Shown here one piece after another: positions 1 to 64,000 of a DNA stretch of 64,000 nt. Position 1 is the first letter of the stretch. Every line of letters starts with the position of its first letter. This DNA comes from Streptomyces umbrinus. GTDB lineage: Bacteria; Actinomycetota; Actinomycetes; Streptomycetales; Streptomycetaceae. Under the pieces are notes generated by a model. That model was given only the letters and a program-made list of their open reading frames with translations, did not search any database and was not told where the DNA came from. Position numbers and translations under genes: made by a program. Location: assembly GCF_030817415.1 (NCBI RefSeq), contig NZ_JAUSZI010000002.1:12127501-12191500 (forward strand), read 5' to 3'.

Positions 1-63
1 CTGGAGATGGAAGTTACCTTCCTGAAAAAAGCCGCAGCGTACTTCGCGAAGGATCCCCGGTAG
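1..63 (+). pseudogene. C-terminal tail of IS3-family OrfA (cut by window edge)
   Basis: The first 20 codons read through the AAYFA-type ending of an IS3-family OrfA (helix-turn-helix, IS-end binding subunit) and stop at TAG 61-63. An A6 run at 25-30 lies where IS3 elements commonly shift by -1 from orfA into orfB. The orfB frame is open through this point without an ATG, which fits a fused OrfAB made by frameshifting. The rest of orfA is outside the window. Confidence 0.75.
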
Positions 64-89
64 CAAGCAAGTACGAGTTCATCGACGAG

Positions 90-953
90 ATGCGGCTCGA
101 CACCGAGGAGTACGCCTACAGCGTCGAGTTCATGTGCGGCCGACTCGGCGTGTCCAGGTCCGGCTACTACGACTGGCGATCCCGCCCGGAATCCGCAACG
201 GCCCAGCGGCGCGAAGAATTGAAACTGCTCATCAAGAAAGCCTTCGACATATCCGACAGCACCTACGGGCACCGGCGCATCCAGGCTCAACTGGATCGCT
301 GGGGCGTCGCCGCGGGCATGGAGCTGGTCCGCTGCCTCATGCGTGAACTGGGCCTGGTGCCCTGCCAGCCAAGGCCGAAGAGGTTCGGCCTCACCCAGGC
401 CGCAGCCGGCCAGGTACCGGATCTGGTGGGCCGTGACTTCACCGCAGATGCGCCTGGCGAAAAGCTCGTCGGTGACATCACCTACATCACGACCGGGGAA
501 GGCTGGCTGTACCTCGCGACGGTCATCGACTGCTGCACGAAGGAAGTTATCGGTTACGCGATGGACGACCACTACCAAACCTCGCTGATATCCAGGGCGA
601 TCCGCAACGCGGCACGGAACAGAAGCCTCTCGGCGGGAGCGATATTTCACTCGGACCGCGGAAGCAACTACATGTCAGCCGAGTTCGGGAAGACGCTCAA
701 CCGGTTCGGACTGCGCAGGTCTTCCGGCCGTACCGGGATCTGTTTCGACAATGCCATGGCCGAATCGTTCTTCGGCGTGTTGAAGAACGAGCGCGTATCT
801 CGGGTCACTTACCTGACCCGAGAGGCTGCCCGGCAGGACATCACTCGGTACATTGAATTCTGGTACAATCGCAAACGCCTCCACTCGGCGGTGGGTTACC
901 GCCCTCCACGTGAAGTCCACGCCGAGTACGAAAAGTTGCGAATCGCCGCGTGA
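90..953 (+). CDS. IS3-family transposase OrfB (DDE integrase core)
   Basis: DDE recombinase that cuts and joins IS ends. It has an N-terminal HTH_21-like stretch (GVSRSGYYDW, TYGHRRI) and then an rve core with the acidic triad in GDITYI, HSDRGSNY and NAMAESFFGVLKNE. The length (287 aa) is normal for OrfB. ATG 90 may not be the true start: the frame is open upstream to the A-rich slip region in orfA, and IS3 OrfB is usually made as a -1 frameshift fusion. The element's right end lies between 954 and about 1000 and seems to have cut the IS5-type gene that follows, but I could not fix the terminal repeat. Confidence 0.9.
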   Translation: MRLDTEEYAYSVEFMCGRLGVSRSGYYDWRSRPESATAQRREELKLLIKKAFDISDSTYGHRRIQAQLDRWGVAAGMELVRCLMRELGLVPCQPRPKRFGLTQAAAGQVPDLVGRDFTADAPGEKLVGDITYITTGEGWLYLATVIDCCTKEVIGYAMDDHYQTSLISRAIRNAARNRSLSAGAIFHSDRGSNYMSAEFGKTLNRFGLRRSSGRTGICFDNAMAESFFGVLKNERVSRVTYLTREAARQDITRYIEFWYNRKRLHSAVGYRPPREVHAEYEKLRIAA

Positions 954-993
954 AATAGACAGTCAGACGCCTGTCCGGAAAGCACGTGGCCCC

Positions 994-1284
994 TCAGAGA
1001 GCCCGGGTGAACACGCCGTCCGGGGCGTAACGGCGAAAGCGGGTGTAGACCGTCTTCCATGGCCCGTAGCGTTCCGGCAGGTCACGCCAGGAGATCCCGG
1101 TCCGGATCTTGTAGACCATCCCGTTGATGATCTGCCGGTCTTCTACGCGAGGTCGGCCCGTCGCAGCCCGCCGTATGACTGGAGCGAGTAACTCCCACTC
1201 ATGATCGGTGAGTTCATGGCGACGTATCATCACACCGTGATCCATGACCTGATGATCTTTGAAGACGGACCCTAGATCCGCCAT
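994..1284 (-). pseudogene. Truncated IS5-family transposase (N-terminal part)
   Basis: The reading frame gives the N-terminal DUF4096-like domain of an IS5-group transposase (ELTDHEWELLAPV, GRPRVEDR, GISWRDLPERYGPW). It ends after VFTRAL, before any catalytic aspartate. A likely native start is the Met at 1230 (MIRRHEL), because the residues upstream do not fit the family. The catalytic domain is gone, probably removed by the IS3 element whose right end lies just to the left, so the fragment is not functional. Confidence 0.8.
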
Positions 1285-1339
1285 GCACGGTTCGATGCAC
1301 CGTCACGCCATCAGAATGGGTGTCCAATTGTCTACGGAG

Positions 1340-2524
1340 TTAGGGTCCGGCTTGTGTTGTGACAGGGAGGATGGCGGTCAGTTGATAGCCACCCTCAGCA
1401 AGGCTTTTGGACGCCATGCTTCCGCCTATCACTGTGACGCGTTCTCGCAGTCCGACGAGTCCGAGTCCGCTTGACATGTCCTTCGCGCGGGATAAAGGGG
1501 TGCCTGCGCCGTCGTCGGTGACGACGATCTCAAGTGCGGTCCCTGACCAGCGAAGCCGAACGCATGCGGATGATCCGGGACCACTGTGGCGAGTTACGTT
1601 GGTCAATGCTTCCTGGATGACACGATAGGCGGTGGTGTCCACGCTGTGGTCCAGTGGTGCTGGTCGCCCCGACGAATCAACTTGTACTGCGACCCCGGTC
1701 GTTCGAACCTGCTCGACGAGGTCCGTGAGCATGGAAAGCCGTGGCGCTCGGTCGATGCTGGTGTTGTCGACGGCTCCTTGCACGGGCCGTAGCACGTTCA
1801 GCATGCGGCGTAGCTCGGCCATTGCTTGGACTCCGACGTCTTCCACTGCCTGCATGGCTTTTTGGGCCCGGGCCGGCTCGGTTGCCATCGCGCGGCGGGC
1901 GCCTGCGGACTGTAGAACCATTACCGTCACTGCGTGCGCAACGATGTCGTGGAGCTCTCTTGCGATACGCAGGCGTTCCGCCTCGACTGCCACCGAGCGT
2001 TCGGCTATCAGGTGCCGTTCCCGGATGCGGCTGTTCGCTGCCCATCGGCCCACGAGGACCGCTGCTGCGTCACAGAAGGTGAGGAATGTGGCAATGAGCA
2101 GGCTGTCGAGAGGCCGCTCTGCTGGGGTGAGCGGATAGACCTCATAGGCGACTGCCAAGCCATGTACTGCTAATGCAGCGGCCAAGCAGTCGAGAGTCGT
2201 CCGTAATTCTCGCCGGCTGCTCACGGTGTACAGAGCCGCCATGGGGGTGAGCACCGGCCTGGTCCCGAGCACGCAGGTGAGCAGGAGATCGTGCACGGTC
2301 AGCACGAGGAAGGCAATGACCGGTGCACGACGGCGCCAGATGAGGAGGGGAACCGCCGGCACACTGGCCAATACCACGACGATTGAGTTGACGGGATACG
2401 TCACCCAGGACGTGTACTTGGGATCTTCGGTGATGCGGGAGAAGAGCATGACATCGGCGCCGACGAGCACTACAGCTATCAGGCTGCTTCGTGTTGGCGT
2501 ACCCATTTTCCAGATGCTCCTCAT
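1340..2524 (-). CDS. NarL-type sensor histidine kinase
   Basis: Membrane histidine kinase of the HPK7 (HisKA_3) class. Residues 10-165 hold about five or six hydrophobic segments forming a membrane sensor without a large external domain. The dimerisation/phosphoacceptor helix has RIARELHDIVAHAV with His192. The C-terminal HATPase_c domain shows the N-box (YRVIQEALTNVTRHS) and G-boxes (DDGAG, GLGLVGLRERV). Length 394 aa is typical. MGTPTR (Met7) could be the real start. It lies 15 bp after a 211-aa gene on the same strand. The nearest response regulator is at 4271, on the other strand; the two may be partners, but that is inferred from proximity. Confidence 0.88.
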   Translation of the reverse strand: MRSIWKMGTPTRSSLIAVVLVGADVMLFSRITEDPKYTSWVTYPVNSIVVVLASVPAVPLLIWRRRAPVIAFLVLTVHDLLLTCVLGTRPVLTPMAALYTVSSRRELRTTLDCLAAALAVHGLAVAYEVYPLTPAERPLDSLLIATFLTFCDAAAVLVGRWAANSRIRERHLIAERSVAVEAERLRIARELHDIVAHAVTVMVLQSAGARRAMATEPARAQKAMQAVEDVGVQAMAELRRMLNVLRPVQGAVDNTSIDRAPRLSMLTDLVEQVRTTGVAVQVDSSGRPAPLDHSVDTTAYRVIQEALTNVTRHSGPGSSACVRLRWSGTALEIVVTDDGAGTPLSRAKDMSSGLGLVGLRERVTVIGGSMASKSLAEGGYQLTAILPVTTQAGP

Positions 2525-2539
2525 GGGCCACTACCGCCG

Positions 2540-3175
2540 TCAATCCCAGCGCAGCAGGCGGCAGATCCCTTCGACGACCGAAGGCGCGTCTCCGACGAAG
2601 GGGCTGATCGGCACGGCTGTCAGCATTTGGCGCGCAACATCATCGATTGTGATCACTGTTTCGGGGGCAGGGGACGACAGAGGCTCGAACGGCTGGGGAA
2701 TGGCTTCGGCCATCGCCCCAATGAGATTCTTGGACGTCTCCAACTTGCTTAGCACATGAGCGGCTGCGTCGACGGGAACCGGCATACCATCCGATTTGCT
2801 CGGAGTTTCCAGTGCTACCACAGCGACCGTGTTGGTGAGTGCGGTGTCCTCGAGACGAAAGAGCTCTATGCGCTGCGGTTGCAGCCAGTCGAGCACCGCT
2901 CCCTCCGGCGACAACAGCGCCAGCCCGAAACGCGTAACGGGGCTGAGTACGGCGGGCCACGGAGCGACAACTGCCACTGTTGGACCGTTGTCAGGGCGGG
3001 CGAGCACTCCTACGCAGCCAGGCACTACACCAGTGCTGGTATAGATTCTTACCAGTGCGTTCGCAGTGAAATCTAGATCAGTCACTACATGCTCCAGTAT
3101 ATATTTGGCTCCCGGCATAGCGGGAGATTCAGCGCGAGTATCCAGTAGGAGTACGAGCCTGTCGATAGCGAACAA
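2540..3175 (-). CDS. Conserved-looking hypothetical protein upstream of sensor kinase
   Basis: I do not recognise this 211-aa protein. It has no signal peptide, membrane helix or known catalytic motif. It opens with a hydrophobic beta-like stretch (DRLVLLLDT) and has alternating strand-like segments (TVAVVAPWPAVLSP, TVAVVALETPSK), then a Pro/Ser-rich linker and an amphipathic C-terminal end (MLTAVPISPFVG...GICRLLRW). Its stop lies 15 bp before the kinase start, so the two are probably co-transcribed and it may be an accessory input to the kinase. Its lower G+C than nearby genes suggests a different origin. Confidence 0.6.
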   Translation of the reverse strand: MFAIDRLVLLLDTRAESPAMPGAKYILEHVVTDLDFTANALVRIYTSTGVVPGCVGVLARPDNGPTVAVVAPWPAVLSPVTRFGLALLSPEGAVLDWLQPQRIELFRLEDTALTNTVAVVALETPSKSDGMPVPVDAAAHVLSKLETSKNLIGAMAEAIPQPFEPLSSPAPETVITIDDVARQMLTAVPISPFVGDAPSVVEGICRLLRWD

Positions 3176-3228
3176 TTTACGCTCGGCTATTTTCAGCCAT
3201 GCACCAGGCGAAACCGGAATTGATCGGT

Positions 3229-3533
3229 CTACGTGTTCGCACCCCAGCTGGACAAGCCAGAGGCTCCCAACCGTGGGGATGCATCATCGAGGTGAGTGGC
3301 GTAGCAGTCGCTGACGACCACTCGAGCCCACTGCATGCGTGCTGCAGCGAGCTCGGGGCGCTCGCCGTAGGCGGTGGCGACCTCTGCTACGCAGCCGTGT
3401 ACCCATGATGGAGTCGAACCGCTTTCATGATCTCTTCATCGATCTGGTCGCGGGTCGGTGAGAATTTCACAGGCAGGCTGGTGGTGAACAACGCCATCGC
3501 ACGTGCGCAGAGCAGCAGTTCACGATTGGGCAT
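3229..3533 (-). pseudogene. Small actinobacterial protein gene broken by a single-base frameshift
   Basis: An ATG at 3533 follows a good ribosome site (GAGAGGGG) and encodes 48 aa ending in ...DEEIMKAVRLHHGYTAA, then TAG at 3387. One frame over, the text continues naturally (GCVAEVATAYGERPELAAA, then MQWARVVVSDCYATHL) to a TAG at 3229. The two halves fit one protein of about 100 aa that lost one base near 3395. I do not know its function; the second half resembles small Streptomyces proteins of unknown role. It precedes the 2540 gene and kinase on the same strand. Confidence 0.5.
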
Positions 3534-3613
3534 CCTTACCCCTCTCTAATCGCACGGTGCGGAGACCGCGCCCGGCCCCCGCACCGCCAGTTGAGCGAGT
3601 GAACCCCTGCGGC

Positions 3614-4057
3614 TTACCTGGGGCGGTCGACGACCTGCACGTCCAGGTGGTCGATGAAGGGCTTGACGTACTTGCTGATCGGCGCCACCTGGTTGATCGG
3701 CGTGACGCTCTCGCTCGGGCATGTCGGATCTGTGGTGGCGCAGGCCGTGGGAAGCGTGATGTCCATGGTGGCGGCCGAGTTGCCCTCGTTATCGACGAAG
3801 GTGATGACCAGCATCTTGCGGCAGGCCTCGAACCACATGTGGTTCGAAACCCACATCGAGCCATTGAGGTTGGAGGTCGCTCGATTCCACTCCACGCTCG
3901 CCGTGTAGGAGCAAGGCGGAGCGTACGGGCTCTGCGCAGTTGCCTGCAGCACTGGGTCACTGACCGATGCTGACGCAACGCCAGCAGACCCGAGCGTCGC
4001 CAAGCTTCCCGCCAGCGCCGTTGCCACGGCGGCTTTCCTGATGAAACGGGCAGTCAA
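3614..4057 (-). CDS. Small secreted protein, TTG start
   Basis: 147-aa exported protein of unknown function. Residues 1-35 form a Sec signal peptide (positive TARFIRK, hydrophobic AAVATALAGSLATLG, then SAGVASAS with likely cleavage after ASA). The mature part of about 112 aa has four cysteines, which would suit two disulphide bonds, and contains SMWVSNHMWFEACRKM. The start is TTG at 4057, chosen because a perfect AGGAGG lies 7 nt upstream and the signal peptide begins there; no ATG fits. It sits divergent from the response regulator at 4271. It may be a target or sensor partner of that system, but this is only positional inference. Confidence 0.75.
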   Translation of the reverse strand: MTARFIRKAAVATALAGSLATLGSAGVASASVSDPVLQATAQSPYAPPCSYTASVEWNRATSNLNGSMWVSNHMWFEACRKMLVITFVDNEGNSAATMDITLPTACATTDPTCPSESVTPINQVAPISKYVKPFIDHLDVQVVDRPR

Positions 4058-4064
4058 TTTAAGT

Positions 4065-4070
4065 CCTCCT
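4065..4070 (-). promoter_or_regulatory. Ribosome binding site deciding a TTG start
   Basis: AGGAGG on the minus strand, 7 nt before TTG 4057. It fixes the start of the small secreted protein, whose frame otherwise runs open far upstream without a plausible signal peptide. Confidence 0.75.
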
Positions 4071-4270
4071 TTTGGGATCTGTCGGCGGAACTTCCGCCGA
4101 CGCCCATCCATGCTCCTTTTCCACGGATACGAAGTCGTCGGATGAGAAACTGATGTTCTTGGCCAGCTTGGAGCTGTATTGGCCAGTCTTGGGCGTACCA
4201 TCACGGTTGCAGGCTGGCGGGTGGCATTCACCCAGAGAGGTACCGTCGGCCCGATCGGGGGTGCTGCAGG

Positions 4271-4951
4271 ATGATGATTCGTGTTCTCCTCGCTGACGAT
4301 CAGCCACTGGTGCGCAGCGGTTTGGCTATGCTCTTGAACGCCGAACCAGACATTGAGGTCGTGGGGGAAGCCGACGACGGGGATCAAGCCATCACATTGG
4401 TCCGGCAGGTGCAGCCGGATGTCATCGTCATGGACGTCCGCATGCCCGGCACGGATGGCGTGGAAGCCACCCGGCGCATCACTGCAGACGAGATGTCTGC
4501 CGATGCCGGCAACCCGGTCAAAGTGCTCATCCTGACGACGTACGACCTGGACGAGGCAGTCCTTGGCGCGTTGCGTGCGGGCGCCTCCGGCTTCGTACTC
4601 AAAGATGCCGCCCCTGCCGAACTGGGGACTGCAGTTCGTGCGGTCGCGGCTGGTGATGGATGGCTCGCCTCTTCCGTCACTGGACGGCTCCTGAAGGAGT
4701 TCGCGGCCAGGCCCGATCCGGTAGCGCGCAGCCCGGAGGAGCTGCATCGACTCACCGCGCGCGAACGTGAAGTCCTCGTCCAGGTCGCGCATGGTCTGTC
4801 AAACAACGACATCGCTAGTGGCCTTGTGATCAGCGAGGCCACAGTGAAGACCCACCTCGCCCGAGTACTCACCAAACTCGGGCTTCGTGACCGGGCACAA
4901 GCCGTTGCCCTGGCCTACCAGAGCGGCTTGGTCAAGCCTGGCACTCCCTGA
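4271..4951 (+). CDS. LuxR/NarL-type response regulator
   Basis: DNA-binding response regulator that would be phosphorylated by a NarL-type kinase. The receiver domain has the acidic pair DD (9-10), phosphoacceptor Asp55 (VIVMDVRMPG) and Lys111 (GFVLKDA). The LuxR HTH lies at about 160-220 (LTAREREVLVQVAHG, SEATVKTHLARVLTKLG). Length 226 aa is normal. Start: two adjacent ATGs (4271 and 4274) with a weak GCAGG site; either may be used. The HisKA_3 kinase at 1340-2524 is of the matching class and is the probable partner, although an unusual divergent arrangement separates them. Confidence 0.9.
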   Translation: MMIRVLLADDQPLVRSGLAMLLNAEPDIEVVGEADDGDQAITLVRQVQPDVIVMDVRMPGTDGVEATRRITADEMSADAGNPVKVLILTTYDLDEAVLGALRAGASGFVLKDAAPAELGTAVRAVAAGDGWLASSVTGRLLKEFAARPDPVARSPEELHRLTAREREVLVQVAHGLSNNDIASGLVISEATVKTHLARVLTKLGLRDRAQAVALAYQSGLVKPGTP

Positions 4952-5051
4952 CCCGCATCAAATATATGCCTGGTTGCTGGTGGCACCCAGACCGCTGATC
5001 ATGATGCTGTACTGGGGAACGAAGAGCCCGATGCGTTTGTGGGGTCACCCT
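4952..5051. other. Short spacer between response regulator and IS
   Basis: About 100 bp with no gene or clear hairpin. It ends with CCT at 5049-5051, which matches the CCT on the far side of the IS and is its likely 3-bp target duplication. Confidence 0.5.
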
Positions 5052-5936
5052 GAGCCTTTTCCAACCTCACGCTGATGCGTGGTGAAGGACGAGGACGGCC
5101 TTCACCACGTCGGTGATTCGGTTGGTGCTGCAGCGGAGCTTCCGCAGGAGGCGCCAGCCCTTGATGGTGGCCATGGCCCGCTCGCCGAGGCAGCGGATCT
5201 TGGCGTGGGTGGTGTTGTGGCGACGCTTCCATCGCTTGAGGCGGCGGCCCCGAAACGGAACCCGGACGGATCCGCCGGCGCCTTGATACGCCTTGTCCGC
5301 CCAGCAATTGAGCCCCGCATCGGCGAGGGCTTCGATGATCCCGTGCTGCCGCGCGGCGGTCAGGTCGTGAGTCGAGCCGGGCAGAGCCGGCGAGGCCCAG
5401 AGCAGTCGTCCGAAGGGATCGGTGAGGACCTGGACGTTCATGCCATGGCGTTTATGTTTCCCTGAGTAGTACGGGGCGTCGGCGGCGATGCGGTCGATCG
5501 GCAGCAAGGTGCCGTCGAGGATGACGAACGCCTTCGCCCGGATAGTCGTCATCGCCTCGTCCAGGGACGGCGCAAGGGCGGCCAGGGCCTCGACGGCTTC
5601 ACGTATGTAGCGGTACGCGGTCGCGATCCCGATGCCGAACCCGGCGGCGAGCTGGGCGTAAGTGTCACCGCACCGCAGGTGGGCCAGGGCGAGCAGGGCC
5701 TGACGTCCGGCAGGAAGGCGCCGCCACCGCGTTCCGATCTCCTGCCGCCGGGCTGTCAGTTGCCCGGTCAGGAACCGCAAGGTGCGGCTGGACAGATCAA
5801 TCGAGGACGGGTAGACAAGCACGCGAAGCTCCTGGCGGACACGGGTGATCTTGGTCGAGAACCCGTCTACCAGGAGCTTCGTCGTTGTGCAGGACAGTCC
5901 AACTCGCGGTCAGCGCCGCCAGCTTGAAAAGGGCTC
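5052..5936 (-). mobile_element. 885-bp IS5-type insertion sequence, complete
   Basis: The ends are imperfect inverted repeats: GAGCCTTTTCCAACCT at 5052 and GAGCCCTTTTCAAGCT read inward from 5936. CCT lies on both outer sides (5049-5051 and 5937-5939), a likely 3-bp target duplication. One transposase gene fills the element. Its first 261 bp (5936 down to 5676) recur without a length change at 8887-9147 in the opposite orientation. Confidence 0.85.
5067..5822 (-). CDS. IS5-type transposase (DDE_Tnp_4 group)
   Basis: 251-aa DDE transposase of the one-ORF IS427/IS1031-like kind. An N-terminal HTH (YAQLAAGFGIGIATAYRYI) is followed by the catalytic core: first Asp in VILDGTLLPID, the YSGKHKRHGMNVQVL strand, second Asp in NCWADKAYQGA, and Glu in RCLGERAMATIKGW. 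The frame is intact and both IS ends are present, so it may still be active. GTG or ATG choice at the 5' end is not settled; MLVYPSS is used because the second copy conserves it. Confidence 0.88.
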   Translation of the reverse strand: MLVYPSSIDLSSRTLRFLTGQLTARRQEIGTRWRRLPAGRQALLALAHLRCGDTYAQLAAGFGIGIATAYRYIREAVEALAALAPSLDEAMTTIRAKAFVILDGTLLPIDRIAADAPYYSGKHKRHGMNVQVLTDPFGRLLWASPALPGSTHDLTAARQHGIIEALADAGLNCWADKAYQGAGGSVRVPFRGRRLKRWKRRHNTTHAKIRCLGERAMATIKGWRLLRKLRCSTNRITDVVKAVLVLHHASA

Positions 5937-5971
5937 CCTGTTGTTACGGGTCCTCACCCGTAACAACAGGG
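5936..5971. repeat. Perfect 15-bp inverted repeat abutting the IS
   Basis: CCCTGTTGTTACGGG at 5936-5950 and its exact complement at 5957-5971 leave a 6-nt loop (TCCTCA). The left arm begins at the outermost IS base and includes the target duplication. With the IS removed, the palindrome keeps its arms. It could be a terminator-like hairpin, an operator or a recombination site; no gene beside it decides between these. Confidence 0.7.
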
Positions 5972-6227
5972 TCAGTGAGACAGCTTCGTCAGTGTCCTCT
6001 GAGAATCTGACCCGTGGAACTGCACATTGACTGAACGTCCTGCAGATCGAGTGGGAAGCCTTCAAAAGCCACCCGTTCGGATGGCCCGCCGTCGGAGGGC
6101 TCATTGGCACCGTGTACCGCAGCTCCCTGGGTAACTGCGGCAGCGGTTCACGGCTGCTGCGTACTGGTCTTGCGGATTCGTGTATCTACTGCGCATCAAG
6201 TCCTGGGCCCCTATGTGCGGTGTCTTC
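5972..6227. other. Gene-poor spacer with a second inverted repeat
   Basis: No convincing gene. GGGTCAG (5970-5976) and CTGACCC (6007-6013) form a 7-bp inverted pair next to the 15-bp palindrome. An open stretch near 6050-6200 has some protein-like composition (GWPAVGGLIGTVYRSS) but lacks a start and a family match, so it is left uncalled. Confidence 0.4.
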
Positions 6228-7046
6228 TCAGATGAGGGAGGTGACGAGGGAGTGCAGGGGGTCGACGAGTTCGGGGTGGTCGCCGCGGGAGCAGGACTGG
6301 AGGAGGTCGGCGGCGACGACGAGGAGGGCCGTGGCGCCGGCTGGGGTGTTCAGGACGGGCAGTTCCCGGCGGATGGTGGCGGCGGTGGCGGGTGCGAGCA
6401 GGGAGTAGGCGTACAGCATGGCGGCGTCGTAGCCGAGGGGGGCGGTGCCGAAGCCCTCCCAGTCCAAGATGATGGGGTCCTCGGTGATGTTGGCGAAGTG
6501 GAAGTCGCCGTGGGCCGTGGCCCAGCGGGTGATGTCCGGTGCGGGGACCCCGGCGTGCTGGGGGAGGGCCCGTGCGATCCACTGCTGCCGCACGGCGACG
6601 CGGGTGGTGTGGGTGGCGGCGACGGTGTCGAGATCGGACCGCAGGCGTGTCCACCATGCCGGGGCCAGGTTCCGTTCGGTGCGCAGGACGGGCTCGGGTG
6701 AACACGTCGGACTGGTGATGAACTCCGACAGCTCTGCGCGGAAGGCGAAGCCGTCGTGGTCCAGGTCATGGAGGGCGTGCAGGGCGGGTTTGTGCACGGT
6801 GGGGAACGCGGCGGCGGCCTCTGCGGTGCCGTCCCAGAGTTTTCCGTTCGCCTTGTCGGCGGGGGCGGAGATGAGGCGCAGCCAGCAGGCCCCGTGGGCA
6901 GGGTGGCGGGCCTGCTGGCCGAGGGTGCGTCCCTGGTAGCCCCACTGGCGGGGGCCGGTGAACGTGATGCCGAGGGCGTGGGCGGCGGCCGACTGGGCGG
7001 CCAGGGTGCGCTGTTCGTCAGTCCGGGTGGTGGGGGGCGAGTACAT
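6228..7046 (-). CDS. Aminoglycoside phosphotransferase-family kinase
   Basis: Soluble APH/choline-kinase-fold phosphotransferase, 272 aa. The catalytic loop is WATAHGDFHFANI (HGD, with Asp as base and the downstream Asn), followed by the metal-binding segment IILDWEGFGTAPLGYDAAML. The N-terminal nucleotide lobe is less conserved (GYQGRTLGQQARHP, WLRLISAPADKANGKLWDG). Related Streptomyces genes act on small metabolites or remain uncharacterised, so antibiotic resistance should not be assumed. It overlaps the truncated aldo/keto reductase by 29 nt and probably shared its transcript. Confidence 0.82.
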   Translation of the reverse strand: MYSPPTTRTDEQRTLAAQSAAAHALGITFTGPRQWGYQGRTLGQQARHPAHGACWLRLISAPADKANGKLWDGTAEAAAAFPTVHKPALHALHDLDHDGFAFRAELSEFITSPTCSPEPVLRTERNLAPAWWTRLRSDLDTVAATHTTRVAVRQQWIARALPQHAGVPAPDITRWATAHGDFHFANITEDPIILDWEGFGTAPLGYDAAMLYAYSLLAPATAATIRRELPVLNTPAGATALLVVAADLLQSCSRGDHPELVDPLHSLVTSLI

Positions 7047-7500
7047 CGAGGGCCTTCCGCAGGGTCTCGGCGGGCAGAGGCGGCTCGTCGAGGGTGGTGC
7101 GAGCGGCGTCCCAGTGTGCCGGAGTCGAGGCCGACAGCAGCACTTTTGAGACGCCGGGGCAGGACGCGACGGCCAGGAGGCAGGCTTGGGCGATGCTCAG
7201 CCGGGGGTGGAGCAGATCCGCGAGCTCGGCGGTGGCCAGGGCCGGCAGCCCTCCGCCGTGAAGGGGCGCGGAAGCGTGTACGTCCCATCCCCGGGCGGTG
7301 GCGTCGGCGATGGGTCCGCGCCCGTCGAGCGCTGCGGCGAGCGCCGAGTCCATCACGAGGCTGACCGGCAGCTGGATCGTCTTGAGATGGTGATGGGGGC
7401 TGCTGGCCGCCTCGGTGGCCAGGCGGTCGAGGTCGGCGACGGTGAACAGCCGCACTCGACCTGCCCCATGCGCTCGTGGAGTCGGTGACCATGCATGTTG
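7018..7500 (-). pseudogene. Aldo/keto reductase, C-terminal stump
   Basis: The recognisable part, from about 7455 down to 7018, matches the C-terminal half of an NADPH-dependent aldo/keto reductase: VSLVMDSALAAALDGRGPIADATARGW, then LSIAQACLLAVASCPGVSKVLLSASTPAHWDAAR and the final helix LPAETLRKALDVL. The N-terminal barrel with the Asp/Tyr/Lys/His tetrad is absent. The break lies near 7500, where an IS5-type transposase fragment begins on the other strand. It is non-functional as it stands, and its promoter is lost too. Confidence 0.72.
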
Positions 7501-7858
7501 TCACCCGTGAGGGGGGACCGGCGCTGCAGGCTCCGCCCGTCCCAGCGCGCGATGGTGGCACTGGTGTACCTGCGCGAACACACGACCCTGGCGAAGATCG
7601 CTGCCGGGTTCGGGATCAGCGAGTCCACCGCCCACACCTACACCAGCGCGGTCATCCACCTGCTCGCCGAACGTGCGCCGGGTCTGCTGAAGGTCCTGCG
7701 CGTGGCCGACGCGGACTTCGTCCTGCTGAACGGCACTCTCGCCGAGTGCGACCGGGTCGGCGACGGGCGGGCCGACTACTCGGCCAAGCACCGCCGGCAC
7801 GGGGTCAACGTGCAAGTGGTCACCGATCCGGGCGGCCGGTTGCTGTGGCTCTCTCGAC
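7495..7858 (+). pseudogene. IS5-type transposase fragment (different from the 5052 IS)
   Basis: About 120 residues of a DDE_Tnp_4-type transposase: [34 protein letters not shown] (HTH), [18 protein letters not shown] and [26 protein letters not shown]. The first catalytic Asp position reads Asn (LLNGT), which suggests decay. Homology stops at about 7858 inside the core, where a hydrolase sequence begins in another frame. The stump is therefore cut at both ends. Confidence 0.78.
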
Positions 7859-8734
7859 GGGGAGCGGCGCGCGCACTCCAGCAACTACCGATTCGGCCGC
7901 GTCGACCTGTGGGTACGCGACATCCGCCAGGTCATCGACGACGCGATCGCGCGGGCCAGGCCGACGGACGGCAAGGTCACGTTGATCGGCTACTCGCTCG
8001 GCGGGCAGCACGTCGGCCGGACCTTGTACGCGGCCAACCCGGTGCTTCCCGGCAGCGCCGCCGTCATCGCGAAGGTCAACCGTGCCGTGTTCGCGTCATC
8101 GATCTTCGGCACGCCGACCGAGGAAGTGACACCGGCGGCGGGCTTCACGTCCTTTCCGACGAACCTCAACACCCGGTCGGACAGCGACGGAGCCTGGGCC
8201 ATGGCTCCTGATCGGGACGCTGCCTGCACGGGCCACGTCGTCCCGGGCAGTCAGAATCAGATGTGGACGCGGCTCATGGAGGAAGACCGCCTCGGCAGCA
8301 GGTGGGGAGGCAACGACCCCGACCATCCGACCGGCGTCCTGCGCTCGCAGACCTTTTCCAGCTACGGCTGGAACGCCACCATCGCGCAGCAGCAGACCAC
8401 ACCCTCGCTCGTCATCGACGGCCTCGATGACAGGACACCGCTCGCGACACCGGCCGACTCAAGGGCCCTCTACAACAGCCTTGGCACAGCGAACAAGGTG
8501 CTGGTGCAGGTGCAGTGCGCGAGCCACGCGATGCTGTGGGAGGGCTGCTCCGGTCCGCGCTGCACTCCGCAATCGGGAACGCCTTACGGCGGACGCCCCG
8601 GCCGCCCCTGGTCCGGCCCCCATGCCACCGCCCAGGCCGCGGTGGCAGAGTGGATCAAGAAAGGCACCTTCAACGGCGCGGCGAACGGACATTTCACTGT
8701 CGACGAAAGCGGCGTGGCGAACCCCTCTCCGTGA
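7859..8734 (+). pseudogene. Lipase-like alpha/beta hydrolase lacking its N-terminus
   Basis: The frame beginning at 7859 ([20 protein letters not shown]) runs to TGA at 8734 and keeps a full catalytic set: nucleophile Ser in [12 protein letters not shown], acid in LVIDGLDDRTPLATP and His in VQCASHAMLWEG. Secreted Streptomyces lipases of this type have a further 80-100 N-terminal residues with a signal peptide. These are missing because an IS fragment is fused at 7858. A GTG at 7982 could start translation internally but would drop the first strands. Confidence 0.75.
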
Positions 8735-8886
8735 CGAGCAGCGTCGGACGCTGCATTGTCACCATCGAATTCGCCTTCACCAGCCGGTCCCAGGCGGCAG
8801 GAGCGCCCCACGCTCCTGTCGCCAGACCTCGGGTGGTGTCAATGCCAGTGCACGCGTGCGAGCGCGGTCAGAGGTGCCCTCACAGT
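8735..8886. other. Non-coding tail between hydrolase stump and IS fragment
   Basis: About 150 bp; I see no gene, no strong hairpin and no IS end here. Confidence 0.4.
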
Positions 8887-9147
8887 GAGCCCTTTTCAAG
8901 CTGGCGGCGCTGACCGCGAGTTGGACTGTCCTGCACAACGACGAAGCTCCTGGTAGACGGGTTCTCGACCAAGATCACCCGTGTCCGCCAGGAGCTTCGC
9001 GTGCTTGTCTACCCGTCCTCGATTGATCTGTCCAGCCGCACCTTGCGGTTCCTGACCGGGCAACTGACAGCCCGGCGGCAGGAGATCGGAACGCGGTGGC
9101 GGCGCCTTCCTGCCGGACGTCAGGCCCTGCTCGCCCTGGCCCACCTG
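8887..9147 (+). mobile_element. 261-bp 5' fragment of the 5052-5936 IS
   Basis: Starts with the same terminal repeat (GAGCCCTTTTCAAGCT) and runs colinear with the full copy through the first 49 codons of the transposase (MLVYPSS to LALAHL), then stops abruptly at 9147. It is inverted relative to the full copy. The second end and a target duplication are missing, so this is a remnant left by a deletion or rearrangement that also removed the rest of the SDR gene next to it. Confidence 0.88.
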
Positions 9148-9345
9148 GCCGTCGGCACGGATTTCCTGCACGATGCGGTCCAGGGCGTCGGTGCTGCGGG
9201 CGGCGAGCACGACGGCGGCGCCCTCGGAGGCGAAGAGCCGGGCCGCGGCCGCCCCGATGCCCCGGCTGGCGCCGGTGATGAACAGGACCTTGCCGGTGAG
9301 CAGGCCGATGGATGCGCTGTCGGTGGTGTGCGTGTTGTTCGTCAT
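9148..9345 (-). pseudogene. Short-chain dehydrogenase/reductase, N-terminal stump
   Basis: Starts at ATG 9345 (MTNNTHTTDSA) and encodes the SDR Rossmann opening: GKVLFITGASRGIGAAAARLF (TGxxxGxG) and AAVVLAARSTDALDRIVQEIRADG. After about 66 residues it runs into the IS fragment at 9147; the NNAG, Ser, YxxxK elements and the rest are missing. It is divergent from the XRE/MmyB regulator at 9431. Such regulators are often found next to and controlling an SDR in Streptomyces, so this was probably its target. Confidence 0.85.
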
Positions 9346-9430
9346 GACACCAGCGTCCGGCCGGCTGCCGGCCGGATACAGGCACAGGCTGTACCAGGAT
9401 CCGCCGCCGGGCGGCGCGCACACTTGCCGT

Positions 9431-10282
9431 ATGGACAAACAGGAACTCAGCGCGTTCCTCCGCAGCCGCCGCGAGCGGCTCCGCCCGCAGGACGTCGGCC
9501 TCCCCACCGGACCACGACGCCGCACACCAGGTCTTCGCCGCGAGGAAGTGGCGGTCCTCGCGCACATCTCCACGGAGTACTACATCCGCCTCGAGCAGGG
9601 CCGGGCGCCACGCCCCTCGGGCGACGTCCTGGCCGCCATCGCGGGAGCGCTGCGGCTCACCGATGCGGAGTCCGACCACCTCCACGTCCTCGCGGGCACC
9701 GCGCCGAACCGGACCGGACTGCACCGGCGCGACGTCCGCCCGAGCATCCTCGCGCTCTTGGAGCGGCTGCCGCAGACGGCCGGCTTCGTGATGTCCGCCG
9801 CATGCGAGGTCCTCGCCTGGAACGACCTCGCGGCCGCGCTCATGGAGGACTTCGCCCCGCTCACCCCCAAGGACCGCAACCTCGCCCGCCGGGCCTTCCC
9901 CGGACCGCAGAGCGCCGATACGACGCTGTACGGGATCTCCGACGCCGCCGACTTCCGCCTGAGCGTCGTGATGCAGCTCCACACCACCCTCGCCCGTTAC
10001 CCCACCGATCCCGCGGTGACCGGCCTCGTCGACGAACTCCGCGACACCAGCCCCGACTTCGCTCGGCTCTGGGAACGACACGACGTACAGGCCGCGCCAA
10101 TGCTCACCAAGACCTTCCGCCACCCGGCCGTCGGCGAGGTCACCGTCGACTGCGACACCCTCACCCTCACCGACCGCGACCAGCACCTCGTGCTCTTCAC
10201 CGCACCACCGGGATCCCCCGGCGCCGAAGCCCTCGCTCTGCTGAACGTCCTGGGAGCACAGGCCAGTCACTACCCGCGGTAG
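9431..10282 (+). CDS. XRE-family regulator with MmyB-like ligand-binding domain
   Basis: 283-aa cytoplasmic transcription factor. Residues 1-80 form an HTH_XRE domain (LSAFLRSRRERLRPQDVGL, TPGLRREEVAVLAHISTEYYIRLEQGRAPRPS). Residues 100-275 are the MmyB_LBD, a PAS-like domain thought to bind fatty acids or other small molecules (SILALLERLPQTAGFVMSAACEVLAWNDLAAAL, DFARLWERHDV, FRHPAVGEVTVDCDTL). The gene is intact. Its divergent SDR neighbour has been truncated, so its local target may be lost. The 85-bp gap between the two presumably held both promoters and the operator. Confidence 0.9.
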   Translation: MDKQELSAFLRSRRERLRPQDVGLPTGPRRRTPGLRREEVAVLAHISTEYYIRLEQGRAPRPSGDVLAAIAGALRLTDAESDHLHVLAGTAPNRTGLHRRDVRPSILALLERLPQTAGFVMSAACEVLAWNDLAAALMEDFAPLTPKDRNLARRAFPGPQSADTTLYGISDAADFRLSVVMQLHTTLARYPTDPAVTGLVDELRDTSPDFARLWERHDVQAAPMLTKTFRHPAVGEVTVDCDTLTLTDRDQHLVLFTAPPGSPGAEALALLNVLGAQASHYPR

Positions 10283-10385
10283 CGCCGCAGCCAGCCACCG
10301 CGAACATCAACGCCGACAGGGACGACGGCCGATCCGGTCAGCCGTCGCCTACTCGTCTATGAGACACGGTAATTGTGCGTAAACA

Positions 10386-10730
10386 ACCTGTCCCTTCGAG
10401 TGCCTCGTACCAGAGCAGGGCCTCGTTCCGGTCGGAGGTCGACCACACCGGCTCGATCGGCGGGCCGACGTCGGCGAGCACCTCCAGGAGGACCTGGCGC
10501 CGCTCCGAGTACGGACGCGGCCGCAGGTCGGGCAGGCCCGCCGCAGGAAGGGCCAGGACGTCGATCGCGACGTACGTCGCAGGGCGCCGGTCGGTGAGCT
10601 CCCGGGCCCGGCGGGCTTGGAGAGGGCGCGGGACTGCGCGGTCTCGAAGCTGATCCGAGCACGGCCGTCGTCGTCGGCGACGTAGACCACGGCCTCGCCG
10701 TCCAGGATCACGCCGGGCGGAAGGTGCCTG
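10386..10730 (-). pseudogene. ATP-dependent DNA ligase, middle segment (3' part of split gene)
   Basis: Reads RHLPPGVILDGEAVVYV...RISFE, the conserved VLDGEAVV region of bacterial ATP-dependent DNA ligases. A one-base frameshift near 10618 follows, then ELTDRRPATYVAIDVLALP...ERRQVLLEVLADVGPPIEPV...LLWYEALEGT in the next frame. The text stops at about 10386, so the C-terminal OB fold is lost. At 10730 it joins, exactly in frame, to the upstream segment at 22355 (see the 11.6-kb element). This is the downstream half of one disrupted gene. Confidence 0.82.
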
Positions 10731-11048
10731 TTCTCTGGGGTTCTGGGCTGTGGCGTTAGTGAGTGGTTCACGTTGGTGCAGCTCAGCGCCATTGATCGGG
10801 AGTCTAGCCACTGCGACAGGTGTGGTGCGTCGCCTAAAGGGGCTGTTGGGCGGCCATCTCGTTGACGAGGCTGCTGTGGAGCCCGGCTGGCGCTGCGGGG
10901 CCGTGCGCCGGGCTGTCGCCGGGCGGTTCGCATCATGGCGAGGGTGACCAGTTCGGCCGCGAGGGTGTTCACGCCATAAGACGATCTTGGACACCCTCAT
11001 TCTCGTCTCCGCAGGCACCCCTTGGACCACCCCACCCAGGAGGAACCA
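10731..11048. other. Left end region of the 11.6-kb element, no clear gene
   Basis: 318 bp from the element end to the first cargo gene. The minus strand has an open stretch (NTLAAELVTLAMMRTARRQP...) of unusual composition that I cannot assign. It may hold recombinase binding sites. A good ribosome site (AGGAGG, about 11038-11043) precedes the GTG at 11049. Confidence 0.4.
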
Positions 11049-11438
11049 GTGTCATACCCGCAACCGCTCACCCCCGAGGAGAAACTCGCCGACGCGAAGA
11101 AGCAGCTGAGCCTCCCACGTATCGTCGTGATCTGCGGCTCCACCCGTTTCATGGCCGAGATGACCGAGGCTGATCTGCGGGAGACCAAAGCCGGAAAGAT
11201 TGTCGTCAAGCCGGGTTGCGACATGAAGTCGCCGCACGAATTTTGGTCCGATCCTGTCGAGGCCGAGGCGCTGAAGGTTCGACTCGACGATCTGCACCGA
11301 GCGAAGATCCGGCTCGCTGATGAGGTGCTCGTAGTCGGCGACTACATCGGAGACAGCACCCGAGCCGAAATCGCCTACGCCCGGTCGCTGGGCAAGCCCG
11401 TGCGGTTCACGCACCCCGAAGTCGACCCCGACGCCTGA
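11049..11438 (+). CDS. Nucleoside 2-deoxyribosyltransferase-like / Rossmann-type small protein
   Basis: 129-aa cytoplasmic protein. It opens with PRIVVICGSTRFMAEMTEADLRE and closes with IRLADEVLVVGDYIGDSTRAEIAYARSLGKPVRF. This pattern (GSTRF near the first strand, ADEVLVVG, STxxEIxYAxxxGKPV) is typical of nucleoside deoxyribosyltransferase and related DRHyd-fold proteins. The substrate cannot be read from sequence. Start GTG 11049 is chosen because AGGAGG lies 5-7 nt upstream; an upstream in-frame ATG (11022) lacks a site. It is the first gene of the element's cargo and stands alone, with a 60-bp gap to the convergent WYL gene. Confidence 0.65.
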   Translation: MSYPQPLTPEEKLADAKKQLSLPRIVVICGSTRFMAEMTEADLRETKAGKIVVKPGCDMKSPHEFWSDPVEAEALKVRLDDLHRAKIRLADEVLVVGDYIGDSTRAEIAYARSLGKPVRFTHPEVDPDA

Positions 11439-11497
11439 CCACCCACCCCCACACCCTCCGCAGGCACCCGTTGGAATCGATCATCTGGTGTTGCGGG

Positions 11498-12463
11498 TCA
11501 GGACGTTGGTGACGGCGCATAGTGGTGGGCAAGGTTGGTGGCGAGGTCGCTGAGGTGAGCCCTGGCTTCGGTGGGGCCGTGCACAGTGATGGCGCTCCCG
11601 AACGGCAGTAGTGCTCGCACGTCCTCCAGATGCAGGAAGCGGATCGTTACCTTGTGGCCGGTGGCGGATGCCTCATGGTCGTCCCAGACGAGTCGTTGGC
11701 CGAAGATCCGTCGGGCTCGCTCGATCTGGGTTTGGTCGATGGTGGCGCTGATCTCTATCGCGTGGTTGTGTTCCCACTGATCAATGAGCGCTGCAGCGAC
11801 GGTGGCCAGGGTCTGGTTCTCGCGGATCCGTCGTGGCTGGTCGACTTCTTGCCACGTCGTGATCCGTTCGAGTCGGTACATCCGTGGCACTTGGGCACGG
11901 TCGGCGACGAGGTACCAGATGCCGGCCTTGGCCAACAGCCCGTAGGGATCCACGACCAGGTCGCGCGGGCATGACTCGCGTGGGCTGTCGTACTCGATCC
12001 GCATCCGGCGACCTCGCCGCACTGAGCCGATCAGCGAAGCCGGAGTCGTGCCGAAGGCTCGTGTCTGGAGCCAGGGGCGGCTGTCCACGTGCACCACGTC
12101 GGTGAGCGGCAGGAGCTCATGAACTCGACGTGGCTGTGCGGCGGCGATCTTGGCGAGCGCGCGCCGGCTCTCGACGGATCCGTCGAGTTCCGCACGTTGC
12201 TTCTCGTCCAGCCCGGTGAGCGACAGCTGATCACGCTCGCCCGGTGTGAGTCGCGTGAGGTCGAGTCTGGATCCGGGCGGCATGGTCACGCCTCCGAGGC
12301 GGCCCCGCTGTGCGGTCACCGGCAGACCGGCGTCGCGGAGCCAGTTCAGATCCCGGGTGATGGTGCGAAGGGACACCCCGAGCGCCGAGGCGAGTTCCTG
12401 CGTGGTCACGGCGTCCCTCGATGTGAGGAGCAGCATCAGGGTGAAGAAGCGATCTGGGGTCAC
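11498..12463 (-). CDS. WYL-domain transcriptional regulator (YafY/DeoR-like)
   Basis: 321-aa regulator. Residues 1-60 form a winged HTH_11 (RFFTLMLLLTSRDAVTTQELASALGVSLRTITRDLNWLRDAG). Residues 135-215 are the WYL domain (RRMRIEYDSPRESCPRDLVVDPYGLLAKAGIWYLVADRA), which in other proteins senses nucleotides or other ligands. A C-terminal WCX-like extension follows. It is divergent from the FAD-oxidoreductase/ABC exporter operon that starts 134 bp away and is the best candidate for its regulator. This is the usual layout in which a WYL protein controls a neighbouring transporter or enzyme. Confidence 0.9.
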   Translation of the reverse strand: MTPDRFFTLMLLLTSRDAVTTQELASALGVSLRTITRDLNWLRDAGLPVTAQRGRLGGVTMPPGSRLDLTRLTPGERDQLSLTGLDEKQRAELDGSVESRRALAKIAAAQPRRVHELLPLTDVVHVDSRPWLQTRAFGTTPASLIGSVRRGRRMRIEYDSPRESCPRDLVVDPYGLLAKAGIWYLVADRAQVPRMYRLERITTWQEVDQPRRIRENQTLATVAAALIDQWEHNHAIEISATIDQTQIERARRIFGQRLVWDDHEASATGHKVTIRFLHLEDVRALLPFGSAITVHGPTEARAHLSDLATNLAHHYAPSPTS

Positions 12464-12596
12464 ACACCCGATCTTTCCAGGAATTGCGACACGATGCGGC
12501 GCATATCCCGGTCAGGCTGGTGGCTGCGCACCTACGACCTGCCTGTTCGCCGAGTGGGTGCGCGCACGCACCCGCCGATCCAGAAAGGTGCTCGCG

Positions 12597-13922
12597 ATGA
12601 GTGCCAACACGACCGACGCCGAATCACCGGTGGCGTACCACCCAGGGTCTGCCGAGTACGACGAGCACCGTGCCGGCTTCCAGTTGCGGGAGCAACATCG
12701 GCCGGCCCACGTGGTGGCGGCACGGGATGCCGACGACGTCGTGGCGGCCGTCCGGCACGCCGCGGAGGCAAGTATGCCGATCGCGGTCCAGGCCGCAGGA
12801 CATGGACTCGCCAACCCGCTCGCCGGTGAAGGTGTATTGGTGTCGACGCGAAGGATGGACAACGTCGATGTCGACCCCGGCGCCGGCACCGCACGGGTGG
12901 GCGCTGGAGCGCGGTGGCGCGACGTGATCGAGGCCGCCGCACGCTACGATCTGGCACCGCTGTCTGGGAGCATGCCCGGTGTCGGCGCTGTCTCCTACAC
13001 GCTCGGCGGCGGCATCGGGCTCATGGCTCGTCGCTACGGCTTCGCCGCGGACCATGTCACGCGCTTGGAACTGGTCACCGCCGACGGCTCCCTGCTGACG
13101 GTTTCGGAACACGAGGAGCCGGACCTGTTCTGGGCGCTCCGCGGCGGTGGCGGGAGCTTCGGCATTGTGACCGCGCTGGAGATGGCCTTGATGCCGGTCG
13201 CCAGGCTGGTCGGGGGCGGTCTGATGTTCGACCTGGGCGAGACGCCGGAGGTGGCCTCAACCTGGTTGCATTGGACGGCGACAATGCCCCCGGAGATGAC
13301 CTCGGCGATGACCACGCTTGAAGTTTCCAAGCGGCACATGGCCCATGTCCAGATCGCCTACCTGGGTTCGGCTGCGGAGGCAGACGAGTTGGTGGCCCCG
13401 TTGCGGGCGTTGAAGCCTGCATACGACGGTTTGCGGGAGATCCCGTACCGGCGGTCCGACACCGTCTTCAGCGAACCGGATCAGCCGCATGCGTATGTCG
13501 CCGACAATGTCTTGTTGCGGGCGATCGACGAGGAACGCCTCCGCGACGCCATCGCCACGTCGGCGCCAGGCCGGTCGGTTCCCTCCATCATTTCGGTTCG
13601 TCATCTCGGTGGGGCGCTGTCCACTCCGCCGAGGGTGCCGAACGCAGTCAGCCACCGCGAGGCGATGTACCTGCTGTGTGTCGTAGGTGTGGTAGCCCCG
13701 ACAACCAAGTCGAACGCGGCAAGTGCGCGGGCGCTGCAGGATGAACTGTTGGCCGGCTGGTCCGGGACCGCGGTAGGCAGCTCGCCGAACTTCACTCTCG
13801 GACGACCCGACCAACGCGCCGTCGCAGAACTGTTCGACGCCGAGCGTCGTGACCGATTGCTGCAGCTGGCCCGTAAGTATGACCCCGCCGGACTGTTGCA
13901 CCCCAGCTTCGTCATCGCCTGA
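12597..13922 (+). CDS. FAD-linked oxidoreductase (berberine-bridge / PCMH type)
   Basis: 441-aa flavoenzyme. An FAD_binding_4 domain (about 35-200) is followed by the substrate domain and a C-terminal BBE motif (RLLQLARKYDPAGLLHPSF). His69 in VQAAGHGLA is at the usual 8-alpha-histidyl FAD position. The second, cysteinyl anchor seen in bicovalent members is absent (GSMPGVGAVSYTLGGGIGL has no Cys), so monocovalent attachment is likely. Relatives oxidise sugars, alkaloids, polyketides or drugs; mitomycin-resistance McrA is in this family. ATG 12597 is preceded by AGAAAGG. It is 24 bp from the ABC exporter genes, so it may modify the compound they export. Confidence 0.88.
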   Translation: MSANTTDAESPVAYHPGSAEYDEHRAGFQLREQHRPAHVVAARDADDVVAAVRHAAEASMPIAVQAAGHGLANPLAGEGVLVSTRRMDNVDVDPGAGTARVGAGARWRDVIEAAARYDLAPLSGSMPGVGAVSYTLGGGIGLMARRYGFAADHVTRLELVTADGSLLTVSEHEEPDLFWALRGGGGSFGIVTALEMALMPVARLVGGGLMFDLGETPEVASTWLHWTATMPPEMTSAMTTLEVSKRHMAHVQIAYLGSAAEADELVAPLRALKPAYDGLREIPYRRSDTVFSEPDQPHAYVADNVLLRAIDEERLRDAIATSAPGRSVPSIISVRHLGGALSTPPRVPNAVSHREAMYLLCVVGVVAPTTKSNAASARALQDELLAGWSGTAVGSSPNFTLGRPDQRAVAELFDAERRDRLLQLARKYDPAGLLHPSFVIA

Positions 13923-13946
13923 GCACCTCCCACGAAAGGTTGACCG

Positions 13947-15674
13947 ATGCGGCTGGTCCTTGCTCAGTTCGCCAAGCACCGATGGTGGTTCGCTGGCCTG
14001 ATCGTCTTCCAGTTGGTCAGCGTCACCGCCACCTTGTATCTGCCGACGATCAATGCGGATCTGATCGACAACGGCCTACTGCGCACAGACGTCGGGCACA
14101 TCTGGACGGCCGGCGGGTGGATGGTGGTCGTCAGTATCGTCCAGTTGCTGGCAGCGGCGATCTCGTCCTATGCCGGAACGCGCGCGGCCACAAACGCTGC
14201 GCACGACCTGCGGTCAGACGTCTACGACAAGATCGCGACTTTCTCCAGCCGGGAACATCAGGACTTCGGCACGCCGACGCTGATCACTCGCAGCACCGAC
14301 GACGTGCAGCAAGTACAAGCGTTTCTGCTCACCCTCGGCACAGTGGCGGCCGCCGCACCGATCACGATGCTGGGTGGGGCCTATATGGCGTTGCGTGCGG
14401 ATGCTGGCCTGTCCCTTCTCATCGTCGTGGCAGTCGTCGTACTGGGTGTGGCGTTGGCGGTGATCCTTCGCTGGATGACGCGGGTGTCGCGCCGGATGCA
14501 GGACCGGCTGGATGCGATCAACCGGGTCTTGCGCGAGCAGTTGATGGGTCTCACGGTGATTCGCGCGTTCACCCGCGAGCGCTTCGAGGCCGAGCGGTTC
14601 GGGCAGGTGAACAACGAGCTGGCGGTGGCAACCCGGTCAATGGGGCTGCTGAACGGGACGTTCGTTCCGGCCGTCATGCTGATCACCGATCTGTCGATCT
14701 TGGCCGTGGTGTGGTTCGGTGGCCACCGGGTCGAGTCGGGACATCTGCTGATCGGCGGTCTGACAGCCTACGTCACCTACTTGGGCCTGATCCTCGGGGC
14801 AGCCATGATGGCCGCCTCGGCGGTGATGATGTTGCCAAGAGTGATGGTCGCGGCGGAACGTATTCAGGCGGTGCTCAACTCCACGCCTATGCTCCGGCCA
14901 TCGGGCGTACCCGCCAGGTCGGTCCCGATTCGCGGTGAGTTGGAGCTGCGCGGCGTTGCGCTGCGGTACCCGGGCGCCGATGCTGACGTCCTGGCCGGCA
15001 TCGACCTACGGGTTGAGCCCGGCGGCACGGTGGCGATCGTCGGATCGATGGGTGCTGGCAAGACCACCCTGCTGTCGATCGTCGCGAGACTTCAGGACGC
15101 GACATCCGGATCCGTCCGGCTGGACGGCGTTGATCTGCGCACCATCGATCCCACTGTGCTGCGCAGTCAGCTCGCGATCGTTCCGCAGCGTTCGCTGCTT
15201 TTCAGAGGTACGGTCGCAAGCAATCTGCGGCTGGCCAGGCCGGACGCCACTGACGCCGAGCTCTGGGAGGCGCTGGAGGTCGCGCAGGCTCGCGAGTTCG
15301 TCGCCGCGATGGACCACGGACTCGAGTCACCGATCGTCCAGGGTGGAACGAACGTCTCCGGCGGCCAGCGGCAACGGTTGTGCATTGCCCGCGCACTCGT
15401 TGCCGCCCCGCGGGTCTTCCTCCTTGACGATCCGGTCTCGGCGCTCGACTCCGAAACAGCCGCACGGCTACTGGCAGCGCTGCGCACAGCCACGGCCGAC
15501 GCGACAGTCCTACTGGTGTCGCAGCGGACTGCCGGTATCCGCAGTACCGAACGGATCGTGGTGCTCCACGAGGGCAGCATCGTCGGCGACGGGACACATC
15601 AATCACTGATGGAAAGCTGTCAGACGTACCAGGAGCTGGTGGCTTCGCAGGAAGCGATCGGGGCATTGTCATGA
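13947..15674 (+). CDS. ABC exporter half-transporter A (type IV, degenerate ATPase site)
   Basis: 575 aa: six-helix ABC membrane domain (about 1-310) fused to an ATPase domain. Walker A is GSMGAGKTT, Q-loop region VPQRSLLFRGTVASNLRLA, signature NVSGGQRQR and Walker B VFLLDDPVSALDSE. The residue after the Walker B Asp is Asp rather than catalytic Glu, as in the degenerate site of heterodimeric exporters. The H-loop His also appears replaced (LLVSQRT). It overlaps the partner gene by ATGA at 15671-15674. Substrate unknown; with the oxidoreductase and WYL regulator it looks like a drug or metabolite efflux unit. Confidence 0.92.
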   Translation: MRLVLAQFAKHRWWFAGLIVFQLVSVTATLYLPTINADLIDNGLLRTDVGHIWTAGGWMVVVSIVQLLAAAISSYAGTRAATNAAHDLRSDVYDKIATFSSREHQDFGTPTLITRSTDDVQQVQAFLLTLGTVAAAAPITMLGGAYMALRADAGLSLLIVVAVVVLGVALAVILRWMTRVSRRMQDRLDAINRVLREQLMGLTVIRAFTRERFEAERFGQVNNELAVATRSMGLLNGTFVPAVMLITDLSILAVVWFGGHRVESGHLLIGGLTAYVTYLGLILGAAMMAASAVMMLPRVMVAAERIQAVLNSTPMLRPSGVPARSVPIRGELELRGVALRYPGADADVLAGIDLRVEPGGTVAIVGSMGAGKTTLLSIVARLQDATSGSVRLDGVDLRTIDPTVLRSQLAIVPQRSLLFRGTVASNLRLARPDATDAELWEALEVAQAREFVAAMDHGLESPIVQGGTNVSGGQRQRLCIARALVAAPRVFLLDDPVSALDSETAARLLAALRTATADATVLLVSQRTAGIRSTERIVVLHEGSIVGDGTHQSLMESCQTYQELVASQEAIGALS

Positions 15675-17599
15675 GCCGCCGGGAGCGTGGTCAGCTCGAA
15701 GACGGCGCGAGCGTCGCCGCAACGTCGCGCCGACTGGCAGGCCTGTTCCGGCAAGTCCGGATGTCGGTGATCGGTTCGCTCGCTCTGGCTGTGTTCGGCG
15801 TACTGGCCTACCTGGTCGGCCCGCGGATCTGGGGCCGTGCGATCGACGCGGTGTTGGCCGGCACCCTGGGCGCCGGTTTGCCAACAGGACAAACTAAAGA
15901 GGCTGCCGCGCAGGCGCTGCGCGACAGCGGCCGAAACAGCTTCGCGGACATTATCGAGAGGCTGAACGTCACGCCCGGGTCCGGCATCGACTTCGGTTAT
16001 GTAGGACATCTACTGCTGATAGCCGCCGGCCTATATAGCCTCGGCACCCTGGCGGGATTCGGCCAGCAGTATATCCAGAACAGCGCGATCGCTCGCGTCA
16101 TGCAAACTCTGCGTACCGACGTTGAGGCGAAGCTCAATCGGCTTCCGGTCCGCTACCTCAACGGCTCTTCACGCGGCGAGCTGCTGTCACGGATGACCAA
16201 CGACATCGATAACATCGCGACCTCGCTCAGCCAGACGCTGACCCAGTTGTTCTTCGGTCTGCTCACTGTCGTCGGCGCACTGGCCATGATGCTGAGCATC
16301 TCACCCCTGCTGACACTGCTTGCGTTGATCTCGATACCGCTGACCTTCGCTATTGGGGCCGTGATGGCGAAACGAAGCCAACGGCTGTTCGGCGACCAGT
16401 GGCGACTGACCGGAGAACTCAACGCGCATATCGAGGAGTCCTACTCCGGCCACGAACTCGTCACCGTGTTTGACCGCGGAGGCGTGTTCCGCGAGACGTT
16501 CGCGAACAGGAACGCCGAGGTGAAGAAGGCGAGCCATCTCGCGCAGTTCGTGTCCGGCCTGATCGCCCCGCTGGTGCTGTTCATCGGAAACCTGAGTTAC
16601 GTCCTGCTCTGCGTCGTCGGTGCCTTCAGCGTGATCAGTGGGCAGCTGACCCTGGGCGGAGTCGTTGCGTTCGTCCAGTACTCGAGACAGTACTCACAGC
16701 CACTCGGAATGCTCGCCTCGATGTCCAACCTGTTCCAGTCGGGTATCGCGTCGGCTGCCCGCGTGTTCGCCCTTCTCGACGAGCCGGAGGAGGACCCTGG
16801 TAGCCAGGGACGGCTGCCGGTCGTTCGGCCGCGCCGGATCACGTTCGAGCAGGTGTCGTTCGGCTACGACCGCGAGCTGACCATCAAGGACCTCGACCTG
16901 GTCGTCGAGCCGGGGCGGACAGCGGCGATCGTCGGCGCGTCGGGCGCCGGGAAGACGACTCTGATGAACCTGCTGATGCGGTTCTACGACGTTGGCAGTG
17001 GACACATCCTCGTCGACGGCACAGACATCACCTCGGTGTCACGGGACGCGTTGCGCTCCGAGATCGGGTTCGTTCCTCAAGAGCCGTGGCTGTTCGGCGG
17101 GACCATTCGCGACAACATCGCCTACGGGCGGCCGGATGCCACACTTGAGCAGGTCGAGCAGGCCGCTCAGGCCTGTGGTGTCAGCCACATCGTGAACGCT
17201 CTCCCACAGGGCTACGACACGGTGGTTGACACTGTGGACGGTCGCCTGAGCGAGGGCGAGCGACAGCTGATTTGCATCGCGCGCGCGTTCATCGCTGATC
17301 CAGCCGTGCTGATCCTCGATGAGGCCACCAGTGCGGTTGATGCCCGCACCGAGTTCCTTCTGCAACGGGCGACCTCGCGGCTGCGGCATGGCCGCACATG
17401 CCTGGTGATCGCCCATCGGCTCTCCACCATCCGCGACGCCGACGTCATCGTCGTACTGCAGGACGGTCGGATCGTGGAGAAGGGAACGCACACGCAGCTA
17501 TTGCGAGCCGGCGGTGCGTATCACCGGCTCAGTCAGTACCAGTTTCACGAGCCGAGCGCCTTGCCAGCGCTGGACCCCGACCAGCATTCGTCGCTATGA
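15671..17599 (+). CDS. ABC exporter half-transporter B (catalytic ATPase)
   Basis: 642 aa. It has a membrane domain with a longer first extracytoplasmic loop (about 55-110, GSGIDFGYVGHLL) and an ATPase domain: Walker A GASGAGKTT, Q-loop VPQEPWLFGGTIRDNIAYG, Walker B VLILDEATSAVDART with catalytic Glu, H-loop CLVIAHRLSTIRDAD. The signature is RLSEGERQL instead of LSGGQ. In a heterodimer this deviant signature faces the degenerate Walker B of partner A, which gives one weak and one active ATP site, as in BmrCD or TM287/288. It is translationally coupled to partner A. Confidence 0.92.
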   Translation: MSRRERGQLEDGASVAATSRRLAGLFRQVRMSVIGSLALAVFGVLAYLVGPRIWGRAIDAVLAGTLGAGLPTGQTKEAAAQALRDSGRNSFADIIERLNVTPGSGIDFGYVGHLLLIAAGLYSLGTLAGFGQQYIQNSAIARVMQTLRTDVEAKLNRLPVRYLNGSSRGELLSRMTNDIDNIATSLSQTLTQLFFGLLTVVGALAMMLSISPLLTLLALISIPLTFAIGAVMAKRSQRLFGDQWRLTGELNAHIEESYSGHELVTVFDRGGVFRETFANRNAEVKKASHLAQFVSGLIAPLVLFIGNLSYVLLCVVGAFSVISGQLTLGGVVAFVQYSRQYSQPLGMLASMSNLFQSGIASAARVFALLDEPEEDPGSQGRLPVVRPRRITFEQVSFGYDRELTIKDLDLVVEPGRTAAIVGASGAGKTTLMNLLMRFYDVGSGHILVDGTDITSVSRDALRSEIGFVPQEPWLFGGTIRDNIAYGRPDATLEQVEQAAQACGVSHIVNALPQGYDTVVDTVDGRLSEGERQLICIARAFIADPAVLILDEATSAVDARTEFLLQRATSRLRHGRTCLVIAHRLSTIRDADVIVVLQDGRIVEKGTHTQLLRAGGAYHRLSQYQFHEPSALPALDPDQHSSL

Positions 17600-17646
17600 G
17601 GAGTTCGCAGTGAGACTCGACCTGCCGAGGTTCTTCGCCCCCCGTC

Positions 17647-17754
17647 CGGTTCGTCGCCAAGGCTCTCAGCCGCTGGGGCCACATTCTGCTGCCGCTGGTG
17701 CTGATCGCGATCGGTCTGCTCATCCTGATCGAGGGCGGGGCCTTCGGGGTGTAG
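17647..17754 (+). pseudogene. C-terminal remnant of a CadD-like transporter
   Basis: The frame ending at TAG 17752-17754 reads ALSRWGHILLPLVLIAIGLLILIEGGAFGV, the last membrane helix of CadD-family cadmium/cation transporters. Everything upstream is missing; the preceding text belongs to another frame. Its 3' end overlaps the tnpC stop. It was presumably a cargo gene eroded next to the transposition genes. Confidence 0.6.
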
Positions 17755-18286
17755 GCGGGCCGGTTCCCTCCGGCGTGTGGTTCAGCGCCCGGGTCAGTTC
17801 ACGGTTGGCGGCGCGTGCAGCGTCCAGTTCCTCGGTTCGTTCGTCCAACTGTCCTTGCACGTAGGCGAGTTGTTGTTCCAGTTCGGTGATACGGCGCTGA
17901 AGCTGGTCGAGGTCGGCCGGGGCACCGAGGCCGGATTCGGTCCAGACCGTCGTGCCCAGCTCCTCGGGCAGCCGCTTTTCCAACTGCCGGACGCGTGCCG
18001 TCAGCCGGGCGTTGCGTTCCAGGGCGTTGGCGAGGTCGGTTTGGAGCGAGGCTCTGCTCACGGCTGCTGTTCTGCCTGCCTCGGCAGGGGTGGTTGCCGC
18101 GGCGTGGGCGCGTTCGAGCAGGTCGCGGTGGCGATAGAGGAAGGTGCGGTCGACACGGGCGGTGCGGGCGAGGCCGGACACAGTGATGTTCTGACCGCTG
18201 CGCAGGGCCGCATCCAGGGCCTGGAGGACGCGTTCGCGACGGCGGGCGGAGTCGGCTCGTTTGCCCTCGATCATCGGGCTGGTCAC
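17720..18286 (-). CDS. tnpC: TnpC-like protein (DUF6262) of the Tn554-type unit
   Basis: 188-aa accessory protein of tyrosine-recombinase transposons. An N-terminal basic HTH-like part (RRRERVLQALDAALRSGQNITVSGLARTARVDRTFLYRHRDL) is followed by a long heptad coiled coil (SLQTDLANALERNARLTARVRQLEKRL, LDQLQRRITELEQQLAYVQGQLDERTEELDAARAANREL). In Tn554, TnpC affects orientation and efficiency of transposition without being a recombinase. Start GTG 18286 overlaps the tnpB stop as GTGA, so it is coupled to tnpB. Confidence 0.8.
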   Translation of the reverse strand: MTSPMIEGKRADSARRRERVLQALDAALRSGQNITVSGLARTARVDRTFLYRHRDLLERAHAAATTPAEAGRTAAVSRASLQTDLANALERNARLTARVRQLEKRLPEELGTTVWTESGLGAPADLDQLQRRITELEQQLAYVQGQLDERTEELDAARAANRELTRALNHTPEGTGPPTPRRPRPRSG

Positions 18287-18342
18287 GCGGTGGGCCTTTC
18301 GGGACGTAGGTCGGGCAGGGGCTGACGGACTCTGGGCAGGCC

Positions 18343-18634
18343 TGTCGCCGTTCGCATGAAAGTGCACCGGCCGGTACGCGCGAACGTGCACAGCGCGCCG
18401 TACTCCACAGCGCCGGGGCCACCCGCCAGCCAGCCACCCCCGGGACGGACACCGCCGTCAAGGGTGGGGCGGAGCCCCATCGCAGGGCGACGCCCGTAGG
18501 GCGCCCTTGACGGCGGTGTCCGTCCCGCATCCTGACGAGTCGGGTGGCCCCGGCGCCCCCACCAGCCTGAAGAGCCAGGCGAGCGGTGCACTTTGAGTTG
18601 TACCGAGCGGTGCACGTTCGGGTGTACGCCGACA
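18343..18634. mobile_element. 292-bp MITE-like element inside tnpB
   Basis: AGGCC occurs immediately on each side (18338-18342 and 18635-18639), a 5-bp target duplication. The ends are 35-bp inverted repeats (18343-18377 and 18600-18634, 27 of 35 matching, both starting TGTCG and ending CGGTAC). Removing one repeat plus the element deletes 297 bp, restores VSLGLPRVRQPLPDL at the TnpB end and keeps the frame. It encodes nothing of its own, though the tnpB frame stays open through it. It must be moved by a transposase elsewhere; the 5-bp duplication and TIR length recall Tn3-derived miniature elements, but the TGTCG ends differ. Confidence 0.82.
18410..18556. repeat. Nested palindromes in the centre of the MITE-like element
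   Basis: Outer arms of 15 bp (GCGCCGGGGCCACCC at 18410-18424; complement at 18542-18556) enclose perfect 23-bp arms (18442-18464 and 18504-18526). The 39-nt loop holds a further small hairpin (TGGGGCGGAGCCCCA, 18465-18479) and GGGCGACGCCC. The whole element could fold into one long branched cruciform or RNA structure. Confidence 0.85.
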
Positions 18635-21058
18635 AGGCCGAGAGAGACGACCTGGCGGGTGCGGCGGACGACCTGGACGGCTTGCTGGATCTGGGCGCGG
18701 TCCTCGTCGGGGAGCTCATCGACGTCGGCGCGGACGCGGCTGATGAGGCGACGGACGCGGGTGATCTCCTCGTCGGACGGCATGGCCTCGCCCTTGGCCC
18801 AGTCATCGGCGCTGAAGGCGGCCAGGCGTTCGCGGCTGCGCAGCAGGTCGGTGAGGTAGGACTCCAGGTCGGGTAGATAGGAGACGTCGGTGCGGAAGTG
18901 GCCGCAGCCCACGCAGCGGAAACGGACGGGGCAGTCGTGGCCGCCGGCGGCGACGTTGGACGGCTCGGTGCACAATCCGTAGGGAACGGCGACCTCGCCG
19001 ACCGCCCGCCGCGCGTGCTCGGAGTCCAGGACGAGTTGGGCCTGGCGCCAGATCCGGCGGCCGTGCCGGTCGAACTGCATGGCCGTGACTCGCTCGACGG
19101 CCTCCCGCCGTCGTTGCTGGCCCACCCGGTAATAGCCCTGTGTCGTGCTGAGCTGGCGGTGGTCCATCAACTCCTTGAGCACGTCGGGTCCGACGCCGGC
19201 GTCGGCGTGCCGCTGGGCGTAGCTGTGCCGGTAGGCGTAGAGGAAGACGCGGGCCTTATCGAAAGGGATCTGCTGGTTTGTGCGCCGCCCGTCGGTTTCC
19301 ACAACGACGTTGACGTAGAGGTCGGGCAGTCCGTTGACCCAGGTGCGGTGCCACTGGGCGAGCAGGTCCTCGCTGATCGTCTTGACGCCGTGGGGGTTTC
19401 GCATCTGCGTGGGCAGCAGCGCCAGGTCCTTCGTGGGAGTATTCGGGAAGCGCCGTCGCACGGTCTCCTGCTGCCGGGTGATCAGCGCGGCGGTCGCCGC
19501 GGCGATGGGCAGGCGCCTTCGCAGGCGGTGGGACTTGTAGTTGTCGTAGATGAGGACGGGCTGGCCGTCTTCATCGGCATCGAGGCAGTCCCAGCGCAGA
19601 TAGCTGACCTCCTGGGACCGGCGCCCCGTATCGATGATCAGTTCCACCGCGATCCTGATGTGCGGGGGCGCGATGGCATCGAGCGCGTCCAGCTGGGAGC
19701 AGAGCTGCCGCATGACCTCCTGGGGGAGGTCCTTGCCGGCCTCGGAATCCTCTGCCTCGTCGGGATGTCCTCTTCTCTGAGGACCACGTCACCGGGCAGC
19801 CCGTCCAGCGGCTGGCCGGGGCCGGTCAGCCCCAGGGAACGCATGCGGCGCAGGACCTGACGGAACTTGGTGATCCGCTTGTAGCGGCCGTCCGCGGACA
19901 AGGCGCCCTCCTGCTGCAGGAACGCCTGCCGGTGGAGAAAGGCGACGATGTCCGACCGGCCCAGGCGCCGGGGGTCCATCCCGTGATCGTCCCGCTGCAG
20001 CCGAAGGCTCTCCGAGAACTTCGCCAGGTTCTTGATGCCGCCTTGGACCGTGGTGTGCGCGCTTGCCGCGGCGTTGCGGGAGTTCTTCAACCGCCCATGC
20101 CTTCGCCGCTTCACGCAGCCAGGGCTGGCTGATGTCACTGAACCGGAGGTGACCTCCCATCCCGAAGACCACCAAGTCCCAGATGTCCTTGAGGCGTTCA
20201 GTCTCCGGCGTCGCGCCGAGCCGGTCGATGCTGGTCGTGAACGTGGCCACCAGCTGGCACTGCAGCCGGGTCAGGCCCGCGAGGTCGATCTCGGTGATCG
20301 ATCCGACCTGCTGGCGGCGGGCCGTGTCACACAAGGGCCTGAGCGAGTGGTCCTTGGTCTTGGCCCCGGACCGGGTCCGCTCCTGCAGACCAAAAATGAT
20401 CTCTGCGACCAGTAGTTCGGGCAGACCGCGCAGGTTGATCTCGCCGGTGATCGTGACCGGGCTCGTAGTCCTGCGCCAGGTCTCCTCGTCGGCCACGCGG
20501 CCGTTGCGCGTCTCGACGCTGAGCCGGTTGCGGTGGGCCATGCAGTACGGGGTGCGCTCGTAGTCCTTCTCCCGGTCGCAGGCCAACACCTGGCAGATCC
20601 CGAACGACGGCAGTGCGACCACACCCGGCCGCCGTACGAAGTCCAGGATCGACAGCCCGCTGACCCGCTGCTGATGCAGATGCGCGTAGCAGAACGGTTC
20701 CTGGCGCTCTTGCAGGGCCGCGGGCAGTCGCGAACGCAGCAGGCGTCCTTGCCGACGCAGCGCCAGGTCCGTTTCGCCGTGGCCAGAAACTCCTCGACTG
20801 GCACCCCGGAGGCTTGCCAGTGGAAGTCGCAGGTGTCGCACAGACCGTGGGCCATGGCGAACTTGAACGACGTCTTGCGGCAGCCCTCCACCCGGCAGGC
20901 CACCCCGCCGAGCTGAACATGATCCTTCGGGAAGATCAGCCGGCCCACGGCCGGATCCCACTGCATCAGCTGTAGGAACGACGGCTCGATGGCCTCCCGC
21001 ACCAGCCGCAACCGCAGACTGCGGCCTTCCTCGACCTGAGCCGGCACCACCAGGAGGC

Positions 21059-22225
21059 TCATCGCGCGCCGTCCTCGCCGAAGGCCAGCCGAGGTGAGGG
21101 GACACGCTCAACGGCGTTGCGCAGACGCTCCCGCCCCGGGTGCAGGTAGGGCCGCGACGATTCCGGGTGCTTCTGCCCCAGCAGGGCCTGCACCTCATCC
21201 AGCGTGCCGCCCGAGTCCACGACGTTGCTGGCCATCGCATGCCGGCACATCCGCGGCGTCACCCGGCGCCCGAGACCGGCCCGCGCGGACAGCGACTCGC
21301 ACGGCTCCCCGATCGCCTCCGCACTCACCGGCGCCCCAAACGGCGGGCGGAACAGGTTGACCAGCAGGAAGTCGCTGCCACCTGCCTCCAGCACGGCGTG
21401 GCGTTCCACCGCATAGAGGTCGAAGGCGCGCACCACGAGGAAATCCACCGGCATCACCCACGACTTCTTCGACTTCGACCAGGCGTTGTTCTCGTTCTGC
21501 CGCCGCACCACATGGACGTGAGCGCCCTCGATGTCGCACCCCAGCGACCGCGAGTCCGCCATCAGGTGCAGGTCACTGCGGTGCAGTCCCGCCGTCTGCC
21601 CCGGCCGCAGTCCCACCCGGGCGAGCAACAGCAGCGTCAACCGGTCCCGTGCCGAACGGCAGGACCGGAACATCGCGACGACCTCCTCGTCGCTGGCCCG
21701 GTCCACTTCGCTCTCCGGCTCCTGGAGCCGATGCCGGGCGCGCAGCCGGTAACGCAGCCCGCCGCTCTCACCCCTGGCCTCCACCGGCAGGTCGCGATCG
21801 TCGCCGAGCTCGTAGACCTGCTCCAGCACCCAGGCCGGCGCCTCCTTGTTGACCACGGCGTGGACCAGGAACATCCGAACCGCCGTGAGCACCTTGTTGA
21901 TCCGGCCGTCGCCCCGCACCGGCCGGGCTCCCGGGCCCGGAACGACCGTCCGGCGCTGGCCGCCATTCCCCGAAGTCCAGCCCAGCCAGATCATGAACAG
22001 TCCCATGTCGCGGGCGGCGGTCCGCCAGTCCCGACCGGTCCTGTCACACCAGCGCAGGAACAACGAGAGGCCCTCCGCATACGCCTTCGTCGTCGTCTCC
22101 GCCCGCCCCCGCGCCAGCCGAGTCTCGCTCAGGAAGCGATCGGGGGCCTCAACCACCCGTACCGCGTCGTCCATTACCGTCCAGTACCGGACACCTGAGG
22201 GCATCCGGACAGGAAAAGCACGCAC
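21059..22225 (-). CDS. tnpA: TnpA-like tyrosine recombinase
   Basis: First gene of the Tn554-like transposition unit, 388 aa from GTG 22225. An earlier in-frame start at 22276 is possible, but the added residues look non-native. An N-terminal SAM-like core-binding domain (TTTKAYAEGLSLFLRWCDRTG) precedes the catalytic domain: Arg in LLLARVGLRPGQTAG, MCRHAMASN, then LGQKHPESSRPYLHP with the Tyr nucleophile. It breaks and rejoins DNA at the element ends through a covalent phosphotyrosine. It is near the right element end and overlaps tnpB by ATGA. Confidence 0.85.
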   Translation of the reverse strand: MRAFPVRMPSGVRYWTVMDDAVRVVEAPDRFLSETRLARGRAETTTKAYAEGLSLFLRWCDRTGRDWRTAARDMGLFMIWLGWTSGNGGQRRTVVPGPGARPVRGDGRINKVLTAVRMFLVHAVVNKEAPAWVLEQVYELGDDRDLPVEARGESGGLRYRLRARHRLQEPESEVDRASDEEVVAMFRSCRSARDRLTLLLLARVGLRPGQTAGLHRSDLHLMADSRSLGCDIEGAHVHVVRRQNENNAWSKSKKSWVMPVDFLVVRAFDLYAVERHAVLEAGGSDFLLVNLFRPPFGAPVSAEAIGEPCESLSARAGLGRRVTPRMCRHAMASNVVDSGGTLDEVQALLGQKHPESSRPYLHPGRERLRNAVERVPSPRLAFGEDGAR

Positions 22226-22354
22226 TTGTACCCCTGCTCCACGAGTCGACCGCAACGATTCACCGCAGAGCCACACCCCCTGAGAACCGCTGCCGCACCT
22301 TCAACGAGGGCACGGCGTACGACGTCACACCACGCTCAGAGAACCCCCAGAGAA

Positions 22355-22473
22355 TGCATGGCGGCCACGGCCAGGTCCATCCAGAGCGCGGTGACGTCGC
22401 GGCCGGTCCGCGACTGCAGCCGGACGCTGTCCTCGGCTCGCCACAGCACGGTCCGGTGGCCATCGACCTTCGG
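22355..22473 (-). pseudogene. ATP-dependent DNA ligase, upstream segment (5' part of split gene)
   Basis: The minus strand reads PKVDGHRTVLWRAEDSVRLQSRTGRDVTALWMDLAVAAMH, matching the nucleotidyltransferase region around the catalytic KVDG lysine of ATP-dependent DNA ligases. It is cut at 22473 (TAA follows immediately upstream), so the first part of the gene is lost. At 22355 it meets the 11.6-kb element. Fused to 10730 it continues in frame into RHLPPGVILDGEAVV. Confidence 0.82.
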
Positions 22474-22636
22474 TTATGCGCTGCTGAGCTGTCTGCGGCT
22501 TACAGCGCGGCCCATTTGATTGCGGGATGGCTGCAACCGAACACCGCCAGGGCGGCATGTATGCGGGCATGAGGACACCGCACCCGTGCGTTCCCTCCGC
22601 CGGAGGTACGACCGGCGCAAGACCGCATGGCAGCCT
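22474..22636. other. Spacer of unclear origin
   Basis: About 160 bp between the ligase stump and the next gene stump. No gene or IS end recognised. Confidence 0.35.
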
Positions 22637-22940
22637 ATGACTGGGCTGGAGCAGCGCTGGATACGAGCCCGCCAGAAGGAACGTGTCCAGCGTCGGGCTC
22701 GGATCGCTCTCATTGCGGCCGGAACACTCCTGCTACTGGCAGGGCTGACGTGGCTGGTCTGGCGCGGCCCCTACGTCATCGATGCCAATTACATCAACCG
22801 GACCGAGCTGATGAAGGGATCGGCAGCCCTCGTCACCGGCCTGCGCACCGCCGTCGTCGCCTTCCCCGCCGCGCTCGGCGCAGGCATCGCACTGCTCTAC
22901 ACCGCCCGCACCTATCGGCCGACGCGACGTGCACCGCACT
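22637..22940 (+). pseudogene. N-terminal stump of a membrane pentapeptide-repeat-type protein
   Basis: From ATG 22637 the frame reads MTGLEQRWIRARQKERVQRRARIALIAAGTLLLLAG...VWRGPYVIDANYI...LMKGSAALVTGLRTAVVAFPAALGAGIALLYTARTYRPTRR. This is the two-helix N-terminus that in Streptomyces precedes a cytoplasmic pentapeptide-repeat domain. The repeats are gone; about codon 100 the sequence joins the DUF402 gene fragment. Confidence 0.65.
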
Positions 22941-22946
22941 GGGCGG

Positions 22947-23465
22947 GTGTGGAGTGAGCAGGCGCTGCGTGTCATCGCCGATTCCGGTGAGGCTCTGGTG
23001 ACCGCCTGCGTGCCGGGAGCGGAGACCCGCTGGCCCGCCCTGTATGCCAAGGCCCATTCCGACGGGGACCGTTCGGTGCGTAGGGAGGCGTTCGAGGCGT
23101 TGGCGGCGGGGGAGTGGGAGCTCGCGGACGGCCGGTGGCAGGAGACCGAGCTGTTGCTGTGGAAGCCGCCGGCCACATGGTTCAGCATCAACGCCTTCTC
23201 CACGCCGACTGGGCTGCGGAAGTGGTACGTGAACCTCGAGCACCCCACCTGCCGCAGGGCGGACGGGTTCGACACCTTCGACCTGACCGCGGACCTGGTC
23301 GTCGACCCCGACCTGAGCGCTCTCACGTGGAAGGACGAAGACGAGTACGCGCACGTGCGGCGGCTCGGCATCATCACCGACACCGAGCACCAGGCCGTGG
23401 ACGTCGCCCGCACCCGGGCTGCACGCCGCGTCGCGACCGGTGACGGTACGGGCGAACTCCGTTGA
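22947..23465 (+). pseudogene. DUF402 (FomD-like) protein lacking its first residues
   Basis: The frame reads VWSEQALRVIADSGEALVTACVPG, then LLWKPPATWFSINAFSTPTGLRKWYVNLEHPTCRRADGFDTFDLTADLVVDPDLSALTWKDEDEYAHVRRLGII. These are the conserved DUF402 acidic/Trp-Lys motifs of FomD-like nucleotidyl hydrolases. About 20-30 N-terminal residues are absent compared with full relatives. The gene begins exactly where the pentapeptide-type stump ends, so one deletion joined them. GTG 22947 could still start a shortened protein, so residual function is possible. Confidence 0.65.
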
Positions 23466-23489
23466 GGCGGCGCGGGCTTCGCGCGCCGC

Positions 23490-26400
23490 TCATGTTCGAG
23501 GAGCCGGACTGCCGGGCGTGGCCCGGATGCGGTCGAGGTCGCGGGTGTTGTTCTCGGGGGGCCGGGCCCCCGTGTCCGTGTAGAGGGCGTGGGCTTGTTG
23601 GAGGGCGGCCTCGGCCGCGGTGTTCCGGCCGAGTGTGTGCAAGGTGCTGCCCAGGACGGTGAGGGCGCGGGCCTCGCCCAGGCGGTGGCCGGTTTTCTGC
23701 TGGAGGGTCAAGGCGTCACGGGCGTGGGGCAGGGCTGCGGTGGGGTGCCCCTGGGCGGCGTGGACGGCGGCCAGGGCGGTCAGGCCCTGTCCTTCGACCA
23801 CCCGGAAGCCGCTGCGCCGGGCCAGTGCCAGTGCCTGGTGGGCGTAGGCCAGGGCCTCGTCGCGGCAAGTGGCGGCCAGGCCGAGCAGACAGTCGGCCTC
23901 GGCGCGTCTGTTGCCCGTCTCGCGGGCCAGTCCCAGGGCGTGCTCCTGTGTTCTGGCCGCCCACTCGGTGTGCCCTGCCCGTGTGCGTACGTCGGCGACG
24001 GTGGTCAGGGCGATGGCCAACAGACGGCGCCGACCGGTGTCCTCGGCCAGTCGGAGGGAGTGCTGGGCGTACGCCAAAGCCTCGTCGTGACGGCCGAGAT
24101 CGAGGTGGATCTTGGCGAGGAGGTCGAGGGTGGTGGGATTGGTGTCACGGGGATCGGCCGCGAGGCCCAGGAGGGTCAGGGCCTTGCTCAGCCTGCCCTG
24201 CTCCCAGTACACGGCGGCCAGAGCCGGTAGGCGGACGGGCTCGACCGATGCCCCGGCCTTGTCGTAGAGGCGGAGGGCCAGTTCCAGGTGGTCGGCGGCA
24301 TCCGCCAGTCGTCCCATGTCCCGGTAGGTCACGCCGAAGCCGACCCGCGCCTGCGCCTCCACCTCGGGACGTCCCAGGGTACGGGCGATGTGCAGGGCGG
24401 TGCGGTAGTGGCCCAGAGCGTCGTCCAGCTGTGCCACCTCCGCCTCCACCAGGCCCAGGCCGCCGAGGGCGAGTGCCTCGCCCAGTGCGTCGCCGGTGTG
24501 GCGGTGCAGTTCCAGAGCGTGAGCATGGTGTTGGCGGGCCTGACGGTGTTGGCCGATGTCCCAGTGGGCCAGGCCGAGGCTGCGGTGTGCCGCGGCCTGG
24601 CCGAACGGGTCACCGTCGGCGCGGGCCGCCTCCAGCGCGGCTTGTGCGGTGGCCTGCCAGGAGGTGCGCGGCAGACAGAGCCAGAAGTAGCGCAGCAGCG
24701 CGGTGGTCAACTGCCAGGCGAACGGGCGTGGTCCGTGACGGCCGGCGTGGTTCACGGCGGAGAGCAAGTTCTCCCGTTCGGCCTCCAGCCACGTCACTGC
24801 CTCATCCGAAGACACCGAAGACGCCCCCGAGACATCGGCCGGTTCCGGGCCCGCCGGATCGTCCGGCAACTGCGGGTACTGCCAGGGCAGGACACTGCCG
24901 GTCGCCTGTGCGTGCCGCAGGTAGAAGGAGAACAGCCGCTCTAGGGCCGCGGCGCACTTGGCCTGCGACTCTTCGGCCTGGGCCCGTTCGGCGGCGTACT
25001 CACGCACCAGGTCGTGGCAGCGGTAGCGGCCCGTCGTGGGTGATTCGACCAGGTGGGCGGCTGCCAGCGCCCGCAGCAGATGCTTGGCCCGTTGCGGTGT
25101 GGTGTCCAGCAGGGCCGCACCCGCTTCAGCGGTGACGTCCGGTCCGGGTACGACACCCAGCAGGCGGAAGAGCCGACGGGGTTCGGGGGACAAGGAGCGG
25201 TAGGACAGGGCGAAGGCGCCCCGTATCCCGGAGGACTGGTCGCCGTGCAGTTCGAGCGTGGCCAGCCGGCCGTCCGCCGACAGCTCGGCCGCCAGGTCGG
25301 CGATACGGCGGTGCGGGTCACGGGCCAGCTGTGCTGCGGCGATCCGCAACGCCAAGGGCAACCGCCCGCACAGCCGGGCGAGTTCCCGGGTCGCCTCCGG
25401 CTCGGCGCTTGTACGCTCGTTGCCGAGGACCGAGGCCAGCAATGCCTGCGCCTCGGGTGGGCCGAGGACCTCCAGGGTGAGCTGATGGGCGCCGTCGCGG
25501 GCGACCAGGCCGTCCAGCCGGTTGCGGCTCGTCACCAGCACTCGGCACGAGCGGTCGCCGGGCAGCAGCGGGCGTACCTGCTTGGCGGAGACAGCGTTGT
25601 CCAGCACGATGAGCATCCGTCGGCCGTCCAGCAGGGAGCGGTATTGACGGATCTGCTCGTCCTCGTCGGCAAGGATGTCCTGCGGCTCCAGGCCCATGCT
25701 GCGCAAGAGCCGGCTCAACGCCTTACCGGGGGAGAGGGGTTGGCTGTCGGGGTCGAAGCCGTGCAGGTCCAGGTACAACTGCCCGTCGGGAAAACGTGCG
25801 CGCTCCCGGTGGGCGAAGTGCACGGCCAGGGCGGTCTTGCCCACCCCGGCCGTGCCGCTGATCACAGAGATCGCCACGGAGCCACAGGACTGAAGGACAT
25901 CCAGCCGGGCGAGTTCGGCGGCTCGTCCACCGAAGGGCGCGACATCGTGCGGCAGTTCGGAGCGCACCACCCTCGCGGGCTGTGTCGGTGCGGCGAGGCC
26001 GGGCCCGCCCAACAGGATCTGCTGGTGCAGGGCTTGCAGTTCCGGGCCGGGGTCGACGCCGAGTTCGTCGGCGAGGTGCTTGCGGGTGGTCTCGTAGCGC
26101 GAGAGGGCTTCGCCCTGGCACTCGCTGCGGTAGAGCGCGGTCATCAGCTGCCGCACAGCCCGCTCGTCCAGGGGGTTCGCCGCGACCAGGGCGCGTAACT
26201 CGCCCAGCGATGCGTGGTGCCGGCCCAGGCGCAGCTCGACATCGAGACACTCCGACTGTGCCGCTCTCCGCTCCCCAGCCAGTTGACCGCGTGTCTCCTC
26301 GGCCCAAGCGCCCGCCAGACCCGCCAGGGCCTCCCCACGCCAGAGCCCGAGAGCCTCCCGTAACAGGGCGGCGGCTCGCTCGTCCACTTCCCCCACCATC

Positions 26401-26723
26401 GCGCGCGCCTCGGTCACCAGACCTCGGAAGCGATGCAAGTCCACTTGTTCGGGGGCCACTTCGAGCAGATAGCCGCCAGAACAGCGCACCAGTCGGGTGG
26501 CGCCCACCGCGGTGCGCAACCGCCCGATGTAGCCGTACAGCACATTGCGGACCGTTTCCGGTGGATCCTCGCCCCACACCCGGTCGATCAACTGCTCGGC
26601 GGGCACCGCCTGGCCCGCCCGCTCCAGCAGCACCGCCGCCACACACCGCTGCTTGGCGTGCCCCAGTGCGACGGGCCGGCCGTCGGCCGACGCCTCGACC
26701 GGGCCGAGTAATCGGAACTCCAC
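23490..26723 (-). CDS. SARP-NB-ARC-TPR transcriptional activator (AfsR type)
   Basis: 1077-aa pathway or pleiotropic regulator. An OmpR-like winged helix (about 1-90, LLGPVEASADGRPVALGHAKQRCVAAVLLE...YGYIGRLRTAVG) precedes a bacterial transcriptional activator domain (95-240, HHASLGELRALVAANPLDERAVRQLMTALYRS). The NB-ARC ATPase follows with Walker A GTAGVGKT at 290-297, Walker B-like RRMLIVLDNAVS and GLPLALRIAA. The C-terminal half holds about eight TPR units. AfsR-type proteins bind direct heptamers and activate target promoters. It is divergent from a small secreted protein, with a matching direct-repeat box between them. Length and frame are intact. Confidence 0.92.
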   Translation of the reverse strand: MEFRLLGPVEASADGRPVALGHAKQRCVAAVLLERAGQAVPAEQLIDRVWGEDPPETVRNVLYGYIGRLRTAVGATRLVRCSGGYLLEVAPEQVDLHRFRGLVTEARAMVGEVDERAAALLREALGLWRGEALAGLAGAWAEETRGQLAGERRAAQSECLDVELRLGRHHASLGELRALVAANPLDERAVRQLMTALYRSECQGEALSRYETTRKHLADELGVDPGPELQALHQQILLGGPGLAAPTQPARVVRSELPHDVAPFGGRAAELARLDVLQSCGSVAISVISGTAGVGKTALAVHFAHRERARFPDGQLYLDLHGFDPDSQPLSPGKALSRLLRSMGLEPQDILADEDEQIRQYRSLLDGRRMLIVLDNAVSAKQVRPLLPGDRSCRVLVTSRNRLDGLVARDGAHQLTLEVLGPPEAQALLASVLGNERTSAEPEATRELARLCGRLPLALRIAAAQLARDPHRRIADLAAELSADGRLATLELHGDQSSGIRGAFALSYRSLSPEPRRLFRLLGVVPGPDVTAEAGAALLDTTPQRAKHLLRALAAAHLVESPTTGRYRCHDLVREYAAERAQAEESQAKCAAALERLFSFYLRHAQATGSVLPWQYPQLPDDPAGPEPADVSGASSVSSDEAVTWLEAERENLLSAVNHAGRHGPRPFAWQLTTALLRYFWLCLPRTSWQATAQAALEAARADGDPFGQAAAHRSLGLAHWDIGQHRQARQHHAHALELHRHTGDALGEALALGGLGLVEAEVAQLDDALGHYRTALHIARTLGRPEVEAQARVGFGVTYRDMGRLADAADHLELALRLYDKAGASVEPVRLPALAAVYWEQGRLSKALTLLGLAADPRDTNPTTLDLLAKIHLDLGRHDEALAYAQHSLRLAEDTGRRRLLAIALTTVADVRTRAGHTEWAARTQEHALGLARETGNRRAEADCLLGLAATCRDEALAYAHQALALARRSGFRVVEGQGLTALAAVHAAQGHPTAALPHARDALTLQQKTGHRLGEARALTVLGSTLHTLGRNTAAEAALQQAHALYTDTGARPPENNTRDLDRIRATPGSPAPRT

Positions 26724-26792
26724 AGCGTCCCCCTTTCCCCGTGTACCCCTCCCATTTTGTGCGCAGCGGGGACCCTGGGGTGAGACAGGCGC

Positions 26793-26810
26793 TCAACGTC
26801 TTTTCAACAT
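26793..26810 (+). promoter_or_regulatory. Candidate SARP box (direct heptamers, 11-bp period)
   Basis: TCAACGT at 26793-26799 and TCAACAT at 26804-26810 are direct repeats with starts 11 bp apart, the one-helical-turn spacing used by SARP activators. The box lies in the 153-bp gap between the SARP gene and the secreted-protein gene, 67 bp before the latter's ATG. A clear -10 is not visible at the classical 8-bp distance; TACAGA further downstream is the nearest candidate. Confidence 0.5.
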
Positions 26811-26876
26811 TCCTTCCACCCCCGCAGGGAAGAGTCGGCCCCGTACAGACCCGACACATCGAAGCCAGGGGGAAGC

Positions 26877-27335
26877 ATGCGTCTGACGGGAACACTCATG
26901 GCCGGTACGGCGACGGCGGCACTGCTGGCCGGAGGCCTGCTGGTCGGCAGCGCCGGGACAGCGAGCGCCGCTCAGTACGACGGCACCGACCCGTCGGCCA
27001 CCGGATGCAGTGCCTCGGCACGCACCGTCGGTTCGGCCAACATCGGAAACGGCGCCGCGCTGCTCGAACTGCGCTACAGCAGTGGCTGCAGGACCGCCTG
27101 GGCCCGGATCACGATCACCAATGGCAACCGCTGCGTTGCCGGGGTGGACAACTGCGCCCACGCCACCGTTCACCGCAACAGCGACGGTGCGGAGTACAGG
27201 TGCTACACCGAGAACGACCCGGCCCGGCACTCCTGCTACACGCTGCAGGTGAACGACGCCGGCGTCACCTCCTACGCCTACGGCGACATCGACCTGGGAG
27301 CCACGTCCCCCAGCGGCCGGACCGGCAGCTTCTGA
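26877..27335 (+). CDS. Small secreted DUF2690-like protein
   Basis: 152-aa exported protein. A signal peptide at 1-32 (MRLTGTLMAGTATAALLAGGLLVGSAGTASA, cleavage after ASA) is followed by a Cys-containing domain starting QYDGTDPSATGC, then GAALLELRYSSGCRTAWARITITNGN. The YDGTDPxxTGC opening and the RYSxxCxTxWAR segment are characteristic of DUF2690/YjfA-like proteins. Function unknown. ATG 26877 follows AGGGGGAA. It is divergent from the SARP regulator and probably controlled by it. A strong hairpin follows the stop, so it is a single-gene transcript. Confidence 0.82.
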   Translation: MRLTGTLMAGTATAALLAGGLLVGSAGTASAAQYDGTDPSATGCSASARTVGSANIGNGAALLELRYSSGCRTAWARITITNGNRCVAGVDNCAHATVHRNSDGAEYRCYTENDPARHSCYTLQVNDAGVTSYAYGDIDLGATSPSGRTGSF

Positions 27336-27348
27336 GGTCAACTCCACA

Positions 27349-27380
27349 CGGCCGGGGCTCCTTCACAGGGGCCCCGGCCG
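27349..27380 (+). terminator. Hairpin after the secreted-protein gene
   Basis: CGGCCGGGGC (27349-27358) pairs with GCCCCGGCCG (27371-27380) across a 12-nt loop, 13 bp after the stop. No T-run, as is usual in Streptomyces. Confidence 0.75.
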
Positions 27381-27587
27381 AACGCGTTACAGATCTGCCG
27401 ATCAGGCAGTGCCCACCGCATCCAGGAACTTCGCCCACGCGCCCGCCCTGATCAACAGCACAGGAGCGTTGTGACGAGGCCCTGAAGCGTCTCCATGAGG
27501 CCAAAGAGCTGCTGTGCGGTCCAACCTCACAACCTGGAGAGACCGCCTCGTCGGACCTGGCCTCCGCTCTGGGTGTGTCAATTTAAC

Positions 27588-29214
27588 GGCCCTGTCTCAC
27601 ATTCGGTGGTGACGGAGTGTGCCGCTATCCGAGGAGGATGTGGTGGCGAAGAAGGGTGAAGCCTGCTCGTCCGTGCATCTGGCGCGCGATCCGCTTGGTC
27701 TTGGTGTTGACGCCCGCGGTGGGGCCGTTGCTGTACGGAAGTGTGAGGGCGGTGTTTACTGCGTCGCGGTCTCGTTCTAGACCTCGGGCGAAGGCATGCA
27801 GGTGGGGCAGGTTGGCTCCGCGGACCTGGACGATCCAATGTGAGAGCGCGTCGGGATTGTCGGCGTGAGGTGCAAGGAGCGGGGCGAAGTCCCTTATAAC
27901 TGCCGCCAGTTGGATCATCTCGGGGCAGGCGGCGGTGAGCTTGGCCAGGAGTTCGTGTTGCTCGGCCTTGAGGTTGTCGGGCCTGGTCAGCAGCATCCGG
28001 GCGAGCCGACGCGGGGAGATATGGCTGCGGTCGGCGTCTGCGCGGCCTTGGTTGATGTACTTGTGCAGGAGGTTCAGGCAGCCCGTGAAGCCCAGGGCTT
28101 TGATCTCTTCGAAGAGGTGCAGGACGGGGAGACGCCAGGGGCCTCGGCTCGGCGTTTTCGCAGGTGCTCGCGGTAGGGGTCGACCAGGCTGGCACGGTAC
28201 TTGGGGACGCGGAGCATCCGCTCGGTCCGGTCCGCACGGGCGTAGCGTTTGACGGTGTTCAGGGCCAGTTGCAGGCGGCGGGCGCATCGAGCAGGCCCAC
28301 GCCCTGTTCGAGCAGACCGTGGGCCTGGTGCCAGCGTTCCAGGGTGGTCTGGGCGCGGGGCCCGTCGTAAATAGATGCGTCCAGTACGGTGGCCCAGCAG
28401 GTGCTGTGTGCCTTCACCTCGCCGTGAGAACCTTCACACAGGTTCTTCCACAAATGCCACCGATCACCGACCTGCGTCGCACGGGCAGAGCGCGGCGGAT
28501 GGCCTCGGCGTAGGTCGCCGAGCCGTCACGGCACACGACCTCGACGCCCGGATGTTCGCGCAGCCACGCTTCCAGGGGGTCGGCCGTGCGGTCGGGCAGC
28601 ACGGCGATCCGCTCGTGGGTCTCGGCGTCGATGATCATGGTGGCATAGCGGTGGCGCCGGCGCAGAGCGAAGTCGTCGACGCCGATCACGCGGGGCGTCC
28701 GCGCTGCGGGCAGCGGGATGCGCAACAGGGTACGCAGAGCCGTATGACGCGAGACGCCCACCGCGAGTATCGCCAGCAAACGTGCCCCCGCCCGGCCCGC
28801 TAACTCCTTGACCTCGGCCTTGACTTGCCTGGTCAGACGAGTGGTGCGCCGCTGGTATCGGTCGAGCACTCCGGGCACCTGCTCGCGGAAGGTATGTCGG
28901 CAGCCGCGCGTGGGGCACACCAGACGCCGCACCCGCACACGGACCACCACCCGCCTCCCGTCGACCGGCACGTCAGCCACAGTCCGCCAGTGGTAGCCGT
29001 GCACCCGCCCCGACGACACCCCGCACACCGGGCACGGCGCCATGTTCTGCGGCGTCTGCGCCCACACCACGGTCCGCTCGCCCTCGTCGACCATGTCGTC
29101 TATGACCAGCGGGCACAGGCCCGAAAACACCATCTGCACAAGCTCGTTGACATCCGTCACACGGATGCCAACGAGCCTCACGACTCTGCGTCACCACCGA
29201 AAGTGAGACAGAGC
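27588..29214 (-). mobile_element. ISL3-family element, decayed
   Basis: Terminal repeats match well: the left end reads GCCCTGTCTCACATTCGGTG and the right end, read inward, GCTCTGTCTCACTTTCGGTG, both continuing GTGACG. This is the ISL3-type end. Flanking octamers do not match, so the target duplication has been lost or never sampled. The transposase inside is frameshifted. Confidence 0.82.
27625..29181 (-). pseudogene. ISL3-family transposase, frameshifted
   Basis: The first 240 codons from 29181 are good ISL3 sequence: zinc-finger-like CPVCGVSSGRVHGYHWRTVADVPVDGRRV...CPTRGCRHTF, a helical region and then the DDE start RVIGVDDFALRRRHRYATMIID and VVCRDGSATYAEAIRRALP. Near 28480 the frame shifts; MWKNLCEGSHGEVKAH continues in another. 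It shifts again near 28280, and the C-terminal part (LFEEIKALGFTGCLNLLHKYI...YSNGPTAGVNTKTKRIARQMHGRAGFTLLRHHIL) is in a third frame with the last catalytic region. Two frameshifts make it inactive, although both IS ends remain and it could be moved in trans. Confidence 0.85.
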
Positions 29215-29233
29215 AGTTAGATTTCACTCCCAG

Positions 29234-30631
29234 TTAAATACGTGCCCCTCCGTTGTGACTGCTATGGCCGTGCACGGGCTCGGTGCCAGGCCGGTCGCGG
29301 AGCCGGAGGCTGATCAGTGCGGTGATCGTGAAGGCGGCGACCTGGTAGAGCATGGCGTGCCGGAACGCGGTGTCCGCATCGGCGGCGGGGGCATGGTAGG
29401 CGAGTCCGGCTGCGGTCACTCCGATCGATCCGCCGAGCTGCTGTGCTGTGGGCAGCAGTCCGGAGACCGAACCGGCGGCGGGGCCGTGCACCTCGGCCAG
29501 GACCAGGGTGAACACCGAGGCGGTGAAGGCGCCGAACGCAGCTCCGCCGATGGCCAGCACGGGCAGTGCCGCCTGGCGTCCCGCTGCCGAGCCGATGAGC
29601 GGGGCCAGCGCCAGGCACATCCCGGCCAGTACCAGGGACGCGACGGTGAGCACCGTCGGCCCGTGTCGGCGGGTGAGAGCGGGCGCGGCTCTGCTGCCGA
29701 CGCCGGCGGAGGCCGCGAACGGTGCTGACGTCAGCGCGGCCGCGAGGGCCGAGTACCCGACGGCGGCCTGAAGGTGGAGGAAGAGCAGGTAGGTGAAGGA
29801 GGGCACGCCCGTGTTGAACACGAACACCAGCAGCGTGCCCCGGCGCGCCGACCGGTCACGCAGCACCGCGGGATGGATCAGCGGGTCGGGCCGGTGCGGG
29901 AGGCTGCGGACGAAGTGGCCGAGGGCGGCAACAGCCACGGCGAATCCGGCCCACGTCCACCAGGGCCAGCCTGCTTCCCGCCCCAGCGCCAGGGGCAGGA
30001 CCAGCGCGCCGGCTCCCACGGTGACCAGCAACGCACCCAGCCTGTCGACGCGGAGTCCGTCCGCCCCGCGGGTGCGGGGCAACGCGGTCGCTCCGGCCAG
30101 CGAGGCGAGCGCCACCGGCACGGTGAGGAGCATCACCGGCCGCCAGCCGAGGCCGAAGAGATCGGCACTCAGGACGAGGCCGCCGATCAGGGGCCCGGCC
30201 AGTGACGCGACGGCCATGGTGGCGCCGTACAGGCCGAGGGCGCGCGGCCGGCGTGTCGCGGGGGTGGCGGCCTGGATGATTGACAGGACCTGGGGAGCGA
30301 CCAGGCCGCTGCCCGCGCCCTGCACCAGCCGGGCCGCGATCAGTGATGCGGCGTCGGGGGCACACGCGCCGGCCACCGAGCCCGCGGTGAAGACCACGGT
30401 GCCCGCCACGAAGAGGCGGCGGTAGCCGTACCGGTCGCCGAGCCGTGCGGCGGGGATGAGCAGGCACGCGTACGTCAGGGTGTATCCGGCGAGGACCAGT
30501 TGCACGGCGCCCGGACCGGCGCCGAGGCCAGCCTGTATCGCCGGCGCAGCCACCTGGGCGACAGTGACGTTGAGCAGTTGCACGAAAGTGGCGCTGAGCA
30601 CCACCGGCAGCACGAGGCGTCCGACGCTCAC
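29234..30631 (-). CDS. MFS drug exporter (DHA2-like)
   Basis: 465-aa inner-membrane proton antiporter with about 14 predicted helices. It shows motif A-like LGDRYGYRRLFVAG after helix 2, a helix-4 region LIAARLVQGAGSGLVAPQ and a helix-5 antiporter motif C-like GLYGATMAVASLAGPLIGGL. These mark EmrB/QacA-type drug exporters. Its start (30631) overlaps the hydrolase stop (ATGA), so the two are co-expressed, and both are divergent from the LysR gene. With a hydrolase partner it may export a modified small molecule; the substrate is unknown. Confidence 0.9.
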   Translation of the reverse strand: MSVGRLVLPVVLSATFVQLLNVTVAQVAAPAIQAGLGAGPGAVQLVLAGYTLTYACLLIPAARLGDRYGYRRLFVAGTVVFTAGSVAGACAPDAASLIAARLVQGAGSGLVAPQVLSIIQAATPATRRPRALGLYGATMAVASLAGPLIGGLVLSADLFGLGWRPVMLLTVPVALASLAGATALPRTRGADGLRVDRLGALLVTVGAGALVLPLALGREAGWPWWTWAGFAVAVAALGHFVRSLPHRPDPLIHPAVLRDRSARRGTLLVFVFNTGVPSFTYLLFLHLQAAVGYSALAAALTSAPFAASAGVGSRAAPALTRRHGPTVLTVASLVLAGMCLALAPLIGSAAGRQAALPVLAIGGAAFGAFTASVFTLVLAEVHGPAAGSVSGLLPTAQQLGGSIGVTAAGLAYHAPAADADTAFRHAMLYQVAAFTITALISLRLRDRPGTEPVHGHSSHNGGARI

Positions 30632-31473
30632 GGCAGCAGCGCCGCGGCGAGCTCATGGGGCCGGGCGGCGAACGGGCTGTGGCTGCCGGGGAGGGTGCGC
30701 ACGGTGAACGGGTTGCCGGGCATGGCCCGGTCGGCTTCCGCGATCATCAGTTCCTGCACGGCCGTCGGCAGTGCCCGGTCGTCCGCGCAGCGCAGGAAGG
30801 TCCGCGGGATGCGCCCCCACCGGCCCGGGGTCACGATGACCGGGGTGGTGGGGATCGCCAGAGGTAGATCGGGGCTCAGTGCCGAGCGCCAGCGGTCGAA
30901 GCGGTCCAGGGGGGTGTCGTGGTAGTGCGTCTGCCGCAGTTCCTCGATGTAGGCGGGGTCGTGCGAGAGCGGGTTGATCCGCACGGCGCCCAGTTCTCCG
31001 GGGTCGCCGAGGTTCAGACTCTGGCCTCGTGCCGTGGCGTTCTCGGGCGAGCCCAGGTAGTCGAAGAACCGGGGCCGTCCGGCGGGCACGAAGGCTGAGA
31101 GGTAGACGATCTCATCGACGAGTTCGGGTGCGCGCTCGGCGGCCAGTGACGCGGGGCCGCCGCCCGCGCTGTGCGCGACGAGCACGACACGACGGTGGTG
31201 GCGGGCCTGGCGCAGCGTGTCCAGCACGGCCTCGGCGCTGTCGTCCATCGTCACGGTGGCGAGCGCGGACTTCTCGGTCAACAGGCCCGGCTGACCCGGC
31301 TGGAGGTATCCGCTGGGCAGTGGCGCGTCGAAGCCGTGTCCCGGCAGGTCGATGGCCATGCTCGCGGCACCGAGTGCGGCGAGTGCGCGCTGCGTCGCCG
31401 CCCACTGCCCGGAGCCGTGCCAGGCCCCGTGCACGAAGACGAAGACGGTGTCTGTGGAGGAAGAAGCAGTCAT
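30628..31473 (-). CDS. Alpha/beta-fold hydrolase (esterase-like)
   Basis: 281-aa cytoplasmic hydrolase. The oxyanion segment is FVHGAWHGSGQW, the nucleophile Ser lies in VLVAHSAGGGPASLA, and the terminal His is in LPGSHSPFAARPHELAAAL. The lid region carries YLSAFVPAGRPRFFDYLG. The signature resembles plant-type methylesterase/acetone-cyanohydrin-lyase relatives (HGAWHG...SHSP) common in Streptomyces. ATG 31473 is close to the divergent LysR gene (92 bp gap), which presumably controlled the hydrolase-MFS operon. Confidence 0.88.
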   Translation of the reverse strand: MTASSSTDTVFVFVHGAWHGSGQWAATQRALAALGAASMAIDLPGHGFDAPLPSGYLQPGQPGLLTEKSALATVTMDDSAEAVLDTLRQARHHRRVVLVAHSAGGGPASLAAERAPELVDEIVYLSAFVPAGRPRFFDYLGSPENATARGQSLNLGDPGELGAVRINPLSHDPAYIEELRQTHYHDTPLDRFDRWRSALSPDLPLAIPTTPVIVTPGRWGRIPRTFLRCADDRALPTAVQELMIAEADRAMPGNPFTVRTLPGSHSPFAARPHELAAALLP

Positions 31474-31565
31474 GACCGCATTCCACGCGACCCGATCCCG
31501 ATCATCCAGCGAAAGATCTGAAGAGCCGACCTACGATACATGTGAGATATGGATGGGAGGCTGAC

Positions 31566-32504
31566 ATGGAGGCGCGGCACCTGCGATACGCACTGACCCT
31601 CGCCGAGCACGCACACTTCGGCCGGGCGGCCGGTGCGCTGGGCATCGCGCAGCCTCCGCTGTCCAAGCAGATCGCCGACCTCGAACGAGAAGTGGGCGCC
31701 CGCCTGTTCGACCGCACCCGCCAGGGGGTGTTCCCGACAGCTGCGGGCGCGGCCTTCCTCTCCCGGGCCCGCAGGGCGCTCGACGAGATCACGGCGGCTT
31801 CGGTCGACGCGGCCAGGGCAGCACGCGGCGAGACGGGACGGCTGCGCCTGGGGTTCATCGCCTCGGCGCTGCTCAAGCCCCTGCCGGACGTCCTCGGCCG
31901 GTTCGGCCGCGAACGGCCCGACGTGCGGCTGGAACTGCACGAGATGGCGACCAACCGCAGCACGGCCGCGCTCGTCGCCGGCGAACTTGACGTGGCGATC
32001 GGCCTCGGCCGTCCACGAGGCGTCGGGGCCGAGCAGTTGGTATAGGTCCCGATCGGACACGACCACCTGGTCGCGGTCGTGAGCAGCACGCATCCGTACG
32101 CGGGGCAGTCGTCGGTGGACGTGGACCAACTGCGGCGACAGCCGCTGATCGTGGCGCCGGGCGAGGACGAGCCCGCCGTCGTCACCGGGCTGCGGAACTT
32201 GTTGGGCAAGGACTCCCCGACGCTCTCCGGCGCGACCGTCGCGAGGGACATCCACACCATCATCGGCCTCGCTGCCTGCGGGGTGGGCGTCGGTCTGGGA
32301 CCCTCCCGCATGCTGACGGCCCAACGACGGGGCACGTGGTTCTGCGAGGTGACCCCGCACACACCTCTGCCGGATCTGGTCCTGTCCTTCCAAGCCCGGG
32401 ACCGCTCCCCGGCACTGAACGCCTTCCTCGACATCATCCGCCAGAACTGCCCCGAGGTCGGTGCCGCGCTCGACCACCGGCTCGGCCCACTCGGACCACA
32501 ATGA
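31566..32504 (+). pseudogene. LysR-type regulator interrupted by an in-frame amber codon
   Basis: The HTH_1 domain (MEARHLRYALTLAEHAHFGRAAGALGIAQPPLSKQIADLE) and first half of the co-inducer domain read normally, then TAG at 32043-32045 stops the protein after GAEQLV (159 aa). The same frame continues perfectly (VPIGHDHLVAVVSSTHPY to LDHRLGPLGPQ) to TGA at 32504, giving a full 312-aa LysR if the TAG were a sense codon. A single substitution such as CAG to TAG explains it. The short product keeps the DNA-binding domain and could bind without sensing. Confidence 0.85.
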
Positions 32505-32998
32505 AGAAGGCGACGGCGCCTCGACTTCTACCTGACTTTGCCTCGCCGGACGAGTGGGAGGAGTTCACCTCCGTTCCTGCGCCTCGGCACCGAGCTCCGC
32601 CGCACTGTCGGCACGACTGAACCAGAACTCCATCGCACGTTCATACCCAGGCGTCAGCTGCGGTTACTGACCCTTTTGGTGTGATGCCGTCAAGGTGAGG
32701 CCGGTTTCGGTGAGGCAGCCGTCGATGACATTGCCGCGGTATTGGATCTGGCGAAGTCCTCGCCGGAGGGTGTGCATCAGGTGGTCTGGGTCGGTGAATG
32801 GTCAAAGACCGCCTGGACATCACCGGCGCCCGCTGGGGCCTGTCCGGAGCTGAAGCCGTACTCAAACTGCGTGCCGTCCGCGCCAATGGCGACTTCGACG
32901 CCTACTGGGCCTGACACCAGCAGCAGGAGTTCATCCGCAACCACCAAACGCGCTACCGCGACCAGGCCATACCCACCGCCTGATCGACAGCACCCTCA
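32505..32998. other. Degenerate interval before the first IS5-type copy
   Basis: 494 bp without an intact gene. On the minus strand about 32815-32675 reads HLMHTLRRGLRQIQYRGNVIDGCLTETGLTL and ends in a stop, like the tail of a lost protein that I cannot name. On the plus strand an ISKra4-type tail follows. The interval ends with TCA at 32996-32998, next to the IS. Confidence 0.5.
32800..32982 (+). pseudogene. ISKra4-type transposase C-terminal remnant
   Basis: The frame reads [36 protein letters not shown], then a TGA, then HQQQEFIRNHQTRYRD to another stop. The [22 protein letters not shown]..GDFxxYWxxH pattern is the C-terminal end of ISKra4-family transposases. One internal stop and no N-terminal part. 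Confidence 0.65.
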
Positions 32999-33100
32999 GA
33001 GGGCGGTATGAGAGTGCGTAGGTGTTTTGTCGTCTCCTGAACGTGTAGCGGTGTGGCATCTCGGCCGGTCGGCGGCCCTGGGCATGTTGAGCTGGTCGCC

Positions 33101-33930
33101 GTGAGCGAGCGCAAGTCCTACAAGACCGACCTGAGCGATGAGCAGTGGGTGTTGGTCGAGCCGGTGATCATCGCGTGGAAGGGTGCGCATCCCTCGGTCA
33201 GTGGTCATCAGGGCCGGTACGCGATGCGGGAGATCGTCAACGCTCTGCTCTACCAGGGCCGGACCGGTTGTCAGTGGGACCTGCTCCCGCACGACTTTTC
33301 GCCGCCCGGCGCGGTGAAGTACTACTTCTACATCTGGCGCGACGACGGGACCGACCAGACCATCCACGACCTGCTGCGTTGGCAGGTGCGGGAGAAGCTG
33401 GGCCGGAAGGCAGATCCGAGCCTGGTGGTGCTCGACACTCAGAGCGTGCACGCGGCGGCCGGAGTGCCCGCCGGGTCGACGGGGCGTGATGCGGCAAAAA
33501 AGTACCGGGCCGCAAGCGCGGCCTGGCCGTTGACGTTCTGGGACTGGTGATCGCAGTGGTCGTGGTGGCCGCGTCGGCGCACGAGAACGCCGTCGGGATC
33601 GCGCTGCTGAACAAGGTTGCCGCCGACACCGACGCCGTGGAGAAAGCCCTGGTCGACCAGGGCTTCAAGAACGCCGTCGTCGCGCACGGGGAGAAGGTGG
33701 GCATTGAGGTGGAGGTCGTGGAGCGCAACCCCGCACAGACCGGGTTCGTTCCCCAGGCCAAGCGGTGGGTCGTGGAGCGCGCCTATGGGATCTTGATGCT
33801 GCACCGCAGGCTGGTGCGCGACTACGAGCACCGGCCCCGCAGTTCGGAGTCACGGGTGTACTGGGCGATGACCTCGGTAATACTGCGCCGGTTGACCGGG
33901 GCGACCGCGCCGGCCTGGCGCACCTCGTGA
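33101..33930 (+). CDS. IS5-type transposase expressed by -1 frameshift
   Basis: orfA (GTG 33101) encodes DUF4096 and the first part of the DDE core: LSDEQWVLVEPVI, YAMREIVNALLYQGRTGCQWDLLPHDF and LVVLDTQSVHAAAG. At 33496-33502 the heptamer A-AAA-AAG lies in the right phase (GCA AAA AAG). A -1 slip leads into PGRKRGLAVDVLGLVIAVVVVAA and on to ERAYGILMLHRRLVRDYEH with the catalytic Glu. The full-length product is about 276 aa; without slippage orfA stops at 33550. This design is known for IS427-like elements. The end overlaps the passenger start (GTGA, 33927-33930). Confidence 0.88.
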
Positions 33931-34349
33931 CCGGTGGAGAGCTGACGCTCGGGGCGGTGCTGGCCCGGCTGGAGGAGCGGGAACGAGAGATCACCGCGCA
34001 GGCCGAGGCAACGAGGGAACGGATCGCGCAGCTGACCGCACAGCTCGACGAACTCGACCGGGCCACCGAGGAAGTTCGGATCACCCGCAAGACACTGCTG
34101 GAGCTGCCCGATCCGCAACCGCCCGCACCCCCGGCACCGAAACTTCCGGATCATCCGGCCTATCAGCAGATCATGGCGGTGTTCACCGCGGCCGGCCACC
34201 CGCTGAGAGCCCGGCAGGTCTGCGAGGCGATGGACCTGGCGGTCGCGCCCAACAACATCAACAACATCCGCCTAAAGCTCAAGCGGCTGGCCGACCGCGG
34301 GATCCTGGCCGAGACCGAGCAGGGCTTGTTCACCCAGCCCCGGCCGTAG
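33927..34349 (+). CDS. IS passenger protein: coiled coil plus winged helix
   Basis: 140-aa protein of unknown function carried inside the IS. Residues 1-55 form a coiled coil (AVLARLEEREREITAQAEATRERIAQLTAQLDELDRATEEVRITRK). A Pro-rich linker (LPDPQPPAPPAPKLPDHP) is followed by a winged-helix-like domain (AYQQIMAVFTAAGHPLRARQVCEAMDLAVAPNNINNIRLKLKRLADRGILAETEQGLFTQ). Start GTG 33927 overlaps the transposase stop, so it is translationally coupled. It may bind IS ends or regulate transposition; no catalytic site is visible. An identical copy is at 51896-52318. Confidence 0.75.
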   Translation: MTGGELTLGAVLARLEEREREITAQAEATRERIAQLTAQLDELDRATEEVRITRKTLLELPDPQPPAPPAPKLPDHPAYQQIMAVFTAAGHPLRARQVCEAMDLAVAPNNINNIRLKLKRLADRGILAETEQGLFTQPRP

Positions 34350-34571
34350 CCGCCGCGACCTGCCCGCCCACCCCGGACAAAACCAAGAATCGGGCATCAG
34401 GTCTCATACCGCCCCCTGAGCACAAGACGGGCCGAACTGGACGAACCCGGCAGGACAGTTCATTCACGCCAGTGACATCCTGGGCCTGACCTGCACCCCT
34501 GCTGAGCTGGGCAATCGTGCTGATGGTTGCGGAATGTCACCCCCGACTTCCCGGGATTCCCCAGGAGTTTC

Positions 34572-34593
34572 CGGCCCAGTGTGCACTGGGCCG
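34572..34593. repeat. Perfect short palindrome
   Basis: CCGGCCCAGTG is followed directly by CACTGGGCCGG, an 11-bp perfect inverted repeat without loop. Such symmetry suits a regulator-binding site, but no intact gene starts next to it. Confidence 0.6.
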
Positions 34594-34744
34594 GGGGCGT
34601 GGCCTACTCCTCGTGGATGTACCAGCGGGACTTCGCGATGCAGGGCGCAGCCGACGGGCGCGATATGTCGAGTTGCTGCGCTGCTGTGCAAGATGGAGTG
34701 TGCGATTTTCATCGAGGGCGAGTAGGTGCCTCGTGGCGAGCACA

Positions 34745-34845
34745 TGCGGAAGAAGTCGCACCACTCGATGGTGGTGCCGATGAGGCTTGCGGTGACGACG
34801 CGCTTGAGGCTGTTCGGCGTCGGGGAGCGGTTGCTGCGGAGGCCA
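34745..34845 (-). pseudogene. N-terminal remnant of an MHS-family (MFS) metabolite transporter
   Basis: One frame reads NSLKRVVTASLIGTTIEWCDFF, the first-helix signature of metabolite:H+ symporters (aromatic acids, shikimate, proline/betaine). An ATG-led start (MASAATAP) lies in another frame just upstream. The frame is lost after DFFRMCS. The cluster may once have had an uptake permease here. Confidence 0.6.
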
Positions 34846-35225
34846 TGTGCGCCGCTTCCTCGTGTGCGGTGAGGACGGGTTCGTGTCGGAACATCGTAGG
34901 AATATGCAGGTTAGGCGCACATGTGGCGGGACAACATAGTTCGGGGCCGGAACGTAAGCGTGGCCTACACGTCTGCCTCTCAAAATCCGGACCAGGCGCT
35001 CGATCGGCGGCAGGACAGACGGCGTCAGGGATGTGTGATTCGGGGTGATTTGACGTGCTGACTTGGTGCTGACTACCCAGCGTTGAACTCCGGCCTTTGG
35101 GGCTGGGTGGCAACTCGTTGGCCGTGGCGGCGTGCCTGGTCCCCCCCTCGCGTCACCCGCAGTCAGACCTGTGCGCTCGCTGCGGCGTCTTATGCGGCGG
35201 TGGGCGCGATCCGCGAACCCGACTG

Positions 35226-35861
35226 TCAGTGACCGCGCTCGATCCACGCGTCGAGATGCGGCGCCTCGGCGCCGATCGTGGTGTCGTCCCCATGTCCGGT
35301 ACGCACCGTGGTTTCGGGCGGCAGCGTCAGCAGACGGTCGCGGATCGCGCGGATGATCGTCGGGAAGTGCGAGTACGAACGTCCCGTGGCCCCCGGCCCG
35401 CCCTGGAACAAGGTGTCTCCGGTGAAAACCGTGGCCAGTTCCTCAGCGTAGAGACACACCGCGCCTTGAGTATGCCCGGGGGTGTGCAGGACCGTCAGTT
35501 CCGTCCCGGCGATGGTGAGACGGCGGCCGTCCGAGAGGTAGCCGTCGGGATCCCGGTCGGGATGCGTGTGTTTCCACAACAGACGGTCGTCCAGGTGCAG
35601 GAAGATCGGCGCACCGGTGCGGTCGGCCAGTGACGGCGCGGCGTCGATGTGGTCGTTGTGGGCGTGGGTGCACACGATGGCCGTAAGGAGACGGTCGCCG
35701 ACCGCCTCGCCGATGGCGTCGGCGTCGTGGGCAGCGTCGACGACCAGTACCTCGTGGTCGTCACCCACGATCCAGACGTTGTTCTCGACGTCCCATGTCC
35801 CGCCGTCCAGTGAGAAGGTCCCGGCGGTGACGACCCGCTCGACACGTACGGCCCCGCTCAC
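35226..35861 (-). CDS. Metallo-beta-lactamase-fold hydrolase, mycothiol-thioester partner
   Basis: 211-aa soluble MBL protein. Metal-binding residues: [11 protein letters not shown] (HxHxDH), [24 protein letters not shown] and [12 protein letters not shown]. The overall form is glyoxalase-II-like. In actinomycetes this gene usually follows S-(hydroxymethyl)mycothiol dehydrogenase and is thought to hydrolyse the S-formylmycothiol product to formate. Start GTG 35861 overlaps the dehydrogenase stop (GTGA). It is the last gene of the minus-strand operon. Confidence 0.88.
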
Positions 35862-36946
35862 AGCATCACCACTGAGCGCAGGACGTCGCCGTGGTACATC
35901 CGCTCGAAGGCTTTCTCCACCTCGTCGAGTTGGATGGTCTCGGTCACGAACGCCTCCAGGTTTAGGCGGCCCTGCAGGTGCAGGTCGATGAGCATCGGGA
36001 AGTCGCGGGAGGGCAGGCAGTCGCCGTACCAGGAGGACTTCAGGGCGCCGCCGCGTCCGAAGACGTCCAGGAGGGGGAGTTCGAGTTTCATCTCCGGGGT
36101 GGGTACGCCGACAAGGACGACGGTGCCGGCGAGGTCGCGGGCGTAGAAGGCCTGCCGGTAGGTCTCCGGGCGGCCGACCGCCTCGATGACGAGGTCTGCG
36201 CCGAAGCCGCCGGTCAGCTCGCGGATCGCCTCGACGGGGTCGGTCTCGCGCGAGTTGACGGTGTGGGTGGCGCCCATGGTGCGGGCTGTGGCCAGCTTGC
36301 GGTCGTCGATGTCGACGGCGATGATCTTCGCCGCCCCGGCCAGGTTCGCCCCGGCGATCGCCGCGTCGCCGACACCGCCGCAGCCGATCACCGCGACTGT
36401 GTCGCCCCGGCCGACGTTCCCGGTGTTGATCGCGGCACCGATCCCGGCCATCACGCCGCAGCCCAGCAGCCCGGCGACCTGCGGGGCGACCGACGGGTCG
36501 ACCTTGGTGCACTGCCTGGCCGAGACCAGCGTCTTCTCCGCGAAGGCGCCGATGCCGAGTGCCGGGGAGAGTTCCTGGCCGGTCGAGGCCAGGGCCATCT
36601 TCTGCGTGGCGTTGTGCGTGTTGAAGCAGTACCAGGGCCGGCCGCGGAGACAGGCCCGGCAATTCCCGCACACCGCACGCCAGTTCAGGATGACGAAGTC
36701 CCCGGGCTCGACGTCGGTGACCTCCTCGCCGACCGACTCCACCATGCCCGCCGCCTCGTGGCCCAGCAGGAACGGGAAGTCGTCGCTGATGCCGCCCTGC
36801 TTGTAGTGCAGGTCGGTGTGACACACCCCGCATGCCTGCACCTGCACCACGGCCTCGCCCGGGCCCGGGTCGGGTACCACGATCGTCTCCACCCGCACCG
36901 GCAGGTCCTTGCCCGCCGCGATCACACCGCGTACTTCCTGCGCCAT
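35858..36946 (-). CDS. mscR: S-(hydroxymethyl)mycothiol dehydrogenase
   Basis: 362-aa zinc-dependent class III-like alcohol dehydrogenase that oxidises the formaldehyde-mycothiol adduct (also reduces S-nitrosomycothiol) with NAD. Catalytic Zn ligands are in [11 protein letters not shown] and [12 protein letters not shown]; structural Zn Cys are in [17 protein letters not shown]; the NAD motif is [17 protein letters not shown] and the Asp is in IIAVDIDD. The pairing with the MBL hydrolase is the standard mycothiol formaldehyde-detox pair. It lies 3 bp after the 3-hydroxyacyl-CoA dehydrogenase gene and is thus tied to the catabolic operon, implying a formaldehyde-releasing step. Confidence 0.9.
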
Positions 36947-36949
36947 GGG

Positions 36950-37843
36950 TCAACTGCCTTTCTGGGATTCCGAGTAGTCGTGGAAGCCGCGCCCCGACTT
37001 CCGGCCGAGCAGTCCGGCTTCCACCATGCGCAGCAGCAGCGGGGGTGCGGCGTGCAAGGGCTCCTTGAAGTCGGCGTACATCGCGTCGGCGATCGCAGCG
37101 AGAGTGTCCAGGCCGATCAGATCGGCCAGGCTCAGCGGGCCCAGGGGGTGGGCGCAGCCGAGGACCATGCCGTTGTCGATGTCCTCCGCTGAGGCGAAGC
37201 CGGACTCCAGCATCCGGATCGCGGAGAGCAAGTACGGCACCAGCAGCGCGTTCACCACGAAGCCCGCCCGGTCCTGGGAGCGGATCACCTGCTTGCCGAG
37301 CGCGCCGGTTACGAACCCCTCTGCTCGGGACTGGGTCTGAGGGCTCGTCAGCAGGGACGGCACGATCTCCACGAGGCCGAGGACCGGGACCGGATTGAAG
37401 AAGTGCACCCCGATCACCTGGTGCGGGCGCGTGGTGGCCATGCCCAGTTTCATGATGGGCAGCGAGGAGGTGTTCGACGCGAGCAGCGCGTCCTCGCGTA
37501 CGACGATGCGGTCGAGGGCGGCGAACAGGTCGAGCTTCACTGCCTCGTCCTCGGTCGCCGCCTCCACCACCAGGTCCCGGTCGGACAGGTCCACGAGGTC
37601 GGAGGTGACCCGCACCCTGTCCAGCGCGGCGTCGCGCTCCTCACCGGTGAGCTTGCCGCGCCGTACGCCCCGGTCGAGCGAGGCGGCGATCCGGGACCGA
37701 CCGGCCTTGGCCGCCTCCTCGTTCACCTCGTGCACCACGACGTCCAAGCCGGCCCGGGCGCAGACCTCGGCGATGCCCGCGCCCATCAGTCCGCAGCCGA
37801 CGACGCCGACCCTGCGCACGTCCGCGCCCGGCCCAGCGCTCAC
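36950..37843 (-). CDS. 3-hydroxyacyl-CoA dehydrogenase (3-hydroxybutyryl-CoA type)
   Basis: 297-aa NAD-dependent enzyme oxidising 3-hydroxyacyl-CoA to 3-ketoacyl-CoA. Rossmann motif VGVVGCGLMGAGIAEVCARAG. The catalytic His is in GVHFFNPVPVLGLVEIV, with Asn and Ser in LASNTSSLPI; the C-terminal domain has DRAGFVVNALLVPYL and AHPLGPLSLADLIGLDT. The size fits FadB2/PaaH proteins without a hydratase domain. Start GTG 37843 overlaps the acyl-CoA dehydrogenase stop (GTGA). It would act on ring-derived acyl-CoAs. Confidence 0.92.
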   Translation of the reverse strand: MSAGPGADVRRVGVVGCGLMGAGIAEVCARAGLDVVVHEVNEEAAKAGRSRIAASLDRGVRRGKLTGEERDAALDRVRVTSDLVDLSDRDLVVEAATEDEAVKLDLFAALDRIVVREDALLASNTSSLPIMKLGMATTRPHQVIGVHFFNPVPVLGLVEIVPSLLTSPQTQSRAEGFVTGALGKQVIRSQDRAGFVVNALLVPYLLSAIRMLESGFASAEDIDNGMVLGCAHPLGPLSLADLIGLDTLAAIADAMYADFKEPLHAAPPLLLRMVEAGLLGRKSGRGFHDYSESQKGS

Positions 37844-39030
37844 CGGAAGGCCGCCTGCCCCGTCAGGGCCTGGCCGATCATCAGCGTGTGCATCTCGACG
37901 GTGCCCTCGTAGGTGAGGATCGACTCGAGGTTGTTGGCGTGCCGGATGACCGGGTACTCCAGCGAGATGCCGTTCGCGCCCATGATGGTGCGGGCGGTGC
38001 GGCAGATCTCCAGCGCGCTGCGGGTGTTGTTGAGCTTGCCGAAGCTGACCTGCTCGGGGCGCAGCCCGCGGTCGTCCTTGGCGCGGCCCAGGTGGAAAGC
38101 GAGCAGCGTGCCCTTGGCCAGCTCGATGGCCATATCGGTCAGCTTGGCCTGCGTCAGCTGGAAGCCGCTGATCGGGCGGTCGAACTGGACCCGGTCGCCC
38201 GCGTAGGCGAGTGCCGCTCGGAACGACGAGCGGGCGGCGCCCATGGCGCCCCAGGCGATGCCGTACCGGGCCTCGTTGAGGCAGGACAGCGGGCCCTTCA
38301 GCCCCCGTACCTCCGGTAGCACGGCACTCCCGGGCAGCCGTACGGAGTCCAGGACCAGCTCGCTCGTCACCGACGCCCGTAGCGACATCTTGTGCTTGAT
38401 GGCCGGAGCTGAGAAACCGGGGGTGTCGGTGGGCACCACGAAACCGCGGATGCCGTCGTCGGTGCGGGCCCAGACCACGGCGACGTCGGCGACCGACCCG
38501 TTGGTGATCCACATCTTGCGGCCGTCGAGGATCCAGTCGTCGCCGTCGCGGCGGGCGGCGGTGCGCATGCTGCCGGGGTCGGAGCCGGAGTCGGGTTCGG
38601 TGAGTCCGAAGCAGCCGATGGCGGTGCCGGCGGCGAGGCGGGGCAGCCACTCCTCCTTGTGCTCCTCGGAACCGAACGCCCAGATCGCGTACATGGCGAG
38701 CGAACCCTGGACCGAGACGAGGGAGCGCAGACCGGAGTCGGTCGCCTCCAGTTCGAGACAGGCGAGTCCGTAGTCGACAGCGCTCATCCCGGCGCAGCCG
38801 TAGCCCTCCAAGTGCATGCCCAGCAGGCCCAGTTCCCCGAGTTCCTTGGTGAGCCCACGGATGTCCTCGACCGCGCCCTGCTCGAACCACTCGGCGATGT
38901 GCGGTTCCACGCGCCGGTCGCAGAAGGTGCGGACGGCGTCGCGCACGGCACGCTCGTCCGCGGTCAGCAGGCTGTCGATCTCCAGAAGGTCGAGGGGGTC
39001 GGCCGGACGGCCGGAGTTCTGCGCGTGCAT
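37840..39030 (-). CDS. Acyl-CoA dehydrogenase, glutaryl-CoA dehydrogenase-like
   Basis: 396-aa FAD enzyme. LGLLGMHLEGYGCAGMS and EATDSGLRSLVSVQGSLAMYAI (the Arg is diagnostic for the glutarate carboxylate in GCDH) lead into the FAD-binding IGCFGLTEPDSGSDPGSM and WITNGSVADVAVV. The catalytic Glu lies in ESILTYEGTVEMHTLM. This strongly resembles decarboxylating glutaryl-CoA dehydrogenase (glutaryl-CoA to crotonyl-CoA). Leader: GGAG precedes the ATG at 39030, after a long polypyrimidine stretch. It starts the five-gene run down to 35226. Confidence 0.9.
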   Translation of the reverse strand: MHAQNSGRPADPLDLLEIDSLLTADERAVRDAVRTFCDRRVEPHIAEWFEQGAVEDIRGLTKELGELGLLGMHLEGYGCAGMSAVDYGLACLELEATDSGLRSLVSVQGSLAMYAIWAFGSEEHKEEWLPRLAAGTAIGCFGLTEPDSGSDPGSMRTAARRDGDDWILDGRKMWITNGSVADVAVVWARTDDGIRGFVVPTDTPGFSAPAIKHKMSLRASVTSELVLDSVRLPGSAVLPEVRGLKGPLSCLNEARYGIAWGAMGAARSSFRAALAYAGDRVQFDRPISGFQLTQAKLTDMAIELAKGTLLAFHLGRAKDDRGLRPEQVSFGKLNNTRSALEICRTARTIMGANGISLEYPVIRHANNLESILTYEGTVEMHTLMIGQALTGQAAFR

Positions 39031-39044
39031 CGGGGCTCCAAAGC

Positions 39045-39128
39045 GAAGAGAAGCGAGGAGAAGCGAGGAGAAGGGGGAGAGATGAGAGGAGACGAGACGA
39101 GACGAGAGGAGAGCAGAGGTGAAGGGGG
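39045..39128. repeat. Polypurine tract in the leader of the acyl-CoA dehydrogenase gene
   Basis: About 84 bp almost wholly A/G on the plus strand, with repeats AGAAGCGAGG (twice) and GAGAC (three times). The transcribed mRNA leader (minus strand) is therefore C/U-rich. It could be a triplex-forming tract, an RNA-binding site or simple-sequence drift; no protein is coded. Confidence 0.7.
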
Positions 39129-39130
39129 AT

Positions 39131-39171
39131 GGGGGCCGCCGGTCCTGAGGGGGAGTTGGCCGACGGCCCCC
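39131..39171. terminator. GC-rich hairpin after the alcohol dehydrogenase gene
   Basis: GGGGGCCG (39131-39138) pairs with CGGCCCCC (39164-39171), 12 bp after the stop of the gene ending at 39183 on the minus strand. A likely rho-independent-type stop that separates it from the acyl-CoA dehydrogenase operon. Confidence 0.6.
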
Positions 39172-39182
39172 GGCCGTAGGGA

Positions 39183-40301
39183 TCAGGACGTCGCTGTCGG
39201 GCTGATGATGAAGTTGCTGAAGCCGCCGTTGCGCTCCGCGATGCCGCTGATGGCCTCGTTGACCTGCTCCAGTGGGATGACCTGGTGCTCCAGCGGGCTC
39301 AGGTCGAGCAAGCCCGCCTCCACCATGTCGGCCATGGCCTGGCCCTCGCCGGAGGTGAACCAGGCCGAGCCGATGAGCCGCAGCTGCTGGTCCATCATGC
39401 GGTGGATGTCGATGGGCAGGTCACCGGCGACGGCGCCGATGTTCACCGCGATGCCGCCGCGCGCCATGGCCCGCATGCCGGCCAGGAACGTCTCGTGCGG
39501 GGCGCCCGGGCCGAGGGCGTCGATGTAGATGTCGACGCCGTAGTTGCCGGTCTCCTGGTGGATCCAGTTGTCCAGCGGGCCGTCGCTGAGGGAGTGAAGG
39601 TGCACTCGGCCGCCGCCCAGTTTGTCGACCTGGTCGAGCAGGCCCTTGTCGCGGCCTGTGCCGTAGACCTGGGTCAGGCCCATGGCGGGCGCGAGCAGCG
39701 CGGCGCCGATGCCGAGGGTGCCGCTGATGCCGTTGACCAGGACCGACTTGCCCGGTGCGGCGCCGGCCTTGCGGAGGGCGGAGTACATGGTGCCGAGGTA
39801 GCCGAAGCGGGCGGCGGCGTTGAAGGACAGGTTGTCGGGGAGCTTCACCAGGGAGTAGGCGGGGGCGATCATGTACTCGGCGAGGCCGCCCTGGTAGCGG
39901 TCGAGGAGGTCGATCGCGGTGGGGGAGAAACCGAAGTACCCGGCGAAGGCGTAACTGGCGCAGTTGATCGAGTCGTTGTTGCGGCAGGACCGACAGGACC
40001 CGCAGCTGCGGCCTGGGTTGACGTACACCCGGTCGCCGACCTTCCAGCCCTGGACTCCCTCGCCGACCGCCTCGACCACGCCGGCCGGGTCGAGTCCGAA
40101 GATCGCCGGGAGTGTGGGCAGGGGGCTGTGCGGGAACCACGTGGTCCACATGTTCAGGATGTTGGCGAGGTTCGGGACGATGTTGACGGCGTGCACGGCC
40201 ACCCGGACGTCGCCGGGGCCCGGCTCGGGAACGGGGAGTTCCTCGATCAGCATGGGCTCGCCGACTTGGTGCATCCGCGCGGCTCGCATGGTCGCACTCA
40301 T
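39183..40301 (-). CDS. Zinc-type alcohol dehydrogenase (MDR family)
   Basis: 372-aa medium-chain dehydrogenase. GroES-like domain with LPAIFGLDPAGVVEAVGEGVQGWKVGDRVYV; structural zinc Cys in GRSCGSCRSCRNNDSINC; Rossmann motif in VLVNGISGTLGIGAALLA. The usual catalytic-zinc Cys near residue 40 is replaced (HAVNIVPNLANI) and GHE reads GLD, so catalytic zinc is doubtful; a zinc-independent reductase or dehydrogenase is possible. Start ATG 40301 is preceded by AAAGGAG. Its place between the CoA ligase and acyl-CoA dehydrogenase suggests it handles an alcohol, aldehyde or enoyl intermediate. A palindrome downstream isolates it. Confidence 0.82.
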   Translation of the reverse strand: MSATMRAARMHQVGEPMLIEELPVPEPGPGDVRVAVHAVNIVPNLANILNMWTTWFPHSPLPTLPAIFGLDPAGVVEAVGEGVQGWKVGDRVYVNPGRSCGSCRSCRNNDSINCASYAFAGYFGFSPTAIDLLDRYQGGLAEYMIAPAYSLVKLPDNLSFNAAARFGYLGTMYSALRKAGAAPGKSVLVNGISGTLGIGAALLAPAMGLTQVYGTGRDKGLLDQVDKLGGGRVHLHSLSDGPLDNWIHQETGNYGVDIYIDALGPGAPHETFLAGMRAMARGGIAVNIGAVAGDLPIDIHRMMDQQLRLIGSAWFTSGEGQAMADMVEAGLLDLSPLEHQVIPLEQVNEAISGIAERNGGFSNFIISPTATS

Positions 40302-40474
40302 GGCCACTCCTTTGTGTGTGGAGATGTCGCCGGTGGAGCCGGCCCCCATCTCATGGGTCGGATATGGATGTGGGGGTTCGGGATGTGCGTGGGGCTCTCT
40401 GGGGTGTGGAGCTCTGGGAGATGCGGTTCTGTGGTGTTGATGCCGGTCGTCGAACCGCGCCACCGGTGCCGTCT

Positions 40475-40544
40475 GTACGGCGTCGCCGCCGTCGTACGGC
40501 GTGATCGGTCGCCCGGCGGTCCGGTCGGACCGCCCGTACGGCGT
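40475..40544. repeat. Three copies of GTACGGCGT in an intergenic leader
   Basis: GTACGGCGT at 40475-40483, 40494-40502 and 40536-40544, between the CoA ligase stop and the dehydrogenase start. They may be iterons for a regulator, or chance in GC-rich DNA. Confidence 0.45.
40515..40534. terminator. Hairpin after the CoA ligase gene
   Basis: GGCGGTCC-GGTC-GGACCGCC, perfect 8-bp arms, 19 bp beyond the ligase stop on the minus strand. Confidence 0.6.
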
Positions 40545-40552
40545 GCGTGATC

Positions 40553-42043
40553 TCAGTCGTCCAGCAGCATCGTCAGCCGCTGCCGCTGGAGTTTCCCGGT
40601 CGCCCCTCGGGGCAGTGCCGGGACGACGCTGAGGCGGCGGGGCCACTTGTGGCGGGCCAGCCGTCCGTCGAGGTGTGCGCGGACGTCGTCGAGCGTCGGT
40701 GCGCAGTCGTCGGAGACGAGGAACGCGGTCACGACCTCGCCCCACACCTCGTCCGGCGTTCCGGACACCGCGACCTCGACCACGCCCGGAAGGTCGGCCA
40801 GCGCGTTCTCGACCTCGGCGGGGTCGACGTTCTCGCCGCCGGTGATAATCGTGTCCTTGACCCGGCCGACGACCTCCAGCCGGCCCTCGGCGTCGAACCG
40901 TCCTCGGTCGCCGCTGTGGAACCAGCCCTCGGCGTCGGTGGCGGGCCGCGGCCCGGTCGCCGTCCAGTAGTGCGAGGCGACCGACGGCCCGCGCACCCAG
41001 ATCTCACCGGCGACACCCGCCGGGGTGGGCGCCCCCGTCCCGTCCACGACCAGCAGCTCGACATGGGGCACGGCACGCCCCGCGACGGCGGCGGCCGTGT
41101 CGAGCGGCGAGTACGTCACCCCGGCACAGGTCTCCGTCAGCCCGTAGGAGTCGGCGACCCCGATGCCGCGCTCATGGAGCTGTGCCCGGGTCGCCGTCTG
41201 GGCCGGTGCCCCGCCGGACAGGACCCACCGAAGGGTGTCCAGGTCACCGCTGGTGAAGCGAGGGTGCCGGGCCAGCAGCGCGGCCATGGCGGGCACCGCG
41301 AACGCGCAGGTCACCCGGTGGTCGCGGACCAGGTCGGTGAACAGGTCCGGGTCGAACTTCGGCGCCAGCACCACCGTCCCGCGCCGCGCCCATGTGTACT
41401 GCGGAAGCCCTCCCAGTACGGCCACATGCGCCAGCGGGGTGGAGACGAGGGCGACGTCGTCCTCGCCGACCGGCAGCAGGGACAGGCCGTTGACCATGCT
41501 CCAGCGCAGGTTGTCGTGCGTGAGCGCGACCCCTTTGGGGCGGCCGGAGGTCCCGGACGTGAACGCGATGATCGCGGCATCGGACCCGGCGGGCGGCTCG
41601 GGATCGGCGGCCGGCGCCGACGCCTCGTCGCCGGGGTGCAGATCGTCCCACGTCAGCCGGAAGCAGGTACCTCCGCCATCGCCCGGCCCCGCGCTCAGGA
41701 ACCGCTCGTCACCGACCACCGCACGCGGCGCGGTCTCCTCGCGGAACACCGCCAGCTCGCCGCCGGTCACCTGAGGGTGGACCGGTACGAGGACCGCGCC
41801 CATCCGCGTCACCGCGAACAGCGTGATCAGCGCCTCGGGCCGGGTTGCCCCCTGCATTACGACCCGGTCGCCCCTGCGCACCCCGAACTTGTCGAGACGG
41901 GCGACCGTGCGCCGCACAGCCAGGTCGAGTTGGGCATAGGTCCAGGACCTGTCGGCGAAGGCCAGGGCGGTCCGCGAGCCGGCCTCGGCCGCGCTCGTCA
42001 CGAGGTGGGCGCCGAACCACACCTCGGTGGAGTCTCCGGTCAT
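40553..42043 (-). CDS. Acyl/aryl-CoA ligase (class I adenylate-forming)
   Basis: 496-aa ANL enzyme that adenylates a carboxylate and transfers it to CoA. The P-loop is AIIAFTSGTSGRPKGVALTHDN; then VADSYGLTETCAGVTYS, WFHSGDRGRFDAEG, hinge GRVKDTIITGGENVDPAEVE and catalytic Lys in PRGATGKLQRQRL. It is close to fatty-acid/aryl-acid ligases of degradation clusters. ATG 42043 overlaps the ferredoxin reductase stop (ATGA), so it is coupled to the P450 electron chain. Probably it activates the P450 product or a ring-cleavage acid. Confidence 0.92.
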   Translation of the reverse strand: MTGDSTEVWFGAHLVTSAAEAGSRTALAFADRSWTYAQLDLAVRRTVARLDKFGVRRGDRVVMQGATRPEALITLFAVTRMGAVLVPVHPQVTGGELAVFREETAPRAVVGDERFLSAGPGDGGGTCFRLTWDDLHPGDEASAPAADPEPPAGSDAAIIAFTSGTSGRPKGVALTHDNLRWSMVNGLSLLPVGEDDVALVSTPLAHVAVLGGLPQYTWARRGTVVLAPKFDPDLFTDLVRDHRVTCAFAVPAMAALLARHPRFTSGDLDTLRWVLSGGAPAQTATRAQLHERGIGVADSYGLTETCAGVTYSPLDTAAAVAGRAVPHVELLVVDGTGAPTPAGVAGEIWVRGPSVASHYWTATGPRPATDAEGWFHSGDRGRFDAEGRLEVVGRVKDTIITGGENVDPAEVENALADLPGVVEVAVSGTPDEVWGEVVTAFLVSDDCAPTLDDVRAHLDGRLARHKWPRRLSVVPALPRGATGKLQRQRLTMLLDD

Positions 42044-43290
42044 GCGCGCACCTCCTTGGTACGTCTGGCGCGGGCGAGGGCGCCGAGGGTGGACCCCGCG
42101 AGGTCGGTGGGAGAGACGGGCGGGTCCTGCTGGAGCAGCCGACGGGCCGCCAGATGCTCGGCGGGCCAGTTAAGTGTCTCCACGGCCACCAGCCGCTCGT
42201 CGCGGAAGGCGTACGCGGCCAGCCGTTCCAGGGTGTCACTGTCACCGGGCACCACCCGCACCTCGTCGGTGCTCGCCCGCAACCCCGCGATCTGGAGCTT
42301 CACCGGACCCTGGTCGCTCCAGAACCACGGAAGACTCTCGTACGGCCCGGCGGCGCCCCCGGCGATACGGCGGCCGACGAGCGCCCCCTGGTCCATGGCG
42401 TTCTGCACGGACTCCAGCCGGATGAGCCCGTCCGCGTGCGGATGCGGATGCCGGGCGCAGTCGCCCACGGCAAAGACCCGGGGATCGGAGACCGAGCGCA
42501 GTTGCTCGTCCACGATCACCCCGTCGTCGACCGCCAGACCCGCCTCGCGGGCCAGTTCGTCCCTGGGCGTGGCCCCGATGCCGTAGACCACGAGGTCGGC
42601 GGGGAGCGGGCCCTGGCCGGTGACGACCTGGTGGACCTGCCCGCCCTTGCCCTCGATCCGCTCGACGGCCGTTCCGGTGAGGATACGGATGCCGTCGCGC
42701 TCGTGCCGCTCCCGCAGATGTTCCTGGAGTTGAGGTGAGACGGCCCGGCTGAGCAGCCGGTCGGCCAGTTCGACCACCGTCACACGTGCTCCGCGTGCCC
42801 GGGCGACCTGGGCCAGTTCCAGTCCTATGAACCCGCCGCCCACAACCACGACGTCACGGGCCGTCGAGAGCGCCCGGCCGATCGTGAGGGCGTCGTCGAG
42901 GGAGCGCAGCGCGTGGATGCCCGCCAACTCGGCGCCGGGGACGGGCAGCGGACGGTTGCGCGCGCCGGTCGCCAGGACGAGGTGCTCGTACGGGACGCGC
43001 TCGCCCGAGCCGGTGGTCACCGCGCAGGCGGCCGTGTCGAGGGCGGCGACGTACTCGCCGAGCCGCAGATCGATGTCCCGCTCGCGGTAGAAGGACTCGG
43101 GCACCAGGTCGACGCCCAGGCCCTCCGGTTCGGTGTGGGCCTTCTTGGACAACGGGGGCCGCTGGTACGGCAGCCGGGGCTCGTCGGCGAAGACGGTGAC
43201 CGGGCCCTCGTACCCGGCGCCGCGCAGGGCCTGGACGACACTGAACCCGGCCTGCCCGCCCCCGACGACGACCACGCCGGCGGCACTCAT
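42040..43290 (-). CDS. Ferredoxin reductase (FAD/NADH) for the P450
   Basis: 416-aa putidaredoxin-reductase-type flavoprotein. FAD motif VVVVGGGQAGFSVVQALR at the N-terminus; NAD(P) motif DVVVVGGGFIGLELAQVARARG; C-terminal FAD contact DPRVFAVGDCARH and LPWFWSDQGPVKLQIAG. It passes electrons from NADH to the 2Fe-2S ferredoxin encoded just upstream (ATGA overlap at 43287-43290). Together with the P450 this is a complete class I three-component system. Confidence 0.93.
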   Translation of the reverse strand: MSAAGVVVVGGGQAGFSVVQALRGAGYEGPVTVFADEPRLPYQRPPLSKKAHTEPEGLGVDLVPESFYRERDIDLRLGEYVAALDTAACAVTTGSGERVPYEHLVLATGARNRPLPVPGAELAGIHALRSLDDALTIGRALSTARDVVVVGGGFIGLELAQVARARGARVTVVELADRLLSRAVSPQLQEHLRERHERDGIRILTGTAVERIEGKGGQVHQVVTGQGPLPADLVVYGIGATPRDELAREAGLAVDDGVIVDEQLRSVSDPRVFAVGDCARHPHPHADGLIRLESVQNAMDQGALVGRRIAGGAAGPYESLPWFWSDQGPVKLQIAGLRASTDEVRVVPGDSDTLERLAAYAFRDERLVAVETLNWPAEHLAARRLLQQDPPVSPTDLAGSTLGALARARRTKEVRA

Positions 43291-43610
43291 ACCTGCTCCT
43301 CGGGGATGTGGACCACCAGCCCGTCGAGCGCGTCGGAGACCTGGACCTGGCAGCTGAGCCGGCTGGTGGGCCGGCGTTCGGCGGCGGTGAAGTCCAGCAT
43401 CTCGTCCTCGACGTCGTTCGGCGGCCCCACGAGCTCGCCGTGCCGTTCGTCGACGTAGACGTGGCAGGTGGCGCAGGAGGCGTTTCCGCCGCACTCCGCG
43501 ACGATGCCGTCGACGCCGTTCGACACGGCCGCCTGCATGAGCACCGTCCCGGAATCGGCGGTGACCTTGCGTTGGGTGCCGTCGGGCAACTCGAAGATGA
43601 CGATGGGCAT
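43287..43610 (-). CDS. 2Fe-2S ferredoxin (putidaredoxin/adrenodoxin type)
   Basis: 107-aa electron carrier. Cluster ligands Cys40, Cys46, Cys49 and Cys87 (CGGNASCATC...SCQ) fit the C-x5-C-x2-C-xn-C pattern of P450-type ferredoxins. The acidic helix DVEDEMLDF is the usual docking face. It lies 61 bp after the P450 gene and is coupled to the reductase. Confidence 0.95.
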   Translation of the reverse strand: MPIVIFELPDGTQRKVTADSGTVLMQAAVSNGVDGIVAECGGNASCATCHVYVDERHGELVGPPNDVEDEMLDFTAAERRPTSRLSCQVQVSDALDGLVVHIPEEQV

Positions 43611-43671
43611 GAAGTCCTCCCGGTGGGGACGGCTCGATTGGCTCCGCAGGGCCCACAGGGCCCGGCGGGGC

Positions 43672-44868
43672 TCAGGCTTGCCAGGTGACGTTCAGCGAGG
43701 TGAGTCCCCGGAACACCCAGCCCTCCATCCGGTCGTCCGCGCCCTCGACGAGGCGGAGTCCCTTGAGGCGGCTGAAGACGAGGGGCCAGGCGAGCGCGCT
43801 GACCTCGTGGCGCGCGACCCACGCGCCCATGCAGAAGTGCGGTCCGCCGCCGAAGGCGAGATGCGGCCGGTGCGGCCGGTCGATGTCGAACTCGTCCGCT
43901 CGTTCGAAGACCGACTCGTCCCGGTTCCCCGAGGCGATGACGAGGGCCACGCGGCTCCCGGCGGGGAGCGCGACGCCCGCGATCTCGTAGTCCTGGGTGA
44001 GCTGGCGAGGATATATGCCGATCGGCGAGATCCAGCGCGCGGTCTCCTCGAAGACCCGCTTCCAGAGCCCGGCATCGGCCACGACCCGGTCCCGTACGTC
44101 CGGGCGTCGCAGCAGTGCCTGGGCACCGACCCCGAAGACGTCGCGCGGTTCGTTGACGCCGCCGCCGATGATGACCTTGATGTTGTTCTGGATCTCGGTC
44201 AGCTCGACCGGATCGGCCGCGTGGACCATGGAGGAGATCACCGAGCCGTCGGGCTCGCGGCGGGCGGCCTCGGCCATCTCGGCCACCGCGTCCTCGATGG
44301 CACGGGTGGCCTGCTCGGCACGCAGCCAGATGTCGGGGTCGTCGGCGTAGTTGCCGTTCGCCGCCATCATCGCCCGCGACCAGTCGGAGATGTCGTCGGC
44401 GCTCGCGTTGCGCAGCCCCAGGACCACGGCCAGGTTGGCCGCCGCGAGCGGCTCGGCGAAGTCGCCGATCAGGTCGCCCTCGCCGCGCCCGGCGATCCGG
44501 TCGAGCAGGTCGTGCGCGTTGCGTTCGAACGTCCCGGCCCACAGGTCGCGGACCTGGCGGGGGCGCGTCGGCGGCTCGGCCGCGGCCCGCAGCCGCCGGT
44601 GCTCCGGGTCGTCCTCACGAAGCAGGTTGGGGCCAACCGTGCGCAGCAGCAGCGAACCCTCCTCGCGCGAGCTGAACACCTCCGGCAGCTTCTCCGCGCG
44701 GACGATGTCCTCGTACCGAGTCAGCAGGTGCCGTCCGACCGACGGCACCCACGCCAGCGGAGCGGTGCGGCGCAGCTCCGCGTAGGCCGGGTACGGGTCG
44801 TCGCGCAGCTCGGCGAGATCGAGCTCGACGACGGGCGCACCCGGGGCAGCGGCCATCAGCGTGCTCAT
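43672..44868 (-). CDS. Cytochrome P450
   Basis: 398-aa bacterial soluble P450. Heme Cys346 in FGGGPHFCMGAWVARHE; ExxR at Glu275-Arg278 (FEETARW). The I-helix reads VIIGGGVNEPRD (233-243), so the common Gly-x-Asp/Glu-Thr pair has Glu-Pro in place of acid-Thr, a variant found in some degradative P450s. The N-terminal half (DDPYPAYAELRRTAPLAWVP, NLLREDDPEHRRLRAAAEPP) is standard. It is flanked by its own ferredoxin and reductase and coupled to the cupin gene (ATGA). The formaldehyde-detox genes in the cluster make O-demethylation a reasonable guess; hydroxylation is the alternative. Confidence 0.93.
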   Translation of the reverse strand: MSTLMAAAPGAPVVELDLAELRDDPYPAYAELRRTAPLAWVPSVGRHLLTRYEDIVRAEKLPEVFSSREEGSLLLRTVGPNLLREDDPEHRRLRAAAEPPTRPRQVRDLWAGTFERNAHDLLDRIAGRGEGDLIGDFAEPLAAANLAVVLGLRNASADDISDWSRAMMAANGNYADDPDIWLRAEQATRAIEDAVAEMAEAARREPDGSVISSMVHAADPVELTEIQNNIKVIIGGGVNEPRDVFGVGAQALLRRPDVRDRVVADAGLWKRVFEETARWISPIGIYPRQLTQDYEIAGVALPAGSRVALVIASGNRDESVFERADEFDIDRPHRPHLAFGGGPHFCMGAWVARHEVSALAWPLVFSRLKGLRLVEGADDRMEGWVFRGLTSLNVTWQA

Positions 44869-45395
44869 GCGGTGCCGCCGGCGCCCATCAGGACGAAGAA
44901 CACCGTGGCGGGCTCGGTGCCGGGGTTGCGCCAGGCGTGCCGGGTGGCGTTCTGCACGACCAGGTCGCCGGGCCCCAGCGTGGCGACCTCACCGCCGTCG
45001 AGGTCGAGGACGATCTCGCCGCTCAGGACGACGCCGTAGTCCACGGTGGGCGTGGTGTGCATGCCCGGGTTGTCGGGCTCGAACAGCTCCGCCAGACCCG
45101 GGGTGGCCTCCAACTGCTCGCCGGCGGCGGCCGCCGGGTCCCAGGCCGGGTCGGCGTAGACACTGGCCGGCGGGAAGGTGACGGTCAGGGCTATCGTCTC
45201 GCCGGGGGCGGGCACGAACGACTTCAGGGACTCCGTCGGGTCGGCCGACGGAACGGCGGGCGCCGCCGTGTTCCACACCACGGACCGGGCGAAGCCGGGG
45301 GTGTGGGTGAACTGACGGGTGCGCGGCGGCTCGCCGTCACTGACGATCACGGGCTTGCCGCTCGGGCTGACACCGGTAACGACACGACGGACCAT
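44865..45395 (-). CDS. Cupin-domain protein
   Basis: 176-aa small beta-barrel protein. The cupin core lies at about 110-165: MHTTPTVDYGVVLSGEIVLDLDGGEVATLGPGDLVVQNATRHAWRNPG. Metal-ligand His are possible at MHTT and RHAW. Such proteins in degradation clusters are often uncharacterised dioxygenases, isomerases or binding proteins. Start ATG 45395 follows AAAGGAGA and is the first gene of the P450 operon. The 164-bp upstream gap to the MarR gene should hold the operon promoter. Confidence 0.82.
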   Translation of the reverse strand: MVRRVVTGVSPSGKPVIVSDGEPPRTRQFTHTPGFARSVVWNTAAPAVPSADPTESLKSFVPAPGETIALTVTFPPASVYADPAWDPAAAAGEQLEATPGLAELFEPDNPGMHTTPTVDYGVVLSGEIVLDLDGGEVATLGPGDLVVQNATRHAWRNPGTEPATVFFVLMGAGGTA

Positions 45396-45559
45396 GATTC
45401 TCTCCTTTGAGAAGCCCTGCTGAGACAGCATTTGAGTAGTTAGGGATGCGACAGTAAGGGTCCTGACGATTCTGCGGATGTCGTAAGTCGCCACGCGGAC
45501 TCACGTCTGCGTGCGGTCGGTGTGCGGGGGTTCGGGTGCTGGCGGTCAGTATGTGCCGG

Positions 45560-46102
45560 TCAGTCTGCGGCCGGGGTCTCCTGATTGACCAGGGTTCGCA
45601 GCAGGTGAACCAGCTCACTGAGCTGGTCGTCGCGCAGGACGGCGGTCCACGCCCGTTCCCGCAGGGTCTGGGCCTCGATGGCCTTCCGCAGCGTCTCGCG
45701 GCCCTCGTCGGTGAGCTCGACGATCAGCTGGCGGCGGTCGGTCTCCACGCGACGGCGGGTGACGAGGCCGCGGTTCTCCAGGGTCGTCAGCGCGCTGGAG
45801 ATGCTGGCGCGCGTGGACCCGGAGACCCGGCCGATGTCCTGCTGGGCGAGCCCGTCGTAGGCCCACAGGGCGTTCAGGATGCGGAATCCCGCCCAGGTCA
45901 GACCGAGCGGCCGGTGGACGTGCTTCTCGAAGTCCTTCGTCAGCCGGGCCTCGAGTCGGGTGAGGTCGGTGACCATCTCGATCGCGTCGAGATCCCGGGG
46001 ATCGGTCGTGCCCAGCTCGCGATGGTGGTGGCGCAGCAACTCCGAGAACTCCCGGGTCCGGCGCAGCCTCGCGGCTTCCGCTTCTCCTGCGGTGTCCGTC
46101 AC
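45560..46102 (-). CDS. MarR-family transcriptional regulator
   Basis: 180-aa winged-helix dimer. LGLTWAGFRILNALWAYDGLAQQDIGRVSGSTRASISSALTTLENRGLVTRRRVETDRRQLIVELTDEGRETL shows the full recognition helix and the wing (D-R-R). MarR proteins of catabolic clusters are usually repressors released by an aromatic or its CoA thioester. It is transcribed between the FAH gene and the P450 operon, 35 bp after the former's stop. Targets are likely the promoters at 45.4-45.6 kb and 47.6 kb. Confidence 0.93.
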   Translation of the reverse strand: MTDTAGEAEAARLRRTREFSELLRHHHRELGTTDPRDLDAIEMVTDLTRLEARLTKDFEKHVHRPLGLTWAGFRILNALWAYDGLAQQDIGRVSGSTRASISSALTTLENRGLVTRRRVETDRRQLIVELTDEGRETLRKAIEAQTLRERAWTAVLRDDQLSELVHLLRTLVNQETPAAD

Positions 46103-46137
46103 GATCTCCCGTCCTCTCTGGTCCGACCGGACCGCAG

Positions 46138-46986
46138 TCAGCCGCCGACGACCGGGTTGACCATAGTGCCGACGCCTGTGACCTCGGTCCGCAGGACCTT
46201 ACCCTCGGTCAGGTACAGCCGAGGAGTGCGGCGGACACCGCAGCCGGCCGGGGTGCCGGTGAAGATCAGGTCGCCGGGCTCGAACGTCACCCGCTTCGAC
46301 AGCCAGGCGATCAGCTCGGGCACGCTGAAGATGAGGTCCGAGGTTCGGCCTCGCTGCACCTCGAGGTCGTCGACCCAGCCGACCACCTCGATGTCGTCCG
46401 GGTCCTCGAACTCGTCGACGGTCACCAGGTACGGGCCGATCGGGCTGAAGGTGTCGTACGACTTCGGCAGCGTGAACTGGTTGATCGGCTTGCGCCACTG
46501 CTCCTTGCGGTCGCTGACGTCCTGACCTGCGGTGACACCCGCGACGTAGGACCAGGCGTCGGCCGCGGAGATGTTCTTGCCGGTCCGCCCCATGACCACC
46601 ACGAGTTCGGCCTCGTAGTCGACCTTGTCGTACTGCGGCTCCACCACGATGGAGTCATACGGACCGACCACGGAGGAGGCGAACTTGGCGAACACCGACG
46701 GCTCGTCCGGGACGGGCAGGTTGGACTCCTCGGCGTGCGCGCGGTAGTTCAGGGCCACGCCGATTGCCTTGTAGGGCTTGGCGACCCGGCCCAGGTCACG
46801 CTGCTCGAACGGCTTCCAGTCCGCCTCTTCCGCCCGCTCGGCGAGGGCGCGCAGTTCGTCGTGGAGCGAGAGATCGGAGAGCACCTCGAGGCGCGGCTCG
46901 ATCGCTCCCTTGCTGGCGTCCGCGATGTCGAGGGCGAGGTTGTCGCGGACGACGACCGGGCGGCCGGCGAGGTTGGCGAGCTTCAT
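46138..46986 (-). CDS. Fumarylacetoacetate hydrolase-family protein
   Basis: 282-aa FAH-fold enzyme cleaving C-C bonds of acylpyruvates or decarboxylating/isomerising ring-cleavage products. Core: AIGVALNYRAHAEESNLPVPDEPSVFAKFASSVVGP; metal ligands in YEAELVVVMGRTGKNI and VAGVTAGQDVSDR; C-terminal DLIFTGTPAGCGVRR. Start ATG 46986 overlaps the AhpD-like gene stop (ATGA). Typically it follows an extradiol dioxygenase, which here is the divergent gene at 47658. Confidence 0.92.
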   Translation of the reverse strand: MKLANLAGRPVVVRDNLALDIADASKGAIEPRLEVLSDLSLHDELRALAERAEEADWKPFEQRDLGRVAKPYKAIGVALNYRAHAEESNLPVPDEPSVFAKFASSVVGPYDSIVVEPQYDKVDYEAELVVVMGRTGKNISAADAWSYVAGVTAGQDVSDRKEQWRKPINQFTLPKSYDTFSPIGPYLVTVDEFEDPDDIEVVGWVDDLEVQRGRTSDLIFSVPELIAWLSKRVTFEPGDLIFTGTPAGCGVRRTPRLYLTEGKVLRTEVTGVGTMVNPVVGG

Positions 46987-47576
46987 GCGGCTTCTTCCTT
47001 CTTCTCGGTCGGTTCGGGCAGGGGCAGTGCGAGGTCGCCCTCGACCTGGACCCCGAGGGTGTTGATGACGGTGGCGATGGTCAGGTACTGGCCGACGGTG
47101 TAGAGGACGTCGATGACCTGCTCGGTGCTCAGGTGGGCCGTCAGCCGGTCCCACAGCTCGTCGTCGACGCCCTGGCGGTCCAGGAGCGAATCGGTGGCGG
47201 AGAGCAGCACCCGGTCCAGCTCCTCCAGTCCGTCCCAGTCGCCGGTCGCGGCGGCCAGGATCGTGTCGTCGGTGAGCCCGGCGCGGCGGGCGATCCGGAC
47301 GTGCTGGTCCCACTCGTACGCGGCCCGCGCCCGGACGGCGATCCGCAGGATCATCAGCTCCCGGGACGACAACGGCAGGGTGTTCTTCCCCAGCACGTGG
47401 TTGCCGAAGAGGATGAAGCGGCGCAGAGCCTCCTGGTGGTGGGCCAGCGTCGCCCAGATCGTGTAGATCCGCCCGTCCTGATCGCGGTACGGCGCCAGCG
47501 ACGTCAGCGTCTTCTCATGCAGCTCGCCCTCGTCGACGGGCTGCAGGCGGGCCTTCTCGGGCACTACTCCCGACAT
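46983..47576 (-). CDS. Carboxymuconolactone decarboxylase/AhpD-like protein
   Basis: 197-aa all-helical CMD-family protein. Key segment SSRELMILRIAVRARAAYEWDQHVRIARRAGLTDDTI, where the family's proton-relay Glu and His occur (YEWDQHV). The CxxC pair of peroxidase-type AhpD is absent, which argues against a redox role and for a decarboxylase, lactonase or structural role. First gene of the minus-strand operon with FAH and MarR. Ribosome site GAGGAGG before ATG 47576; candidate promoter in the divergent gap. Confidence 0.85.
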   Translation of the reverse strand: MSGVVPEKARLQPVDEGELHEKTLTSLAPYRDQDGRIYTIWATLAHHQEALRRFILFGNHVLGKNTLPLSSRELMILRIAVRARAAYEWDQHVRIARRAGLTDDTILAAATGDWDGLEELDRVLLSATDSLLDRQGVDDELWDRLTAHLSTEQVIDVLYTVGQYLTIATVINTLGVQVEGDLALPLPEPTEKKEEAA

Positions 47577-47603
47577 CGGGGACCTCCTCGACTCGATGGC
47601 GTC

Positions 47604-47650
47604 AACGTATTCGTAAGAGTATTGACCGTCAAGGGTCTAACAAATATTGT
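47604..47650. promoter_or_regulatory. Overlapping divergent promoters sharing a TTGAC palindrome
   Basis: Plus strand: TTGACC (47622-47627), 17-bp spacer, TATTGT (47645-47650), with ATG 47658 only 7 bp beyond, so the transcript would be leaderless. Minus strand: TTGACG (47632-47627), 17-bp spacer, TACGTT (47609-47604) for the AhpD-like operon. The two -35 boxes are the halves of the palindrome TTGACCGTCAA, so one bound repressor could block both. Confidence 0.6.
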
Positions 47651-47657
47651 CTTCGCC

Positions 47658-48542
47658 ATGACGATCCAGAGCCTTGGGTATGTGGGCATCGGTGCGCCCG
47701 ACCCGGATGCATGGGCGGAGTACGCCCGGACAGTGATAGGTCTCGCGGTCGAGCCGGGGGCTGCGGCCGACAGCGGCTCCGCCCCGGGCGAGGGGCCCGT
47801 GCGCTATCGCCTGCGTATGGACCAGCACCCGTTCCGCATGTGGCTGACGGAGGCGGAACCCGGTGGTGTGACGGTCATCGGCTGGGAGGTCCGTGACGGG
47901 GCGGCGATCGACGCGATGACGGTGCGGCTCAAGGAGGCCGGCGTCGACGTCACGGCGGGCACCGAGGAGGAGTGCCGGGACCGCCAGGTGGCCCGCATGG
48001 TGCACTTCACCGGCCCGCTCGGCATCCGCACCGAGCTGTTCTGCGGCCGCCGCCTCGCCCCCAGCCAGTTCGTGTCACCGCTCGGCGTCGACTTCGTGAC
48101 CGGAGAACAGGGCCTCGGGCACGTCGTGATGAAGACACCGCACGTGCAGGAGGCGGTCGACTTCTACTGCGAGATCCTGGGCTTCCGGCTCAGCGACACC
48201 GCCGACTACCCCTGGGGCACCTTCTACTTCCTGGGCTGCAACCCCCGGCACCACAGCATCGCCTTCATCCGCTCGTACAAGAACGAGGGCACCCACCACA
48301 TCCTGTGCGAGGTGACCAGCCCGGAGGAGGTCGGCCGCGCCCTGGACCGAACCCGCGAGCACGAGGTCGAGCTCATGGCCACGCTCGGCAAGCACGCCAA
48401 CGACGGGATGTTCTCCTTCTACATGACGTCGCCCGCCGGCTTCGGCATCGAGATCGGAGCGGGCGGTGTGCAGGTCGACGAGAGCACCTGGGTGAGCCGC
48501 ACCTACACCGCTGACATCTGGGGCCACCACCCCGTGGACTGA
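47658..48542 (+). CDS. VOC-family extradiol ring-cleavage dioxygenase
   Basis: 294-aa two-domain type I extradiol dioxygenase (BphC/HsaC-like) that opens catecholic rings next to the diol using Fe(II). Metal ligands: His155 (GLGHVVMKTP), His213 or His214 (GTHHILCEV), Glu265 (GFGIEIG); a substrate-side His is in NPRHHSIAFI. The N-terminal domain keeps the fold without metal ligands. The start has no Shine-Dalgarno site and the promoter -10 ends 7 bp upstream, so translation is probably leaderless. It is the central enzyme of the cluster; FAH and AhpD-like genes are divergent. Confidence 0.92.
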   Translation: MTIQSLGYVGIGAPDPDAWAEYARTVIGLAVEPGAAADSGSAPGEGPVRYRLRMDQHPFRMWLTEAEPGGVTVIGWEVRDGAAIDAMTVRLKEAGVDVTAGTEEECRDRQVARMVHFTGPLGIRTELFCGRRLAPSQFVSPLGVDFVTGEQGLGHVVMKTPHVQEAVDFYCEILGFRLSDTADYPWGTFYFLGCNPRHHSIAFIRSYKNEGTHHILCEVTSPEEVGRALDRTREHEVELMATLGKHANDGMFSFYMTSPAGFGIEIGAGGVQVDESTWVSRTYTADIWGHHPVD

Positions 48543-48634
48543 CAGCCCCGGGCCTCCATTCCGTGGACTGAATGCCCGGACCTTCCCGTCACGCCCTCGC
48601 CCCCGTCCGCCCTCGACGAAAGCAGCCGTACCCC

Positions 48635-50212
48635 ATGCTCCAGAGTTTTCTGCAGGACACCTGGGTCACCCCCACGGTCACGCCCGCGTCGGCGGTCGCC
48701 GTACGCGACGCGGTCACCGGCGAGACGATCTGCCACGTCTCCTCCGAAGGGCTCGACGTCGCCGGGGCGTTCGCCCACGCACGACGCGTCGGCGGTCCCG
48801 CCCTGCGCGACCTCACCTTCCCGCAGCGAGCCGACCTCCTGGACGCGGTCGCCGCCGCCGTCCGGGCCCGCCGCGAGGAGCTCTACGTGCTGTCGGCGCG
48901 CGCCGGTGCGACCCTGACGGACGCCCGGTACGACGTCGACGGCGGCGTCCGCGTGCTGCGCGACTACGCCACCCGGGCCAGGGCCGAACTCCCGGACGCG
49001 CCCTACCTGTTGGAGGGCCCCGCCGAACGCCTCGCGCGCGGTGAGGACTTCCTCGGCGTCCACCTCGTCTCCCCCTCACCGGGCCTGATGCTCCAGGTGA
49101 ACGCCTTCAACTTCCCGGTCTGGGCGCCGCTGGAGAAGCTCGCGCAGGCGGTGCTGGCCGGCGTGCCGAGCGTGGTGAAGCCGGCCACGCCCACCGCGTA
49201 CCTCACGGAACACCTGGTACGGATCGTGGCCGAGGCCGGGGTCCTGCCTCCCGGTGCCCTGCAGATGGTCGTGGGCTCGGTGCGCACGGCGCTCGATCTG
49301 CTCCACGAACAGGACGTGCTCTCCTTCACCGGCTCGGCCGCCACCGCCGCGACCCTGCGCACGCACCCCGACCTGGTGGCCCGCTCCGTCCGGTTCAACG
49401 CGGAGGCCGACTCCGTCAACGCCATCGTCCTCGCGCCGGACGTCGAGCCCGGATCCCCGCTGTTCGAGGCATTCGTCCGCGAGGTCGTCACCGAGATGAC
49501 GGTCAAGGCGGGCCAGAAGTGCACCGCGATCCGCCGGGTCCTCGTCCCGCGCGAGCACGAACTCGCCGCCCTGGACGCGATCTCGGCCGAGCTGGCAGGC
49601 GTGACCATCGGCAACCCCGCTGCGGAGGGCGTCCGGATGGGGGCAGTCGTCAGCCTGGATCAGCGCGACGACGTACGGCGGGCGGTGCGCGCCATCGTCG
49701 AGTCCGGCCGCTTCGTGTACGGCGACCCGGGCAAGGTGCGCGTGGTGGACGCCGACCCGGAGCGGGGCGCCTTCCTGGACACGCTGTTGATCTCCGCGGA
49801 CCCGGACGCCTCGGCACCCCACGAGGTCGAACCCTTCGGACCGGCCGCGACCGTGCTGGCGTACCGCGACACCGCCCACGCCACGGACCTGGTTGCGCGC
49901 GGCCGTGGCAGCCTCGCCGCCTCCGTGGTCGGCGACGACCTCGCCTGGACGACCGCCTTCGTCCGGGAGGCGGCTCCCTGGCACGGGCGGCTCCACCTGC
50001 TGGACTCGACGAACCTGACGCAGACCACCGGGCACGGATCCCCGCTCCCCGCCCTGCGCCACGGCGGCCCGGGCCGAGCCGGCGGGGGATCGGAAATGGG
50101 GGGCACCCGCGGTGTCGTGGACCTGATGCAGCGAACGGCACTCCAGGCGTCACCGAGGCTGCTGGACTCCCTCCGGAACGGGCACGCCCGGCCGCCGGCC
50201 GACTCCGCGTGA
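48635..50212 (+). CDS. Aldehyde dehydrogenase, PaaZ/BoxD-like
   Basis: 525-aa NAD(P)-dependent aldehyde dehydrogenase resembling the ALDH part of PaaZ and BoxD, which oxidise CoA-thioester semialdehydes from aromatic ring cleavage. Features: QVNAFNFPVWAPLEKLAQAVLAGVPSVVKPATPTAYLT, VLSFTGSAATAATLR, Glu in RFNAEADSVNAIV, nucleophile Cys in TVKAGQKCTAIRRVLVP, EVEPFGPAATVLAY. No MaoC hydratase domain is fused. ATG 48635 is used; a preceding CGACGAAAG is only a weak ribosome site. It follows the dioxygenase by 92 bp on the same strand. Confidence 0.9.
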   Translation: MLQSFLQDTWVTPTVTPASAVAVRDAVTGETICHVSSEGLDVAGAFAHARRVGGPALRDLTFPQRADLLDAVAAAVRARREELYVLSARAGATLTDARYDVDGGVRVLRDYATRARAELPDAPYLLEGPAERLARGEDFLGVHLVSPSPGLMLQVNAFNFPVWAPLEKLAQAVLAGVPSVVKPATPTAYLTEHLVRIVAEAGVLPPGALQMVVGSVRTALDLLHEQDVLSFTGSAATAATLRTHPDLVARSVRFNAEADSVNAIVLAPDVEPGSPLFEAFVREVVTEMTVKAGQKCTAIRRVLVPREHELAALDAISAELAGVTIGNPAAEGVRMGAVVSLDQRDDVRRAVRAIVESGRFVYGDPGKVRVVDADPERGAFLDTLLISADPDASAPHEVEPFGPAATVLAYRDTAHATDLVARGRGSLAASVVGDDLAWTTAFVREAAPWHGRLHLLDSTNLTQTTGHGSPLPALRHGGPGRAGGGSEMGGTRGVVDLMQRTALQASPRLLDSLRNGHARPPADSA

Positions 50213-50242
50213 CGCCCATGCGCGCGAGGCGTGCACGGTCCG

Positions 50243-50257
50243 AACGGCTTAACCGTT
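50243..50257. promoter_or_regulatory. Inverted repeat before the MFS gene
   Basis: AACGG-CTTAA-CCGTT, 12 bp before ATG 50269. It could be an operator or a weak attenuator; the gap to the upstream gene is only 56 bp. Confidence 0.4.
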
Positions 50258-50268
50258 GTACCGCACCC

Positions 50269-51477
50269 ATGGAACACGGAACGGACCTGCCGGCCGCGAT
50301 GCTGCTGGCGCTGGCCCTGGCCTACGGAGTCTCCCCGCTGGCCATCGACATGTATCTGTCGGCGTTTCCGCGCATGGCGCGTGACCTGCATGCCTCAGCC
50401 ACCGGCGTCCAGCTGACGCTGACCGCGTTCATGACCGGCCTGGCCGTCGGGCAACTGGTCATCGGGCCGCTGTCGGACCGCTGGGGCCGGCGTCGGCCGC
50501 TGCTGGCCGGGACCGCGGTGAGCGTGCTCGCGGGGCTGCTCTGCGCCGCGGCGCCCTCCGTCGGACTGCTCGTCGCGGCCCGTTTCACGCACGGCGTCAG
50601 CGGAGCCGCCGGGATCGTCATCGCCCGTGCCGTGGTCGGCGACCGGGCCCGCGGGGCGGGGGCGGCCCGGGCGTACGGACTGCTGATGATGACCGCCGGC
50701 GTGGCACCGGTCGTCGCCCCGCTGATCGGCGGAGCACTGGTCGGTGCCGTCGGCTGGCGCGGGATCTTCCTCGTCCTCGCGGGCCTGGCGGCACTGACGT
50801 TCCTCGGCGCGCTCTTCCTGGTCCCCGAGACCCTGCCGCCCGACCGGCGGAGCGGCGGGGGGCTCGCCACCACCCTCCGCCGTACCGGCACCCTCCTCAC
50901 CGACCGCCCGTTCCTCGGCTACGCCTTCGCCTTCGCCTTCGGGTTCGGCACCCTGTTCAGCTACCTCGCGGCTTCGCCGTTCGTCTACCAGAACGTCTTC
51001 GATCTCTCAATCGGGACCTACGCGGTGATCCTGGCTGCCAACGCTGTGGGATTCACTGCCACCAGCGCCCTCAACCGGCGGATCGTCCGGCGCTTCGGCG
51101 CCCGTCTCCTGCTGCGCGTCGGCCTCCTCGTCATGGCGGTGTGCTCTACGACGCTGTGCCTGCTCGCCGGCACCGGACTGCTCGTCCGAGACCTCGCCGT
51201 CCCGTTGGTCTTCGTGACGGTTTCGTCGCTCGGTCTGATCGCGGCCAACGCCACGGCGCTCGCCGTCGCCCGCGCTCCGCAGGCGGCGGGCAGCGCGTCG
51301 GCGATCGTCGGGGCTCTGCAGTTCGGTCTGGCCGCCACCGTCTCCCCGCTGGTCGGACTGGGCGGAGAGAACACCGCCGTCCCCATGGCCGTGGCCATGG
51401 CCGCTTCGACGGTCGTGGCGGGATCGGCCGTGCTGGTGCTGGCGGGAACCGACCGGGACGGTGACGAACTCGCCTGA
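50269..51477 (+). CDS. MFS exporter, Bcr/CflA type
   Basis: 402-aa 12-helix drug:H+ antiporter. Opens LALALAYGVSPLAIDMYLSAFPRMARDLHASATGVQLTLTAFMTGLAVGQLVIGPLSDRWGRRRPLLAG (IDMYLPAFP-type signature of Bcr/CflA and motif A), then GVAPVVAPLIGGALVGAVGWRGIF (motif C). In this place it may expel toxic intermediates or end products. Last gene of the plus-strand run, probably read with the dioxygenase and aldehyde dehydrogenase. Confidence 0.9.
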   Translation: MEHGTDLPAAMLLALALAYGVSPLAIDMYLSAFPRMARDLHASATGVQLTLTAFMTGLAVGQLVIGPLSDRWGRRRPLLAGTAVSVLAGLLCAAAPSVGLLVAARFTHGVSGAAGIVIARAVVGDRARGAGAARAYGLLMMTAGVAPVVAPLIGGALVGAVGWRGIFLVLAGLAALTFLGALFLVPETLPPDRRSGGGLATTLRRTGTLLTDRPFLGYAFAFAFGFGTLFSYLAASPFVYQNVFDLSIGTYAVILAANAVGFTATSALNRRIVRRFGARLLLRVGLLVMAVCSTTLCLLAGTGLLVRDLAVPLVFVTVSSLGLIAANATALAVARAPQAAGSASAIVGALQFGLAATVSPLVGLGGENTAVPMAVAMAASTVVAGSAVLVLAGTDRDGDELA

Positions 51478-51828
51478 CCCGGCGGTCACCTCACTGGATC
51501 CTGTGGGCCGTCCGTGGAGTTCGCCGCCTTGAGGGGAGCACGCCGCAGTTGCTCACGGCGAGCCCGAGGGGTGTCCGCTGGTGCGGCACGGTCGAGTTCA
51601 TGCCATGGGCGGTGGCTGTACGACGATTGATGCCGTGATGGCGGTCAGGAATGCGCTGTGGGCACTGGCCGACCGCGGTGTGTCTGGTGATACCGATCTG
51701 ATGGACCCCGGGCCCTCCGTCCGACTTCGGCAGAAGACTGTGGCGCAGCTGACAGGGCATTGGATGCCGCCGGGTGTCTTGCTGATGAGGAACTGCTCCG
51801 TCAGCGAAGCGACGATGTCGCATGCTCA
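51478..51828. other. 351-bp interval without a recognisable gene
   Basis: An 86-codon plus-strand frame (51581-51841) has no family match and runs into the IS end, so it is not called. Ends with TCA (51826-51828), the inner flank of the right IS copy. Confidence 0.4.
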
Positions 51829-51895
51829 GGGGGCGGTATGAGACCTGATGCCCGATTCTTGGTTTTGTCCGGGGTGGGCGGGCAGGTCGCGGCGG

Positions 51896-52318
51896 CTACG
51901 GCCGGGGCTGGGTGAACAAGCCCTGCTCGGTCTCGGCCAGGATCCCGCGGTCGGCCAGCCGCTTGAGCTTTAGGCGGATGTTGTTGATGTTGTTGGGCGC
52001 GACCGCCAGGTCCATCGCCTCGCAGACCTGCCGGGCTCTCAGCGGGTGGCCGGCCGCGGTGAACACCGCCATGATCTGCTGATAGGCCGGATGATCCGGA
52101 AGTTTCGGTGCCGGGGGTGCGGGCGGTTGCGGATCGGGCAGCTCCAGCAGTGTCTTGCGGGTGATCCGAACTTCCTCGGTGGCCCGGTCGAGTTCGTCGA
52201 GCTGTGCGGTCAGCTGCGCGATCCGTTCCCTCGTTGCCTCGGCCTGCGCGGTGATCTCTCGTTCCCGCTCCTCCAGCCGGGCCAGCACCGCCCCGAGCGT
52301 CAGCTCTCCACCGGTCAC
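51896..52318 (-). CDS. IS passenger protein (coiled coil plus winged helix), right copy
   Basis: Translation identical to the 140-aa protein at 33927-34349, including the GTG start coupled to the transposase stop. Confidence 0.75.
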   Translation of the reverse strand: MTGGELTLGAVLARLEEREREITAQAEATRERIAQLTAQLDELDRATEEVRITRKTLLELPDPQPPAPPAPKLPDHPAYQQIMAVFTAAGHPLRARQVCEAMDLAVAPNNINNIRLKLKRLADRGILAETEQGLFTQPRP

Positions 52319-53144
52319 GAGGTGCGCCAGGCCGGCGCGGTCGCCCCGGTCAACCGGCGCAGTATTACCGAGGTCATCGCCCAGTACACCCGTGACTCCG
52401 AACTGCGGGGCCGGTGCTCGTAGTCGCGCACCAGCCTGCGGTGCAGCATCAAGATCCCATAGGCGCGCTCCACGACCCACCGCTTGGCCTGGGGAACGAA
52501 CCCGGTCTGTGCGGGGTTGCGCTCCACGACCTCCACCTCAATGCCCACCTTCTCCCCGTGCGCGACGACGGCGTTCTTGAAGCCCTGGTCGACCAGGGCT
52601 TTCTCCACGGCGTCGGTGTCGGCGGCAACCTTGTTCAGCAGCGCGATCCCGACGGCGTTCTCGTGCGCCGACGCGGCCACCACGACCACTGCGATCACCA
52701 GTCCCAGAACGTCAACGGCCAGGCCGCGCTTGCGGCCCGGTACTTTTTTGCCGCATCACGCCCCGTCGACCCGGCGGGCACTCCGGCCGCCGCGTGCACG
52801 CTCTGAGTGTCGAGCACCACCAGGCTCGGATCTGCCTTCCGGCCCAGCTTCTCCCGCACCTGCCAACGCAGCAGGTCGTGGATGGTCTGGTCGGTCCCGT
52901 CGTCGCGCCAGATGTAGAAGTAGTACTTCACCGCGCCGGGCGGCGAAAAGTCGTGCGGGAGCAGGTCCCACTGACAACCGGTCCGGCCCTGGTAGAGCAG
53001 AGCGTTGACGATCTCCCGCATCGCGTACCGGCCCTGATGACCACTGACCGAGGGATGCGCACCCTTCCACGCGATGATCACCGGCTCGACCAACACCCAC
53101 TGCTCATCGCTCAGGTCGGTCTTGTAGGACTTGCGCTCGCTCAC
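52315..53144 (-). CDS. IS5-type transposase with -1 frameshift, right copy
   Basis: Mirror copy of the transposase at 33101-33930, with the same A-AAA-AAG slip heptamer (52749-52743) joining orfA and orfB. Both copies look intact, so either could supply transposase to both sets of ends. Confidence 0.88.
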
Positions 53145-53246
53145 GGCGACCAGCTCAACATGCCCAGGGCCGCCGACCGGCCGAGATGCCACACCGCTAC
53201 ACGTTCAGGTGACGACAAAACACCTACGCACTCTCATACCGCCCTC

Positions 53247-53439
53247 TCAGAAGATCTGCACCCATGTGAGTTTCATGTGAGTCCCAGGGCTATCGGGTGC
53301 GGGCTGCGGAGTGTTCGCAGGTCACAGGCTTGGCGTTCCCATGTGACGTTCATGTTCGTCCAGGCCTGGTTCACGGCGGCGGTGGACAGTGAGTGGTGCA
53401 CGTGACGGTCGCGTGTACTACTGCCGGTCTGGAGTCTCG
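53247..53439. other. Leader region of the ABC transporter operon
   Basis: 193 bp after the IS. No gene; probable promoter region of the ABC genes, possibly altered by the insertion. GTGAGT recurs (around 53267, 53278 and 53389) without clear meaning. Confidence 0.35.
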
Positions 53440-54354
53440 ATGATCGAAGTATGTGGCCTGTCGAAACACTATGGCGAGGTTCTGGCCGTGGATGATCTGA
53501 CGTTCGCTGTCCGGCCCGGGGAAGTGACCGGGTTCCTGGGGCCCAACGGTGCCGGCAAGTCGACCACGATGCGGATGATTGTGGGCCTGGACGCCGCCAG
53601 CTCCGGGACTGCGACTGTGGGCGGGCGGCCGTATGCTGCGCAGCCCGCGCCGCTGAAGGTGGTCGGGGCGCTCCTGGATCCGGGCGCGGTGCTGCCCAGT
53701 CGCACCGCATTTCACCATTTGCTGGCGCTGGCGGCCGGCAACGGGATCTCGCGCAGCCGGGTTGCGGCGGTGCTGGAGGAAGTCGGCTTGGAGAAGGTGA
53801 GCCGCCGGCGTGCCGGGACGTTCTCCCTCGGCATGCGTCAGCGGCTGGGGATCGCTGCGGCCCTGCTGGGTGATCCGCCGGTGCTGGTCTTCGACGAGCC
53901 GCTCAATGGGCTGGATCCGGAGGGCATCGTGTGGATCCGTTCACTGATGCGGAGGATGGCGGCCGAAGGACGCGCGGTTTTGATGTCCAGCCATCTGATG
54001 AGCGAGATGGAACTGACCGCTGACCACCTCATTGTCATCGGCCGGGGAAGACTGATCGCCGACACCACGATGAAGGACTTCATCGAGGCTCACTCCGAGC
54101 GCGAGGTCTTTGTCCGCAGCCCCCAGGCCGAGGAACTGCGCAGCATGCTCGGTGCAGCCGTTCAGGTGCGGACCGAGAGCAGCGACGCTTTGGTGGTGAC
54201 CGGCCTGGAGGCCGCCGAGATCGGCGCGCTGGCGTCGGTCAGCGGAGTGGAGCTGCACGAGCTTGCTCCGCGCCAGGTGTCGCTGGAAAAGGCGTTCATG
54301 GACCTGACCCGGGATGCGGTGGAATACCAGTCGGAGAAGGAGACGAGCCGATGA
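53440..54354 (+). CDS. ABC transporter ATP-binding protein (ABC-2 exporter)
   Basis: 304-aa ATPase. Walker A GPNGAGKST, Q-loop region near LLDPGAVLPSRTAFHHLLALA, signature FSLGMRQRLGIAAALLG, Walker B VLVFDEPLNGLDPEG, H-loop VLMSSHLMSEMELTAD. The C-terminal DUF4162-like tail (REVFVRSPQAEELRSML...) is common in drug or lantibiotic-immunity transporters. ATG 53440 follows GGAGTCTCG. Coupled by ATGA to the permease. An OmpR-type two-component system follows, a usual arrangement for antibiotic-sensing export modules. Confidence 0.93.
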   Translation: MIEVCGLSKHYGEVLAVDDLTFAVRPGEVTGFLGPNGAGKSTTMRMIVGLDAASSGTATVGGRPYAAQPAPLKVVGALLDPGAVLPSRTAFHHLLALAAGNGISRSRVAAVLEEVGLEKVSRRRAGTFSLGMRQRLGIAAALLGDPPVLVFDEPLNGLDPEGIVWIRSLMRRMAAEGRAVLMSSHLMSEMELTADHLIVIGRGRLIADTTMKDFIEAHSEREVFVRSPQAEELRSMLGAAVQVRTESSDALVVTGLEAAEIGALASVSGVELHELAPRQVSLEKAFMDLTRDAVEYQSEKETSR

Positions 54355-55217
54355 CACGCCCCCCTACGCAAGTCCTTGCCAGGGCGACGAAAGCCCGCCG
54401 GCGCTCGCTTGTGCTCCGACTTCAGCCACAACCGCGTCGTGCGCGGGGTGGGAAGGTGACTTTCTGGCACTGCCTGCACGCCGAGTGGATCAAGATTCGT
54501 ACGATGCGGTCGACGTTGTACGTGATCCTGGGCACCCTGGCGTTCTGCATCGGTCTCGCTGCGCTGAATGCCTCGTCCGCGGGCAATGAGTTCGCGGACC
54601 TGAGTCCCGCGGACCAGGCCTCGTTCGACCCGCTGGCCACCAGCCTGCGCGGCTACCTGCTTGCGCAGATCGCGCTCGGCCTGTTGGGCGGCCTGGTCAT
54701 CACCTCGGAGTACGGTGCGCGCACGATCGTCCCCACCCTGATTGCTGTTCCGCACCGGGCGCGGGTGCTGGTATCCAAGGCTGTGGTGCTGGTGGGCGTG
54801 GCGCTCCCGGTCGGGATCGCGGTGTCACTGGCCGGGTTTCTCGTCGGGCAGGCGTCGCTGTCCGGGGCGGGCGCTCCGCACCTGGCACTCTCCGACGGCG
54901 TGGCACTGCGTGGCATCGTAGGTGGTGGCCTTTACCTGGCACTGGCCGGGCTCTTCGGACTGGCTCTGGGCACGGTGATCCGTTCCACCACGGCGACGGT
55001 GACCACACTGTTCGGGGTGATGCTGATTGTTCAGGCCTTCGCCCCGGCCCTGCCCGGCGGACTGGGTGACTGGGTGTCGAAGTACTGGCCGCCGATCGCT
55101 GGCGGGCAGATTATCACCAGCTATCAGGACCCCGACTTGCTCAGCCCCTGAGGTTCCCCCGGGATGCGGAGGAAGTTGACAGCAGGTCAGATGGGACTCA
55201 TGAGAGGACCTGTGACC

Positions 55218-55526
55218 ATGGCTGCACCCCGGAAATACTCGCTCGAGTTGCGTGAGCGTGCGGTACGTATGTATCGCACCGCTGAGCCGAAGCCCCAGAT
55301 CAAGAAGCTGGCCGTCGACCTCGGCGTGCACCCGGAGGCCCTGCGTGGCTGGATCCGCCAGGCCGAGGCGGACGCCGGCGAGCGCGACGACCGTCTCACC
55401 AGCGACGAACGCGCCGAACTCACGGCCCTGCGCAAGGAGAACACCCAGCTCAAGCGGGCCAACGACGTCCTGCGGACGGCCTCGGCGTTTTTCGCGGCGC
55501 AACTCGACCCGACCCGGCCCAGGTGA
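55218..55526 (+). CDS. IS3-family OrfA
   Basis: 102-aa HTH protein (RKYSLELRERAVRMYRTAEPKPQIKKLAVDLGVHPEALRGWIRQAEAD) with the leucine-zipper-like ALRKENTQLKRANDVLRTASAFFAAQL. ATG 55218 chosen because MAAPRKYS is the family start; GAGAGG precedes. It overlaps orfB as GTGA (55523-55526). Confidence 0.9.
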   Translation: MAAPRKYSLELRERAVRMYRTAEPKPQIKKLAVDLGVHPEALRGWIRQAEADAGERDDRLTSDERAELTALRKENTQLKRANDVLRTASAFFAAQLDPTRPR

Positions 55527-56440
55527 CGGCGCTCGTCGACGAGCATCCCCGCCTGGGAGTCGAGTGCGTACTTCGGGAACTCCACATCCCCTCCTCCACC
55601 TACTACCGCTGGCGCCGCGCGGAGAAGGAGCCCTGCGAACGGCGGCGTCGCGACGTCGAGCTGACCGAGCGGATCAAGGAGATCCACGCCGACTCCACCG
55701 GCGTCTACGGCTCTCCGCGCGTGCACGCCGTGCTGAAACGCGAGGGCACCCCGGTGGGCCGCAAACGGGTCGAGCGCCTGATGCGTGAGGCCGACCTCGC
55801 GGGTGTGAGCCCGCGGCGGAAGGGCTTCACGCGCCGGGATCCGAAGGCCACCCTGGCCCCGGACCTGGTCAACAGAGACTTCACCGCACCGGCGCCGAAC
55901 CGGTTGTGGGTCACCGACCTCACGATGATCTCCACCGGCGAGGGGCCGTTGTGGCTGTCCGCGATCCGCGACGCGTTCTCCCGCCGGGTCGTCGCGTGGG
56001 AGACCTCCGCCCGCGCGGACGCCGACCTGGTCCTGACCACGCTGGAGTACGCGCTCGCGTCCCGCGAGGTCGAGCCGGGCAAGCTCATTCACCACGCCGA
56101 CCACGGCTGTCAATATACGTCCATCAAGCTCACAACTCGGCTCATGCGGGCGGGAGTTGAGGCGTCCATGGGTTCGGTCGGGGACTCGTACGACAACGCG
56201 CTCGCGGAGAACCTCTGGATGCTCATCAAAACCGAGGGCCTCCGCGGCCGCACCTTCACCACGAGGGCCGAGGTGAATCTCGCGCTCTTCGAGTACGTCG
56301 ACGGCTTCTATAACTCCCGCCGCATCCAGGAACGGCTCGGCTTCCTCAGCCCGATCGAGTTCGAGGAGAAGTACTACGCCGAGCAGGCGACGGCCGAACC
56401 AACGAATCTGAACACCCGTCACCCCCTGCTGACGAGCTGA
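55523..56440 (+). CDS. IS3-family transposase OrfB
   Basis: 305-aa DDE integrase-type transposase: HTH_21 (YGSPRVHAVLKREGTPVGRKRVERLMRE), rve core with Asp in RLWVTDLTMISTGEG, Asp in KLIHHADHGCQYTS and Glu in YDNALAENLWMLIKTE. GTG 55523 overlaps the orfA stop, and an A-rich slip site is not evident, so translational coupling is the likely mode. Distinct from the IS3 OrfB at 90-953. Confidence 0.93.
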   Translation: MTALVDEHPRLGVECVLRELHIPSSTYYRWRRAEKEPCERRRRDVELTERIKEIHADSTGVYGSPRVHAVLKREGTPVGRKRVERLMREADLAGVSPRRKGFTRRDPKATLAPDLVNRDFTAPAPNRLWVTDLTMISTGEGPLWLSAIRDAFSRRVVAWETSARADADLVLTTLEYALASREVEPGKLIHHADHGCQYTSIKLTTRLMRAGVEASMGSVGDSYDNALAENLWMLIKTEGLRGRTFTTRAEVNLALFEYVDGFYNSRRIQERLGFLSPIEFEEKYYAEQATAEPTNLNTRHPLLTS

Positions 56441-56606
56441 TCAGCGGCTCCCGCATGACGGGGGAACCTCACCCTGGGCAGGGGTGGGTGTCATGGCTGG
56501 GTCCGTGGCGGTTCTGATGGCGGCGGCATTCATTGTCTTCCGCAAGCGTGACGCGTAGCGGGGCGGGACAGTGAAGACAGAAGATCATCGGTCGGGGACA
56601 GGTGCC

Positions 56607-57311
56607 ATGGCGACGACGCAACGACTGCTGCTGGTGGAGGACGAGCCCACGCTGTGTGAGCTGCTGTCCGCCAGCTTGCGGCTGGCCGGCTTTGAGGTGA
56701 CTGCGGCCCAGACGGGCGGTCAGGCCCTGGAAGCGGCCCGCGACAACCGACCCGACCTGATCGTCCTGGATGTGATGCTGCCCGACCTCGACGGCTTCGA
56801 GGTGGCACGTCGTCTGCGTGAGGACCCCTCCGGCCCGGGAATCGGGCAGCCGCCGATCCTCTTCCTGACCGCCCGGGACGCCGCGGAGGACCGCATCAGC
56901 GGTCTGCGGGTCGGCGGGGACGACTACGTCACCAAGCCCTTCAACCTCGAGGAACTCATCCTGCGCATCCAGGCCGTGCTGCGCCGCACCAGCGGCCGCC
57001 GGCCCGATGGGCTCCTAGTCGTGGACGACCTGGAGCTCGATCCCGACAGCCACCAGGTGACCCGCAACGGCCTGCCGGTGCAGCTGTCTCCGACCGAGTT
57101 CAGCCTGCTGCGCGTGCTCATGGAAAACGCCGGCCAGGTCCTGTCCAGGCATCAGCTTCTGGACCAGGTCTGGCACTACGACTTCGACGGTGACGACTCC
57201 ATCGTCGCGTCCTACATCAGCTACCTGCGCCGCAAGATCGACATCGCAGAACCGAAGCTGATCCACACGGTGCGCGGGACCGGCTACGTTCTGCGCAGGC
57301 CCCGCGCATGA
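56607..57311 (+). CDS. OmpR-family response regulator
   Basis: 234-aa regulator. Receiver: acidic pair ED in LLLVEDEPTL, phospho-Asp55 (LIVLDVMLPD), Thr in FLTARDA, Lys in YVTKPFNLEEL. The C-terminal winged helix is VDDLELDPDSHQVTRNG...LSPTEFSLLRVLMENAGQVLSRHQLLDQVW to YISYLRRKID...HTVRGTGYVLRRP. ATG 56607 is preceded by GGGACAGG; a GTG at 56571 is an alternative start. Overlaps the kinase (ATGA). Close to TrcR/MprA-type regulators. Confidence 0.93.
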   Translation: MATTQRLLLVEDEPTLCELLSASLRLAGFEVTAAQTGGQALEAARDNRPDLIVLDVMLPDLDGFEVARRLREDPSGPGIGQPPILFLTARDAAEDRISGLRVGGDDYVTKPFNLEELILRIQAVLRRTSGRRPDGLLVVDDLELDPDSHQVTRNGLPVQLSPTEFSLLRVLMENAGQVLSRHQLLDQVWHYDFDGDDSIVASYISYLRRKIDIAEPKLIHTVRGTGYVLRRPRA

Positions 57312-58825
57312 GTGCCGCTTCACCGCGCGGGCCGATCAGCCGGATGTCGCTGCGCGGGCGGGTCGTGGCCATCACGCTGCTGCTGGTCGTCACCGCCCTG
57401 CTGGCCAGCAACGCCGTACTCGTCACCCTGCTGGAGCGGCAACTGGTGCACCAGCTGGAAGACCGGCTGCGCGCCGCTGCCGCGACGGCGGCGCGGCTGT
57501 CGAACCTGGAAGACGTGCCCGGCGAGACGGCACCGGAGCTGCGTGAGGCAGTGGAGCGCGACCTGACCGGTGACGTCTACGTCGTCTACCTCGATTCCCA
57601 GGGCCAACTGCGGCGTACGCTGCGTCCGGCTACGCACAGCGCCCCACGTCTTCCCGTCCTCGACACCGCGGCGGTCGCCGCCCGCGAACAGCGCCCCTTC
57701 CAGGTGGCGGCCGAAGGCGACGGCGACGAGTGGCGTGTCATCGCTGCTGCTTTGGTCCCGGGCCAGGACGTCGAAGCGGGCAAGGGCGGCAGCGTCGTCG
57801 TGGCCGGTTCCCTGTCTCCGGTCCATACGACGATCCGGCACCTGGGCGTGTGGATGCTGGTGATCGATGCAGTGGTGCTCATCGGGTTGGGCGTCGTCGC
57901 CTGGTTCGCGGTGCGGGCCGGCTTGCGGCCGCTGCGGCGCATCGAGAAGACGGCAGCTGCCATCGCGGGCGGGGACCTGTCCAGCCGGGTACCGCAGCCG
58001 GCCACCATGCGCACAGAACTGGGCCGATTGTCCGCCGCCCTCAACGGCATGCTGGACCGCACCGAAGCCGGCGACGTCGCCCGCGCGGCCACCAACGCGC
58101 GCATGCGTACCTTCATCGCGGACGCCAGCCACGAACTGCGCACACCACTGTTCGGGATCAAGGGCTTCACCGAGCTGTACCGGATGGGCGGCATGCCCGA
58201 GCGTGCGGACGTCGATGCCGCCATGAGCCGTATCGAACGTGAAGCAGCCCGCCTGGTCCGCATCGTCGAGGAACTGCTGCTGCTCGCCCGGCTCGACGAA
58301 GACGCCACCGCTGATGCGCATCTGACCCTTCGCCTGACCCCTATGGACCTGCGCACCCTGGCGGCCGATGCCCTGCACGACCTGCGGGCCATGGCACCCG
58401 ACCGTCCCGTCACCCTGACCGGCCCGGACGGCGGCCCGCCCGGTGGCGCCCCGGTTCTGGGCGACGAGTCACGCCTGCGGCAGGTCACCTCCAACCTCGT
58501 CGGCAACGCCATCGCCCACACCCCGCCCGGCACACCGGTACGCATCGGCGTCGGCACGCGGGGGGGCCAAGCCGTCCTCGAACTCAGCGATGAGGGACCA
58601 GGGATGACAGCCGAACAGGTCACTCATGTCTTCGACCGCTTCTACCGTGCCGACACCGCCCGCGGCCGCACACAGACCGGCGGTGCCGGACTTGGCCTGT
58701 CCATCGTCCGCTCCTTGGTGACCGCTCACCAAGGCCGTGTTGAGGTGTGCTCTGAGCCGGGGGAGGGCACCACGTTCCGCGTCCTGCTGCCGTTGCATCC
58801 CGACAGCTCCGTCGGCAACTCCTGA
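57308..58825 (+). CDS. EnvZ/TrcS-type sensor histidine kinase
   Basis: 505-aa membrane kinase. TM1 about 18-42 (VVAITLLLVVTALLASNAVLV), extracytoplasmic sensor about 45-175, TM2 about 178-205 (LGVWMLVIDAVVLIGLGVVAWFAV), HAMP, HisKA with His275 (FIADASHELRTPLFGIKGFTELY), HATPase_c N-box LRQVTSNLVGNAIAHTP, G1 LSDEGPGM, F-box FDRFYRAD, G2 GGAGLGLSIVRSLVTAHQG. Coupled to the OmpR regulator. With the ABC genes upstream and MMPL transporter downstream it likely senses envelope or drug stress. Confidence 0.93.
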   Translation: MSAASPRGPISRMSLRGRVVAITLLLVVTALLASNAVLVTLLERQLVHQLEDRLRAAAATAARLSNLEDVPGETAPELREAVERDLTGDVYVVYLDSQGQLRRTLRPATHSAPRLPVLDTAAVAAREQRPFQVAAEGDGDEWRVIAAALVPGQDVEAGKGGSVVVAGSLSPVHTTIRHLGVWMLVIDAVVLIGLGVVAWFAVRAGLRPLRRIEKTAAAIAGGDLSSRVPQPATMRTELGRLSAALNGMLDRTEAGDVARAATNARMRTFIADASHELRTPLFGIKGFTELYRMGGMPERADVDAAMSRIEREAARLVRIVEELLLLARLDEDATADAHLTLRLTPMDLRTLAADALHDLRAMAPDRPVTLTGPDGGPPGGAPVLGDESRLRQVTSNLVGNAIAHTPPGTPVRIGVGTRGGQAVLELSDEGPGMTAEQVTHVFDRFYRADTARGRTQTGGAGLGLSIVRSLVTAHQGRVEVCSEPGEGTTFRVLLPLHPDSSVGNS

Positions 58826-58944
58826 GGATCGCCCGACCCCTTCGGCCTGCTGCTGCGGACAGCGAGCAGTAGGCGACACACCGTTTGTCTCAACAGAACC
58901 GATGGCGTGCTCCGCCCAGGTGTGCCGCCGTCCTGCTTGCGCGG

Positions 58945-58968
58945 CCTCCTGCCGTTCACGGCAGGAGG
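58945..58968. terminator. Perfect hairpin after the kinase gene
   Basis: CCTCCTGCCG-TTCA-CGGCAGGAGG: 10-bp arms and 4-nt loop, about 120 bp past the kinase stop and about 140 bp before the MMPL gene. Confidence 0.8.
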
Positions 58969-59109
58969 ACTACCGGCGGGATATGACACGCCCGCTGAGC
59001 CCTACTTGTTTTTGAGTACAGGGGATTGTCGCTACGGCCGACGACACGAATGAGGTCGGCCCGGCAGGGTGAATGACGTTCCCGATATCCAGATATGGAG
59101 ATGTCTCTC

Positions 59110-61362
59110 ATGGCGACTTTCTTGCATCGGGTGGGCCGCTGGGCCTTCCGAAGGCGTCGCACTGTGGTGCTGGTCTGGGTGGCCGTACTGGCTGCTGTAT
59201 TCCTCGGCGCCTCCAGTGCATCCGAGGCGTCGGAGGACTCCTCCTCCCTGCCCGGCATCGAGTCGCAGCAGGCATTCGACCTGATCAATGAGCGGTTCCC
59301 GGGTGCCGAAGCGGACGGTGCGGAGGCCCGCATCGTGTTCGTCGCGGAACGCGGCCAGCAGGTCACCTCCGCCGCCAGCCGGTCCGCCATTGGTGAACTC
59401 GTCGAGGCGGTGGCCGACGGGCCGCAGGTCGCCGACGCGGCCAGCCCCTTCGACGCGAACGCGGTCAGCAAGGACAAGTCGACCGCGTACGCCACCGTCA
59501 CCTACAAGGTCGCCAGCGACGATCTCACCGACGCCAGCAAGACGGACCTGACCAAGGCGGTCGAGCAGGCCCGGGACGCGGGCCTGACCGTCGAGGTCGG
59601 CGGCTCCGCGCTGGAGACCGAAGCCGCGCAGGGCCTGGGTGAAGTACTCGGCGTTCTCGTCGCCGCAGTGGTTCTGCTGATCACCTTCGGCTCGCTCGCC
59701 GCCGCCGGCCTCCCCCTGCTCACCGCCATCCTCGGCGTCAGCATCAGCCTGGCCGCAATCACCGCTTTGAGCAGTGCCTTCGGATTCTCCTCGACAGTCG
59801 GTGAACTGGCGATGATGCTCGGCCTCGCCGTCGGCATCGACTACTCCCTGTTCGTGGTCTCGCGCTACCGGGAGGAGCGGGCCAAGGGACACCAGCCGCA
59901 GGAGGCGGCTGCCCTGGCTGTGGGCACGGCCGGAAGCGCGGTCGTCTTCGCCGGACTCACCGTCGTCATCGCTTTGCTGGGTCTGTCCGTCATCGGCGTC
60001 CCGATGCTCAGCAAGATGGGTATCGGCTCGGCAGGCGCCGTCATGGTCGGAGTCCTGATCGCCCTGACCGCAGTGCCGGCACTCCTGGGCTTCTGGCCCA
60101 ATGCAGTGCTCTCGCGCCGTGACCGCAAGGGCGGACGTCGCTCCCGCACCAAGATCCTCAGCCTCGTCGGCAGGACCAGGACGGCCGGCACCACCACGAA
60201 GGCCCCCCGGGGTGTTCGCTGGGCCCAGTTCGTGGTGCGCCGCCCGCTGCCCGTCCTGCTCCTGTCAGTGATCGGCCTCGGGGCGCTCGCGGTGCCGTCC
60301 CTTGACCTGCGGATGGGCATGCCGGGCGATGAGGCCAAGTCGACCGCAACCACCGAGCGCCGCGCCTACGACGCGCTCGCCGAGGGCTTCGGCCCGGGCT
60401 TCAACGGCCCGCTGACCGTGGTAGTCGACGTCAAGAAGGCCAAGGACCCGCAGGCGGCCGTGACAGCGGTCTCCGAAAAGCTCGCCGACACCAAGGGAGT
60501 CGTCTCCGTCTCCCCGGCACGGTTCAACGAGGCCAAAGACACAGCGGTGATCGCCGCTGTCCCCTCGACCGCACCCACCAGCCGGCAAACGCAGGACCTG
60601 GTGCACACCATCCGCAGCGAGCGCAGTGCGGTGGAGTCGGCCACCGGCGCCGACTTCAAGGTCACCGGCACCACCGCCCTGAACATCGACGTGGGCCAGA
60701 AGATGCAGGACGCCCTCATCCCCTACCTCGCGGTAGTCGTCGGTCTCGCCTTCCTCCTCCTGGCCCTGGTCTTCCGTTCGATCCTGGTTCCGCTGAAGGC
60801 CGCACTCGGCTTCCTGCTGTCCGTCGGTGCGGCCCTCGGCGCGATCGTCACGGTCTTCCAACAGGGCCACGGAGCCGGCCTCTTCGGCGTCGACGAAACC
60901 GGCCCGATCATGAGCACCATGCCCATCTTCCTGGTGGGTATCGTCTTCGGCCTCGCCATGGACTATCAGGTCTTCCTCGTCTCCCGGATCCGGGAGGCGC
61001 ACATCCACGGAGAAAGGCCTGACCAGGCCATCGTCACCGGATTCCGGCACAGCGCCCAGGTCGTAGGGGCAGCAGCGCTGATCATGATGGCGGTGTTCGG
61101 CGGGTTCATGACGGGCGGCGAATCCCTGGTCAAGATGGTCGGCTTCGGGCTGGCCAGTGCCGTCTTCTTCGACGCCTTCGTCGTCCGTATGGCATTCGTG
61201 CCCGCGGTCCTGGCGCTCCTCGGCAAGCGGGCATGGTGGCTGCCGCGCTGGCTGGACCGGCTGATGCCCCGCGTCGACGTCGAGGGCGAAGCACTCACCC
61301 AGCAGGTCTCCGCGCCGAATGATCTGCCTGCCGACGATCCACGGGCCTCCGTGACGGTCTGA
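59110..61362 (+). CDS. MMPL-family (RND) transporter
   Basis: 750-aa inner-membrane protein with the duplicated RND layout: TM1 (RRTVVLVWVAVLAAVFLGASSA), extracytoplasmic porter domain 1, TM2-6 (VLVAAVVLLITFGSLAAAG...LAVGIDYSLFVVSRYREERAKG), TM7 near VVRRPLPVLLLSVIGLGAL, porter domain 2 and TM8-12 (YLAVVVGLAFLLLALVFRS...FGLAMDYQVFLVSRIREA). The paired GIDYSLF/AMDYQVF motifs carry the proton-relay Asp-Tyr residues of MmpL proteins. ATG 59110 is preferred to 59095 because GGAGA is 8 nt before it. Substrates in relatives are lipids or drugs. A terminator follows. Confidence 0.92.
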   Translation: MATFLHRVGRWAFRRRRTVVLVWVAVLAAVFLGASSASEASEDSSSLPGIESQQAFDLINERFPGAEADGAEARIVFVAERGQQVTSAASRSAIGELVEAVADGPQVADAASPFDANAVSKDKSTAYATVTYKVASDDLTDASKTDLTKAVEQARDAGLTVEVGGSALETEAAQGLGEVLGVLVAAVVLLITFGSLAAAGLPLLTAILGVSISLAAITALSSAFGFSSTVGELAMMLGLAVGIDYSLFVVSRYREERAKGHQPQEAAALAVGTAGSAVVFAGLTVVIALLGLSVIGVPMLSKMGIGSAGAVMVGVLIALTAVPALLGFWPNAVLSRRDRKGGRRSRTKILSLVGRTRTAGTTTKAPRGVRWAQFVVRRPLPVLLLSVIGLGALAVPSLDLRMGMPGDEAKSTATTERRAYDALAEGFGPGFNGPLTVVVDVKKAKDPQAAVTAVSEKLADTKGVVSVSPARFNEAKDTAVIAAVPSTAPTSRQTQDLVHTIRSERSAVESATGADFKVTGTTALNIDVGQKMQDALIPYLAVVVGLAFLLLALVFRSILVPLKAALGFLLSVGAALGAIVTVFQQGHGAGLFGVDETGPIMSTMPIFLVGIVFGLAMDYQVFLVSRIREAHIHGERPDQAIVTGFRHSAQVVGAAALIMMAVFGGFMTGGESLVKMVGFGLASAVFFDAFVVRMAFVPAVLALLGKRAWWLPRWLDRLMPRVDVEGEALTQQVSAPNDLPADDPRASVTV

Positions 61363-61372
61363 CACACGTGCC

Positions 61373-61411
61373 GACCGGGCCGCTCGGACCCAGTCCCAGA
61401 GCGGCCCGGTC
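61373..61411 (+). terminator. Terminator hairpin after the MMPL gene
   Basis: GACCGGGCCGCTC (61373-61385) pairs perfectly with GAGCGGCCCGGTC (61399-61411) over a 13-nt loop, 10 bp after the stop. Confidence 0.88.
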
Positions 61412-61466
61412 TGGCCTCCACTTTGTCCACTTCTTCAGCCCTCGGTCACGGCACTGCGGAGAAACC

Positions 61467-62630
61467 ATGGTCACCCGCCTGCGACGTCACATCGACCGGC
61501 ACCCCCGCCTCGTCGAAGCGGCTTTCCTCCTGTTGATCTATGCGGCCACCAGCAACCAGTACCGTCGGGTTGGCGACGACACCCTGTGGTGGCCGGGCTT
61601 CGCCCTCGCGGCAGTCACCTGTACGAGCCTGCTGGCGCGCCGTCGCCGCCCCGCCGCCGTTGTCGTCCTCACCACCCTCGGCACCGCCGTCGCAGGCGCC
61701 CAGGGCAGCACCTTCGGGCCCCTCCTGCTGCTCCCGGTCATCGTTGCCCTGTACGAACTGACTCTCCAAGCCTCTCAGCAAACCATCCGTACCTACGGTC
61801 TCCTGGTTGCTGTCATCCTCGTGCCCACTGCCCTGCGCTGGGATTCGGAGGACGAGCCCTGGGCGAACGAGGCGGTGAGCCTGGCCTTCTGGATTCTGCT
61901 GCCCATCCTGCACGGATTGGCGGTGCGAGCGCGCCGCGCGTACATGGACACCGTCCGCACACGTGCCGAGGACGCCGAACGCACCCGCTACGAGGAAGCA
62001 CAACGCCGCGTCACCGAAGAACGCGTCCGCATCGCCCGGGAACTGCACGATGTGGTGGCCCACCACATGGCCCTAGCCAACGCCCAAGCCGGCACAGCCG
62101 CCCACCTGTTCTCCACTCATCCCGCGCAGACCGACCGAATCCTCACCGAACTCACCGGCGCGACCACGGCAGCGCTGCGCGAACTCGAGGCAACCGTGGG
62201 CCTGTTGCGCCAGCCCGAGACCGCCGAGGAATCGCTGACCCCCGCACCTGGACTTGACCGGCTTCCTGACCTGGTCGCCGCCTTTGCCGCCGCCGCACTG
62301 CACATCACGACCGCTGTCGAAGGCCCCGTGAAGCCCCTGTCGGCCGGGGTAGACCTGACCGCCTTCCGCATTGTGCAGGAAGCGCTGACCAACGTTGCCA
62401 AACACGCCGCCGTGAACACGGCACATGTCCACCTCGCCTACGCCCAGGAACAGTTGACGATCACCGTGAGCAACGACAGCAGCCCGATCACACCCCCGCG
62501 CGCACCCGGCGGAGGCTTCGGTCTCATCAGCATGCGAGAGCGCGCTCAGTCCGCCGGGGGCCGCTTCCGTGCAGGGCGCCGCCCGGAAGGCGGCTTCGCC
62601 GTCACCGCCGAACTTCCCATCAGCGCCTGA
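61467..62630 (+). CDS. NarL-type sensor histidine kinase
   Basis: 387-aa HPK7-class kinase. Four or five hydrophobic segments in residues 18-150 (LVEAAFLLLIYAATS, FALAAVTCTSLLA, FGPLLLLPVIVALYELTL, LLVAVILVPTALRW, AFWILLPILHGLAV). HisKA_3 with His194 (RIARELHDVVAHHMALANAQAG). HATPase_c N-box FRIVQEALTNVAKHA and G-box GGGFGLISMRERAQSAGG. It lies 16 bp before its response regulator. Start ATG 61467 is chosen over earlier in-frame starts, which lie within the terminator region. Confidence 0.92.
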   Translation: MVTRLRRHIDRHPRLVEAAFLLLIYAATSNQYRRVGDDTLWWPGFALAAVTCTSLLARRRRPAAVVVLTTLGTAVAGAQGSTFGPLLLLPVIVALYELTLQASQQTIRTYGLLVAVILVPTALRWDSEDEPWANEAVSLAFWILLPILHGLAVRARRAYMDTVRTRAEDAERTRYEEAQRRVTEERVRIARELHDVVAHHMALANAQAGTAAHLFSTHPAQTDRILTELTGATTAALRELEATVGLLRQPETAEESLTPAPGLDRLPDLVAAFAAAALHITTAVEGPVKPLSAGVDLTAFRIVQEALTNVAKHAAVNTAHVHLAYAQEQLTITVSNDSSPITPPRAPGGGFGLISMRERAQSAGGRFRAGRRPEGGFAVTAELPISA

Positions 62631-62646
62631 CAAGAGAGCAACCTCC

Positions 62647-63318
62647 ATGACGATCCGCGTACTGATTGCCGACGACCAGGCCCTGTTGCGAGCGACCTTC
62701 CGGGTGCTGATCGACTCCTGTGACGATATGGAGGTCGTCGCCGAGGCCGCCGACGGGCAGCAGGCCATCACGCTGGCCGGCCTCCACCGCCCGGACGTCG
62801 TTCTAATGGACATCCGCATGCCCGGCACCGACGGACTGGCCGCGACCGCCGCCATCTGCGACCAGAGCGAGCTGCAGGACACACGCGTCCTCATCCTCAC
62901 CACGTTCCAGACCGACGAGCACGTCGCCCAGGCCCTGCACCTGGGTGCGAGCGGCTTCCTCGGCAAGAGCACCACTGCTGACGCCTTCCTCGACGGCATC
63001 CGCACGGTCGCCTCCGGTGACGCCTTGCTGTCACCCGCAGCCACCCGCTCACTGATCACCCGCTTTCTCGCCCTTCCCGTACCCAGCTCCGTCGCCCCCG
63101 ACCCCGAGCAATTCAGCAGCCTTACTCCGCGAGAGCGCGAGGTGCTGGCCGTGGTCGCGGAGGGCAAATCCAACGACGAGATCGCCGACGCACTGTTCCT
63201 CAGCCCCCTGACCGTCCGCACCCACGTCCAGCGGGCCAAAACCAAGACGGGCGCCCGCGATCGTGCACAGCTCGTCGCCTTCGCCTACCAGTCCGGCCTG
63301 GTGCAACCGCCGCAGTGA
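62647..63318 (+). CDS. NarL-type response regulator
   Basis: 223-aa regulator: receiver with DD 9-10, Asp55 (VVLMDIRMPG) and Lys in GFLGKSTT; LuxR HTH (LTPREREVLAVVAEGKSNDEIADALFLSPLTVRTHVQRAKTKTG). Co-transcribed with the kinase at 61467. AGAGCAACCTCC before ATG gives only a weak ribosome site. Confidence 0.93.
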   Translation: MTIRVLIADDQALLRATFRVLIDSCDDMEVVAEAADGQQAITLAGLHRPDVVLMDIRMPGTDGLAATAAICDQSELQDTRVLILTTFQTDEHVAQALHLGASGFLGKSTTADAFLDGIRTVASGDALLSPAATRSLITRFLALPVPSSVAPDPEQFSSLTPREREVLAVVAEGKSNDEIADALFLSPLTVRTHVQRAKTKTGARDRAQLVAFAYQSGLVQPPQ

Positions 63319-63500
63319 CAGGCAATGCGGCCGGTGCTCTTCACTGACCCCCACGCTGCCAAATCGCCCGAGTCATCGCGGTGTCTGCCCCTGCACGCCG
63401 CAACAGGGCATCCCATGTCCAGGCTGCCGCTCTCGTAGGCACCGGGCATGCCCTGTTCCTGACCGATCAAGCCCACTCAGAAGACGGGACACAAGGCATC
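63319..63500. other. Spacer before the lipase gene
   Basis: 182 bp, no gene; probably the promoter region of the SGNH hydrolase gene. Confidence 0.4.
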
Positions 63501-64000
63501 GTGACTCACCTACGCGTCGTCCTGACCGGAATCCTCCTGTCCGTAATAGTCCTGACCGCCGCCGTCGCCGAGACCCGCCAGGACAGCGACACCGCTGGGG
63601 ACCGCGACCTGCAGGGCCCCTATGTCGCCCTCGGTGACTCCTACACTTCCGGTCCACGCATACCAGCTCAGAGCGGCAAACCCGCTGGCTGCGACCGCTC
63701 CGACCACAACTACCCGACGCTGCTCGCCGCCCAGCTCAAGCTCACACCGGGCATATTCCGCGACATGAGCTGCAGCGGCGCAACGACAGCGGACTTCACC
63801 TCGCCTCAGTCCACCGACAACGGCCGCAATCCCGCACAGCTCTCCGCCCTGTCCCGCCGGACCCGGCTCGTCACCGTCGGCATCGGAGGCAATGACATCG
63901 GCTTCAGCAGCATGCTGACCCGCTGCCTCACCATGGGAACGGCGTACAAGATCATCACTCGCAGCAAGGACGTCTCGGTCGACGCTCCCTGCCGAGAGCG
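63501..64000 (+). CDS. Secreted SGNH/GDSL lipase, partial (runs off the window)
   Basis: The first 166 residues of a secreted Streptomyces-type SGNH hydrolase. N-terminal signal (THLRVVLTGILLSVIVLTAAVA), block I PYVALGDSYTSGP with nucleophile Ser, Gly in MSCSGATTADF (block II), block III VTVGIGGNDIGFSSML with the oxyanion Asn. Cys pair CDRSDH...MSC as in SCO7513-like lipases. The block V His and C-terminus are outside the window. GTG 63501 is used because the signal peptide begins there. Confidence 0.88.
   Translation, partial: MTHLRVVLTGILLSVIVLTAAVAETRQDSDTAGDRDLQGPYVALGDSYTSGPRIPAQSGKPAGCDRSDHNYPTLLAAQLKLTPGIFRDMSCSGATTADFTSPQSTDNGRNPAQLSALSRRTRLVTVGIGGNDIGFSSMLTRCLTMGTAYKIITRSKDVSVDAPCRE

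Follow-up and report, generated by a model that had tools for sequence, protein, structure and literature searches.

A Tn554-type transposon with 6-bp cores, probably stranded in a Streptomyces DNA ligase gene, carries an FAD oxidase and an ABC exporter

We asked what kind of DNA separates the two pieces of a DNA ligase gene in Streptomyces umbrinus, how it could have entered the gene, and what it carries. The window analyzed here, a stretch of 64,000 nucleotides, belongs to a genome of 12.4 Mb, where it lies about 100–165 kb from an end of a contig of 12.29 Mb. The inserted element spans positions 10731–22354 (11,624 bp), and its ends, when left and right are compared, are inverted and share TTCTCTGGGG. 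These boundaries, the length and the inverted ends had been proposed by a sequence-only reading of this DNA, and are confirmed by the sequence and by the recurrence of the ends at other loci. We consider it very likely that this is a Tn554-type Streptomyces transposon that entered the ligase gene when a tyrosine recombinase exchanged strands across a core of 6 bp, is now probably stranded, and carries an FAD oxidase and an ABC exporter as passengers.

The 3’ part of the ligase fragment, identified by blastn to ligase alleles elsewhere, occupies 10386–10730 on the minus strand, and its last six plus-strand bases (10725–10730) form the tnpA-distal core, TGCCTG. The 5’ part (22355–22473, minus strand), defined by sequence and by comparison with empty alleles, starts with the tnpA-proximal core, TGCATG (22355–22360). 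The presence of ligase pieces on both sides was thus upheld, but what remains in the window has decayed to a fragment about 0.46 kb long, from which a 34-aa ligase piece has no Pfam match, so that the ligase name comes from two relatives, L053 and L059, matching PF01068 (ATP-dependent DNA ligase). The allele at L059 is itself a ligase fragment, with an open frame of 101 aa.

Searching for the ligase site produced matches at 18 places in 15 of 392 genomes (the window’s own included), six of which were readable across the site. Each of these six unoccupied alleles (L051, L052, L053, L056, L057 and L059) has a single hexamer between similar flanks, namely, CGCATG (twice), CTCATG (twice), CGCATC and CGCAGG. 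It had been claimed that the two ligase pieces join in one open frame with no duplicated base, and an empty-site allele was proposed as the check; the alleles do not match the joined sequence, having six bases fewer at the site, and a clean join without duplication is ruled out by their single hexamers, against two 6-bp cores in the window. The joined frame is indeed open, because the six extra bases are divisible by three, but it carries two extra codons compared with the empty alleles. These alleles, against which the window core is judged, have left flanks 77–85% identical to that of the window, and none of the six carries either window hexamer at the site. TGCATG is one base closer to all six than TGCCTG, base 4 being A in every empty allele and C in the distal core, and TGCCTG is at the corresponding position in none. 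The comparison suggests that TGCATG is probably the target’s own core, and that TGCCTG was probably brought in from a previous site.

The same pattern can be followed in related elements. In nine complete elements, that of the window among them, 44 of 54 positions are the same in the left hexamer as in the right. When the partners were shuffled, 23.1 positions matched on average, and 2 of 100,000 shuffles were as high as 44. The pairs are identical in L004, L006, L013 and L045, agree at four to five of six positions in the window, L005, L009 and L048, and at two of six in L044. For L009, inserted in dprA (an empty relative, L105, matches PF02481), the site search matched 178 of 199 genomes, and the best 15 places, fetched for comparison, comprised the occupied site and 14 empty alleles, with CGCCGC in seven, CGCGGC in six and CGCTGC in one; CGCCGC is the tnpA-side core of L009, and its far-side core, CCTCGC, occurs in none of the 14. 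The search with the L005 site matched seven places, of which three were readable as empty, two with CCCGAC, the tnpA-side core of L005, and one with CCCGGC; the far-side core, CCCAGC, is absent from all three. In both elements, then, judging from these 14 and three alleles, respectively, the tnpA-side core is the target’s own and the far-side core is foreign, and the window appears to lean the same way. For L044, inserted in a Ku gene, one empty Ku allele (L079) has the far-side CATGGC as its core, and the tnpA-side CGGAGG equals none of the ten empty Ku alleles read, which are highly variable.

The element would leave its site as a circle carrying the 6 bp adjacent to the tnpA end; on insertion, the 6 bp of the circle would land on the far side, and the target’s own 6 bp would stay on the tnpA side. 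For SE and Tn554-related elements, the excerpted text of PMC10214605 describes the same arrangement, with six old-site bases landing recombinase-distal and the target’s own staying proximal, and an excerpt of PMC12486829 describes a 7-bp ‘att-brought-in’. Likening the element to Tn554 on the grounds that a target duplication was missing was therefore wrong in detail: there is a 6-bp core on each side, and this corrected junction fits the Tn554/SE mechanism better than an absent duplication would.

The left end (10731–10829, plus strand) opens with TTCTCTGGGG, its sequence beginning TTCTCTGGGGTTCT, and 12 other loci have left ends to which about 99 bp of it can be aligned, a count that omits matches to the window’s own stretches and whose weakest member has an E-value of 0.023; homology starts at base 1 or 2 in ten of these loci and only at base 20 in L034 and L048. 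The right end (22201–22354, minus strand) terminates in CCCCCAGAGAA and, read inward, begins TTCTCTGGGGGTTCT. Using these 154 bp as the query, we found alignments reaching the last base at 27 distinct flanks, those of the window and 26 others (counting L003, where the flank is 2 bp only), and alignments falling short in two further elements, one seen at L018, L025 and L049 (base 147) and the other at L031 (base 151). Both ends with their flanks are visible in eight relatives (L004, L005, L006, L009, L013, L044, L045 and L048), the complete relatives being about 4.5 to 10.3 kb long, and the L009 element of Streptomyces sp. WAC 01529 is also present, with its flank, in the same-genus genome G093. 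One related element contains a Tn3-type transposase fragment, and a fragment of a DDE transposase lies close to the window element, which could be taken to mean that an ordinary DDE transposon, or illegitimate recombination, split the ligase by chance. We regard this as exceedingly improbable: the 27 flanks with a conserved end contradict a DDE transposon, two relatives have a foreign 6-bp core on one side, and the element encodes two tyrosine recombinases and, among its scanned ORFs, no DDE gene.

These recombinases belong to a tnpA-tnpB-tnpC set at the right end. The first gene, tnpA (21059–22276, minus strand), is an open frame encoding a 405-aa tyrosine recombinase (PF00589, E = 5.9e-13), in which Tyr377 is invariant in an alignment with 20 relatives and, by eye, the HxxR motif starts with Arg (position 342) where His is usual. 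The long recombinase gene, tnpB (18635–21062, minus strand), recognized by tblastn with intact relatives and by a C-terminal integrase motif (PF00589), is broken into four frame segments. The third gene, tnpC (17720–18391, minus strand), matches DUF6262 (PF19776, 36.8 bits, cut-off 29), with the portion conserved in L002 and others falling within 17777–18342. Adjoining tnpC is a 292-bp miniature insert (18343–18634), with TGTCG...CGACA inverted ends and 5-bp AGGCC repeats on both sides, which L002 does not have; found at a single place in its own genome, it was rejected as a repeated element of that genome.

All three genes of the predicted set were thus recognized, but tnpB is broken. In the 19 relatives examined, it forms a single frame in 15 and two segments in the remaining four, L002, L015, L016 and L043. 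Programmed frameshifting could in principle keep tnpB alive, and frame changes recur in L002, L015, L016 and the second copy in the window’s own genome; given the single frame in most relatives, the break points that vary between copies and the four segments in the window, we hold this to be very unlikely. The genome has one other close tnpB (C2, near 108 kb), which is split too. Because tnpB is broken both in the window and in this only other close copy, the element is probably stranded, and the window copy is probably immobile on its own. A third, weak tnpB match (26% identity) lies on C2 near 162 kb. Neither the breakage of tnpB nor the decay of the ligase figured in the sequence-only reading.

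By its gene set, ends and cores, the element is a Tn554-type tyrosine-recombinase transposon, and its description as Tn554-like, site-targeted and cargo-bearing is supported by tnpABC, the cores, the repeated use of sites and the open cargo frames. Calling it an undescribed actinobacterial transposon was too strong, as a class of Tn554-related transposons of Actinobacteria was defined in 2012 (PMC3414803, excerpted text), and these, from Streptomyces and its relatives, likewise combine a long and a short tyrosine recombinase, mostly accompanied by a third, TnpC-like gene. The excerpted text of that paper maps none of the ends, cores, empty sites or targets of these transposons, and the titles and abstract openings of the open-licence Tn554 literature on Streptomyces or Actinobacteria mention no mapping of ends or cores in Streptomyces. 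Among the matches listed for literature on Streptomyces tyrosine recombinases, tnpABC did not appear, nor did DUF6262 among those listed for Tn554-related literature since 2019. Across 14 control genomes, DUF6262 gave a match only in Lactococcus lactis, below the cut-off.

The Tn554 family of Staphylococcus and Enterococcus, as portrayed in the excerpts of PMC10214605 and PMC12486829, shares with our elements tnpA-tnpB-tnpC, imperfect inverted ends, target specificity and a 6–7 bp core, with the donor’s core on the far side. In contrast, the elements described here have a Streptomyces host and several different target genes, and the window copy stands opposite to a near twin at one core, has a broken tnpB, and carries an oxidase and an ABC exporter as cargo. 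SE elements, according to the excerpt of PMC10214605, have the 6-bp spacer rule and inverted termini in common with them; they comprise four genes, intA, tfp, intB and srap, with tfp between the recombinases, whereas tnpA (21059–22276) and tnpB (from 21062) of the window overlap, with no gene between them. GInt and RIT elements also contain several tyrosine recombinases but have three recombinase genes; among the ORFs scanned in the window element there are two recombinases and tnpC, as opposed to the three integrases plus ginD of GInt.

The near twin, L002 (S. massasporeus JCM 4139), has a tnpABC 93–94% identical to that of the window and occupies the same ligase core in reversed orientation, its right end facing the ligase part that the window’s left end faces; one core only is visible, because the left end of L002 falls outside its contig. 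In the window, the target gene reads against the element’s left-to-right direction, and in the six other identified insertions (L002, L004, L009, L013, L044 and L045) it reads in that direction. TnpC of Tn554 influences orientation, according to the excerpted text of PMC3414803. Insertion occurs at specific sites, the ligase core having been used twice (window and L002) and one Ku position being common to L004, L044 and L045. Targets could be named for seven of the 27 flanks: Ku (L044 and L045 by Pfam, L004 by alignment), ligase (window and L002), dnaE (L013, PF07733) and dprA. Pfam searches with ten flank ORFs returned Ku for two (L044 and L045), NUDIX for one (L017) and nothing for the other seven, the targets of L009 and L013 being named from different pieces, and L005, L006 and L035 share one target gene, without a Pfam match (L097). 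Three of the 20 unnamed flanks look, by eye, like ABC transporter ends. A bias toward repair genes is a lead rather than a result, because only seven of the 27 flanks are identified. Inside the L045 element, which splits a Ku gene, lies another Ku gene; this search for a target gene within the element covered Ku and ligase.

From left to right, the element contains a 138-aa ORF, a WYL regulator, the FAD enzyme, two ABC genes, a Cad remnant, tnpC, the 292-bp insert, tnpB and tnpA. The 138-aa ORF (11022–11438, plus strand) has no Pfam match and lies in a block (11007–11475) bounded by 20-bp direct repeats seen by eye (11007–11026 and 11456–11475); this ORF block is the matching part in 10 of the best 20 of 41 plasmid records. 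The WYL-domain regulator (11498–12463, minus strand; PF13280, E = 3.8e-15, and HTH_11) is followed by the FAD-linked oxidoreductase (12597–13922, plus strand; PF01565) and by ABC half-exporters 1 (13947–15674, plus strand; PF00664 and PF00005) and 2 (15671–17599, plus strand; PF00664 and PF00005; 619 bits to 8wcw_B), whose frames overlap at 15671–15674. Heterodimeric ABC exporters pair a degenerate nucleotide site with a canonical one. By eye, the catalytic motifs of the first half-exporter are degenerate and Walker B of the second is canonical, so that the pair has one site of each kind. The Cad-type transporter remnant (17629–17751, plus strand) is a sub-threshold match (PF03596, E = 0.022), cut where it meets the cargo at 17628. 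The WYL, FAD and ABC genes predicted earlier were thus borne out by domain matches, and all four frames are open, but the CadD remnant is a weak match only.

The best PDB match of the FAD enzyme is the mitomycin radical oxidase 9r43 (289 bits, residues 13–438 of 441); similarity to this McrA protein, its best solved match, is moderate, and the enzyme differs in being linked to an ABC exporter. MCRA returns mitomycin by oxidation from its hydroquinone to its quinone form (review PMC9570651, excerpted text). Judging by protein family alone, the cargo most likely protects against a natural product that is a quinone or similarly redox-active, and a role in drug resistance is plausible. The enzyme also resembles EncM, and its best NCBIfam model is NF041226, BagK/FevA1, a bagremycin/ferroverdin oxygenase (365 bits, below the cut-off of 800), matches that would suit a biosynthetic tailoring and export pair rather than resistance genes. 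We think this unlikely, considering that the layout is a divergent regulator with an oxidase-exporter operon and that no other biosynthetic gene was found among the element ORFs scanned.

The FAD gene occurs at 95–97% identity in four of 391 other genomes. Three of these loci (L073, L074 and L075, 20 kb read each) contain parts of the cargo module only, without tnpABC or a ligase match. At the fourth, L042 (genome G143), a different site, about 6.5 kb encompass the 10881–11452 block, the greater part of the module and 56 bp spanning the right end, but these are rearranged and accompanied neither by tnpABC nor by a recognized left end. The cargo thus does occur in part away from the tnpABC to which the sequence-only reading had tied it, although none of the four copies lies beside a ligase-flank match in the stretches read. 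Because module parts occur without tnpABC in these genomes, both resistance and the mobility of the unit as a whole are features that we infer. A full-length relative of the FAD enzyme, 86% identical, in Micromonospora indicates that this gene, at least, has crossed genera.

The oxidase-exporter module was probably added to a pre-existing Tn554-like element. The timing of this addition can be read in a different way, with a small tnpABC-plus-cad element already sitting in the ligase gene and the module (11483/11487–17628) recombining into it later, the whole not having moved since. This is a genuine possibility, although we lean against it. The Cad-type gene is broken off by the cargo at 17628, where homology to L002 begins; the left border at 11483–11487 is common to L042, L073, L074 and L075, in each case beside unrelated DNA; and nothing else in the 20 kb read at L073, L074 and L075 matches the window. 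Conversely, the joint presence of the block, the cargo and the right-end 56 bp at the different site in L042 suggests that an assembled unit existed elsewhere.

The same 11.6-kb unit at a second site, proposed earlier as a check, was found neither in plasmid records nor in the 391 other genomes, and a near-identical unit in public plasmids was rejected, as none of the 41 matching records covers 80% of the query. Relatives of TnpA, by tblastn, are present in 186 plasmid records, 61 from Streptomyces and 31 from Rhodococcus. Tentatively, and at somewhat less than even odds, we propose a broader picture, in which a Streptomyces Tn554-type family may move as a circle with 6 bp of its last home, repeatedly enter conserved codons of DNA-repair and processing genes (Ku, ligase, dprA and dnaE), and take cargo for natural-product resistance, and even for biosynthesis, back and forth between chromosomes and linear plasmids, at least once (L045) carrying a spare copy of the broken gene.

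These findings provide the class of actinobacterial Tn554-like elements recognized in 2012 with defined ends and empty sites. The 6-bp memory of the previous insertion site makes donor and target cores separable from sequence alone, and the element places in a mobile setting an oxidase-exporter module that may be of a self-protection type. Together, these relatives form a set of soil-bacterial elements on which the transposition route of Tn554 and SE can be tested.

One complete relative of the Tn554-like element in the window carries a gene resembling the one into which it has inserted. At locus L045, the element (8534-14117) splits a Ku gene and holds within it, at 12830-13957, a second, complete Ku gene with 35-49% identity to the split one, whereas no Ku or ligase match was found in any of the eight remaining complete elements, the window element included. 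This internal Ku is comparable to the "target-gene-like" gene described in PMC12486829.

Other features lie within the window element itself. A 138-aa open reading frame is flanked by 20-bp direct repeats (11007-11475), identical by eye at 19 of 20 positions; among the matches listed (20 of 41), this block is the matching part in 10 of 20 plasmid records, from Streptomyces (n = 9) and Nonomuraea (n = 1). A miniature insert of 292 bp (18343-18634), forming an imperfect inverted repeat along its whole length and bounded on both flanks by the 5-bp motif AGGCC, occurs at a single place in its own genome according to a genome search.

Upstream of the element, window positions 7495-8211 encode a transposase fragment matching HTH_Tnp_4, with DDE_Tnp_4 under the cut-off. 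In another genome (L054), the ligase region corresponding to the one that the window element interrupts includes about 1.1 kb of differing DNA, beginning roughly 20 bp away from the insertion site of the window element. The window's own genome has a second tnpABC set (L043, 10200-14460), located on contig C2 near 106 kb, near the other contig end; it is diverged (69%), and its tnpB is split into two frames.

Other relatives carry cargo of different kinds. In the Ku-inserted L004 element (14447-20190) it includes an APH phosphotransferase and an amidase, together with a TetR regulator and a fragment of a Tn3-type transposase; in L005 it includes a 1449-aa WD40-repeat open frame (14357-18703). 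The L006 element, of the same family as that in the window, carries terpene synthase and polyprenyl synthetase genes (14235-16403), possibly constituting a mobile two-gene terpene pathway.
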